A stretch of 42,752 nt of DNA from Candidatus Aveggerthella stercoripullorum (GTDB taxonomy: Bacteria > Actinomycetota > Coriobacteriia > Coriobacteriales > Eggerthellaceae): positions 1 to 42,752 of the forward strand of contig DVGB01000034.1 in NCBI GenBank assembly GCA_018712955.1. Reading direction: 5' to 3'. The notes under the pieces were generated by a model. It did not search any database. It was given only the letters and a program-made list of their open reading frames with translations, and was not told where the DNA came from. Both the position numbers and the translations under genes were made by a program. This document shows positions 1 through 42,752 of the stretch, one piece after another (within the stretch, counting starts at the first letter, position 1; each line of letters opens with the position of its first letter).

Positions 1-25
1 CATCAGGGAGAGAAGAAGGCGCAAC

Positions 26-802
26 GTGGGGATTATCATCAAGACGGCTTCGGAAATCGAAGCCATGCGAGAAGCCGGCCGTATATCGGCAATGGTCTTG
101 CGCAAGGCGGGACGTCTGGTACAGCCGGGAATATCAACACTGGAAATCGACGAGTTCGTCGAGGCGGAGATTAGGGCCGCAGGAGGCATTCCGGCGTTCA
201 AAGGGTACGCTGGCTTTCCGGGCAGCATTTGCGCGTCCGTGAACGAACAGGTCGTCCACGGGATTCCTTCAGCGCACGTCGTTTTGAAAGACGGCGACAT
301 CCTCTCTATAGACACAGGCGCCATCGTTGACGGCTGGGTCGGCGACAATGCATGGACGTACCCGGTCGGGAATGTGCCGCCGGAGAAAAAGCGCCTTCTG
401 CGCGTCACTGAAGAGTGCATGTGGGCCGGCATTTCGGCAGCGCGCCCAGGAAACAGGCTGGGAGATATCGGGCATGCCGTGCAGTCTTTGGCAGAACGCG
501 AGGGCTATGGCGTAGTGCGCGAATATGTCGGGCACGGTATCGGGCGCGCTATGCACGAAGAGCCGAATGTGCCGAACTACGGGCACCGTCATACCGGCAT
601 CGTGCTACAGCCTGGAATGGTGCTTGCAATCGAGCCTATGATCAACATGGGCACTCGCAAAACGCGGCCCATGCCTGACGGCTGGCTTGTCGTGACGAAG
701 GACGGGAAACCTTCGGCCCATTTCGAGAAGACGGTCGCCATCACTGAAGACGGCCCTGTCGTCTTGACAGAAGAGCCCGACTACAAACGTCCGGTGGACT
801 AG
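26..802 (+). CDS. map: methionine aminopeptidase, type I
   Basis: Removes the initiator methionine from nascent proteins in the cytosol as a dinuclear-metal peptidase. The 258-residue length is normal for type I enzymes. All expected ligands are visible at the usual spacing: D96 and D107, H170 in YVGHGIG, E203 in AIEPM and E234 in HFEK, with the substrate-binding H79 in VVHG. The start is GTG at 26, preceded by an AGAAGG-type ribosome site; only 25 bases lie before it, so the upstream partner (often adk) is not visible. The stop is 4 bases from the stop of the convergent murJ gene. The family call is very secure. Confidence 0.97.
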   Translation: MGIIIKTASEIEAMREAGRISAMVLRKAGRLVQPGISTLEIDEFVEAEIRAAGGIPAFKGYAGFPGSICASVNEQVVHGIPSAHVVLKDGDILSIDTGAIVDGWVGDNAWTYPVGNVPPEKKRLLRVTEECMWAGISAARPGNRLGDIGHAVQSLAEREGYGVVREYVGHGIGRAMHEEPNVPNYGHRHTGIVLQPGMVLAIEPMINMGTRKTRPMPDGWLVVTKDGKPSAHFEKTVAITEDGPVVLTEEPDYKRPVD

Positions 803-806
803 GAAG

Positions 807-2426
807 CTATCGCTTTGCGTGCTTGCCGCGCGGCGATTTCACGATTCCGAGCTTCGTGCCGATCTTCCGCAAGATATTGACGACGAAGTCCATTTCAGGA
901 ATGCGCAGGAGGCGACAGACCGTAAAGGTCACGATAAGGCCCACGGTACCGCAGAGCACGATCTCCACGAGCGCAGCGCCAATGGAGGGCTGAAGGGGGA
1001 TGAGCAGCAGGATGCCTTCGACGACGGCCATGCCGATTCCCGTGGCGACGATAGTCCGTGCCCCCATCCAGACGGTGCTCATAAAACCGAACCCGCCGAC
1101 CCGCTTGCGCAGGATGAGCGCCATGATAAAGAACTGCAGGGCGAAGTAGACGCAGTCGGCGACCGGAATGCCCAGCAGCCCGAGCACCTCGGGCGTTGTG
1201 AGCTGCCAGTAGAGGAAGATCTGCACGGTGCACAGACCGCAGCTCACCAGCGCGAAGGTCAGGAACTGTCGCAGGCTTGCGAACACGCGGTAGAAGAACA
1301 TCTGCCCTGCGTAGAACGGAAGGCTTACGACCCAGCACTGCAGCACTTGCGCGATCGAATAGACGGATTCCTGGTCGAACGCGCCTGCCTTGAAGATCTG
1401 GATGATCGGCACGCCGAGCGCGAACATCATGCCCGCCAGGGGGATGATGAGGAAGAGCGTCGTGCGCAGACCGCGCGAAGCGTACGAGCGCAACGTCGCC
1501 ATGTCGCCGCGGGCCATAGCTTCGCTCATCTCGGTGAGGAAGGCGGTGGAGATGGACACGGCAATGACGCCGTAGGGAAGCTGATACCACATCCAAGCGT
1601 ACGAAAGCGTGGAAGGGCCGTTCTCTCCTGCCTGCAGCGAGAACGCGTTGCGGCACGAATAGGAAACGAGCGTGCCTGCGATGTAGACGAGCGTCGGAAG
1701 CGCAATGCGCATTGCCTCCCGCAGTGCAGGGTCGTGCAGGTTGATTTTCGGGACGTACTTGAACCCGATTTTCACGAGCATCGGAATTTGGATGCCGAAC
1801 TGCACCGCAACGCCAAGCGACGTGCCTCCGGCCAGCCACCACAGTGCGAAGTCCGGGTTTGCGGCGGAGATAGGCACGTAGGAGAACATGGTTGTCATGA
1901 CCACAATATTGTTGAAGACGGGCGCAAGCGTGGGGGCACCGTACATACGGTTAGCGTTCAAGACGCCCGTGATGACGCCACCGAGGCCGTAGAGCACGAT
2001 CTGGACGGCGAACACGCGCAAAAACATCGTGGCAGTCTGCGTGACCTGCGCGGTGTCAGACACGGTGAACGTCTGGGTCGCAATAATCTGGGGTGCGAAA
2101 ACGCTTGCGAGGATGGAGAGCACACCGAGGATGACCACGGCAAGGTTCAGGATGTTCGACGCGAACCGGTCGCCGCCCTCTGCGCCGAGCTTTTCGCGCT
2201 GAAGCAGGTAGATGGGCAGGAAGGCCGTTCCGATGATGCCACCGGCGACAAGGTCGTAAATGACGCTCGGCATATTGTAGGCAACTTGGTATGCGGACGT
2301 GACGATGGTGTTGCCGAGCGCGAAGGCCATAGCCCACGTGCGGCCCAATCCGGTGATGCGCGAAAGCATCGTGGCAGCAGTCATGATGCCGGTGCTCTTC
2401 GCGATGGAATTGTTCCCCTTGCCCAT
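807..2426 (-). CDS. murJ: MurJ/MviN-family lipid II flippase
   Basis: Polytopic membrane protein of the MOP superfamily expected to flip lipid II across the membrane for peptidoglycan synthesis. The protein starting MGKGNNSIAKSTG is 539 residues and has a long series of hydrophobic segments. It carries family-typical N-terminal stretches (MLSRITGLGR, then VAYNMPSVIYDLVAGG) and an Arg/Lys-rich C-terminus. An upstream in-frame ATG at 2519 would add 31 polar residues with no family resemblance, so the start at 2426 is preferred; an AGGAAA stretch lies somewhat far upstream of it. It diverges from nadK and converges on map. It is separated from the mur cluster, as is common. MurJ versus a related MviN-like transporter cannot be decided by eye, but flippase is most likely. 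Confidence 0.9.
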   Translation of the reverse strand: MGKGNNSIAKSTGIMTAATMLSRITGLGRTWAMAFALGNTIVTSAYQVAYNMPSVIYDLVAGGIIGTAFLPIYLLQREKLGAEGGDRFASNILNLAVVILGVLSILASVFAPQIIATQTFTVSDTAQVTQTATMFLRVFAVQIVLYGLGGVITGVLNANRMYGAPTLAPVFNNIVVMTTMFSYVPISAANPDFALWWLAGGTSLGVAVQFGIQIPMLVKIGFKYVPKINLHDPALREAMRIALPTLVYIAGTLVSYSCRNAFSLQAGENGPSTLSYAWMWYQLPYGVIAVSISTAFLTEMSEAMARGDMATLRSYASRGLRTTLFLIIPLAGMMFALGVPIIQIFKAGAFDQESVYSIAQVLQCWVVSLPFYAGQMFFYRVFASLRQFLTFALVSCGLCTVQIFLYWQLTTPEVLGLLGIPVADCVYFALQFFIMALILRKRVGGFGFMSTVWMGARTIVATGIGMAVVEGILLLIPLQPSIGAALVEIVLCGTVGLIVTFTVCRLLRIPEMDFVVNILRKIGTKLGIVKSPRGKHAKR

Positions 2427-2457
2427 GCCTTGAATCCGTTTCCTCGTATAATGACGT

Positions 2458-2487
2458 TCGGTCGTCCCGTTTCGAATGGACGACCGA
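2458..2487. repeat. 10-bp inverted repeat between divergent murJ and nadK
   Basis: The arms TCGGTCGTCC (2458-2467) and GGACGACCGA (2478-2487) pair perfectly around a 10-base centre. The site lies in the 131-bp gap between the divergently transcribed murJ and nadK, next to a TATAAT at 2447-2452. It could be a dyad operator or a hairpin in the 5' leader of either transcript; no T-tract follows it. No regulator can be named from sequence. Confidence 0.5.
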
Positions 2488-2557
2488 GTGGCCTGAGCGT
2501 TCGAAAGCGCGGGACCCACGAATATCCAATGCTAGCAAAGATAGGGTTGCCGAATCT

Positions 2558-3430
2558 ATGAAGGTGCTCATTGTCCGCAATAATTACAATGCAAAGGCCA
2601 TCGATGCCTCGCTTATGCTCGCGGCATTTCTCGGGTCGCAAGGGATCGAAGTCGACCTGCGCGATGTGGGAAGCATGAGCACCCTGTCGCCGTGCGGCGG
2701 AATGGCGGGCGTCGAAGCGTACGGGCTTGCCGTGGTCCTTGGAGGGGACGGCACGATCCTGCGGACCGCGCGCGCCGTCGGTACATCGGGCGTCCCGATT
2801 CTCGGCATCAATTTCGGCAACCTGGGCTTTTTGGCAAATCCAGCAGACGAAGGCGTTGTGCCGCTGGTAGCCGCCGCGCTGGCAGACGAAGCGCAGCGCG
2901 AAGAGCGCACGAGCCTGCGCGTGGACGTGGTGTGCGAAGGGGACGAGGACGAAGGAGACGTTTCGCTGGTCGATGCAGGCGCGCACTCCTATTTCGCGCT
3001 GAACGAGGCAGCGTTCACGCGCGGTGCGCTCGGGAAGATCGTCTCCTGCAAGTTCTCTGTCTCGGGGGAGCCGGTCGCGTCCATGCGCGGAGACGGCTTG
3101 GTGGTCGCCACCGCGACCGGATCGACCGCGTATGCGCTTTCGGCGGGCGGCCCGCTCGTAGCGCCCAGCTTCGGCGGCCTGGTCGTGGTGCCCATTGCCC
3201 CGCACACGCTGCGCTCGCGCGCAGTCGTGATCGCGCCGAACGACGTGGTCGAGGTCGACCTTTCGGACAACCCTGAGGGCAGGGAGGTCGCCGTGTTCCT
3301 GGACGGTGAGCAGGCAGTATTGGAGACGCGTCCGATGCGGGCGATCGTGCGCAAGAACTTCGAGCCAACGGTCCTTTTGCGCTACAAGCATCCGGGCTTC
3401 TACGCCCATGCGTCAGAGGTGTTTTTCTAG
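2558..3430 (+). CDS. nadK: NAD kinase
   Basis: Phosphorylates NAD to NADP using ATP or polyphosphate in the cytosol. The 290-residue length is standard. The GGDGT motif is at residues 62-66, followed by NFGNLGF at 85-91, then the NE motif in YFALNEAAF and the TATGSTAYALSAGGP loop typical of the family. The ATG at 2558 gives a protein beginning directly with the first beta strand (MKVLIVRNN), as expected. A hairpin follows the stop. In many Gram-positive genomes nadK sits next to recN; here recN is about 28 kb away. Confidence 0.96.
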   Translation: MKVLIVRNNYNAKAIDASLMLAAFLGSQGIEVDLRDVGSMSTLSPCGGMAGVEAYGLAVVLGGDGTILRTARAVGTSGVPILGINFGNLGFLANPADEGVVPLVAAALADEAQREERTSLRVDVVCEGDEDEGDVSLVDAGAHSYFALNEAAFTRGALGKIVSCKFSVSGEPVASMRGDGLVVATATGSTAYALSAGGPLVAPSFGGLVVVPIAPHTLRSRAVVIAPNDVVEVDLSDNPEGREVAVFLDGEQAVLETRPMRAIVRKNFEPTVLLRYKHPGFYAHASEVFF

Positions 3431-3467
3431 GGCGAAGCGTCATCGTACCCTGTGGCCCTACGGTATA

Positions 3468-3505
3468 GCGCAAGGCCCCGGAAGATGTCTTCCAGGGCCT
3501 TGCGC
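3468..3505. terminator. hairpin between convergent nadK and DUF1846 gene
   Basis: An 11-bp perfect stem, GCGCAAGGCCC (3468-3478) with its complement (3495-3505), is topped by a second short stem GGAAG/CTTCC across one C-A mismatch. It lies 38 bases after the nadK stop and 65 bases before the DUF1846 stop, so it could end transcription from both sides. Neither flank has a clear T-tract, so Rho-independent action is uncertain. Confidence 0.55.
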
Positions 3506-3569
3506 TGAATGGGAAAAGTGACGGTCGCTTTTCTCGGAGATGCTGTTCGAGCAGGCGGCGAACAGCAGG

Positions 3570-6928
<3,359 letters not shown>

Positions 6929-6949
6929 CGGACGCGAAGGACGCTGGCA

Positions 6950-7840
6950 ATGCTGGACGCGAACACGAAAGAATACCTCTCCTTCCTTTCGGTCGAACGA
7001 GGCGCTTCGACGAACACGATTGCTGCCTACGCTCACGACTTCGAAAAATGGTGCGCGTTTTTGGAGGAGCGGGAAGTGTCGGTGCTTTCGGCGGGGCACG
7101 ACGACGTGGTCGCGTTCCAGGCGCGCCTTACGGAGGAAGGCCTTGCAGCAAGCACCGTCAAGCGAGCCACTTCTGCCCTCAAAGGGTTTTACCGCTTTCT
7201 GGTGCGGGAAGGCCGCATTGCTTCAAGCCCCTGTTCCTCGATGGCACTCCCGAAGGTGCCCGACCGCCTTCCCGACGTGCTGAGCGTGGAGCAGGCGAAC
7301 GAGCTGCTCAGCCAGGATTTCCCTGCCTCTCCGACCGGACTGCGCGACAAAGCGATGCTCGAAGTGCTGTACGGGTGCGGTTTGCGCGCGAGCGAGCTGG
7401 TTGCGCTCAATGTTTCCGACGTGCTGTTCGAAGAGGGCTGTCTGCGCGCGTTCGGAAAGGGGAGCAAAGAGCGTATAGTGCCCATTTCGGGCATGGCGGA
7501 GGCGGCACTGCGCGCGTACTTGGAGAGCGGGCGCCCTGAGCTTGCGAAAGGCGCGCGCACGGGCGCGCTGTTCCTGAATGCGCGCGGCGGAAGGCTAAGT
7601 CGGCAGTCGCTGCATGCCGTGGTCGCGCGAGCAGGGTTGGCTATCGGGGTGCGCAACCTCCATCCGCACACGCTTCGCCATTCGTTCGCGACCCATATGC
7701 TCGAGGGAGGGGCTGACCTGCGCGTCATTCAGGATATTCTGGGGCACGCGGACATTTCGACAACTCAGATTTACACCCATGTTTCTCGCGCGCACGTGCG
7801 CGAGGAGTACCTTGCGGCACATCCGCGAGCGCGCGGCTAG
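6950..7840 (+). CDS. xerD: site-specific tyrosine recombinase XerD-type
   Basis: Recombinase that resolves chromosome dimers at dif. It has 296 residues with an N-terminal SAM-like core-binding domain (about 1-100) and a C-terminal catalytic domain. The full active-site set is present: R146 in CGLRASEL, K170 in GKGSKER, H240 and R243 in HTLRHSFA, H266 in LGHADIS and nucleophile Y275 in TQIYTHV. Length and spacing match E. coli XerD closely. It follows pyrG by 21 bases. XerC versus XerD cannot be proven by eye, but the TQIYTHV context and chromosomal setting favour XerD. There is no integrase-type neighbourhood. Confidence 0.9.
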   Translation: MLDANTKEYLSFLSVERGASTNTIAAYAHDFEKWCAFLEEREVSVLSAGHDDVVAFQARLTEEGLAASTVKRATSALKGFYRFLVREGRIASSPCSSMALPKVPDRLPDVLSVEQANELLSQDFPASPTGLRDKAMLEVLYGCGLRASELVALNVSDVLFEEGCLRAFGKGSKERIVPISGMAEAALRAYLESGRPELAKGARTGALFLNARGGRLSRQSLHAVVARAGLAIGVRNLHPHTLRHSFATHMLEGGADLRVIQDILGHADISTTQIYTHVSRAHVREEYLAAHPRARG

Positions 7841-8083
7841 AACGGACTTTCCGGCCGGGTGCGCAGCGCGTTCGGGGAGACGCACGGTCAGCCTGTCGGG
7901 GCGGCCTCGAGGTGTCTCTCTGCTGCCGGACGCATTCGTCGTCCAGTGCGAGAAGCAGGCGCGTGCATACCGCGTTCTCTTCTTATGCCGGTGCCATATA
8001 TAGGAAAGAGTTGCGAACGACCGTTTGGCTGCCGATTTCCGCGCCAGACGGTCGAGGGCTGCAACGTTCTTGCGGGGAAGTTG

Positions 8084-8109
8084 TCCCACCCTTCTCCCAC
8101 CTTGCCCCA
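8084..8109 (-). promoter_or_regulatory. three TGGGN repeats, distal MraZ-type operator candidate
   Basis: Read on the minus strand the order is TGGGG (8109-8105), five bases, TGGGA (8099-8095), six bases, TGGGA (8088-8084). In E. coli, MraZ binds three TGGGN repeats separated by five bases. This cluster lies about 370 bases upstream of mraZ and in the opposite orientation to the promoter-proximal repeats, so it could be a distal operator. The function is inferred. Confidence 0.45.
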
Positions 8110-8274
8110 CACGCAGGGGAAAATATGTACAAAGTACCAGTTCAAGCGGGTGTTTTGGGTAGATATCGCGAAGCGTTTCTTCGAGGCGTCATCGAAAATG
8201 CGTCATAAGCCCACCACAGTTCCCACAGATTTGCAAACTTTTTTCTTTCGAGCGCGACGCTTGAAGTGGCATCT

Positions 8275-8311
8275 ATATATTGTGGTTCCTCTATTATCCC
8301 AGGCAATATAT
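8275..8311. repeat. AT-rich inverted repeat upstream of mraZ
   Basis: ATATATTG (8275-8282) and CAATATAT (8304-8311) are perfect complements separated by 21 bases, in the AT-rich part of the mraZ upstream region. The spacing is about two and a half helical turns. It may be a dyad protein site; no regulator is known from this sequence alone. Confidence 0.4.
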
Positions 8312-8366
8312 GGAACTTTGCTTTGTCAAAGGCTGCGTTTTTCCTTCCAATAGGCTTTGCGAAGGG

Positions 8367-8433
8367 TGGGGTGAAGGGGGATTCAACCTCTCGTTGGTGG
8401 GATTGTTTCATTGCGGGGTGGGGCGAAGTGGGA
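8367..8433 (+). promoter_or_regulatory. TGGGN repeat array, MraZ-type operator
   Basis: TGGGG at 8367, GGGGA at 8377 (one mismatch), TGGGA at 8398, TGGGG at 8419 and TGGGA at 8429. The steps are 10, 21, 21 and 10 bases, so all fall on one face of the helix. The last pair, TGGGG-five bases-TGGGA, matches the E. coli MraZ recognition pattern exactly and lies between the -35 and -10 of the mraZ promoter, where binding would block RNA polymerase. Autoregulation by MraZ is inferred from this and from known E. coli biology. Confidence 0.65.
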
Positions 8434-8439
8434 TAGAAT
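8411..8439 (+). promoter_or_regulatory. mraZ promoter
   Basis: TTGCGG (8411-8416), a 17-base spacer and TAGAAT (8434-8439) form a good housekeeping promoter. The predicted start is near 8446, giving a leader of about 34 bases before the mraZ ATG at 8480, with AAAGGAG at 8467-8473. Two TGGGN repeats sit inside the spacer. Confidence 0.7.
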
Positions 8440-8479
8440 GTCGTCACCGAAAGAGAGCGGAACGCGAAAGGAGCGGGGG

Positions 8480-8911
8480 ATGGCGGGCTTGCATGGCGAA
8501 TACCGCCACAAACTCGATGCAAAAGGCCGCCTCTCCCTTCCCGCCGCGTTCCGTAAAGCCCTTTCGGGCGACAGTGTCATCGTGACGCTTTCGCCGACGA
8601 ACGATTATCTGTGCGTGTTCGAGGACGGCGCCTTCGACAGTTGGGTTGACTCGTTGTTTGAGAAGGACGGCGGATACTCGGCGAGCAATCGCCAGCACCT
8701 CAAAGCACGCAAGGTCTTGAATTCCCGCGCGAATGACATCGTCATCGACGGGTCGGGCCGTATCGGCCTGTCCTCCGCATTGCGATCGGGCGCAGGGCTG
8801 GACAAAGATGTCGTGCTCATCGGCGACGACGATCACTTTGAGATCTGGGATGCCCAGGCTTGGGATGACTTCTGCGACGACGTGGACTTGACCGCGTTGT
8901 TCGTGGGGTAG
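8480..8911 (+). CDS. mraZ: transcriptional regulator MraZ
   Basis: DNA-binding regulator that heads the division and cell wall cluster and in E. coli represses its own promoter. It is 143 residues, the usual size, with two AbrB-like swapped-hairpin halves. Each half contains a version of the family motif: DAKGRLSLPAAFR near the N-terminus and DGSGRIGLSSALR in the second half. The frame is open back to a TTG at 8411, but that codon lies in the -35 box; the ATG at 8480 follows a strong AAAGGAG. rsmH starts 14 bases after the stop. The upstream TGGGN repeats are its likely binding sites. Confidence 0.95.
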   Translation: MAGLHGEYRHKLDAKGRLSLPAAFRKALSGDSVIVTLSPTNDYLCVFEDGAFDSWVDSLFEKDGGYSASNRQHLKARKVLNSRANDIVIDGSGRIGLSSALRSGAGLDKDVVLIGDDDHFEIWDAQAWDDFCDDVDLTALFVG

Positions 8912-8925
8912 AACAGGCTGGGAAC

Positions 8926-9882
8926 ATGACAAGCGAATACCGACACATACCGGTCCTGCTCGCCGAGTGCCTCGAACACTTGAACCTTAAAACGCAGCAC
9001 GCGTTCGTGGACGCAACGCTCGGCGGGGCAGGGCATTCCCTTGAAGCGGCCAAGCGGCTGGGGCGCGAGGGCACGCTCATCGGGATAGACCAGGACGAAG
9101 TGGCGCTTGCCGCCGCGGGAGAACGCCTGGGAGCCATCCCGGAAAGCGAACGGCCTGAGCTTTGCCTGCTGCGCGGAAACTTCGGGGATATGGACCGCCT
9201 GCTGGTGCAGGCAGAGGTCCCTGCCGTCGACGCATTCTTGTTCGACCTCGGGGTCTCTTCGGTCCAGATTGACACGCCGTCCCGTGGCTTCTCCTTCAAG
9301 GAGAATGGCCCCCTTGATATGCGGATGGATCCGGGTAAACAAACCCTGAACGCAGCAGAGATCGTCAACACCTACAACGCAGCAGATCTCGCTCGGATCA
9401 TCCGTGACTATTCGGACGAGCGGTGGGCAAGCCGCATAGCGGAGTTCATCTGCCGAGCGCGCCAGGATCGTCCCATCGAAACGAGCGAACAGCTCGTGGA
9501 CATCATTAAGGCCGCTATTCCGGCCTCGGCGCGCAGGGCAGGTGGACATCCAGCGAAGCGGACGTTCCAGGCATTGCGCATTGAAGTGAACGGCGAGCTT
9601 GACGTTTTGCGCGAAGGGCTGGAGGCCGCCGTCAGATGGCTGGCGCCGGGCGGACGAATCGTGGTGATCAGCTACCACTCGCTTGAGGACCGCATCGTGA
9701 AGGACATCTTCGCGAAGCATGCGAGGGGCTGCACGTGCCCGCCGGATTTGCCGGTGTGCGTGTGCGGGAACAAACCGGTATTGAAGTTGGTGACGCGCAA
9801 GCCGTTGGTCCCAACGGCGGAGGAGGTCGAGCGCAATCCGCGTGCGCGCAGCGCGAAACTTCGCGTCGCCGAACGCCTCTGA
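8926..9882 (+). CDS. rsmH: 16S rRNA m4C1402 methyltransferase RsmH (MraW)
   Basis: Methylates N4 of cytidine 1402 in 16S rRNA using S-adenosylmethionine. It has 318 residues against 313 in E. coli. The SAM-binding motif DATLGGAGHS is at 29-38, with the family stretches FDLGVSSVQID, RGFSFKENGPLDMRMD, the C-terminal HPAKRTFQALRIEVN and ISYHSLEDRIVK. The C-terminal Cys cluster (CTCPPDLPVCVCG) is also typical. The start at 8926 is the family start (HIPVLLAE follows within a few residues), though its ribosome site is weak. It is in operon with mraZ. Confidence 0.96.
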   Translation: MTSEYRHIPVLLAECLEHLNLKTQHAFVDATLGGAGHSLEAAKRLGREGTLIGIDQDEVALAAAGERLGAIPESERPELCLLRGNFGDMDRLLVQAEVPAVDAFLFDLGVSSVQIDTPSRGFSFKENGPLDMRMDPGKQTLNAAEIVNTYNAADLARIIRDYSDERWASRIAEFICRARQDRPIETSEQLVDIIKAAIPASARRAGGHPAKRTFQALRIEVNGELDVLREGLEAAVRWLAPGGRIVVISYHSLEDRIVKDIFAKHARGCTCPPDLPVCVCGNKPVLKLVTRKPLVPTAEEVERNPRARSAKLRVAERL

Positions 9883-9995
9883 CACGTGCACAGTTCCGTG
9901 CGCAAGGGCCCGGCAGGCACGGCCTTCCGGCATGAACGAACGAACAAGAAACGCAGCACGACGTCGCGGAGAACACGGGAAGGAGGCGAGCTGTC

Positions 9996-10460
9996 ATGGC
10001 AGGAGCGGCACCGGCGTACCGCTACGATTATCCAGAGCGCGCACGCATTCCCTACCGCGAGCCTGAATTCCGCGTTATGCGCGGCAGGGGCGCTCATGCG
10101 ACCCCGCTCAACCCGCAGCTGATCTCTTTGGCAAAGATCGGCGCGATCGTGCTCATCGTCGTGGCCTTGGTATGCTGCGTTCGCGTGGCATTTTCTGCGG
10201 CCACGGTTACTTCCAGCATTTCTTCCGACCAGCTTTCTGCCCAGATTTCCGAGGTGCGCTCGACGACGGGCGACCTTGAGGTGCGGCAGAGCATGATGTC
10301 GAATCCGACCAACCTTCAGCGCGAGGCGGAAGGCCTCGGCATGGTGCCGGCGACCGAAATCGCCGCCATCACGCTTCCCGAGGACGTCGTGCAGACCGAC
10401 GCCGATGGGAACCTGTCCCTTTCGAAGAGCTTGGCGGTGGCGGCATCGCAGGCTTCCTAG
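9996..10460 (+). CDS. ftsL: FtsL-like division protein
   Basis: Small bitopic membrane protein in the FtsL position between rsmH and ftsI. It is 154 residues: a basic cytoplasmic N-terminus of about 43 residues, one transmembrane segment at about 44-66, then an extracytoplasmic region with modest coiled-coil character (SSISSDQLSAQISEVR). A conserved-looking NPTNLQREAEGLGMVPA follows, as in FtsL/DivIC proteins. The start follows GGAGGCG. Sequence similarity in this family is low, so the call rests on topology, the RxxAxxLGM-like stretch and gene order. It is expected to recruit FtsI and FtsW with FtsQ and a DivIC partner not seen in this window. Confidence 0.75.
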   Translation: MAGAAPAYRYDYPERARIPYREPEFRVMRGRGAHATPLNPQLISLAKIGAIVLIVVALVCCVRVAFSAATVTSSISSDQLSAQISEVRSTTGDLEVRQSMMSNPTNLQREAEGLGMVPATEIAAITLPEDVVQTDADGNLSLSKSLAVAASQAS

Positions 10461-10469
10461 GGGCGGTGC

Positions 10470-12209
10470 ATGCAACGTCATGACCGACATGCCGGGTCGC
10501 GTTCGCCGCGGCCCGCTTCTCGTTCTCGCCAGGGTTCTTCCTACAGCGAGCAGGCAATCTTCGGCGAAGGTCGCGCAAAAGCAATCATCCTTGTGTTCCT
10601 TGCGCTTTCGCTCGTGTTCGCTGTGCGCTTGGTGCAGTTGACGGTGGTGGACGCGGGCAAGAATGCCGATGCCGCCGCTGATTCCCGAACGGTGTCGATC
10701 ACCCTTGCGCCCAAGCGCGGCACCATCTACGACCGCAACGGCAATGTGCTTGCAACGAGCGTCGATGCGAAAACCGTCTACTGCAACCCGCGCGATGTCA
10801 CGGATGCAGACTGGGAGGCCGAGCAGATAGCGTCGGCGCTCGGCGGGAAAGCAAGCGACTACAAAAAACTTCTCACGCAGGACACCACGTTCGTCTACCT
10901 GGAGAAACAGGTTGAGATGGAGCGTGCCGAAAAACTGCAGGATCTCAATCTCGACGGCATCTACTTCCTGGACGACTCGAAGCGCGTGTATCCGTACGGC
11001 GAAGTCGGAGGCCAGGTCATCGGGCTTATCGACGTGGACGGCAATGGCCTGACGGGCCTTGAGCTGTACTACGACGATATCCTGTCGGGCGAACCGGGCA
11101 AGCTGACGGCCCAATATTACGGCGACGACGGGGCGACCATTCCCGGAAGCGTGACCGAAGACGAGCCGGCGGTCGACGGCGAGGACATCGTCATCTCGCT
11201 CGACATCGGCATGCAGCAATACCTGGAAGAGCGCCTGGTGCTGACGGCGGAGGAGCTGGAGGGCAAAGGCGGCAACTCTTTGATCTACGACGGCGGCACC
11301 GGCGAGATCTACGCGTGCGCTTCGCTCCCGTACCTCGATCCGTCCGACCGCGAGCATATCAAGGAAGGCTCGACCGAGCTGCGTTCCATTACGACGGCAT
11401 TCGAGCCCGGCTCCATTTTCAAGACGGTGACGTTCACGGCGATTATGGAGGCTGGCTTGTTCTCGCCTGATGATACGCTGTTCTGCCCGGCGTACCTGCC
11501 TGCGGACGAATACTTCGTCTCCGACGCGCACGACCGCGGGGACGAGACCATGACGATTCGACAGATCCTGGACCAGAGCTCGAACGTCGGCACGTCGCTT
11601 GCGGCTTCCGAGCTCGGATTCACCGAACTGTACGAGAAGATTCTTGCCTACAACCTCAACGAGCCGACAGGCGTCGACTACCCGGGCGATGCAGGCGGTT
11701 TCTTGTCCGAAGTGAGCGAATGGTCCACCATCCAGGCGTACAACGTCAGCTTCGGTCAGGGTATCTCTGTCACGCCGATGCAGATTGCGCGCTTCTATGG
11801 CGCGCTGGTCAACGACGGTGTGGAATGCACGCCGCATTTCCTCATGAAGCGGTTGAACTCCGACGAGCAGCCCGAATGGAAGACTGAGCAGGTCATCGAG
11901 AACAAAGAGGCCATCGCCACGGTGACCGACATGCTCACGACCGTCGTCGAGGACGGCACCGGCAAGGACGCCGCCATCGAAGGCTACACGGTAGCGGGCA
12001 AGACCGGCACGGCCGAGTACGCGAGCGAAAGCGGCGGATACGTCGAAGGCAACTACAACATCTCCTTCGTGGGCTTCCTGCCGAACTCGAATTCCCAGTT
12101 GGTTTGTTTTGTGGGCGCGACCGAGGTTCCGGGCGACCGGTTAACCACTGCGGCGTTTAGCGATATAATGTCGTTCGCAACAGAGAGGTACCGCATCGTC
12201 GCCGAATAG
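10470..12209 (+). CDS. ftsI: septal penicillin-binding protein, FtsI/PBP2 type
   Basis: Monofunctional transpeptidase that cross-links septal peptidoglycan. It has 579 residues: a basic cytoplasmic N-terminus, one membrane anchor (about 35-55), the dimerisation domain beginning RGTIYDRNGNVLATS, and the transpeptidase domain. The acyl-enzyme serine is S315 in EPGSIFKT, the SxN motif is S370-S371-N372, and the KTGT motif starts at K511. No PASTA repeats follow, unlike many Gram-positive homologues. The ATG at 10470 has only a weak purine-rich stretch before it. It lies 9 bases after ftsL and works with FtsW encoded downstream. Confidence 0.94.
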   Translation: MQRHDRHAGSRSPRPASRSRQGSSYSEQAIFGEGRAKAIILVFLALSLVFAVRLVQLTVVDAGKNADAAADSRTVSITLAPKRGTIYDRNGNVLATSVDAKTVYCNPRDVTDADWEAEQIASALGGKASDYKKLLTQDTTFVYLEKQVEMERAEKLQDLNLDGIYFLDDSKRVYPYGEVGGQVIGLIDVDGNGLTGLELYYDDILSGEPGKLTAQYYGDDGATIPGSVTEDEPAVDGEDIVISLDIGMQQYLEERLVLTAEELEGKGGNSLIYDGGTGEIYACASLPYLDPSDREHIKEGSTELRSITTAFEPGSIFKTVTFTAIMEAGLFSPDDTLFCPAYLPADEYFVSDAHDRGDETMTIRQILDQSSNVGTSLAASELGFTELYEKILAYNLNEPTGVDYPGDAGGFLSEVSEWSTIQAYNVSFGQGISVTPMQIARFYGALVNDGVECTPHFLMKRLNSDEQPEWKTEQVIENKEAIATVTDMLTTVVEDGTGKDAAIEGYTVAGKTGTAEYASESGGYVEGNYNISFVGFLPNSNSQLVCFVGATEVPGDRLTTAAFSDIMSFATERYRIVAE

Positions 12210-12248
12210 CGTTCCGCTTGGCGGCGTGAATCGCAGATAGGACACGGT

Positions 12249-13727
12249 ATGACGAAAACTTGCAAAGAACTCTTCGCGGGTATTGACTGCACCGTCATCG
12301 GAAACGAGCGCGAGGAGGTTTCCGGCATCGCCTACCGCAGCGACCGCGTGCAGCCGGGAGATGCGTTCTTCTGCATTGTCGGCCTGAAGGTGGACGGCCA
12401 TACGTTCGCCCAAGACGCTATCGACCGCGGTGCAAAGGTGCTTGTCGTAGAGCGCAAGGTCTACCTGGCAGACGCAACGGACGTGACCGAAGTGGTGGTC
12501 TCCGACACGCGCAAGGCCATGGCCGCCGTCTCCGCGAACTTCTACGACCATCCGTCGCGCGACTTCGACCTGGTGGGCATTACCGGCACGAACGGCAAGA
12601 CGACGACCACCTATCTGGTCGAGCACATCGCACAGGTCGCGGGGCGCAAGGCGGGCGTTATCGGCACGGTCGGCGTGCGCGTTGGCGGCCAGATGGAGAA
12701 AAGCGAGCACACCACGCCCGAATCCCCTGATTTGCAGCGCTTGTTCGCGCGCATGCGCGATGCGCAGTGCGACATGGTCGCCATGGAAGTTTCCAGCCAT
12801 GCGCTCGACCTGGAGCGTACGTGGGGTTCGCAGTTTGCCGTGACGGCGTTCACGAACCTGACGCAGGATCACCTCGACTATCACAAAACGTTCGAATCGT
12901 ACTTCGAGGCGAAGGCGCGCCTGTTTTCCAAGGAATACCCGTCCCGTCGCGTGATCTGCATCGACGACGCATGGGGCGCGGAGCTTCTGCGTCGCTGCTC
13001 TGCGGCGGAAGACAGCGTCATTTCGACGGGCTTCGATCCGTCTGCCCAGATCCATCCGCACAAGGTGGAGTACTTCAACACCCATACGTCGGTCGACCTG
13101 GACGTCCGGGGCGAGCACTACCGGTTCGACTACCCGCTCGTCGGCCGCTTCAACGTGTCGAACGTCATGCTGGCGTTCGGGATCGGTCTGCAGCTTGGGT
13201 ATCCGGCGGACGTCGTGGCCCAGGCGCTCTCCGAGGCACCGCAGATTCCTGGCAGGCTGCAGCGCGTGCAGGCAGCCCACGATGGCGGCGTTTCGGTCTA
13301 CGTCGACTACGCCCATACGCCTGACGCCGTGGAAAAGGCAGTCGCATCGGTCAAGAACATCACGCAGGGCCGTACTCTTGTCGTTTTCGGATGCGGCGGC
13401 GACCGCGATGCTGCGAAACGTCCCATCATGGGCAAGGCAGCCCTGGCGGGCGACTTCGCTGTGGTCACGTCCGACAACCCGCGTACGGAAGACCCGCTCG
13501 CCATCATCGACGACATTGTTGCGGGCATGGGCGAAGGCGAGGGCCGTTTCGAGGTGGAGCCCGACCGCCGCGCTGCCATCGCGAAGGCCATTTCGATGGC
13601 ACAGCCGGGCGACGCCGTTCTCATTGCGGGAAAAGGCCATGAGGACTACCAGCTCGTCGGCGACAAGGTTCTTTCCTTCGACGACCGTGTCGTCGCTGCC
13701 GAAGAGCTCGAGCGGGCGTTCTCGTAG
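12249..13727 (+). CDS. murE: UDP-MurNAc-tripeptide synthetase MurE, probably meso-DAP adding
   Basis: ATP-dependent ligase that adds the third amino acid of the peptidoglycan stem. It is 492 residues with the Mur ligase three-domain order. The P-loop GTNGKTTT is at 113-120, HTTPESPDLQ and the EAKARLFSK region holding the carbamylated lysine follow. DNPR at 409-412 is the motif associated with meso-diaminopimelate rather than lysine specificity, so the wall is predicted to contain meso-DAP (inference from the motif). It lies 39 bases after ftsI, in the same operon. Confidence 0.95.
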   Translation: MTKTCKELFAGIDCTVIGNEREEVSGIAYRSDRVQPGDAFFCIVGLKVDGHTFAQDAIDRGAKVLVVERKVYLADATDVTEVVVSDTRKAMAAVSANFYDHPSRDFDLVGITGTNGKTTTTYLVEHIAQVAGRKAGVIGTVGVRVGGQMEKSEHTTPESPDLQRLFARMRDAQCDMVAMEVSSHALDLERTWGSQFAVTAFTNLTQDHLDYHKTFESYFEAKARLFSKEYPSRRVICIDDAWGAELLRRCSAAEDSVISTGFDPSAQIHPHKVEYFNTHTSVDLDVRGEHYRFDYPLVGRFNVSNVMLAFGIGLQLGYPADVVAQALSEAPQIPGRLQRVQAAHDGGVSVYVDYAHTPDAVEKAVASVKNITQGRTLVVFGCGGDRDAAKRPIMGKAALAGDFAVVTSDNPRTEDPLAIIDDIVAGMGEGEGRFEVEPDRRAAIAKAISMAQPGDAVLIAGKGHEDYQLVGDKVLSFDDRVVAAEELERAFS

Positions 13728-13763
13728 CCGTCGCGCTGTCATGGAAGAGGTGGAGCTTTCCGC

Positions 13764-15194
13764 ATGCGATTGAAACCGATCGAAATCCGAGATTTCACAG
13801 CAGGACGGTTCGTGGTCGAGCCGTCCTGTGTTGATATGCCCGTAACGGGCCTTACCTGGGACTCGCGCGATGTCATGCGCGGGGATTTGTACGTGGCGCT
13901 GCCGGGGGAGCGCGTTGACGGGCATGATTTCGCCGCCGCCGCGATAAAGGGCGGTGCAGTCGGCGTGCTTGCGTCCCATGCGCTCGAAGAGAGCGTCCTT
14001 GCGGACGTGCGCGCGGCCGAAGGCTTCGTTATCGAGGTGCCCGATACAGCACGCGCGGTCAGGGACCTGGCGTGCGGTTGGCGCGGGCTGCTGCACGGCC
14101 GCGTGGTCGGCGTGACCGGGTCGACTGGCAAGACGTCGACGAAAAACCTCGTGCGCGACGTGCTGTCGGCGCGGTTTGCGACGGTCGCGACCAAAGCAAA
14201 CCAGAACAACGAGCTGGGCGTGCCGAAGACCGTGCTTTCTGCCGAAGCTGACACGGAAGCGGTCGTGGTCGAAATGGGCATGCGCGGGCAAGGCCAGATC
14301 GAAGAGCTGTGCTCGTTCGTCCGCCCGCATGTCGGCTTGATCACGAACGTGGGAGAAAGCCATATCGAGCTGCTGGGGAGCCGCGAGAACATCGCGCGCG
14401 CCAAAGCCGAGCTCATCGAAGCCCTTCCGGATGGAAGCGGCGTTGCGGTGCTGAACGCGGCCGACGAGTTCACGCCGTTCGTGCGCGAGGTTGCTCGCAC
14501 GGATGCGCGCGGGATCGACGTGCTGCTCTATGACGGCTCGGGAGCGCCTGCGCCCGATGCGGCGGTGTTCGCAACGGACGTGGAGCTTGACGGTGAAGGC
14601 CGTCCGCGCTTTGCGCTCCATGCAGGCGGCGCAAGCTGCCCGTGCACTTTGCCGGTGTTCGGCCTGCATAATGTCCATAACGCCTGCGCAGCGGCAGCTG
14701 TCGGCGTGGCGTTCGGCATGAGCGTTGAAGAAATAGCCGCCGCGCTTGCTGAGGCGCAAGCGGAAGGCGGACGGCAGGAGGTTCTGCGCGCGCCGGGCGG
14801 CTGGACGGTCGTGAACGACGCCTACAACGCAAACCCCGATTCGATGAAGGCTGCACTGGCGTACTTTGCTGCGCTTTCTGTCGAAGGCCGTCGCATTGCG
14901 GTTTTGGGGGACATGGGGGAGCTTGGCTCCTTTGCCGTCGACGGCCATGAGCGCGTGGGCGCCATGGCAGCGCAAGCGGGCCTCGATGCACTGGTGTGCG
15001 TCGGCGAGCTTTCTCGCGCCATGGCCGACGCCGCGCGTCAGGCGGGCATGGACGATGCTGCCGTTTCCTGGGTTGCCTCGCGCGACGAAGCGCTTGACGC
15101 CGTGCGCGCTGTGGTAGCGCCTGGGGATGCAGTCCTGGTCAAGGCGTCGCATTTCATGGGCCTTGAGCGCTTGGCGGAAGGTCTGGTGAAGTAA
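13764..15194 (+). CDS. murF: UDP-MurNAc-pentapeptide synthetase MurF (D-Ala-D-Ala ligase)
   Basis: Adds D-Ala-D-Ala to UDP-MurNAc-tripeptide, completing the pentapeptide. It is 476 residues with the P-loop GSTGKTS at 119-125, then TKANQNNELGVPKTVL, EMGMRGQGQI, NVGESHIELLGSRENIARAK and NDAYNANPDSMKAAL, all family hallmarks. The start at 13764 follows GAGGTGGAG. A ten-codon open frame beginning at 13741 overlaps the start but is probably chance. The stop TAA directly abuts the mraY ATG, so translational coupling is likely. Its substrate dipeptide needs a Ddl ligase, which is not in this window. Confidence 0.96.
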   Translation: MRLKPIEIRDFTAGRFVVEPSCVDMPVTGLTWDSRDVMRGDLYVALPGERVDGHDFAAAAIKGGAVGVLASHALEESVLADVRAAEGFVIEVPDTARAVRDLACGWRGLLHGRVVGVTGSTGKTSTKNLVRDVLSARFATVATKANQNNELGVPKTVLSAEADTEAVVVEMGMRGQGQIEELCSFVRPHVGLITNVGESHIELLGSRENIARAKAELIEALPDGSGVAVLNAADEFTPFVREVARTDARGIDVLLYDGSGAPAPDAAVFATDVELDGEGRPRFALHAGGASCPCTLPVFGLHNVHNACAAAAVGVAFGMSVEEIAAALAEAQAEGGRQEVLRAPGGWTVVNDAYNANPDSMKAALAYFAALSVEGRRIAVLGDMGELGSFAVDGHERVGAMAAQAGLDALVCVGELSRAMADAARQAGMDDAAVSWVASRDEALDAVRAVVAPGDAVLVKASHFMGLERLAEGLVK

Positions 15195-16241
15195 ATGTTC
15201 GAAATCTTTGCGGCATATCCCACGTTCCTGACGTTCCTTTCGTTCGTGCTGGCGGCTGCCATCACGCTTGCTGTGATGCCGCTGTTCATCAAATTCCTTC
15301 GCCGTGTCCACATCGGTCAGCAGGTGCGCGCCGACGGCCCGCAAAGCCATTTGGTGAAGCAGGGCACGCCTACCATGGGCGGCGTGGTCATGCTCGTTGC
15401 CGTGGCAGTGGCTGCGATCGCGGTGGGAACGCCCGTTCCCGAAACGCTTTCGCTCGTAGCTGCGACCTTGCTTGCGGGCGCGCTCGGCCTCTTCGACGAC
15501 GCGTCGAAGGTCGTCAAAGAGCGTTCGCTCGGCCTGACGCCCAAAGCGAAGCTTCTGGGGCAGTTTCTTATCTCCACGTTCTTCTGCCTGTACGCGGTGA
15601 ACGCCCTTGGCGTTGCGCCGACGGTGGAGATACCGTTCGTCTACACCTTCGACCTGGGCGTTCTGACCACGGTGCTGCCGTTGGGCGACGGTGTCGAAGT
15701 GCCTTGGCTGTACGTGGTGTTCGTCGACATTCTGCTGATGGGCATGTGCAATGCGGTCAACCTGACCGACGGCTTGGACGGCCTGGCGGCGGGTACGGTG
15801 ATGATCGTCATGCTCGTGATGGCCATGATCGCCTATCGTTCGAACCTGCTGGACAGCGCTATCTTCAGCGCCGCTATCGCCGGCGCGTGCCTGGGCTTTC
15901 TGTGGTTCAACTCGTACCCGGCGGACATCTTCATGGGCGATACGGGCTCCCTTGCCCTCGGCATGGCGCTTGGGTGCTTGGCCGTCATTACCAAGACCGA
16001 GTTCATCTGCATTATCATCGGCGGCTTGTTCGTGGCCGAGGCGCTTTCGGTCATGCTGCAGGTTTTCTATTACAAGCGCACGAAGAAGCGCCTGTTCCTC
16101 ATGGCGCCCTTGCACCATCATTTCGAGAAGAAGGGATGGAGCGAGACGAAGGTGGTCATCCGCTTCTGGATCATCTCGGGCATCCTGGCCACCATCGGGT
16201 TCTCTGTCTACTTTGCACAGTCGCTGGCGCACGTCGCCTAG
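15195..16241 (+). CDS. mraY: phospho-MurNAc-pentapeptide transferase MraY
   Basis: Integral membrane enzyme that transfers phospho-MurNAc-pentapeptide to undecaprenyl phosphate, forming lipid I. It is 348 residues with about ten hydrophobic segments. The conserved stretches are present: QGTPTMGGVVML, LGLFDDASKVVK, NAVNLTDGLDGLAAG carrying catalytic aspartates, FMGDTGSLALG and the cytoplasmic MAPLHHHFEKKGW histidine motif. The start follows the murF stop with no gap. MraY feeds MurG, encoded three genes downstream. Confidence 0.97.
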   Translation: MFEIFAAYPTFLTFLSFVLAAAITLAVMPLFIKFLRRVHIGQQVRADGPQSHLVKQGTPTMGGVVMLVAVAVAAIAVGTPVPETLSLVAATLLAGALGLFDDASKVVKERSLGLTPKAKLLGQFLISTFFCLYAVNALGVAPTVEIPFVYTFDLGVLTTVLPLGDGVEVPWLYVVFVDILLMGMCNAVNLTDGLDGLAAGTVMIVMLVMAMIAYRSNLLDSAIFSAAIAGACLGFLWFNSYPADIFMGDTGSLALGMALGCLAVITKTEFICIIIGGLFVAEALSVMLQVFYYKRTKKRLFLMAPLHHHFEKKGWSETKVVIRFWIISGILATIGFSVYFAQSLAHVA

Positions 16242-16250
16242 GAGGTTTTC

Positions 16251-17747
16251 ATGGCACCAATGCACGGATACCAGGGCGAGCCAGCCCCTTTGGGCGATGT
16301 TCTCGTTCTTGGCCTGGGGACTTCGGGAAAAGCCGCTGCGTCCTACCTTTCGCGCTTGGTCGGCTCCCGCGTCGACTCGCTGACCGTTTTGGCGGGCAAG
16401 CGCACGGAGGATGCCGAACGGTTCGCCGATGAGCTGAAGCGCGCTTGCGGTGCGCATGTCGCCTTCGACACCGAAGAGGTCGAAGACGCCTACCATCTGT
16501 GCATTGCGAGCCCGGGCATATCCGAATTCTCGGACTTTTATCGCAACGCCCTTCGCGCAAGCAGGGAAGTGGTAAGCGAGGTCGAGTTCGCGTGGCGCGA
16601 ATCGCCTGCGAGTTCGCGTTGGGTCGCCATCACCGGCACCAACGGCAAGACCACCACGACTGCCCTGACGGCGCATGTGCTCTCTTCTGCCGGGCTTGCT
16701 GCCGTTGCGTGCGGCAATATCGGGGATGCGTGCATTGATGCGGTCGCGGCAGGAGATGCCGACGTGTTCGTTGCGGAGGTTTCGTCCTATCAGCTTGCAT
16801 CCACGTCGCAGTTTTGCCCGGATGTTGCCGTGCTGCTCAACATCACGCCCGACCATATCAAATGGCACCGGTCGCTCGAGAATTACGCTGCGGCAAAGTA
16901 CAAAGTGCTTGCGAACTTGGCACAAGCGCCGGACGGCGTCTGCATCCTTGATGCGGTGAACGACGTCGTGCGCGAAGGACAGGTCAAGCGTCTGCGCGCG
17001 CAGTCTCGGGACGAGCGCGGTTTCGATTACGTGCCGATCGGCTGTGCTGCCGGACTTTCTGCCAGCATGCGGGATGCGTGCGGCAGCGAGAACGCCGCCT
17101 TCCTTGACGAGGGCGTGCTGCGCGTTGATTTCCGCGGCTGCGAGCATCGGCTCCTGCCTGCTTCCTCGCTGCAGATCAAAGGCGAGCACAATGCGAGCAA
17201 TGCGCTCGCGGCGGCTTCCGTCGGCTTTGCGCTCGGTCTTGAGGAATCGTCCGTGCGGGAGGCGCTGGCAAGCTTTACGCCCCTTGCGCACCGCATCGAA
17301 CCGTGCGGGTCGGTGCATGGCGTTGCCTGCTACAACGATTCGAAGGCGACGAACGTGGACGCCACGCTCAAAGCGCTTTCGGCATTCGGGGAGGTGCGTC
17401 CTATCGTCCTTTTGGGCGGTGACGACAAAGGCACTGACCTGGCAGAGCTGGTTTCGGCGGCACGAGCACACTGCAAAGCGGTCGTCTGCTACGGTGCTTC
17501 GGCCGAGCGTTTCCTTGCCGCTTTCGGAGGGGTCTGCCAGCATGCTGACAGCGCGCACGGCGAGCTGGCGGTATTCGAAGCGGAGCATATGGAGGACGCC
17601 TTGGACGTGGCGCTTGGCGCGGCGTGCGAAGGCGACGTGGTCGCGCTGTCTCCCGCATGCGCGTCGTTCGACGAGTTCTCATGCTACCAAGAGCGCGGAG
17701 ACGTGTTCAAACGGCTGGTGGCAGAGCGCGCGAGAAAGGGAGCTTGA
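16251..17747 (+). CDS. murD: UDP-MurNAc-L-alanine:D-glutamate ligase MurD
   Basis: Adds D-glutamate to UDP-MurNAc-L-Ala. It is 498 residues, somewhat longer than the usual 440-460, because of extra residues in domain 1 and in the middle domain. The N-terminal Rossmann loop reads VLVLGLGTSGKAA, the P-loop GTNGKTTT starts at G129, and EVSSYQLAS, LNITPDHIKWH, NDSKATNVDAT and the C-terminal SPACASFDEF are all diagnostic. The start at 16251 follows a CTAGGAGG-like site. It sits between mraY and ftsW with gaps of 9 and 6 bases. Confidence 0.95.
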   Translation: MAPMHGYQGEPAPLGDVLVLGLGTSGKAAASYLSRLVGSRVDSLTVLAGKRTEDAERFADELKRACGAHVAFDTEEVEDAYHLCIASPGISEFSDFYRNALRASREVVSEVEFAWRESPASSRWVAITGTNGKTTTTALTAHVLSSAGLAAVACGNIGDACIDAVAAGDADVFVAEVSSYQLASTSQFCPDVAVLLNITPDHIKWHRSLENYAAAKYKVLANLAQAPDGVCILDAVNDVVREGQVKRLRAQSRDERGFDYVPIGCAAGLSASMRDACGSENAAFLDEGVLRVDFRGCEHRLLPASSLQIKGEHNASNALAAASVGFALGLEESSVREALASFTPLAHRIEPCGSVHGVACYNDSKATNVDATLKALSAFGEVRPIVLLGGDDKGTDLAELVSAARAHCKAVVCYGASAERFLAAFGGVCQHADSAHGELAVFEAEHMEDALDVALGAACEGDVVALSPACASFDEFSCYQERGDVFKRLVAERARKGA

Positions 17748-17753
17748 TAGGCA

Positions 17754-19193
17754 ATGGCATTTGGGCAGAACACCGCAACAATTCGCAGCACGCCCTCCCA
17801 AAACGCCCCCGTTCGACGCTTCGGCACGGTTCCTGCCGAAATCATGGGGCCGCGCATCCTGTTCATGCTGGCTGTCATGGCATTGGTGCTCTTCGGCCTT
17901 GTCATGGTGTTTTCGGCATCCACCATCGAAGCTATCAGCGAAGGAGAGTCGCCGACGTCGTTCGTGACGAAGCAACTGCTCTTCGCCATCGGCGGTCTGG
18001 CTCTTTGCGTGCTGTGCGCAATCATTCCCTACCAGAAATGGCTGACGCGCTGGACGCTCGTCATATGGGCGCTGGCTGTCATGCTTATTGTCCTGACGGC
18101 CCTGATGGGCACCGAAGAGCTGGGCGCAACGCGCTGGCTGCAGCTGGGCCCGGTGAGCTTGCAGCCGTCAGAGTTCGCTAAGATCGCGTTCGTGCTGGCG
18201 GCAGCGCGCGCTATCCAGCTGTTCCGCATGGGGGAGATGGACGTGCGGATGTTCGTGGCGAGCATCTTCGTCCAGATAGCGGTTCCGATCGCGTTTTTGT
18301 ACGTCACGCAGTCCGACCTGGGAACCATGGCAATCTGCGCAGTGAGCATCCTTGCGGTGCTCTGGGCGGGCGGCATCTCGGCGCGCACGATCGGCATCGT
18401 TGCAGGCGTCCTGTTCGCTATTGCGGTCGTGGGCATCTTCTCGTCCCCTTACCGCCTGGCGCGTCTGACCTCGTTCATGAACCCGTGGGATGACGGAAAG
18501 GGCGGTCTGGGAACGGGCTTCCAGCTCATCCATTCGTTCTACGCGTTCGGCGAAGGCGGGGTGCTTGGCGTCGGACTGGGCAATTCGAGCGAGAAGTTCC
18601 TGTATCTGCCCGAGGCGGAGACCGACTTCATCTACGCGGTCATCGGGGAGGAGCTTGGCCTGGTGGGCGCGCTTGCGGTCGTAGCGCTGTTCGTTCTGCT
18701 GTTGTACGCAGGCCTTCGCATTGCACGCACGGCCCCTGACAATTTTGGGTCGATGGTCGCATGCAGCATCACTGTCATGATCGTGTTCCAGGCGTTTCTG
18801 AACATGGCATGCGTTATCGGCGTGGCTCCTACGACGGGCAAGCCGCTGCCGTTCATATCGTCAGGCGGATCATCGTTGGTCGCGTCGTTCATCATGGCGG
18901 GCCTTGTGCTGAGCGTATCGCGCCAGTCGTCTGCGCCCGACGAGCACGATCGCAGGCGTGCAGACCTGCGCATCGTCCGCGCAGACTACGGGTATTCTGA
19001 CGAAGGCGTGCAGGCGGGCTCTCGTGGGCGTGGCAGGCAGGCAGGGCGTGCGCCCTACCGAGCGGACGACGTCGCTTCCCGGCGGACGCCTTCGCGCTCG
19101 GGACGGCGTATGGACCGCGCTGCTGCGCGCAAAGGCGCGGCGCGAAGAAGAGAGCAGTCGGCAAGCAGCTCGCAGAGAAGAAGTAGGAGGTAG
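17754..19193 (+). CDS. ftsW: septal SEDS glycosyltransferase FtsW
   Basis: SEDS-family peptidoglycan polymerase acting with FtsI at the septum. It is 479 residues. The first 40 or so are cytoplasmic, then about ten membrane segments follow, with family landmarks LVMVFSAST, GATRWLQLGPVSLQPSEFAK, YVTQSDLGTM, AETDFIYAVIGEELGLVG and GKPLPFISSGGSS. After about residue 395 there is an unusual hydrophilic tail rich in Arg, Ser and Gly running to the C-terminus, predicted disordered. The tail also carries the ribosome site of murG, which starts 2 bases after the stop. FtsW rather than RodA is favoured by gene order. Confidence 0.93.
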   Translation: MAFGQNTATIRSTPSQNAPVRRFGTVPAEIMGPRILFMLAVMALVLFGLVMVFSASTIEAISEGESPTSFVTKQLLFAIGGLALCVLCAIIPYQKWLTRWTLVIWALAVMLIVLTALMGTEELGATRWLQLGPVSLQPSEFAKIAFVLAAARAIQLFRMGEMDVRMFVASIFVQIAVPIAFLYVTQSDLGTMAICAVSILAVLWAGGISARTIGIVAGVLFAIAVVGIFSSPYRLARLTSFMNPWDDGKGGLGTGFQLIHSFYAFGEGGVLGVGLGNSSEKFLYLPEAETDFIYAVIGEELGLVGALAVVALFVLLLYAGLRIARTAPDNFGSMVACSITVMIVFQAFLNMACVIGVAPTTGKPLPFISSGGSSLVASFIMAGLVLSVSRQSSAPDEHDRRRADLRIVRADYGYSDEGVQAGSRGRGRQAGRAPYRADDVASRRTPSRSGRRMDRAAARKGAARRREQSASSSQRRSRR

Positions 19194-19195
19194 GC

Positions 19196-20308
19196 ATGCG
19201 CGTGATACTCTCCGGCGGAGGAACTGCCGGGCATATCAACCCAGCCCTTGCGTTGGCGGAAGTTTTGCAGGCGCGCGGCCATGAAGTGCTGTTCGCGGGA
19301 ACGCCGCAAGGCGTCGAGGCGCGCCTTGTGCGCGAAGCGGGCATTCCGTTCACCGGCTTCGAGGCGTCGGGCTTCAACCGGAACCATCCTACGAGCATCG
19401 TCAAGGCCGTTGCGAAGATCCAGAAAAGCACGGGCGCGGCGAAACGCTGGTTCCGCGAGATCAAGCCCGACGTCGTTGTCGGGTTCGGCGGCTATGTCTG
19501 CATTCCGGTCGGTCGTGCCGCGGAATCGCTCGGCGTGCCCACGGTGGTCCACGAGCAGAATTCTGTCATGGGCATGGCGAACAAGTATCTTGCCAAGCGG
19601 GCAGAAGCGGTCGCGCTTACCTATGAAGCGGCAGGCGCTCCCGTTGCCGACAAGTCGAAGCTGTGCGTGACGGGCAACCCGGTGCGCTCCTCGGTCCTCT
19701 CCTCGACGCGCGAGGAGAGCAGGCGTGAGCTCGGCATCCCGAACGATGCGCTCATGCTGCTCGTATTCGGCGGGAGCTTGGGCGCACGGCATGTGAACAC
19801 GGCGGTCTGCCGCCTTAAGGATCGGCTGCTGGCGGTCGACGGCCTGTACGTGATGCACGTGACCGGGCCGAAGGAGCTCGAGACCGTGCGCGAAGCGCTT
19901 GCGCTCACGGACGAAGGGGCCGCACGCTGGGAGGTGCTGGGCTACCAGAACCGCATGGGCGAGGCGATGGCAGCGTGCGACATGGTCGTTTCGCGCGCGG
20001 GTGCCACGTCGCTTGCGGAGATATCGGCCCGCCGTATCCCGGCGCTCTTGGTGCCGTTTCCTTTTGCGACCGAAGACCACCAGACCACGAACGCGCGGGC
20101 GTACGTCGAACGGGGCGCGGCGCACATGATCGCCGACGCAGAGGTCGAAAGCCCCGAGTTCGAGCGGTTGCTGTTCGACATGATAGAGCGTCCCGAAGTG
20201 CGCGATGCCATGCAGGCTGCAGCAGCGACGTTCGAAACGGAGGACGCTGCGGGCAAGCTCGCGGACGTGGTTGAAGCGGCCGCAGCGAAAAGAAAACCGC
20301 TACAATAG
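19196..20308 (+). CDS. murG: lipid II synthase MurG (GlcNAc transferase)
   Basis: Peripheral membrane glycosyltransferase that adds GlcNAc to lipid I, producing lipid II. It is 370 residues in two Rossmann-like halves. The donor-fold loop GGGTAGH is at 7-13, FGGYVCIPVGRAA and HEQNSVMGMANKYLAKRA follow, and the C-terminal half has FGGSLGARHVN and SRAGATSLAEISA. The start overlaps a strong GGAGG inside the 3' end of ftsW, so translational coupling is probable. murC follows after 30 bases. Confidence 0.97.
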   Translation: MRVILSGGGTAGHINPALALAEVLQARGHEVLFAGTPQGVEARLVREAGIPFTGFEASGFNRNHPTSIVKAVAKIQKSTGAAKRWFREIKPDVVVGFGGYVCIPVGRAAESLGVPTVVHEQNSVMGMANKYLAKRAEAVALTYEAAGAPVADKSKLCVTGNPVRSSVLSSTREESRRELGIPNDALMLLVFGGSLGARHVNTAVCRLKDRLLAVDGLYVMHVTGPKELETVREALALTDEGAARWEVLGYQNRMGEAMAACDMVVSRAGATSLAEISARRIPALLVPFPFATEDHQTTNARAYVERGAAHMIADAEVESPEFERLLFDMIERPEVRDAMQAAAATFETEDAAGKLADVVEAAAAKRKPLQ

Positions 20309-20338
20309 CCCGAGTACCATCCTCGGAGGAGATCGCAT

Positions 20339-21745
20339 ATGACTGAGCAGACAATTCGATCGGTCCATTTCATCGGCATCGGCGGAGTGGGCATGAGCGG
20401 CATCGCGCGCGTTGCTCACGACCAAGGCATGGTCGTGAGCGGCTCCGACCTGCGCGATTCCCGCTATACGCAGCAGCTGCGCGAGCAGGGCATCACGGTG
20501 TTCGTGGGGCACAGTGCGGACAATATCCCGGACCCGACGCCCGACGTCGTCGTGGTCTCGACAGCGATCCTCGACAACAATCCGGAGTTCGCGGCGGCGA
20601 AGGAGCGTGGTATTCCTATCTGGCACCGTGCCAAGATGCTTGCAGCTCTCGGCGTCGGCAAGCGCACGCTTGCCGTGGCGGGCACGCACGGAAAGACCAC
20701 GTCGTCGTCGATGCTGGCGAGCACTCTTGATGCGCTGGGCCTCGACCCGACGTTTCTGATCGGCGGTATCGTGCGCTCCTACCAGACTAACGCGCATTCC
20801 GGTACGGGCGAATACTACGTGGTCGAAGCGGACGAATCGGACAAGTCGTTCACCTACCTGGATCCGGCCGCCGTCATGGTCACGAATATCGAGGCCGACC
20901 ATCTTGACCACTATGCAGACTTGCAGGAGATCTACGCGAAGTTCGCCGAGTTCATCGGGTCGGTGCGCGACGGCGGTCCTATCGTGGTGTGCGGCGAGGA
21001 CGAGGCTTTGGTGAACGTCGCCCGCTCCACCGGGCGCTCTATCCTGACCTACGGGTTCTCCGAAGGGTGCGATGCGCGCATTGAGGAATACCGTCCGCAC
21101 GGCGTGGGCAGCACGTTCGCGCTGGTGCTGCCGGACGGTCAGCGCGTGGAGGGGTCCATCAAGCAGAATCCCGGCAAGCACAATGTCCTCAACGGCGCAG
21201 GCGTTCTTACCCTGTGCTGGGCGCTCGGCATTCCCGTGCAGGAGGCGGCTGCAAAGCTTGCGGAGTTCGCTGGCGTCAAGCGCCGTTTCGACCTTGTGGG
21301 GGAAACGTGCGGCGTGACCGTCGTCGACGACTACGCGCATCATCCGACCGAGATTGCCGCGACCATCAAGGCGGCGCGCGAGCTTGATTTCCAGCGCGTC
21401 ATCGTCCTGTTCCAGCCGCATCGCTATTCGCGCGTCAAATTGTTCACTGAAGTTCTGCGCGACGAGTTCGCCTGCGCGTTCGACGAAGCTGACGAGCTGG
21501 TGTTCGGCGACGTCTACCCGGCGGGCGAAGCCCCCGTTCCGGGCGTGTCGGGCAAAACGTTCCTCGACGTCGTTCTTGCGCACGAGGGGCATCCGCCCGC
21601 AACGTACGTGCACCGTCGTCTTGACCTTGTTCCGCATCTGGTCAGCATGGTGAAGCCGGGCGATCTGCTCATTACCATGGGCGCGGGCGACGTAACGGCG
21701 GTCGGACCGCAGGTCGTTGCCGCTTTGCAGGGCGAAAAGGCGTAG
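20339..21745 (+). CDS. murC: UDP-MurNAc:L-alanine ligase MurC
   Basis: First Mur ligase of the pathway, adding L-alanine to UDP-MurNAc. It is 468 residues with HFIGIGGVGMSGIARV at the N-terminus, the P-loop GTHGKTT at 115-121, EADESDKSFTYL, TNIEADHLDHY and DDYAHHPTEIAAT, all typical. The start follows CGGAGGAGAT. In many cluster layouts murB comes next; here murC is followed directly by ftsQ, so MurB must be encoded elsewhere. Confidence 0.96.
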   Translation: MTEQTIRSVHFIGIGGVGMSGIARVAHDQGMVVSGSDLRDSRYTQQLREQGITVFVGHSADNIPDPTPDVVVVSTAILDNNPEFAAAKERGIPIWHRAKMLAALGVGKRTLAVAGTHGKTTSSSMLASTLDALGLDPTFLIGGIVRSYQTNAHSGTGEYYVVEADESDKSFTYLDPAAVMVTNIEADHLDHYADLQEIYAKFAEFIGSVRDGGPIVVCGEDEALVNVARSTGRSILTYGFSEGCDARIEEYRPHGVGSTFALVLPDGQRVEGSIKQNPGKHNVLNGAGVLTLCWALGIPVQEAAAKLAEFAGVKRRFDLVGETCGVTVVDDYAHHPTEIAATIKAARELDFQRVIVLFQPHRYSRVKLFTEVLRDEFACAFDEADELVFGDVYPAGEAPVPGVSGKTFLDVVLAHEGHPPATYVHRRLDLVPHLVSMVKPGDLLITMGAGDVTAVGPQVVAALQGEKA

Positions 21746-21750
21746 CGCGC

Positions 21751-22779
21751 ATGGCAGACCGCTACAGTCGGCCTTCCGTGGGCGGCCGAAGAGCGACCGG
21801 GGAGTCCGGACGCTCGGGCCGCAGCGTTCGCATGCCCCAGACCAACCCGCGGCGCCCTCGCTCGACCGGAGCATCGTACGGCCGTGCGTCAAAGACCGCT
21901 CCGTCGAACGCAGGCGGTCGGTCCGGACGCGGCGCATCGCCGACGATTCGCTCGGTGCGCGTCGGCGATGTGGGAAGGTCCGGCCGCGCCGGAAGTATGA
22001 ACGCTGCATATCGCAGCTACATGCAGCGCTTCGTGAAAATCGGCATTGCGCTGCTTGTCGTGGTGGCGGTGCTGTTCGGGCTGTACCTTTCGCCGCTGTT
22101 CGGCATCACCAACGTGACCGTGACAGGCGTGTCCCATATTACGGCGACCGCCATGGCGGAGCTGGCGGCGGTCCCGGTCGACTCCACGCTTCTGCGCGTT
22201 GACACGGCTGGCATAAAAAGCCGCCTGCTGACCAATGCATGGGTAAAGGATGTGGCCGTAAAGCGCGTGCTTCCGAGCACGCTCGAGCTTGCCATCACCG
22301 AACGCGAGGTCGCTGCGATCGTGCAAGTGCCGTCCGAAGACGGCGGGTCGACCAGGAACTGGGCTATCGCCTCTGACGGCATCTGGCTCATGGACATCCC
22401 CGACCAGGGAAGCGACGAGGCGGCGAACGTGAGCAGCCAGGTTTACGCTGATGCTGAAAGCGCGCTCAAGATCACGAACGTTCCCTACGGCGTGAGCCCG
22501 CAGGTCGGTAGCGCCTGCACCGACGAAAGCGTCCTCAACGCGCTTTCCATCGTTTCAGGGATGACGACGAGCTTGAAAGAGCGGGTTGCAAGCGTGAACG
22601 TTTCAGGCGTGGACAATACGGTGCTCACGCTCGACGACGGGGTGCAGATAGCCTTTGGAGACGACGAGAGCATCCGCGACAAAGAGCGCATCTGTCTGGA
22701 GCTGCTCGAACAGCATGCGGGCTCGATTTCCTACATCAACGTGCGTACGCCGGACCGTCCGACATGGCGTTCTCTCTAG
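21751..22779 (+). CDS. ftsQ: division protein FtsQ/DivIB
   Basis: Bitopic membrane protein that scaffolds FtsL/FtsI/FtsW at the septum. It is 342 residues. The first 90 or so form a basic, Ser/Gly/Arg-rich, probably disordered cytoplasmic region. One membrane segment follows at about 93-113, then a POTRA domain starting FGITNVTVTGVSHITATAMAEL and a beta region with LAITEREVAAIV. The ATG at 21751 lies 5 bases after murC with a poor ribosome site, so coupling to murC translation is likely. The long charged N-terminus is typical of actinobacterial FtsQ though unusually rich in low-complexity residues. Confidence 0.88.
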   Translation: MADRYSRPSVGGRRATGESGRSGRSVRMPQTNPRRPRSTGASYGRASKTAPSNAGGRSGRGASPTIRSVRVGDVGRSGRAGSMNAAYRSYMQRFVKIGIALLVVVAVLFGLYLSPLFGITNVTVTGVSHITATAMAELAAVPVDSTLLRVDTAGIKSRLLTNAWVKDVAVKRVLPSTLELAITEREVAAIVQVPSEDGGSTRNWAIASDGIWLMDIPDQGSDEAANVSSQVYADAESALKITNVPYGVSPQVGSACTDESVLNALSIVSGMTTSLKERVASVNVSGVDNTVLTLDDGVQIAFGDDESIRDKERICLELLEQHAGSISYINVRTPDRPTWRSL

Positions 22780-22789
22780 TATTCCGGCA

Positions 22790-22815
22790 GGCGGCGTCCA
22801 AGGCCGGACGCCGCC
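22790..22815 (+). terminator. GC-rich hairpin after ftsQ
   Basis: GGCGGCGTCC (22790-22799) and GGACGCCGCC (22806-22815) pair perfectly around a six-base loop, 10 bases after the ftsQ stop. No T-tract follows, so it may slow or partly stop transcription, or act as an RNA processing or stability element, between the long upstream operon and the separately promoted ftsZ. Confidence 0.5.
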
Positions 22816-22858
22816 GCCCACCGGTCGTGGCGCAATCTCCATAACCCCTGCTTGACGT

Positions 22859-22886
22859 TTGCATTCAGTAGGACATTGTGTAAAAT
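22859..22886 (+). promoter_or_regulatory. ftsZ promoter
   Basis: TTGCAT (22859-22864), a 16-base spacer and TAAAAT (22881-22886). An alternative -35, TTGACG at 22852, would give a 23-base spacer and is less likely. The transcript would begin near 22893, leaving a leader of about 80 bases before ftsZ. A dedicated promoter fits the need for high FtsZ levels. Confidence 0.6.
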
Positions 22887-22974
22887 GAGCGACGTGTGGG
22901 TTGCAAAAGCGGCGTTCGTCCGCGCAACCGGAAGAAATCGCAGCAAAATACGCAGCATTACGCGGAGGAACACC

Positions 22975-24084
22975 ATGCAACATCCTAAAGCAGACCACCT
23001 GGCGGTCATCAAAGTCGTCGGTGTGGGCGGCGGCGGCACGAATGCGGTTAACCGCATGGTTGAAGCCGGCGTCAAAGGCGTCGAATTTATTGCGGTCAAT
23101 ACGGACCATCAGGCGCTGCTCATGTCGGACGCCGACAAGACTATCCATATCGGCGAAGAGCTGACGCGCGGCCTGGGCGCCGGCGCGAACCCGGAGGTTG
23201 GGTGCCAGGCTGCCGAGGAAAGCCGCTCGGAAATCCGCGAGGCCCTCGCTGAGGCCGACATGGTGTTCGTCACCGCCGGCGAAGGCGGCGGTACCGGCAC
23301 GGGCGCTGCCCCGGTCGTCGCGGAGATTGCGCGCGAAGAGATCGGCGCGCTCACGGTCGGCATCGTCACGAAACCGTTCTCCTTCGAAGGCCGTCTGCGC
23401 CGTAACCAGGCGGAGCAGGGCATCGACCTGCTCTCTCAGAAGGTCGACACGCTCATCGTTATCCCGAACGACCGCCTGCTGGAGATCGTCGAGAAGAAGA
23501 CGAGCATGCTCGACGCCTTCCGCATTGCCGACGATACGCTGCGCCAGGGCATCCAGGGCGTCACGGACCTCATTACCATCCCGGGCCTTATCAACCTTGA
23601 CTTCGCGGACATCCGCACGGTCATGAAGGACGCCGGCACCGCCATGATGGGCATCGGCGCCGCCAGCGGCGAAAACCGCGCGCTGGAGGCCGCCCAGCAG
23701 GCCACGAACTCCAAACTGCTCGAAGCGTCCATTGCCGGTGCTTCGCGCGTTCTGTTCTCCATCGCCGGCAGCCCGGACCTTACGCTTGCAGAGGTCGACG
23801 AGGCGGCCCGCACCGTCGAGGCTTGCGCCGACGAGAACGCCAACATCATCTACGGCCAGATTATCGACGAGCGTCTGCAGGACGAAATCCGCATCACGGT
23901 TATCGCCACGGGCTTCAGCCCCGAGCCGGCAAAGCGCAACGACGTGAATCCGCGCAAGGACCTGTTTGCGTCCACGGCAGAGCCGTCGCGCCCGTCGTAC
24001 CAGAGCTATAGCTCCTCTTCGTCTTCTGAAGGCCGTTTCGCCGACGAGGACTACATCCCTGACTTCCTGAAGCGCCAGCGCTAA
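22975..24084 (+). CDS. ftsZ: cell division GTPase FtsZ
   Basis: Tubulin-like GTPase that forms the Z ring. It is 369 residues. The N-terminal loop [14 protein letters not shown], the tubulin signature [10 protein letters not shown] near 104-113, and the T7 loop region [11 protein letters not shown] are present. A short Ser-rich linker leads to the C-terminal peptide [11 protein letters not shown], which binds membrane anchors such as SepF. The frame is open to 22852, but the family start [11 protein letters not shown] follows GCGGAGGAA, fixing the ATG at 22975. It has its own promoter, and a terminator-like hairpin follows the stop. No ftsA is present, so SepF is the likely anchor. Confidence 0.97.
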
Positions 24085-24103
24085 CGAGGCGCCGCTTCCT
24101 GTC

Positions 24104-24940
24104 ATGAAAAAGACGACTCTGGAACTCGTGGAACCACGACTTTCCCAGGGTCGTTTTTCGTCTCTCGAGGCTTTGACCGACGAAGCTCTCTTCCGCCAGA
24201 CGGGCGTGCGCATTGCGTTCACGGGCCGAACGGGCGGCGTGAGCGCAGGGCCGTACGCCTCGTTGAACCTCGGTGCCCACGTGAAGGACGACCCGGCATG
24301 CGTTGGGGAAAACCGTCGTCGTGCGATGGAAGCGTTCGGTGCAGAAGGATTTCCGCTGATCGTGCCGAATCAGGTTCACGGTGACGTGGTCTTGACGGTG
24401 GATGGGGCGGCCGCCGCCCCGTGCATCCAGAAGGCAGCCGACGAAGGGGCCGACGGTATCGTCGTCGCGTGCGCAGGCGTCGCGAGCTTGCTCTGCTTTG
24501 CAGACTGCATGCCGGTCATTGTCGTGTCGCCCAGCGGTGCTTTCGCGGTCGTCCACGCTGGCTGGCGCGGTGTGATGGCGCAGATTGCGGCAAAAGCGGT
24601 CGGCGCCCTCCTGGAAGCAGACCGCGCGCAAGGGGAGGGGACCACGGCGGATATGCTGAACGTGTACGTGGGACCTCACATCCAGGCAGAATGCTTCGAG
24701 ACCTCTTCTGAAATCCACGACGAGTTCGTGCGGACGTTCGGTTCGGCGTGCTCGGCGGGACCGCGCCATGTGAGCCTGGTTGCCGCCCAGCGCGAGAGCC
24801 TCTCCCGCGTCGGCGTCGACATGCGACGCGTTGCGGATGCGGGAATATGCACTGTATGCTGTAACGATGCGTACTATTCGTACCGCGCACAGGAAGGTGT
24901 GTGCGGACGGCACGGGGCGTTTGCCTTCCGTGCGCAATAG
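24104..24940 (+). CDS. pgeF: peptidoglycan editing factor PgeF (YfiH/DUF152 family)
   Basis: Cytosolic enzyme of the multicopper-oxidase-like YfiH family; members remove mis-incorporated L-Ser from UDP-MurNAc peptides and others act on purine nucleosides. It is 278 residues from the ATG at 24104. The metal or active-site residues are H92 in NQVHGD, C135 in FADCMPV and H151 in VHAGWRG, and FTGRTGGVSAGPYASLNLG marks the start of the conserved domain at about residue 39. The first 20 codons coincide with a terminator hairpin and have no strong ribosome site, so a later start (TTG at 24173 or GTG at 24206) is possible. It sits between ftsZ and yggS as in many Gram-positives. Confidence 0.87.
   Translation: MKKTTLELVEPRLSQGRFSSLEALTDEALFRQTGVRIAFTGRTGGVSAGPYASLNLGAHVKDDPACVGENRRRAMEAFGAEGFPLIVPNQVHGDVVLTVDGAAAAPCIQKAADEGADGIVVACAGVASLLCFADCMPVIVVSPSGAFAVVHAGWRGVMAQIAAKAVGALLEADRAQGEGTTADMLNVYVGPHIQAECFETSSEIHDEFVRTFGSACSAGPRHVSLVAAQRESLSRVGVDMRRVADAGICTVCCNDAYYSYRAQEGVCGRHGAFAFRAQ
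24107..24158 (+). terminator. strong intrinsic terminator after ftsZ, overlapping the pgeF 5' end
   Basis: AAAGACGACTCTGG (24109-24122) pairs with CCAGGGTCGTTTTT (24145-24158), with one T-G mismatch-like wobble in the middle, and an inner stem TCGTG/CACGA at 24126-24138. The A-run on the left and T-run on the right make a classic Rho-independent terminator 23 bases after the ftsZ stop. It lies inside the first 19 codons of the pgeF open frame. Confidence 0.75.
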
Positions 24941-25027
24941 ACCGGAAACCTGCGGCTTTGTGTGCGCAGGAGTGTCCAGGCATGCGCCCGCACCGAGGCG
25001 GGCGCTGCCGCGAAGGAGGCGTTGAAC

Positions 25028-25756
25028 ATGGGCATTGCGCAACGTTACCTGCGGTTGCGCGCTGAGCTTGACGAGGAATGCCGCGCGTGCGGCAGGGATC
25101 CTCGCGAAGTCTTGCTGTTGCCGGTTTCGAAAACGGTCGGCGTTCCCGAAGTACGACAGGCCATGGAGGCAGGCGCATTCGACTTCGGCGAAAACCGACC
25201 GGACTGCATTGTCGAAAAAGGAGAAGCGTTGCCACAGGTGCGCTGGCACTTTATCGGAAACGTGCAGTCCCGACGGATTCGCGACATCGTTTCCCATGCG
25301 TGCTTGGTGCATTCCCTGTACGAAGAAAAACACCTGGCGAAAGTCGATGCGGTTGCAGCTGAGCTGGGCAAAGTGCAGGATGTGCTGCTGGAAGTGAACG
25401 TTTCGGGCGAGGAGAGCAAATCGGGCCTTTCCCCGCAAGACGTTGCCGACGTCTTGGCGTTTTGCGGCGGGCTTGCGCAGGTGCGCGTGCGCGGCCTTAT
25501 GACCATGGCTCCGCAGGGAGACGCCGAAACGGCGCGCGAGACGTTCGCGGGGCTTTCGGCGTTGAGGGACCGCCTTCAACGAGAGGTTGCTTCAGAGTTC
25601 CCAAATTGCCAGCTCAATGAGCTTTCTATGGGAATGAGCGAGGATTGGCGCGAGGCTGTTCCCTTCGGCGCTACTATAGTTCGGATTGGACGGGCGGTCT
25701 TCGACGACTCGTTCGAGCATGATGACCTCGAAGCTGCAGGGCGTGCGAGCGCCTGA
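25028..25756 (+). CDS. yggS: YggS-family pyridoxal phosphate homeostasis protein
   Basis: PLP-binding protein of the YggS/PROSC family, which buffers pyridoxal phosphate and affects amino acid pools. It is 242 residues with an alanine racemase-like barrel. The PLP lysine is K35 in LLPVSKTV, followed by FGENRPDCIVEK, WHFIGNVQSRRI, LEVNVSGEESKSG, RGLMTMAP and LSMGMSEDWREA, all diagnostic. The frame is open to 24962, but the ATG at 25028 follows GAAGGAGG and gives the family start. It lies upstream of sepF as in other Gram-positive clusters. Confidence 0.95.
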   Translation: MGIAQRYLRLRAELDEECRACGRDPREVLLLPVSKTVGVPEVRQAMEAGAFDFGENRPDCIVEKGEALPQVRWHFIGNVQSRRIRDIVSHACLVHSLYEEKHLAKVDAVAAELGKVQDVLLEVNVSGEESKSGLSPQDVADVLAFCGGLAQVRVRGLMTMAPQGDAETARETFAGLSALRDRLQREVASEFPNCQLNELSMGMSEDWREAVPFGATIVRIGRAVFDDSFEHDDLEAAGRASA

Positions 25757-25796
25757 GCGTACGCAGGGGTTTGGACGACAGTCAGGAGTTTTTGAC

Positions 25797-26615
25797 ATGG
25801 CAAGGTTCTCGTTCTCGCACGGCAGCGACGTGCTGTCGGGCATCAAGAGCAAGCTCGGTTTTTCCGACGGCGGTTCGCGCCGTGATTACGACGACTACGA
25901 CGACTACGACGACGCACCGTACGAAGACGAATACGCGGACGATCCGTATCGTGGCGACTACGCCTACGATAACTCGGCCCCGGTTTCTTCGCGCCCTTCG
26001 GGCAGCGCGCGCAGCACGTTCGAGCCGACGCGTCCGCGCCTCGTTTCGTTCGAGGACGTTCGCTCCTCCACGCAGGCTCCCGATCCGTTGAGCCACGACC
26101 CGCTTGCCGCTCGTCACGTCGTGACCACGTCCGACGAACGCCCGCGCACGACCACAAGCGACGCTATCCGCTCGGGCACGTTCGCTTCGGGCATGCGCGC
26201 AGCGCGCTCGGCGGGATATAACTCGCTGTTCGAATCGACGGCCGCCGCCGCGTCGGAGAAGTCCGCGGATGCAGGCGCATCCCTGTCTTCTTCGGCCTCT
26301 TCGCTTGTGGGCATGCCGTCCGACCCGACTATTCCGGTATTCCAGCCGAAGCGTTCCGTGACGGTGCTGAAGCCGACCGCCTATGACGAAGTGGAACAGA
26401 TCGCGAAATCGCTCAAGGCGGGCGACGCGGTAGTGCTCCAGCTGATGAACACGCAGAATGCCCTCTCAAAGCGCATCCTTGACTTCTCGTTCGGTGTTTC
26501 GAGCGCCCTTGACGCGAAGGTCGACTGCATTGCGGACAAGGTGTTCGTCATCACGCGCGGCAAAGAGCTGACCGACGAAGAGCGCACGAAGCTGCGCAAC
26601 CAGGGGGTGTACTAA
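25797..26615 (+). CDS. sepF: SepF, membrane anchor for the Z ring
   Basis: Binds the FtsZ C-terminal peptide and tethers it to the membrane, replacing FtsA. It is 272 residues, clearly longer than the 150 of B. subtilis. The N-terminus (MARFSFSHGSDVLSGIKSKL) could form the membrane-targeting amphipathic helix. A long linker follows, rich in Asp/Tyr at about 30-60 and then Ser/Arg/Thr, and the conserved SepF core covers about 185-272 (VLKPTAYDEVEQIAKSL to RGKELTDEERTK). The frame is open to 25686, but the ATG at 25797 follows CAGGAG. The extended linker is the unusual part. Confidence 0.92.
   Translation: MARFSFSHGSDVLSGIKSKLGFSDGGSRRDYDDYDDYDDAPYEDEYADDPYRGDYAYDNSAPVSSRPSGSARSTFEPTRPRLVSFEDVRSSTQAPDPLSHDPLAARHVVTTSDERPRTTTSDAIRSGTFASGMRAARSAGYNSLFESTAAAASEKSADAGASLSSSASSLVGMPSDPTIPVFQPKRSVTVLKPTAYDEVEQIAKSLKAGDAVVLQLMNTQNALSKRILDFSFGVSSALDAKVDCIADKVFVITRGKELTDEERTKLRNQGVY
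25887..25913 (+). repeat. three perfect 9-bp tandem repeats in sepF
   Basis: TACGACGAC occurs three times without change at 25887, 25896 and 25905, encoding a Tyr-Asp-Asp repeat in the SepF linker. Such a run can change length by slippage in whole codons, so the linker could vary between strains without a frameshift. Confidence 0.8.
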
Positions 26616-26676
26616 TGGCGTACGGTTGCCTGCCGCGCGCAAAGGCTCTTTTCTGCGATGCTAAGGAGGGCCGTGC

Positions 26677-26937
26677 ATGCTAGCACTCCAGTCTCTTCTG
26701 CTCGCGCTGTCCGATGCGTACTGCATGGTGATTTTCATCTACATTCTGATGTCGTGGTTCCCGCTGGGCTCCGGCATCGTGGGTGACGTCTATCGTTTCC
26801 TGGGCAAGCTTTGCGACCCGTACCTTGACGTGTTCCGTCGCTTCATTCCTCCGATTGGGGGAATGATTGACGTTTCGCCCATCGTCGCATTGCTTGTATT
26901 ACAATTAGCCACTAGGTTCGTCGTCGGTTTGCTGTAA
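26677..26937 (+). CDS. yggT: YggT-family membrane protein
   Basis: Small integral membrane protein of 86 residues with two hydrophobic segments (about 5-27 and 66-85). Between them is the family motif, here SWFPLGSGIVGDVYRFLGKLCDPYLDVFRRFIPP. Its role is not firmly established; its constant place between sepF and divIVA in Gram-positive division clusters suggests a part in division or envelope organisation. The start follows a strong AAGGAGG. Confidence 0.92.
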   Translation: MLALQSLLLALSDAYCMVIFIYILMSWFPLGSGIVGDVYRFLGKLCDPYLDVFRRFIPPIGGMIDVSPIVALLVLQLATRFVVGLL

Positions 26938-26975
26938 AGGCCGACGCAGCTCGCTACGTTACGGAGGATCATTCA

Positions 26976-27821
26976 ATGGCCATCACTTCGGGTGACATTC
27001 ACAATCAAAGCTTCTCTATCGACCGCAAGGGCTACAACGTCGACGAAGTCGACGTGTTCCTGGAGCATGTCGCGAATGAAATTGACCTGCTGAACGAGCA
27101 GATTGACCAGCTGAGCAGCCAGGTGAACGACCTGGGTGCTGCGCTTCAGCAGCGCGAAGAAGAGCTTGCTGCCGCGCAGTCTGCTCCGGCGGCCCCGGCA
27201 GAAGAGTCCACGCCGCTTCCGGCGAACGCGACTCCGGACGAGAAGGACGAGCGCATTGCGGAGCTCGAGCGCAAGCTTGAGGAGCGCAAGCTCGACGACA
27301 ACGCCATCGCCAAGGCGCTCATTACCGCGCAGCGCTCCGGCGAAGAGGTCATCGCCAAGGCGAAGTCCGACGCCGAGGGCATGCGTCGCGACGCCGAAGA
27401 GGAAGCCCGTCGCATCCTTGCGAAGGCCAACGGCGAGAAGCAGCGCATTCTGGAGTCCATCGACTCGCTCCAGAAGGACCGCGAGGACGTGCGCGCTGAA
27501 TACCAGACGCTGTTGCGCGGCTTCATCAACTCTGCCACGAAGACGCTTTCCGAAATCGGCGGCGAGTCCATTGCCGTCTCCTCGTACGCGGGCGACTCTT
27601 CTCTCGGCTTCTCCGAAGCCGAAGAGTCGACGGGCCGTGTTGCTGCGCGCGCCCAGGCTCCTGTTCGCCGTGAAGTGAGCTCTGCAGTTGCCACCTACAC
27701 CACCCCGCAGGTCAACAGCACGGTCGTCTCTCCGGCGACTCCGCGTCCTTCGAAGATCGAGAAGGACCTGAGCGGTTACGGCGACGCTGACGACAACTTC
27801 GAATTCGAAGACGTCGAGTAG
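26976..27821 (+). CDS. divIVA: DivIVA-family polar and septal organiser
   Basis: Coiled-coil protein that senses membrane curvature at poles and septa. It is 281 residues. The N-terminal lipid-binding domain reads ITSGDIHNQSFSIDRKGYNVDEVD, followed by a short coiled coil (about 20-65), an Ala/Pro/Glu spacer, a long second coiled coil (about 85-185) and a low-complexity C-terminus. The start follows GGAGGATC. In Actinomycetota such proteins (Wag31) direct wall growth; whether this one does is inference. Transcription runs into the structured repeat elements facing rnpB. Confidence 0.94.
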   Translation: MAITSGDIHNQSFSIDRKGYNVDEVDVFLEHVANEIDLLNEQIDQLSSQVNDLGAALQQREEELAAAQSAPAAPAEESTPLPANATPDEKDERIAELERKLEERKLDDNAIAKALITAQRSGEEVIAKAKSDAEGMRRDAEEEARRILAKANGEKQRILESIDSLQKDREDVRAEYQTLLRGFINSATKTLSEIGGESIAVSSYAGDSSLGFSEAEESTGRVAARAQAPVRREVSSAVATYTTPQVNSTVVSPATPRPSKIEKDLSGYGDADDNFEFEDVE

Positions 27822-27824
27822 AGA

Positions 27825-27985
27825 GTTGCGCGTGCCTACGGCACGCGCAACTGCTCGACGCTGCGAAGCGCCCTGGCACCGAATTCTGCCATTCAAAAAG
27901 CCCTGTGCGGACCAAAGTCCAGCACAGGGCTTCTTTCATGTCAGCCTTCGGCACCAGGGCGCTTCTCGCTGACTTTACGAACGAC
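27825..27985 (+). repeat. structured repeat element, copy 1
   Basis: A 161-base element starting 3 bases after the divIVA stop. In order: hairpin A (12-bp stem, GTTGCGCGTGCC at 27825-27836 with its complement at 27840-27851); a conserved box AACTGCTCGACGC (27849-27861); about 36 bases; hairpin B (27898-27932, with tip GGAC-CAAA-GTCC and bulged A27921); then a tail with CTTTCATGTCA and a conserved end CTCGCTGACTTTACGAACG. Copies 2 and 3 share this layout. I do not recognise it as a known RNA family or insertion sequence. Confidence 0.75.
27898..27936 (+). terminator. intrinsic terminator formed by hairpin B of copy 1
   Basis: AAGCCCTGTGC (27898-27908) pairs with GCACAGGGCTT (27922-27932), followed by CTTT on the + strand. 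On the minus strand the same stem is followed by TTTTTG, so it should stop transcripts from both directions. It is the likely end of the divIVA transcript and a barrier for minus-strand transcription from rnpB. Confidence 0.7.
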
Positions 27986-27995
27986 CTATGGGATG

Positions 27996-28139
27996 ACTGC
28001 GCAACTGCTCGACGCCCAAGAACCGCCTGGCATGGAATCTAGCCATTCAGAGGGGGTCCGGTGGACCATAGTCCAACCGGGCCCCCTCTTCATGTCTATT
28101 GTCTACGCCAGGGCGCTTCTCGCTGACTTCGCGAACGAC
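27996..28139 (+). repeat. structured repeat element, copy 2
   Basis: Direct repeat of copy 1. The conserved box AACTGCTCGACGC is at 28003-28015, but the left arm of hairpin A is missing. The segment before hairpin B keeps about 19 of 24 bases of copy 1. Hairpin B (28050-28088) has a 13-bp lower stem unrelated in sequence to copy 1, the tip GGAC-CATA-GTCC (28063-28074) and bulged A28075. The last 32 bases (28108-28139) match copy 1 at 30 positions. Confidence 0.75.
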
Positions 28140-28221
28140 AAAGGTGAGGTGCTCCAGCCTGCAGCAATGCACACCCGTTCGCGAGAGATGTTCCTGACGT
28201 GTTGAGTGCGCATTTTCCATT

Positions 28222-28381
28222 CCGTTCGCAACGTCAGCGAGCGTGCTTCTAGCGAGTCAGATTGACACGAAATGAGGCCATGGCTGGACTATGGTCCGCC
28301 ATGGCCTCATTGAGCGACAAGATGACCGCTGGAAACGTGCACAGCGTCGAGCAGTTACGCCGGCCTGTCGGCCGGCGTAAC
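28222..28381 (-). repeat. structured repeat element, copy 3 (inverted, after rnpB)
   Basis: Same element on the minus strand, 160 bases, beginning a few bases after the 3' end of rnpB. Hairpin A has a 12-bp stem (28381-28370 with 28365-28354) whose differences from copy 1 keep pairing. The box AACTGCTCGACGC is at 28356-28344. Hairpin B (28311-28271) has a 14-bp stem of new sequence, the tip GGAC-CATA-GTCC and the bulged A at 28285. The tail ends with CGCTGACGTTGCGAACG. Confidence 0.75.
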
Positions 28382-28385
28382 AAAA

Positions 28386-28728
28386 GAGCAAGTGGGCTTG
28401 TAAGCCGGGTTCTGTCGCGGACGATCATTTATCTTGGACGCACGTCACCGTGCGCCTCGAGCACGCAACCCGAATGCACGGAAGGGCGGCCGTATCGCAC
28501 TCCTATTTGCGCTTGCTCCAGATGGGGTTTTCCAAGCCGCGCCGTTGCCGGCGCGCTGGTGCGCTCTTACCGCACCGTTTCAGCTTTTCTCCTGCCGCGA
28601 AGCAGGGGAGTTTTCTTTTCTGTGGCACTTTCCGTCGGGTCGCCCCGCCCAGCTGTTAGCTGGCATCTTGCCCTTGGGAGCCCGGACTTTCCTCACGCCG
28701 AAGCGCGCGATCGCCTGGCCCGCTTGCG
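28386..28728 (-). ncRNA. rnpB: RNase P RNA, bacterial class A
   Basis: Catalytic RNA of RNase P, which removes tRNA 5' leaders. On the minus strand the universal 5' core GAGGAAAGTCCGGGCTCC lies at about 28694-28677 and the 3' core GAACCCGGCTTACAAGCCC at about 28412-28394. The ends GCAAGCGGGC and GCCCACTTGC pair to form helix P1, which sets the approximate ends. Length of about 343 nt fits class A. A good promoter precedes it and a structured repeat element follows. Ends are estimated to within a few bases. Confidence 0.93.
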
Positions 28729-28734
28729 GACGGT

Positions 28735-28761
28735 ATTGTAGCACGAGCCTGCAGCCGTCAA
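28735..28761 (-). promoter_or_regulatory. rnpB promoter
   Basis: On the minus strand TTGACG (28761-28756), a 15-base spacer and TACAAT (28740-28735). The spacer is short, but both boxes are near consensus and the predicted start, about 28728, matches the 5' end deduced from helix P1. Confidence 0.65.
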
Positions 28762-28809
28762 GGAAATACCACGAGGAGGCGCACGTTCTTTGGCGGGCGT
28801 GCGCGCTCG

Positions 28810-29430
28810 CTAGAACGGTGCATCGTAGGGACTGCTGACCTCTATGCGCTCTTTACCGCGGCACAGTTCCGTCATTTTCTTCAAAAGTTCTTCCTGCGTA
28901 CCGTCGAGCATGAGCAGGGAAAGCGTCACTTCGTCGGTGAAGACGGAGCCTGCCACCTTCGCACCGCATTCTTCAGCGCAGCGAAGCGTGCGCTCGTAGA
29001 GCGCGTACTCGACGTGCACGGTCACGTCCACGCAGCGCGAGACGGTCACTTTTTCTGCGGCGGCCAACCCTGCTTGCGTCGCCTGGGTGTAGGCGCGGAC
29101 GAGACCTCCCGTGCCCAGCAGGATACCGCCGAAATACCGCGTGACGACCACGATGACGTCGGTCAGCCCGGCATGCTGGATAGCTTCCAAGGTCGGCATT
29201 CCGGCCGTCTTCTGGGGCTCCCCGTCGTCTGAATAGCGAATGCGGCCGTCCGCTCGCAGGATATAGGCGTACACGTTATGCCGCGCCATGCGGTTTTCGG
29301 CGCGCACGCGCTCAAGGAAAGCCACTGCTTCTTCCTCGGTTTCCACATGGGAGACCGAGGCGATGAAACGGCTTTTCTTTTCGACGATCTCTGCGACGGC
29401 GGTGCCGCGTATGGTGGTGTAAGACTGCAT
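28810..29430 (-). CDS. YigZ/IMPACT-family protein
   Basis: A 206-residue soluble protein of the UPF0029/YigZ family, related to eukaryotic IMPACT; function in bacteria is not settled, with a nucleic acid or translation link suggested. Family hallmarks are KKSRFIASVSHVETEEEAVAFL, HNVYAYILRADGRIRYSDDGEPQKTAGMP and VVTRYFGGILLGTGGLVRAYTQA; a ferredoxin-like C-terminal domain follows. The open frame extends far upstream, but homology begins at MQSYTTIRG. There is no ribosome site; a TACAAT lies 6 bases upstream of the ATG, so the message might be leaderless (inference). It shares a divergent region with the DUF454 gene. Confidence 0.9.
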   Translation of the reverse strand: MQSYTTIRGTAVAEIVEKKSRFIASVSHVETEEEAVAFLERVRAENRMARHNVYAYILRADGRIRYSDDGEPQKTAGMPTLEAIQHAGLTDVIVVVTRYFGGILLGTGGLVRAYTQATQAGLAAAEKVTVSRCVDVTVHVEYALYERTLRCAEECGAKVAGSVFTDEVTLSLLMLDGTQEELLKKMTELCRGKERIEVSSPYDAPF

Positions 29431-29556
29431 GCGGCCATTGTACACGAGACGTTGCAATCGGGCGGGTCGTTTCGGAGGGGAGGGCGGCGGGCGCGTGCGA
29501 TGCAGCCGACGTTCGCCGTCGTGCGGACGCTGCGGGCGAAAAGCGGGAAACCCCGA

Positions 29557-29585
29557 TTGCCCTCGCAGGCAGCGTTGGCTAGAAT
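29557..29585 (+). promoter_or_regulatory. promoter of the DUF454 gene
   Basis: TTGCCC (29557-29562), 17-base spacer and TAGAAT (29580-29585), about 80 bases upstream of the preferred start codon at 29665. The predicted transcript start is near 29592. Confidence 0.55.
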
Positions 29586-29664
29586 AGGCGAAATCATGAC
29601 CGCTAACAACGCGTTGACCTGCGCGCACTCTTGGAAATGGGAGCTTTCGGAAGGAGCCGTGCCC

Positions 29665-30072
29665 ATGAAACGCATCCTGCTTTTGGCCGCCGCCTGGGCG
29701 TGCTGCGCCCTGGGCGTGGCGGGCATTGCCATTCCCGTGCTGCCGACCACGCCGCTGTTGCTGGCTGCCACGTTCCTGTTCGCGCGCTCCTCGCCGCGTC
29801 TGCACGCATGGATTGTCTCATCACGGCTGTACTGCCTCTACGTCGCGCCGTTCAAGGCTGCCGGCGGCATGCCGCTCGCCGCGAAGGCGAAGGCGCTGTT
29901 GATGACGTACGCGGTCATGGGCATCAGCGCCTACCTGGTGCAAAAGCCCGTTGTCTGGGCCATCCTGGCGTGCTGCGCTGTGCTGATAGCCTACATCATC
30001 CTCGTGCGCGTGCCCTCCGTCAAAAGCGAGCGCGTGGCGGCGCTGCGCTCCGCTCGTACGAAAGCAGAGTGA
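29665..30072 (+). CDS. DUF454 (YbaN-like) inner membrane protein
   Basis: A 135-residue membrane protein of the DUF454/YbaN family, of unknown function. The family signature is clear: GIAIPVLPTTPLLLAATFLFARSSPRLHAWI near the N-terminus, with a first hydrophobic segment before it and two more at about 85-120. The ATG at 29665 follows GGAAGGAGC. An upstream in-frame ATG at 29596 would add 23 polar residues and would lie only a few bases after the predicted transcript start, so it is less likely. The gene is monocistronic with a strong terminator downstream. Confidence 0.87.
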   Translation: MKRILLLAAAWACCALGVAGIAIPVLPTTPLLLAATFLFARSSPRLHAWIVSSRLYCLYVAPFKAAGGMPLAAKAKALLMTYAVMGISAYLVQKPVVWAILACCAVLIAYIILVRVPSVKSERVAALRSARTKAE

Positions 30073-30251
30073 CCGCTCCGTCCGGTTCTGGGTGCCCCCG
30101 GAGGGCGGCGATGGGGAGAGGCGTGGTGGCCTGTGCGCAGCCTGCGAGGCGCGCGGTGCCAGAAGGCGGGTCTTCTCGCCGGACAGATTGGGACGCGCTA
30201 GCCAGTGTGCGGGCGTCAGATTGGAGATCGCCGGACTTTGCCGGGATGTGA

Positions 30252-30291
30252 AAAGCGGGAAGGCGGCTTTTTTCGGCCGCCTTCCCGCTTT
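30252..30291. terminator. bidirectional intrinsic terminator
   Basis: A perfect 16-bp stem: AAAGCGGGAAGGCGGC (30252-30267) pairs with its complement (30276-30291) around an eight-base T-rich loop, with A-runs and T-runs at the base on either strand. It lies 180 bases after the DUF454 stop and 43 bases after the end of the convergent small acidic gene, so it can end both. The rest of the 30073-30333 gap shows no gene. Confidence 0.8.
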
Positions 30292-30333
30292 GCCGTCGCA
30301 TTGGTTCGTGTTCGTACGAGCTTGCAAAACCCG

Positions 30334-30627
30334 CTAGACCGAAGCGGGGTCGTCGTTCTCTTCCATTTCGTCCGCTTTGCGCTCTATGCGCTCCGCTGCC
30401 TCGCGCCCTGCTTCGCCCACGCGGTCGCCGAACTCTTTCAGGGGGCCGTTCTCGGTGACGTCGTCGATGAAGTCGCTGGCGCTGTCGACCGCGTCGCCTG
30501 CCAGGTCGACCACCTTGGCGGCGGCATCGTGCAAGGTCTCGCCCGCGGCGCCGACCGCGTCGATCATGGCTTCGCCCATGGTGTCGATAATGTTTTCGAC
30601 CGTGCTGTCTTTCTGTTCTTCGGCCAT
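30334..30627 (-). CDS. small acidic helical protein, function unknown
   Basis: A 97-residue protein starting MAEEQKDSTVENII, with an excellent AAGGAGG ribosome site 5 bases before the ATG. It is strongly acidic, has no cysteine, and reads as repeated amphipathic helix (GEAMIDAVGAAGETLHDAAAK, then AGDAVDSASDFIDDV and GEAGREAAERIERKADEM). This periodic Ala/Asp/Glu pattern resembles stress-type or envelope-associated helical proteins, but I do not recognise a family and no signal peptide is present. The gene is alone on the minus strand, divergent from recN. The reading frame is considered real because of the ribosome site and codon bias. Confidence 0.7.
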   Translation of the reverse strand: MAEEQKDSTVENIIDTMGEAMIDAVGAAGETLHDAAAKVVDLAGDAVDSASDFIDDVTENGPLKEFGDRVGEAGREAAERIERKADEMEENDDPASV

Positions 30628-30870
30628 GTCGGCCTCCTTCCTTCGCGGTGGGCACGGGATTGGAAGCGGGCTTGAGCGGGCACGCTTCGAAGTCTTCCCT
30701 GCGTTCGTCCTGCCGGCATGGGCTGGCAGCTTGCGGACCGTCTTAAGTCCGACAGGCCCATCATAGCGCGTTTTCGGTGTGGTCCTCCTGCTTGCGCGAG
30801 TTTTCGCGCGGCGGTTGAGATAGCATGGCCGGAAGAGGAGGAATCGTGCGGACCGGGAACGGAGGAAGCC

Positions 30871-32508
30871 GTGATCGACGAGATTCACGTGAAGGACTTG
30901 GCGCTCATCAAGGAAGCTACGTTGGCGCCTGCGCGCGGTTTGACCGTGATCACGGGAGAGACGGGCGCGGGGAAGAGCGCGCTGCTTTCTGCCATCAAGC
31001 TGCTTGTAGGAGAGCGGGCGGACGCGTCGACGGTGCGCCAAGGCGCAAACGCGTGCACGGTCGAGGGCCGATTGTTCCGGGAAGGAGAGGCGGGAGACGG
31101 AACGGTGGCGGTGCGGCGTGTCTCGTCGGACGGGCGCAGCCGCGTGACGATCGACGGCTCCCTTGCAAGCGTTTCCGAGCTTGCGTCGACCGTAGGCGCC
31201 CGGGTTGACCTGTGCGGGCAGCACGAGCACCAACGCCTGCTCAAGCAGCCCGAGCACCTTCGGTTGCTCGACGCGTGGGGCGGCGACGCCATCTCGGCGG
31301 CGAAATGCGCGTACGAGGCGGCATGGGATGAAGCACACCGTGCCGCATCGGAGCTTGCCCGCCTTGAGGAAGCGCAGCGTGCAAGTTCCGAAAGCATCGA
31401 AGAGGCCCGTTTCGCGCTGTCGCGCATAGAGGAAGTCTCCCCGCTGGAAGGGGAGTACGAAGAGCTGATGGCGGAACTTCCGTTGCGCGAGAACGCCGAA
31501 GCGCTTGCACACGCGTCGCTCGGCGCGCACGAAGCGCTCTCGGGGGAGGGCGGCGCTATAGACGCGGTCGTCCAAGCGAGCGCTTTGCTGGAGTCCATGG
31601 CAGGGATAGACGCGCGCTATGGCGAGTCTGCGCAAGCGTTGCGCGAAGCGTGCTTTGTCCTGGAAGACGTGAGCCGCGATGCGCGCTCGTTCTCGGAGGA
31701 AGCGGAGTTCGACCCCGCAGAGCTTGCCGCTGTCCAAGAGCGCGTCTCGGCGTTCCAAGGACTTATGAGGGCGTACGGCCCGCGCATGGAGGACGTCTTC
31801 GCACGTCGGGATGCGGCCCACGAGCTTTTGGCGGTGGTGGACGACGCTTCGGAGGCCTTGAGCCAGGCGCAGTCTCGCTGCGAACAGGCGGAGGCGGCAT
31901 TGAAGGCCGCTGCCGACGAGCTAGCGCAGCGCAGGCGCGAGGTGGCGCCGGCGTTCGCGCGGGAGGTCTGCTCCCAGATGGAGCGGCTCGAGATGGGGTC
32001 GGCGTCTATCGAAGTAGGCTTTGCAGACCTGCCGCGAGAACAGTGGACCAGCGCTGGGTCGGACCGAGTCGAGCTGCTGTTCAGGCCTGGATCGGGCATG
32101 CAGCCCCGGCCGCTTGCCCGCATTGCGTCAGGAGGAGAGGTCAGCAGGGTGATGCTGGCGATCAAGACGGTTCTCGGCACGCTGGATAGCGCGGAAACGC
32201 TCGTGTTCGACGAGGTCGACGCCGGCGTGGGAGGCGCGACGGCTCGTGCGCTGGCGGAGGTTTTGGCCGACCTGGCGAAGTGCAGGCAAGTTATCGCGGT
32301 GACCCATCTGCCCCAGGTGGCGGTCCTGGCGAACGCTCATTTCCTCGTAGAGAAAGAAGAGCGAGAGGACGGTTTCCCCGAATCGAGCCTGCGCCCGCTG
32401 GAGGGCGAAGAGCGTGTCAAGGAAGTGGCGCGCATGCTCTCGGGCGATGAAGAGTCGACGTCGCTTGAGCATGCGCGCAGGATGCTCGCTCAAGCAGGCG
32501 TTGTATAA
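30871..32508 (+). CDS. recN: DNA repair protein RecN
   Basis: SMC-like ATPase that gathers broken DNA ends in double-strand break repair. It is 545 residues. The N-terminal ATPase half has GETGAGKS at 29-36, a long coiled-coil region occupies about 140-390, and the C-terminal half has the signature [16 protein letters not shown], Walker [15 protein letters not shown] and [11 protein letters not shown]. The frame is open to 30718, but the family start ([15 protein letters not shown]) points to the GTG at 30871, after GGAGG. No clear LexA box was seen. It is usually near nadK and tlyA in other genomes, but not here. Confidence 0.95.
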
Positions 32509-32667
32509 GCGCGAGCGCAATGCTGCCTGCGGGCTGTGCGGCGAAAGCACACTGTCGGCCAAGATGCGCCAAGCACGCGACGGCGTCGGGCGCAGTGCGC
32601 GCTCTTGTGTTTTTCATACAAACCTTGCCACCGTCCCGGTTTCGACGTATCATAAGCAATCGCTGTT

Positions 32668-32697
32668 TTGCGGGGTTTGCGTCCTCGCAGGTAAAAT
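32668..32697 (+). promoter_or_regulatory. rpsP operon promoter
   Basis: TTGCGG (32668-32673), an 18-base spacer and TAAAAT (32692-32697), giving a start near 32704 and a leader of about 22 bases before rpsP with AAAGGAG. This would drive rpsP-khpA-rimM-trmD. The rest of the 217-base gap after recN shows no gene. Confidence 0.6.
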
Positions 32698-32725
32698 AGA
32701 AGTACACACAAAGGAGTTCACCTTC

Positions 32726-32971
32726 ATGGCAGTCAAGATTCGCCTCGCCCGCCATGGCGCTAAAAAGGCACCGTTCTACCGCGTCGTCGTTGCCGATTCC
32801 CGCTCTCCGCGTGACGGCCGCTTCATCGACATGGTCGGTCGCTACAATCCCTGCACCGACCCGTCCGTGATCGAGCTCGACCTCGAGAAGATCGACGAGT
32901 GGATCAAGAAGGGCGCCCAGCCGACCGACACCGTGGTCCGTCTGATCGAATCTGCGCGCAAGGACGCGTAG
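32726..32971 (+). CDS. rpsP: 30S ribosomal protein S16
   Basis: Small-subunit ribosomal protein needed for 30S assembly. It is 81 residues, the usual size, with the family opening [34 protein letters not shown] and VGRYNP. The frame is open upstream to 32414, but the start at 32726 follows AAAGGAGTT and matches the family. It heads the classic rpsP-khpA-rimM-trmD operon. Confidence 0.98.
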
Positions 32972-32975
32972 GAAG

Positions 32976-33230
32976 ATGGACGCGCAAACGACTGACATCG
33001 CAGGACTGGTGCGATCGGTCGTGGAGCCGCTCGTCGAGTACAAGGACGAGCTGCAGATCACGTCCGGTTTCGACTCGAAAGGCAGCGTCTTGGTCGAAAT
33101 CAGCGTGAACGAAGCCGATGCCGGAAAGGTCATCGGCCGACAGGGTCGCGTCATCAAGGCGGTTCGTACTCTGGCGCGCGCAGCCGGCTCCAGGTCGAAC
33201 ACCCACGTAGAAGTGGAGCTCATCGATTAG
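32976..33230 (+). CDS. khpA: KhpA, KH-domain RNA-binding protein
   Basis: Small single-KH-domain protein (84 residues) that binds RNA and, in streptococci, works with KhpB to influence cell elongation and division. The KH loop is VIGRQGRVI with GRQG at 54-57, followed by KAVRTLARAAGS. It starts 4 bases after rpsP and ends 1 base before rimM, as usual in this operon. No KhpB (Jag) gene is in this window. Confidence 0.93.
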   Translation: MDAQTTDIAGLVRSVVEPLVEYKDELQITSGFDSKGSVLVEISVNEADAGKVIGRQGRVIKAVRTLARAAGSRSNTHVEVELID

Positions 33231-33231
33231 C

Positions 33232-33759
33232 ATGGGTGCTTGGGCTAACGTCGCCGAGCTTGTGAGAACGAAGACGTTGCAAGGAGGGCTTGTCGTGCGT
33301 CCCACGTCAGGCCTTCCTTTTTTGTTGGAAGAAGGCATGGAGGTGTACTTTGTGCCGCCCGTCCTCACCACGCCGAAGTCTGCGGTGGTCGAGGAGATTT
33401 CTTTCATCAAGGACAACGACTGGTTCGTTCGGTTCGCAGGCGTCGACGAAAGACAGACGGCAGAAGAGCTTGTCGGACGATTCTGCCTGGTAAAGAAAAC
33501 GGATCTCCCGGAGGATTTCGAAAGCCTGCTCGCTGCGCCGCTTGAAGGGTTCGCGGTCGTGGACGAGGTGCTCGGTCTTCTCGGCACGGTAGACCGGCTG
33601 GTCGAACTGCCGGCGCAGACCTTGCTCGCCGTGACGTCGGACGATGGCGAGGTGCTTATCCCTATCGTGGACGAGTTCGTGCGCGGCGTGGACGAACAGG
33701 GGCGCGTCGTGTCCGTCTCCGTCCCCGAATCGCTGGTCGATCTGGGCAGAAAGGGGTAG
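33232..33759 (+). CDS. rimM: ribosome maturation factor RimM
   Basis: Assists 30S maturation by binding S19. It is 175 residues with an N-terminal RimM domain and a C-terminal PRC barrel (about 100-175, GFAVVDEVLGLLGTVDRLVE to PIVDEFVRGVD). The N-terminal motif is degenerate: VAELVRTKTLQGGLVVRP replaces the more usual GxIxxxHGLKGEV pattern, so the call leans on the PRC barrel and on the position between khpA and trmD. The ATG follows the khpA stop by one base, so coupling is likely. Confidence 0.85.
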   Translation: MGAWANVAELVRTKTLQGGLVVRPTSGLPFLLEEGMEVYFVPPVLTTPKSAVVEEISFIKDNDWFVRFAGVDERQTAEELVGRFCLVKKTDLPEDFESLLAAPLEGFAVVDEVLGLLGTVDRLVELPAQTLLAVTSDDGEVLIPIVDEFVRGVDEQGRVVSVSVPESLVDLGRKG

Positions 33760-33761
33760 GC

Positions 33762-34523
33762 GTGCGCATCGATACCATTTCGACGTTCCCGCGCATGTTC
33801 GATTCCGTCATGGGCGCCTCTATGATGCGCATTGCCCAGGAAAAGGGCATTCTTGATTTTGCTGCCCATGACCTGCGCGACTGGACGCACGACCGTCATC
33901 GCACCACGGATGACGAGCCTTACGGTGGCGGCCAAGGCCTGGTCATGAAGTGCGAGCCGATTTTCGAGGCGTGGGAGGCGGTGGCGGCGCTCCATCCTGC
34001 CCGCCCGTGCACGGTGTTCTTGTCTCCTGCGGGAGAGGTCCTATCCGAAGCGCTCGTGTGCGAGCTTGCGGCGGAGGAGAGGCTTCTGTTCGTGTGCGGC
34101 CACTATGAGGGCATCGACGAGCGTGCCTACACGCTGGCAGACCGTACTGTCTCGCTCGGAGATTACGTCCTGACCAGCGGCGAGCTTGCCTCGATGGTGG
34201 TCATCGACGCCGTCGTTCGCAAGCTCGACGGCGTGCTGGGGGACGAGGGCAGCGCGGTCGACGAAAGCTTCTATGATGGCCTGCTGGAATACCCGTGCTA
34301 TACCCGTCCTTCTTCCTTCCGCGGCATGGACGTGCCCTCGGTGCTTCTTTCGGGCAACCATGCGGCGGTCGATGCGTGGCGCCGGGAGCAGAGCATTCTT
34401 CGGACGGCACGCTTGCGTCCCGACCTTTTGGCGACTGCGAACTTGACGGACGAGGAGCGGGCTCGTTTGGATTCTTTATCGAGCGAGCATGACGCCTCTT
34501 TCGAGGGAAGCGGCGCGCGGTAA
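33762..34523 (+). CDS. trmD: tRNA (guanine-N1-)-methyltransferase TrmD
   Basis: Methylates G37 of tRNAs to prevent frameshifting, using S-adenosylmethionine bound in a trefoil knot. It is 253 residues with RIDTISTFPRMFD at the start, DEPYGGGQGLVMK, LFVCGHYEGIDERAY and LGDYVLTSGELASMVVIDA, the last forming the knot. The start is GTG at 33762, two bases after rimM. The 208-base gap that follows contains small GC-rich hairpins but no gene. Confidence 0.97.
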   Translation: MRIDTISTFPRMFDSVMGASMMRIAQEKGILDFAAHDLRDWTHDRHRTTDDEPYGGGQGLVMKCEPIFEAWEAVAALHPARPCTVFLSPAGEVLSEALVCELAAEERLLFVCGHYEGIDERAYTLADRTVSLGDYVLTSGELASMVVIDAVVRKLDGVLGDEGSAVDESFYDGLLEYPCYTRPSSFRGMDVPSVLLSGNHAAVDAWRREQSILRTARLRPDLLATANLTDEERARLDSLSSEHDASFEGSGAR

Positions 34524-34731
34524 GATGACAGACGCGTGCGGCAAAAGCCGGACAGTTCTCTGCCCGGCGTGGTCTCGCGCGTAAAGGCTTCGATCGCCTG
34601 CTCGGCAGGCGGAGGAGCGATTGCAGGAATGATGCAGGATTGACGTCCTGCCCGGTGGTTTTTCAGGGCGAGGCTCCGCTTCGCCGCCCGCCTTCCGAGG
34701 CGGGATGCAGACTAGGAAAGGAGGGTTGTCC

Positions 34732-35304
34732 ATGGACTCTGGCAGGCATGCGGACGAATCGCGGCCCAGCTTTCTTTCCCAGGTCGTTTCTTTTATCGTC
34801 ATGCTGGCTCTCGCCCTGCTTGTGTTCTTCGGACTGCGCACGTTCGTTATCGAGCCCTACGATATCCCTTCCGGCTCTATGGAGACCACCATCATGACGG
34901 GCGACCGCGTGTTCGCCGAAAAGGTCTCATACTATTTCCGGGATGTCGAGCCTGGCGACATTGTGACGTTCAACAGTCCTGAAGTGGCGGGCCAAGTGCT
35001 CATCAAACGCTGTATCGCCGTAGGAGGCCAGACGGTCGATCTGGTCAACGGCACCGTGTGGGTCGACGGTGTGCAGCTCTCCGAACCGTATACGAACGAG
35101 CTGCCGTCCTATCCGCTGCGCACGGCGTCAGGGGAGGAAATCAGCTACCCTTACACGGTTCCTGAAGGGTATATTTGGGTGATGGGCGACAACCGTACGA
35201 ACTCGTCGGATTCGCGCTATTTCGGGCCCGTTCCGGAAGAGAGCGTAACCGGTCGCGGCTGTCTCGTCTTCTGGCCGCTCGACCACTTCGGGATTTTGGA
35301 ATAA
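34732..35304 (+). CDS. lepB: signal peptidase I
   Basis: Membrane-bound serine protease that cleaves signal peptides from exported proteins. It is 190 residues with one N-terminal membrane segment (about 17-38). The catalytic serine is S49 in IPSGSM and the lysine is K92 in VLIKRCIAVGGQ. VMGDNRTNSSDSRYFGPV is the box E region. The frame is open to 34705, but the ATG at 34732 follows AAAGGAGGG. It is common next to trmD and rplS in Gram-positives; rplS is not seen here. Confidence 0.95.
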   Translation: MDSGRHADESRPSFLSQVVSFIVMLALALLVFFGLRTFVIEPYDIPSGSMETTIMTGDRVFAEKVSYYFRDVEPGDIVTFNSPEVAGQVLIKRCIAVGGQTVDLVNGTVWVDGVQLSEPYTNELPSYPLRTASGEEISYPYTVPEGYIWVMGDNRTNSSDSRYFGPVPEESVTGRGCLVFWPLDHFGILE

Positions 35305-35364
35305 CCTTCGCCGGACGACGGCGTTGCACGCTTCGGACATGCGACGGGAGCTACAAGGAGGACC

Positions 35365-36300
35365 ATGGCACTCAACGAAGAGAAGGCGCCCCAGCAGGCG
35401 CCCACGTTCCAAGACATTATCATGAACCTGCAGCGCTACTGGGCGTCGTGCGGGTGCGTGATCCTGCAGCCGTACGACAACGAGGTCGGTGCAGGCACGA
35501 ACGCCCCGGCGACCACGCTGCGCTCGCTTGGCCCGGACACCTGGCGAACTGCCTACGTGCAGGGCTGCCGCCGTCCGACCGACGGCCGTTACGGCGAAAA
35601 CCCGAACCGCACCCAGTTCTACTACCAGTTCCAGGTGCTCATGAAGCCGTCTCCCGACAACATCCAGGATTTGTACCTGGGCAGCCTGCGCGCCATCGGC
35701 ATCGACACGGACGTTCATGACGTCCGCTTCGTCGAGGACGACTGGGAGAGCCCGACGCTCGGTGCGTGGGGACTTGGCTGGGAAGTCTGGATCGACGGCA
35801 TGGAGGTCACGCAATTCACCTACTTCCAGCAGGTCGGCGGCTTCGAGTGCAGCCCTGTCCCGGTGGAGATCGCATACGGCCTGGAGCGCCTGACCATGTA
35901 CATCCAAGGTGTCGACAGCATGTTCGACATCGTCTGGGCGTGCGGGGACGACGGCGTCGTCTTCACGTACGGCGACGTCTACCAGGAGAACGAACGCCAG
36001 TATTCCGCCTACAACTTCGAAGCAGCGGACACGGACTTCCTGTTCCAAGAGTTCAACGACCGCGAAGAGGAATGCCAGCGCACCCTCGCCGCGGGCCTGC
36101 CGCTTCCTGCCTACGACAGCGTGCTCAAATGCTGCCATGCCTTCAATCTGCTCGATGCGCGCGGTGTCATCTCGGCGACCGAGCGCATGGCGTACATTCT
36201 GCGCGTTCGCACGCTTGCGAAGGCGTGCTGCGCTTCGTACATGGAACACGTGGTCGGTCTGAAACCGGCCGAGGAAGGGGAGGAGGCGCACCGTGGCTAG
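35365..36300 (+). CDS. glyQ: glycyl-tRNA synthetase alpha subunit
   Basis: Catalytic subunit of the two-subunit glycyl-tRNA synthetase. It is 311 residues with [84 protein letters not shown] and [12 protein letters not shown], all typical. The start follows a strong AAGGAGG. There is no room for a T-box riboswitch in the 60 bases upstream, although T-boxes often control glyQS in Firmicutes. glyS starts 8 bases before the stop of this gene. Confidence 0.97.
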
Positions 36301-38377
36301 CCTGCATACGCTTGCGTTCGAAATCGGCACGGAAGAGATTCCGGCATTCGACCTCGACCAGGCGACCAAGCAGCTCGAGAAGCTGGCGCCTGCAGCGCTT
36401 GACGGCGCGCGCATCCCACACGGGGCGGTGGCGGTCTATTCGTCCCCGCGTCGTTTGATCGTCATGGCATCGGACGTTGCCGACGAGACCGAAGCGCTCG
36501 TCGAAGACTACAAGGGCCCTTCCGTCAAGATTGCCTTCGACGAGGAGGGAAACCCCACGAAAGCAGCCGTCGGCTTCGCGCGCGGCAAAGGCGTTGACGC
36601 TTCCGCGCTCGAGGTGCGCGACGGCTACGTGCACGCGGTGAAGAACGTTCCGGCGCAGCCTGTCCGCGAGCTGCTTCCAAGCGTGCTCGAGAGCCTCATC
36701 ACGGATATTTCGTGGCCGAAATCGTGCCGCTGGGGCGTGCGCACTGAATACTTCAGCCGCCCGGTCCGCTGGCTTGTCGCGCTTTTGGACGACGAGGTCG
36801 TTCCTGTCGAGTTCGCCGGGCTGACGTCCGACCGCACGACGCGCGGCCACCGCGTGCTTGCTCCGGGCGAGCACGAAATCGACACGGCAGCGCGCCTGCT
36901 TGACGTCGTGCGCGCAGGCTTCGTCGTGCCGAGCCAGGAAGAGCGTGAGCGCATCATTCGCGAAGGCGTCGCAGCTGCAGAAGCGCAGACGGGCGCGCGT
37001 GCTGAACTTCCTGCGAAGACGCTGCTCGAGGTGACGAACCTGTGCGAGTACCCGACCGTGCTCGTCGGCACGTTCGACGAAGAGTTCCTGCAGGTTCCCG
37101 AAGAGATCATCGTTGATGCGATGCTCATGCACCAGCGTTACTTCCCGCTCTACGATGCGGACGGGAAGCTCACGAACCATTTCCTCGTCGTGTCCAACGG
37201 CGACCCGAAGGCGGCTTCCGTCATCACGGGCGGCAACGAGCGCGTCGTGCGCGCCCGCCTTTCTGACGCCAAGTTCTTCTACGACGAAGACCGCAAGCGT
37301 CCGCTCGAATCCTACGTCGAGAAGCTCGACACGGTCGTGTTCCAGGAGCAGTTGGGCACGGTTCGCGCGAAGACGGATCGTATCGTGGCGCTCGCGGACC
37401 ATATTGCCGCGGTCGCGCAGTTCTCTGATGCCGACGCGGCAGATGCCCATCGCGCGGCTTACCTGTGCAAAGCTGACTTGGTGACGAACGCGGTCATCGA
37501 GTTCACGTCCGTCCAGGGCGTCATGGGCTCGTACTACGCGGAGGCGTCCGGCGAAAACGACCAGGTCGCGCATGCTATCGCCGACCACTACCGCCCGCGT
37601 TTCTCCGGCGATGAGCCGCCGGCGTCTGCCGTGGGACGTGCTGTCGCCATGGCGGACAAGCTCGACACCATTTGCGGCCTGTTCGCAGTGGGGCAGGGCC
37701 CGACCGGATCTTCCGACCCGTTCGCCCTGCGCCGAAGCGCGCTTGGTATCCTGACCATGCTGCTCGGCGATGCAAGCCTTCCGGTGCCGCTGGTGCCCGC
37801 AGTGGACGCAGCGCTCTCTGCGTACGCTGCCCAGGGCATCGACTTTGACGTGGATGCAGTGCGCGCTGAAGTCGTCGACTTCTTCATCACGCGCACGAAG
37901 GTCATGTTGCGCGACGAGGGCAACGCTGCCGACACCATCGACGCGGTGCTTGCGGTCGGTGTCCAGGAGCCGGCAGAGTTCGTGCTTCGCGTTCGTGCCC
38001 TCGAGCGCGTACGCGCCGAAGAACCGGAAGCGTTCGACGACCTTGCGACGGCGTATGCGCGCGCAAACAACCTGCGCGACGCGGATGCGGGCATGGACTT
38101 CGACGAAGGCATGCTGTGCGAAGTCGAACACGCGCTGAGCTGCGCGGTCGTGCAGGCAGAGGGCCGTGTCGCACGCGCGCTCGAAGCGGACGACTACGCT
38201 GCAGCGCTCGAAGAGCTTGCCTCCCTGCGCAAGCCCGTCGACCTGTTCTTCGAACGCATTATGGTCATGGACGAAGACCTGGCCGTCCGGGCGAACCGTA
38301 TGAAGCTGCTGAACCGTTTCGTGTCCGTGTTCAAGGACGTTGCGGACTTCGGCAAGATGGCGAAGCAGGCGGGCTAA
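36293..38377 (+). CDS. glyS: glycyl-tRNA synthetase beta subunit
   Basis: tRNA-binding subunit of glycyl-tRNA synthetase, with an HD-like middle region and a C-terminal anticodon-binding domain. It is 694 residues, as expected. Landmarks are [18 protein letters not shown] at the start, [53 protein letters not shown] and [12 protein letters not shown]. The GTG start at 36293 overlaps glyQ by 8 bases and is preceded by GGAGGAGG in the end of glyQ, so the two are translationally coupled. Confidence 0.96.
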
Positions 38378-38452
38378 CCGCTCGTGTGCTTCAAGCTGCC
38401 ACCCCGCTGGCATTGCGCGGGTGATGGCAGGGCGTTTCGGAGACAACGAACC

Positions 38453-38482
38453 GAAGGGCCGGGCCGGGCGGTCCGGCCCTTC
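38453..38482 (+). terminator. terminator-like hairpin after glyS
   Basis: GAAGGGCCGG (38453-38462) and CCGGCCCTTC (38473-38482) pair perfectly around a ten-base loop, 75 bases after the glyS stop. Only a short TTT follows, so it may be a weak terminator that also lies in the leader of the next gene, 19 bases before its start. Confidence 0.55.
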
Positions 38483-38501
38483 GCAGTTTGAAAGGGGCAC
38501 C

Positions 38502-39368
38502 ATGGAGCTTTCGGCGCTGGGAACGCGTTCGCAGGATTTTCCGACCGTGCACGTCATCAGCGACTCCGTCGGCGTGACGGCGCAGACGCTGGCTCGTGCG
38601 GCAACGGCTCAGTTCGGCCTTAAGAACCCGCGCATCGAGACCGTTTCGCGCGTGCGCACCTTCGAAGAGATTGAGCACTTTTTCGAAGAGCACGTGGAGC
38701 ACCATCGCAAGCGTTTCGGCGATGTGCACCTGGTCGTGTTCTACACGCTCGTCGACGACGGCATGCGCCGGAAGATGTCGGAGTACGTGGCGAAGAATCC
38801 CTACATCATAGCGGTCGACCTGATCGGTCCCGCCATCGACGCGCTCGCCCAGGTGTCCGGCCGTGAGCCCGAAGACGTCCCTGGTGGCCTGCGCATTGCC
38901 GACGCGGACTACTTCCAGCGCATCGAGGCGATGGAGTTCACTATCGCCCACGATGACGGCCGCAACCCGCAAGACCTTACGAAAGCGGACATCGTGCTGG
39001 TGGGCGTGTCCCGCACCTCGAAGACCCCGACGTCCATCTATTTGAGCCAGCAGGGCTACAAGGTGGCGAACATTCCGCTCGACCCGAAGACCGACCCGCC
39101 GAAAGAGCTCTTCGACGTGGACGCGAAACGTATATTCGGCCTGATGACGACTCCGGATGTGCTTATCGGCATTCGCCAGCGCCGCCTCGGCAATGCGGCG
39201 GGCGTTGCCTCCAGCTACGCAGATCCAGAGGCGGTCTACGAGGATCTGGAGAAAGCGCGCTCTCTCATGAGAAAACTGGGCTGTATCGTCGTGCGGACTG
39301 ACAACCGCGCGGTCGAAGAGACCGCTCAGCAGATTTTACGCTACTATGACCTGGCTAACCCCCAGTAG
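38502..39368 (+). CDS. PPDK/PEPS regulatory kinase-phosphorylase (PDRP, DUF299)
   Basis: Bifunctional protein that inactivates its target dikinase by ADP-dependent phosphorylation of an active-site threonine and reactivates it by phosphorolysis. It is 288 residues with FPTVHVISDSVGVTAQTLARAA at the N-terminus and the P-loop GVSRTSKTPTSIYLSQQG at about 168-185, the family signature. The frame is open to 38340, but the ATG at 38502 follows AAAGGGG and gives the family start. The next gene is ppdK, so its target is pyruvate phosphate dikinase rather than PEP synthase. Confidence 0.95.
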   Translation: MELSALGTRSQDFPTVHVISDSVGVTAQTLARAATAQFGLKNPRIETVSRVRTFEEIEHFFEEHVEHHRKRFGDVHLVVFYTLVDDGMRRKMSEYVAKNPYIIAVDLIGPAIDALAQVSGREPEDVPGGLRIADADYFQRIEAMEFTIAHDDGRNPQDLTKADIVLVGVSRTSKTPTSIYLSQQGYKVANIPLDPKTDPPKELFDVDAKRIFGLMTTPDVLIGIRQRRLGNAAGVASSYADPEAVYEDLEKARSLMRKLGCIVVRTDNRAVEETAQQILRYYDLANPQ

Positions 39369-39451
39369 ACGTGCCGGGCGCAGGTAACATAACTCTCTGA
39401 CCTGTGATGGGTCTGCAAAATTGACCAAACGCACGTCTAAGGAGAGTAAAG

Positions 39452-42166
39452 GTGGCTGAAGAAGTAAAGCGCGTGTTCGCATTCGGCAAGGACGCGAACG
39501 GCAACAACGTGACCGAGGGCAACACGTCCATGAAGTTCGTTCTGGGCGGTAAAGGTGCGAACCTCGCCGAGATGGCGAACATCGGCCTGCCCGTGCCTCC
39601 CGGCTTCACAATTTCGTGCCAGACGTGCATGGAATACGCCAACGCCGGCAACGTGTGGCCCGAGGGAGCGCTCGACACGATCCACGATTACCGCGTGGAT
39701 CTGGAAGAGCGCATGGGCAAGAAGATTGGCGATGCGGAAGACCCCCTGCTCGTTTCCGTTCGCTCCGGTGCCCCTATGTCCATGCCGGGCATGATGGACA
39801 CGGTTCTGAACCTCGGCCTGAACGACCAGTCCATCAATGGCCTTATCAAGCAGACGGAGAACCCTCGCTTTGCCTGGGACTCCTACCGCCGCTTCATCCA
39901 GATGTTCTCTAACGTCGTCATGGGCCTTGACGGCGATCTGTTCGAGAACGCCATCACTGCCATGAAGAACGCTCGCGGCGTGAAGAGCGACACGGACCTT
40001 TCTGCGGAAGACTTGCAGGAATTGGTTTCCGAGTTCAAGCAGATTTTCGCGGAGAACGTGAACGCGGCCGACTATCCGGATCTTGTGACGGATGGGGTTG
40101 TCGTCTTCCCGCAGGATCCCATGCTCCAGCTTCGTCTGGCCATCGAAGCCGTCTTCGGCAGCTGGAACAATCCGCGCGCCACGCTCTATCGCAAGCAGAA
40201 CAAGATCGCTGACGATCTGGGCACGGCCGTCAACGTTCAGTCGATGGTCTTCGGCAACAAGGGCAACACCTCTGCCACCGGCGTTGCGTTCACGCGCAAT
40301 CCCGCGAACGGCGAGAAGGAATTCTACGGCGACTACCTGGTCAACGCCCAAGGCGAAGACGTCGTCGCCGGCATCCGCAACACGAGCCCCATCGCAGAGC
40401 TCAAGACGGTCGAGGGCCTGGAAGAGGCCGGTCGCCAGCTCGAGGAAGTTTTCGTGACGCTCGAGAACCACTTCCGCGACATGTGCGATATCGAGTTCAC
40501 CATCGAGCAGGGCAAGCTTTGGATGCTCCAAACTCGCGTGGGCAAGCGTACTGCTGCCGCTGCTCTCCACATTGCCATCGAGATGGAGAAGGAAGGCCTC
40601 ATCACGAAGGAAGAGGCTGTCAAGCGCGTGAATCCCGAGCAGCTCGACCAGCTGCTGCATCCGCAGTTCGACAAGAACGCCACGTACGACGTCATCGCAA
40701 AGGGTCTCAACGCCAGCCCGGGCGCCGCGGTGGGCGAAGCGGTCTTCTCTGCCGCCGACGCGGTTGCGGTTTCTGAGGCGGGTCGCAAGTGCGTGCTTAT
40801 CCGCTGGGAGACGAACCCGGACGACCTCGCCGGCATGATTGCGGCCGAGGGCATCCTTACCTCCCATGGCGGCAAGACCTCCCACGCTGCCGTTATCGCG
40901 CGCGGCATGGGCGCACCGTGCGTTTGCGGCGTCGAGGCTTTGAAGATTGACGCAGACAAGAAGGAAGCTGTTGTCGCGGGCACCGACATCGTCATCAAGG
41001 AAGGCGATATGGTTTCCATCGACGGCACGACCGGTTCGGTGGTCCTCGGTGCGGTCGACCTGGTTCTCCCTGAGCTCACGGGCGATCTGGACACCATTCT
41101 CGAGTGGGCTGACGAATTCCGTACGATGGGCGTTCGCGCGAATGCCGACAACCCGGAAGACGCCGAGCTTTCTCGCTCTTTCGGCGCTGCAGGCATTGGC
41201 CTGTGCCGTACCGAGCATATGTTCCTGGGCGATCGCAAGCAGATCATCCAATCCTTCATCCTCAATGACGACCCGGCCGTTCGCGAAAAGGCGCTCAACG
41301 ACCTCTTCGAGGCTCAGACGGGCGACTTCCTCGGCATGTTCCGTGCAATGGACGGACTGCCGGTTGTCGTGCGCCTGCTCGATCCGCCGCTGCACGAGTT
41401 CCTGGAGAGCCCGCGTGCGCTTGACGTCGAGATTGCCCGCATGGAGGCTTCCGGTGCCGCCGAGGCGGACATTGCCGCGAAGCGCAAGCTCATGGAGCAG
41501 ATTGACTCCATGTCCGAAATGAACCCGATGCTGGGTTTGCGCGGTTGCCGTTTGGGCATCGTGTATCCCGAGCTGCCGGCCATGCAGGTGCGTGCCATCA
41601 CGACGGCTGCCGCTCGCCTGAAGAAGGAAGGCCTTGATCCGAAGCCGGAGATCATGATTCCGCTCGTGTCGGTCATCACCGAGCTCGATCAGCTGCGCGC
41701 TGAATGCGAGCAGGTTATTGCCGAGGTCTGCGAGGAAGAAGGCGTTGAGCTCGAGATTCCCATCGGCACCATGATCGAGCTGCCGCGCGCTGCCATCACT
41801 GCCGACGAGATCGCTACGAAGGCAGACTTCTTCAGCTTTGGTACGAACGACCTCACTCAGACGACGTTCGGCTTCAGCCGCGACGACGTTGAGGCGAAGT
41901 TCATCCATCGCTACCTCGAGCGCCGCATCCTTGCACGCAACCCGTTCGAGACGGTGGACGACGGCGTTGCCGCGCTGGTCGATATGGGCTGCACGAAGGG
42001 ACGTTCCACGAACCCGGACATTACGTTGGGTGTGTGCGGCGAGCACGGCGGCGATCCGGACTCCGTGAAGAAGTTCCACAAGATCGGCCTGACCTACGTC
42101 AGCTGCTCGCCGTATCGTGTGCCGCTGGCGCGTCTTGCTGCAGCACAGGCGGCTTTGGAAGACTAA
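39452..42166 (+). CDS. ppdK: pyruvate, phosphate dikinase
   Basis: Interconverts pyruvate, ATP and phosphate with phosphoenolpyruvate, AMP and pyrophosphate in central carbon metabolism. It is 904 residues in the usual order: ATP-grasp nucleotide domain, swivelling phosphohistidine domain and TIM-barrel PEP domain. The phosphorylated histidine is H478 in GGKTSHAAV, the regulatory threonine is T476, and the C-terminal GVCGEHGGDP holds catalytic C862. The start is GTG at 39452 after AAGGAG. It is paired with its regulator upstream. Confidence 0.97.
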   Translation: MAEEVKRVFAFGKDANGNNVTEGNTSMKFVLGGKGANLAEMANIGLPVPPGFTISCQTCMEYANAGNVWPEGALDTIHDYRVDLEERMGKKIGDAEDPLLVSVRSGAPMSMPGMMDTVLNLGLNDQSINGLIKQTENPRFAWDSYRRFIQMFSNVVMGLDGDLFENAITAMKNARGVKSDTDLSAEDLQELVSEFKQIFAENVNAADYPDLVTDGVVVFPQDPMLQLRLAIEAVFGSWNNPRATLYRKQNKIADDLGTAVNVQSMVFGNKGNTSATGVAFTRNPANGEKEFYGDYLVNAQGEDVVAGIRNTSPIAELKTVEGLEEAGRQLEEVFVTLENHFRDMCDIEFTIEQGKLWMLQTRVGKRTAAAALHIAIEMEKEGLITKEEAVKRVNPEQLDQLLHPQFDKNATYDVIAKGLNASPGAAVGEAVFSAADAVAVSEAGRKCVLIRWETNPDDLAGMIAAEGILTSHGGKTSHAAVIARGMGAPCVCGVEALKIDADKKEAVVAGTDIVIKEGDMVSIDGTTGSVVLGAVDLVLPELTGDLDTILEWADEFRTMGVRANADNPEDAELSRSFGAAGIGLCRTEHMFLGDRKQIIQSFILNDDPAVREKALNDLFEAQTGDFLGMFRAMDGLPVVVRLLDPPLHEFLESPRALDVEIARMEASGAAEADIAAKRKLMEQIDSMSEMNPMLGLRGCRLGIVYPELPAMQVRAITTAAARLKKEGLDPKPEIMIPLVSVITELDQLRAECEQVIAEVCEEEGVELEIPIGTMIELPRAAITADEIATKADFFSFGTNDLTQTTFGFSRDDVEAKFIHRYLERRILARNPFETVDDGVAALVDMGCTKGRSTNPDITLGVCGEHGGDPDSVKKFHKIGLTYVSCSPYRVPLARLAAAQAALED

Positions 42167-42261
42167 CGGCAAGCATGAAAGCCAAAATGGCGCCTGAAGA
42201 AAGACGGCTGTCTTGGCAGAAATAGGGCTGAACGGAGAATTCTCGGCCTTCATAACGTGAA

Positions 42262-42297
42262 ACGATGCGCGTCGTCCGAAAAGGAGGCGCGCATCGT
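42262..42297 (+). terminator. terminator after ppdK
   Basis: ACGATGCGCG (42262-42271) pairs perfectly with CGCGCATCGT (42288-42297); the 16-base centre can form an extra TCC/GGA stem. TTTT follows within four bases. It is about 95 bases after the ppdK stop and is the likely transcript end. Confidence 0.65.
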
Positions 42298-42550
42298 GCA
42301 TTTTGAGGCATTCGTCTCTAGAGAAAGAAAAGGCTGTCTCCGACACGCGAAACACGAAAGGAGCGGTCGGCGTCTGCTCAAGAGGAGGTTCCTTGCGCTC
42401 ACATAAGGCAAAAGGACGGATTCGTAAAGGGTTTGTGAATGATAGGTCAAGCACTTGCAAGGAAAGCGTCAGTTGCCTACTATGAACGAACCCCATTCGG
42501 GGCGTGGTCAAAAGCCAACGCGAACAAACAAAAGTTTTTCGAAAAAGTTC
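42298..42550. other. non-coding stretch between ppdK terminator and rRNA-type promoter
   Basis: No gene is supported here. It holds a small CCCC-ATTC-GGGG hairpin (42491-42502) and a 12-bp perfect palindrome TTTTTCGAAAAA at 42535-42546, the latter directly upstream of the -35 box and AT-rich, resembling an UP-element region. A 91-codon open frame at 42455-42730 overlaps the promoter and was not called. Confidence 0.5.
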
Positions 42551-42579
42551 TTGACTACGTCCAAGGGGATGGGTAATAT
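42551..42579 (+). promoter_or_regulatory. strong promoter, rRNA-operon type
   Basis: TTGACT (42551-42556), 17-base spacer and TAATAT (42574-42579), preceded by an A/T-rich tract. It is the closest match to a consensus housekeeping promoter in the window. No start codon with a ribosome site follows in the remaining 170 bases, while strong hairpins do, so a stable RNA operon beyond the right edge, probably rRNA, is inferred. Confidence 0.6.
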
Positions 42580-42611
42580 AATTTTTCGCCGCTTCCGCAG
42601 GGAAGCAGCAA

Positions 42612-42705
42612 GGCCCGGGGCGAGACCCCGGGGCCCGCACCTTGAGAGCGACATACCGCGAGAGAGAGACTCGAAGGAAGGCCGCCCGCCCGAAAGGGCA
42701 GGGCG
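42612..42705 (+). other. structured leader RNA downstream of the rRNA-type promoter
   Basis: Two hairpins are visible. GGCCCGGGG pairs with CCCCGGGGCC around CGAGA (42612-42635, one bulged G). GCCCGCCC pairs with GGGC-A-GGGC around a GAAA tetraloop (42684-42704, one bulged A). These would lie in the first 120 bases of the transcript. They could be part of an rRNA leader with processing or antitermination signals; no recognisable boxA was found before the window ends. Confidence 0.45.
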
Positions 42706-42752
42706 TCCCCGGAGACGATTCCTTATTTAATGTTTTCATACCAGCTTTCAGC

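Follow-up and report, generated by a model that had tools for sequence, protein, structure and literature searches.

What kind of element is repeated three times between divIVA and rnpB of Candidatus Aveggerthella stercoripullorum, and how did it come to lie there? The window analysed here, a stretch of 42,752 nucleotides, is contig 13 of a draft assembly of 115 contigs and 2.18 Mb (this genome is referred to as G000 in the comparisons below). On re-reading the sequence, we located the three copies at the places given in the original prediction, copies 1 and 2 on the plus strand and copy 3 on the minus strand (Table 1), with the claimed order of hairpin A, box, hairpin and tail, with matching tails in copies 1 and 2, and with AACTGCTCGACGC identical in all three. 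Apart from these copies, AACTGCTCGACGC has a single additional exact match in the genome, and the part of the box conserved throughout the family is only CGACGCTGCG. The second hairpin, described originally as a separate "hairpin B", is indeed present but forms the inner part of one long rod that is closed by an outer helix of 18-19 bp; the division into hairpin B, a TTTCRTGTC stretch and part of the tail had thus cut a single rod into pieces. Copy 1 starts 3 nt past the stop codon TAG of divIVA, and copy 2 has lost hairpin A and shows partial decay of the outer helix.

Table 1. Features of the divIVA-rnpB interval (positions are those of the window).
Feature	Position	Strand	Basis or remark
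divIVA stop codon TAG	27819..27821	+	sequence; gene name as given in the original prediction
Copy 1, refined unit	27825-27991	+	
Copy 1, hairpin A (12 bp, loop TAC)	27825..27851	+	inverted repeat I8
Copy 1, left box CGACGCTGCG	27856..27865	+	
Copy 1, whole rod	27865..27965	+	alignment, covariance model, covariation
Copy 1, rod outer helix	27865-27883/27947-27965	+	
Copy 1, rod middle helix	27886-27892/27938-27944	+	symmetric TC/TC and Y.Y mismatches
Copy 1, rod inner stem	27895-27912/27917-27935	+	apical loop 27913-27916
Copy 1, tail CTCGCTGACTTTACGAACGACCTATGG	27965..27991	+	
Copy 2	about 27999..28145	+	relic GCGCAACTGCT, then core 28010-28145; model R1, 121 bits
Copy 3, refined unit	28215-28381	-	
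Copy 3, core (box, rod, tail)	28215..28349	-	model R1, 126 bits
Copy 3, hairpin A	28354..28381	-	inverted repeat I10; adjoins rnpB directly
rnpB (class A RNase P RNA), the gene upstream of copy 3	28385..28726	-	RF00010, 289.7 bits

As proposed in the original prediction, further copies were looked for, and they were found: blastn with the copies gave about 20 further places in this genome at E<1e-3, while a covariance model built from 12 full copies of this genome (model R1) detected about 50 separate places after removal of opposite-strand echoes. The three copies are therefore far beyond chance and belong to a dispersed family. For two other genomes of this genus, R1 gave 23 and 38 matches with echoes included (38 in the sister species G002). 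A second covariance model (R2), built on the minus strand from 62 diverse copies, detected matches in 106 of 138 Eggerthellaceae genomes, representing 36 of 48 genera, with at least 24 matches in many genomes. Within a sample of 296 genomes of the phylum, the matches were confined to Eggerthellaceae and a second family of its order, and many of those in the second family consist of the rod alone; one genome of the latter has rod-only copies, lacking box and tail, arranged as tandems with a spacing of about 129 nt (G246:C55:74719-74948 and G246:C7:22410-22638). Named records with the conserved tail belong to Adlercreutzia, Eggerthella, Paraeggerthella, Gordonibacter, Rubneribacter, Enterorhabdus and uncultured Eggerthellaceae, and the handful of tail matches in unrelated taxa is at the chance level by our own estimate of the expectation. 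No copy was detected in the viral, plasmid and phage collections searched. The comparison with Rfam (release 15), also suggested earlier, returned RNase P as the only match in the window, and a permissive scan of 27800-28400 came nowhere near a cut-off. No repeat family of this sort in Coriobacteria was found in the open-access literature.

Four parts make up the unit, which measures about 166-172 bp (approximately 170 bp): hairpin A (27 nt), the box CGACGCTGCG, the rod (about 100 nt) and the tail CTCGCTGACNTTNCGAACGACC. The 12 full copies of this genome align nearly without gaps over about 168 columns despite completely different stem sequences, and the core of box, rod and tail measures 135-136 nt in all 12. 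In the core alignment, 92.6% of the cells of the 43 rod pairs are standard pairs, against 33-44% in slid controls; 36 of the 43 pairs show double-sided changes, and these measures were reached by none of 500 shuffles. The unpaired features are constant as well: two TC/TC double mismatches placed symmetrically about a Y.Y mismatch, a bulged A next to the apex, and an apical loop of 4 nt. The covariation is overwhelming, in that pairing, lengths and mismatch motifs are kept while the stems are rewritten freely. Judged by eye, the element contains no conserved open reading frame.

The limits of the copied unit are indicated by paralogue pairs, which lie at different genes of one genome and share 96% (L167/L179), 93% (L148/L146) or 92% (two on L219) identity. 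The identity runs from GTTCCG of hairpin A through the end of the tail and the flanks are unrelated; because identity begins and stops there, hairpin A, CGACGCTGCG, rod and tail together form the unit that is copied. Tandem left parts, composed of hairpin A, CGACGCTGCG and a few to 40 nt, were also noticed upstream of a full copy on L148 and L058, resembling right-truncated or nested insertions, and position 6117 of the minus strand of L230 carries a solo terminator, GAAAAGTTCCGCCGTTC..GAGCGGCGGAACTTTTT, which is the hairpin A sequence without rod or tail. Presence varies between sister species. At L160, behind one gene, the unit of G000 stands between TAGGAGG and the gene that follows, and G002 is without the hairpin and the rod; the L061 site is empty in G002; and at L161 of G002 the rod is deleted while hairpin A and tail remain, so that some copies have been lost through rod deletion. 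In contrast to the nearly identical element of G000 and G002 at L069, both genomes are occupied by elements with unrelated stems at L059, L152 and L074, although gene identity there is about 78-89%. Where a site was already filled, ectopic gene conversion could look like copying. Since flush-ended paralogues have unrelated flanks and sister species differ in presence and absence, the element appears, by sequence comparison, to be mobile. Relic tails downstream of copies, considered as fossils of insertion, gave too weak a signal (12 of 131 copies against 9 on the opposite strand).

Within the window, the same comparison gives an order of events. G002 carries only one element behind divIVA, and it matches copy 2 best, with 111/136 against 104 for copy 1, and most clearly in the inner part; copy 1 is for this reason probably the newcomer, inserted between the divIVA stop codon and the older copy 2. 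The divIVA element of G002 (L254) is followed, downstream of 1848, by three decayed tail motifs, possible relics of earlier insertions. At rnpB, copy 3 is absent from both sister species, G001 and G002, which carry an ordinary terminator instead, and visual inspection of G000 shows no further terminator in the interval from rnpB to copy 3. As many other relatives have terminators there, the direction of this same-genus contrast would be a gain in G000.

The element is oriented as its upstream gene, with hairpin A a few nt past the stop codon. A co-oriented upstream ORF was found for 95 of the 116 copies with enough flank (approximate figures, from a simple ORF caller), and 90 of 137 copies have an in-frame stop within the scanned interval. 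The distance from stop to core shows a sharp peak at 33-35 nt, with most values at 30-39 nt, which places hairpin A 0-9 nt past the stop for more than half of the copies; only 3.1% of oriented intergenic positions, as determined for 665 kb of G002, lie 0-10 nt past a stop. Some copies are located behind tRNA genes or rnpB, indicating that a translation stop is not an absolute requirement. Behind tRNA genes, a true U-tract terminator (for example AAGCCCGGCCTAACGGCCGGGCTTTTT) replaces hairpin A, as seen at L264:17118-17253 and on L064 (G000:C64:17331-17466). A preference for TAR over TGA stops, highly significant at first (p 3e-8), shrank to 9% versus 21% TGA (p 0.01) against spaced genes, and this weak preference for TAA/TAG includes some doubtful TGA calls. 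The original prediction had offered two origins, a mobile non-coding element targeting gene 3' ends or a structured RNA family of this lineage, and each draws support: mobility from the paralogues and the variable presence, targeting from orientation and fixed distance to the stop codon, and the RNA family from covariation and the restriction to one order.

Of the two strands, the minus strand, which runs opposite to the upstream message, has the better-preserved fold. When the rods of 137 copies were folded as RNA, the minus strand gave -70.2 and the plus strand -61.1 kcal/mol, and the minus-strand fold was the more stable in 115 of the 137 (Wilcoxon 7e-18, a nominal p as related copies are not fully independent). 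This comparison is conservative because the copies had been chosen with a plus-strand model. The RNAalifold consensus of 62 divergent copies agrees (minus -62.4, plus -50.6). Read on the minus strand, the conserved mismatches turn into tandem GA/GA and UG/GU motifs, the conserved CA/CA of the plus strand corresponding to UG/GU in 153 cells; of 98 apical tetraloops, 37 are cUUCGg and 17 cUUUGg, and the rod carries two-fold symmetric GGUGCC/AGAU motifs. An excess of A.C over G.T, tried as additional evidence for the minus strand, was dropped in favor of the folding comparison, since it came mostly from the conserved CA/CA positions; elsewhere among the well-paired positions, G.T and A.C occur in similar numbers (177 versus 191). 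Judging from these folding models, selection appears to favor the minus-strand fold, a surprising result not noticed in the original prediction. The cUUCGg loop is a hallmark of stable RNA, and from such loops and the tandem UG/GU wobbles we infer that the minus strand may exist as a folded single-stranded intermediate, RNA being likelier than ssDNA; DNA energy parameters also favor the minus strand, and RNA is therefore not proven.

Taken with the position behind stop codons, these properties incline us, if only by a little, to a non-autonomous mobile element, present in tens of copies per genome, that passes through a folded minus-strand intermediate and is inserted behind stop codons by a trans-acting enzyme. 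The minus strand would form the single-stranded intermediate, more likely RNA than ssDNA, and the putative enzyme would recognize the two-fold symmetric rod and insert the unit after a stop codon. From then on, the inner hairpin of the plus strand could act as the 3' end or terminator of the gene, a side benefit that is seemingly needed at rnpB in G000 and by which, under this proposal, insertions behind genes are tolerated and kept. In its boldest form, in which a minus-strand RNA with a two-fold symmetric rod is copied into DNA behind translation stops by neither RAYT nor a recognizable reverse transcriptase, rewriting gene 3' ends across a whole bacterial family, the idea seems to us improbable.

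Among the alternatives, we give a real though clearly smaller chance to a host-functional 3'-end element, that is, a terminator (possibly bidirectional) and message-end protector acting on the plus-strand message, which would owe its spread to gene conversion and its retention to selection, would not be selfish, and would have its place behind the stop as its function. The fixed register to the stop codon fits such a role, as does the element at rnpB of G000 in the very place of the sister species' terminator, and the edges of the inner hairpin are rich in A on the 5' side and in T on the 3' side; on the plus strand 19 of 62 copies have four or more T there, on the minus strand 1. These T-tracts are, however, short (only those 19 of the 62 copies have at least 4 T after the hairpin, and terminator features in copy 1 amount to a weak match at 27915-27932), the preserved fold is that of the other strand, rods are deleted freely, and close genera differ in copy number, from 0 to dozens. 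An unlikely alternative is a set of independent genes for small RNAs, transcribed off the minus strand antisense-adjacent to gene ends and acting in trans (for instance through a dimeric protein on the symmetric rod): the minus-strand fold, the cUUCGg loops and the symmetric motifs agree with it, but a sigma-70-like promoter for the minus-strand RNA was not found, tens of divergent copies stand at unrelated genes, and the stop-codon register is left without reason.

A search with Pfam models in 41 relatives identified no mobilizing enzyme for the favored mobile element, as neither Y1 transposase nor reverse transcriptase tracks copy number: Y1_Tnp is absent from G001, G002, G019 and G023 despite 20-38 matches, and RVT_1 from G000, G001, G002, G008, G019 and G024. 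G002, a 98% complete genome, contains neither domain. For this reason, mobilization of a REP/BIME-type element by a RAYT (Y1) transposase is very improbable, as is a SINE-like element spread by reverse transcription, even though REPs (GTAG and CGTC super-families, palindromic and high in copy) also lie mostly downstream of coding regions (PMC3733652, in which Coriobacteria and Eggerthella are not mentioned) and stem-loop repeats of similar size are known elsewhere (PMC2267715). The anatomy differs too, for the unit of about 170 bp has neither the 20-40 bp palindrome nor the unpaired GTAG/CGTC tag of REP, and no link to RAYT. An autonomous relative, with left and right ends enclosing an ORF, was not found in 665 kb of G002, where most orphan-end matches were coding chance; the unit ends, GTTCCG... 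and ...CGAACGACC, are not the terminal inverted repeats of a MITE, and no target-site duplication was seen by eye in three paralogue pairs. A perfect inverted repeat of 19-20 bp, AAATAATCCTATGACAATC, AT-rich within the GC-rich genome, at 6159 of the plus strand of L278 (seen from the other strand too) resembles a different mobile element.

Integron attC sites lie directly behind a stop codon in fixed orientation and conserve the fold of one strand rather than its sequence. The Eggerthellaceae element shares all three properties; in contrast to attC, however, it stands as single copies behind core genes and not in cassette arrays, and its consensus ends differ from the RYYYAAC/GTTRRRY boxes and do not pair at the base of the fold. 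The bcr1-bcr18 repeats of the Bacillus cereus group are dispersed, intergenic and non-coding, bcr1-bcr3 being MITE-like and some families having conserved RNA structure (PMC3446304). The present element is likewise dispersed, intergenic and non-coding, but the lineage of bcr is unrelated. We know of no stop-codon register or strand-biased rod in bcr1-bcr18. ERIC is intergenic and folds as one long stem-loop, and in Yersinia it influences neighboring messages (PMC2267715). The Eggerthellaceae element resembles ERIC and YPAL of enterobacteria in intergenic location and size, but it has a hairpin A of its own, a box and tail that are fixed, symmetric mismatches inside the rod and an orientation tied to that of the upstream gene, and its stems turn over far more strongly. 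By analogy we file it as a structured interspersed repeat, which may work like the stem-loop repeats ERIC, bcr1 and REP and lacks the testable hallmarks of REP, MITE and attC.

The copies constitute a previously unlisted family of apparently mobile non-coding elements, about 170 bases long, behind the stop codons of ordinary genes of gut Eggerthellaceae. Several bacterial groups are known to have structured interspersed repeats; unusual here are the strict stop-codon register, a fold conserved on the strand that opposes the message, and the near-complete turnover of stem sequence under fixed geometry. The covariance model provides annotators with a tool for finding the element. As several genera common in the human gut carry tens of copies, gene 3' ends of well-studied strains would be affected, and this can be tested in existing transcriptomes.
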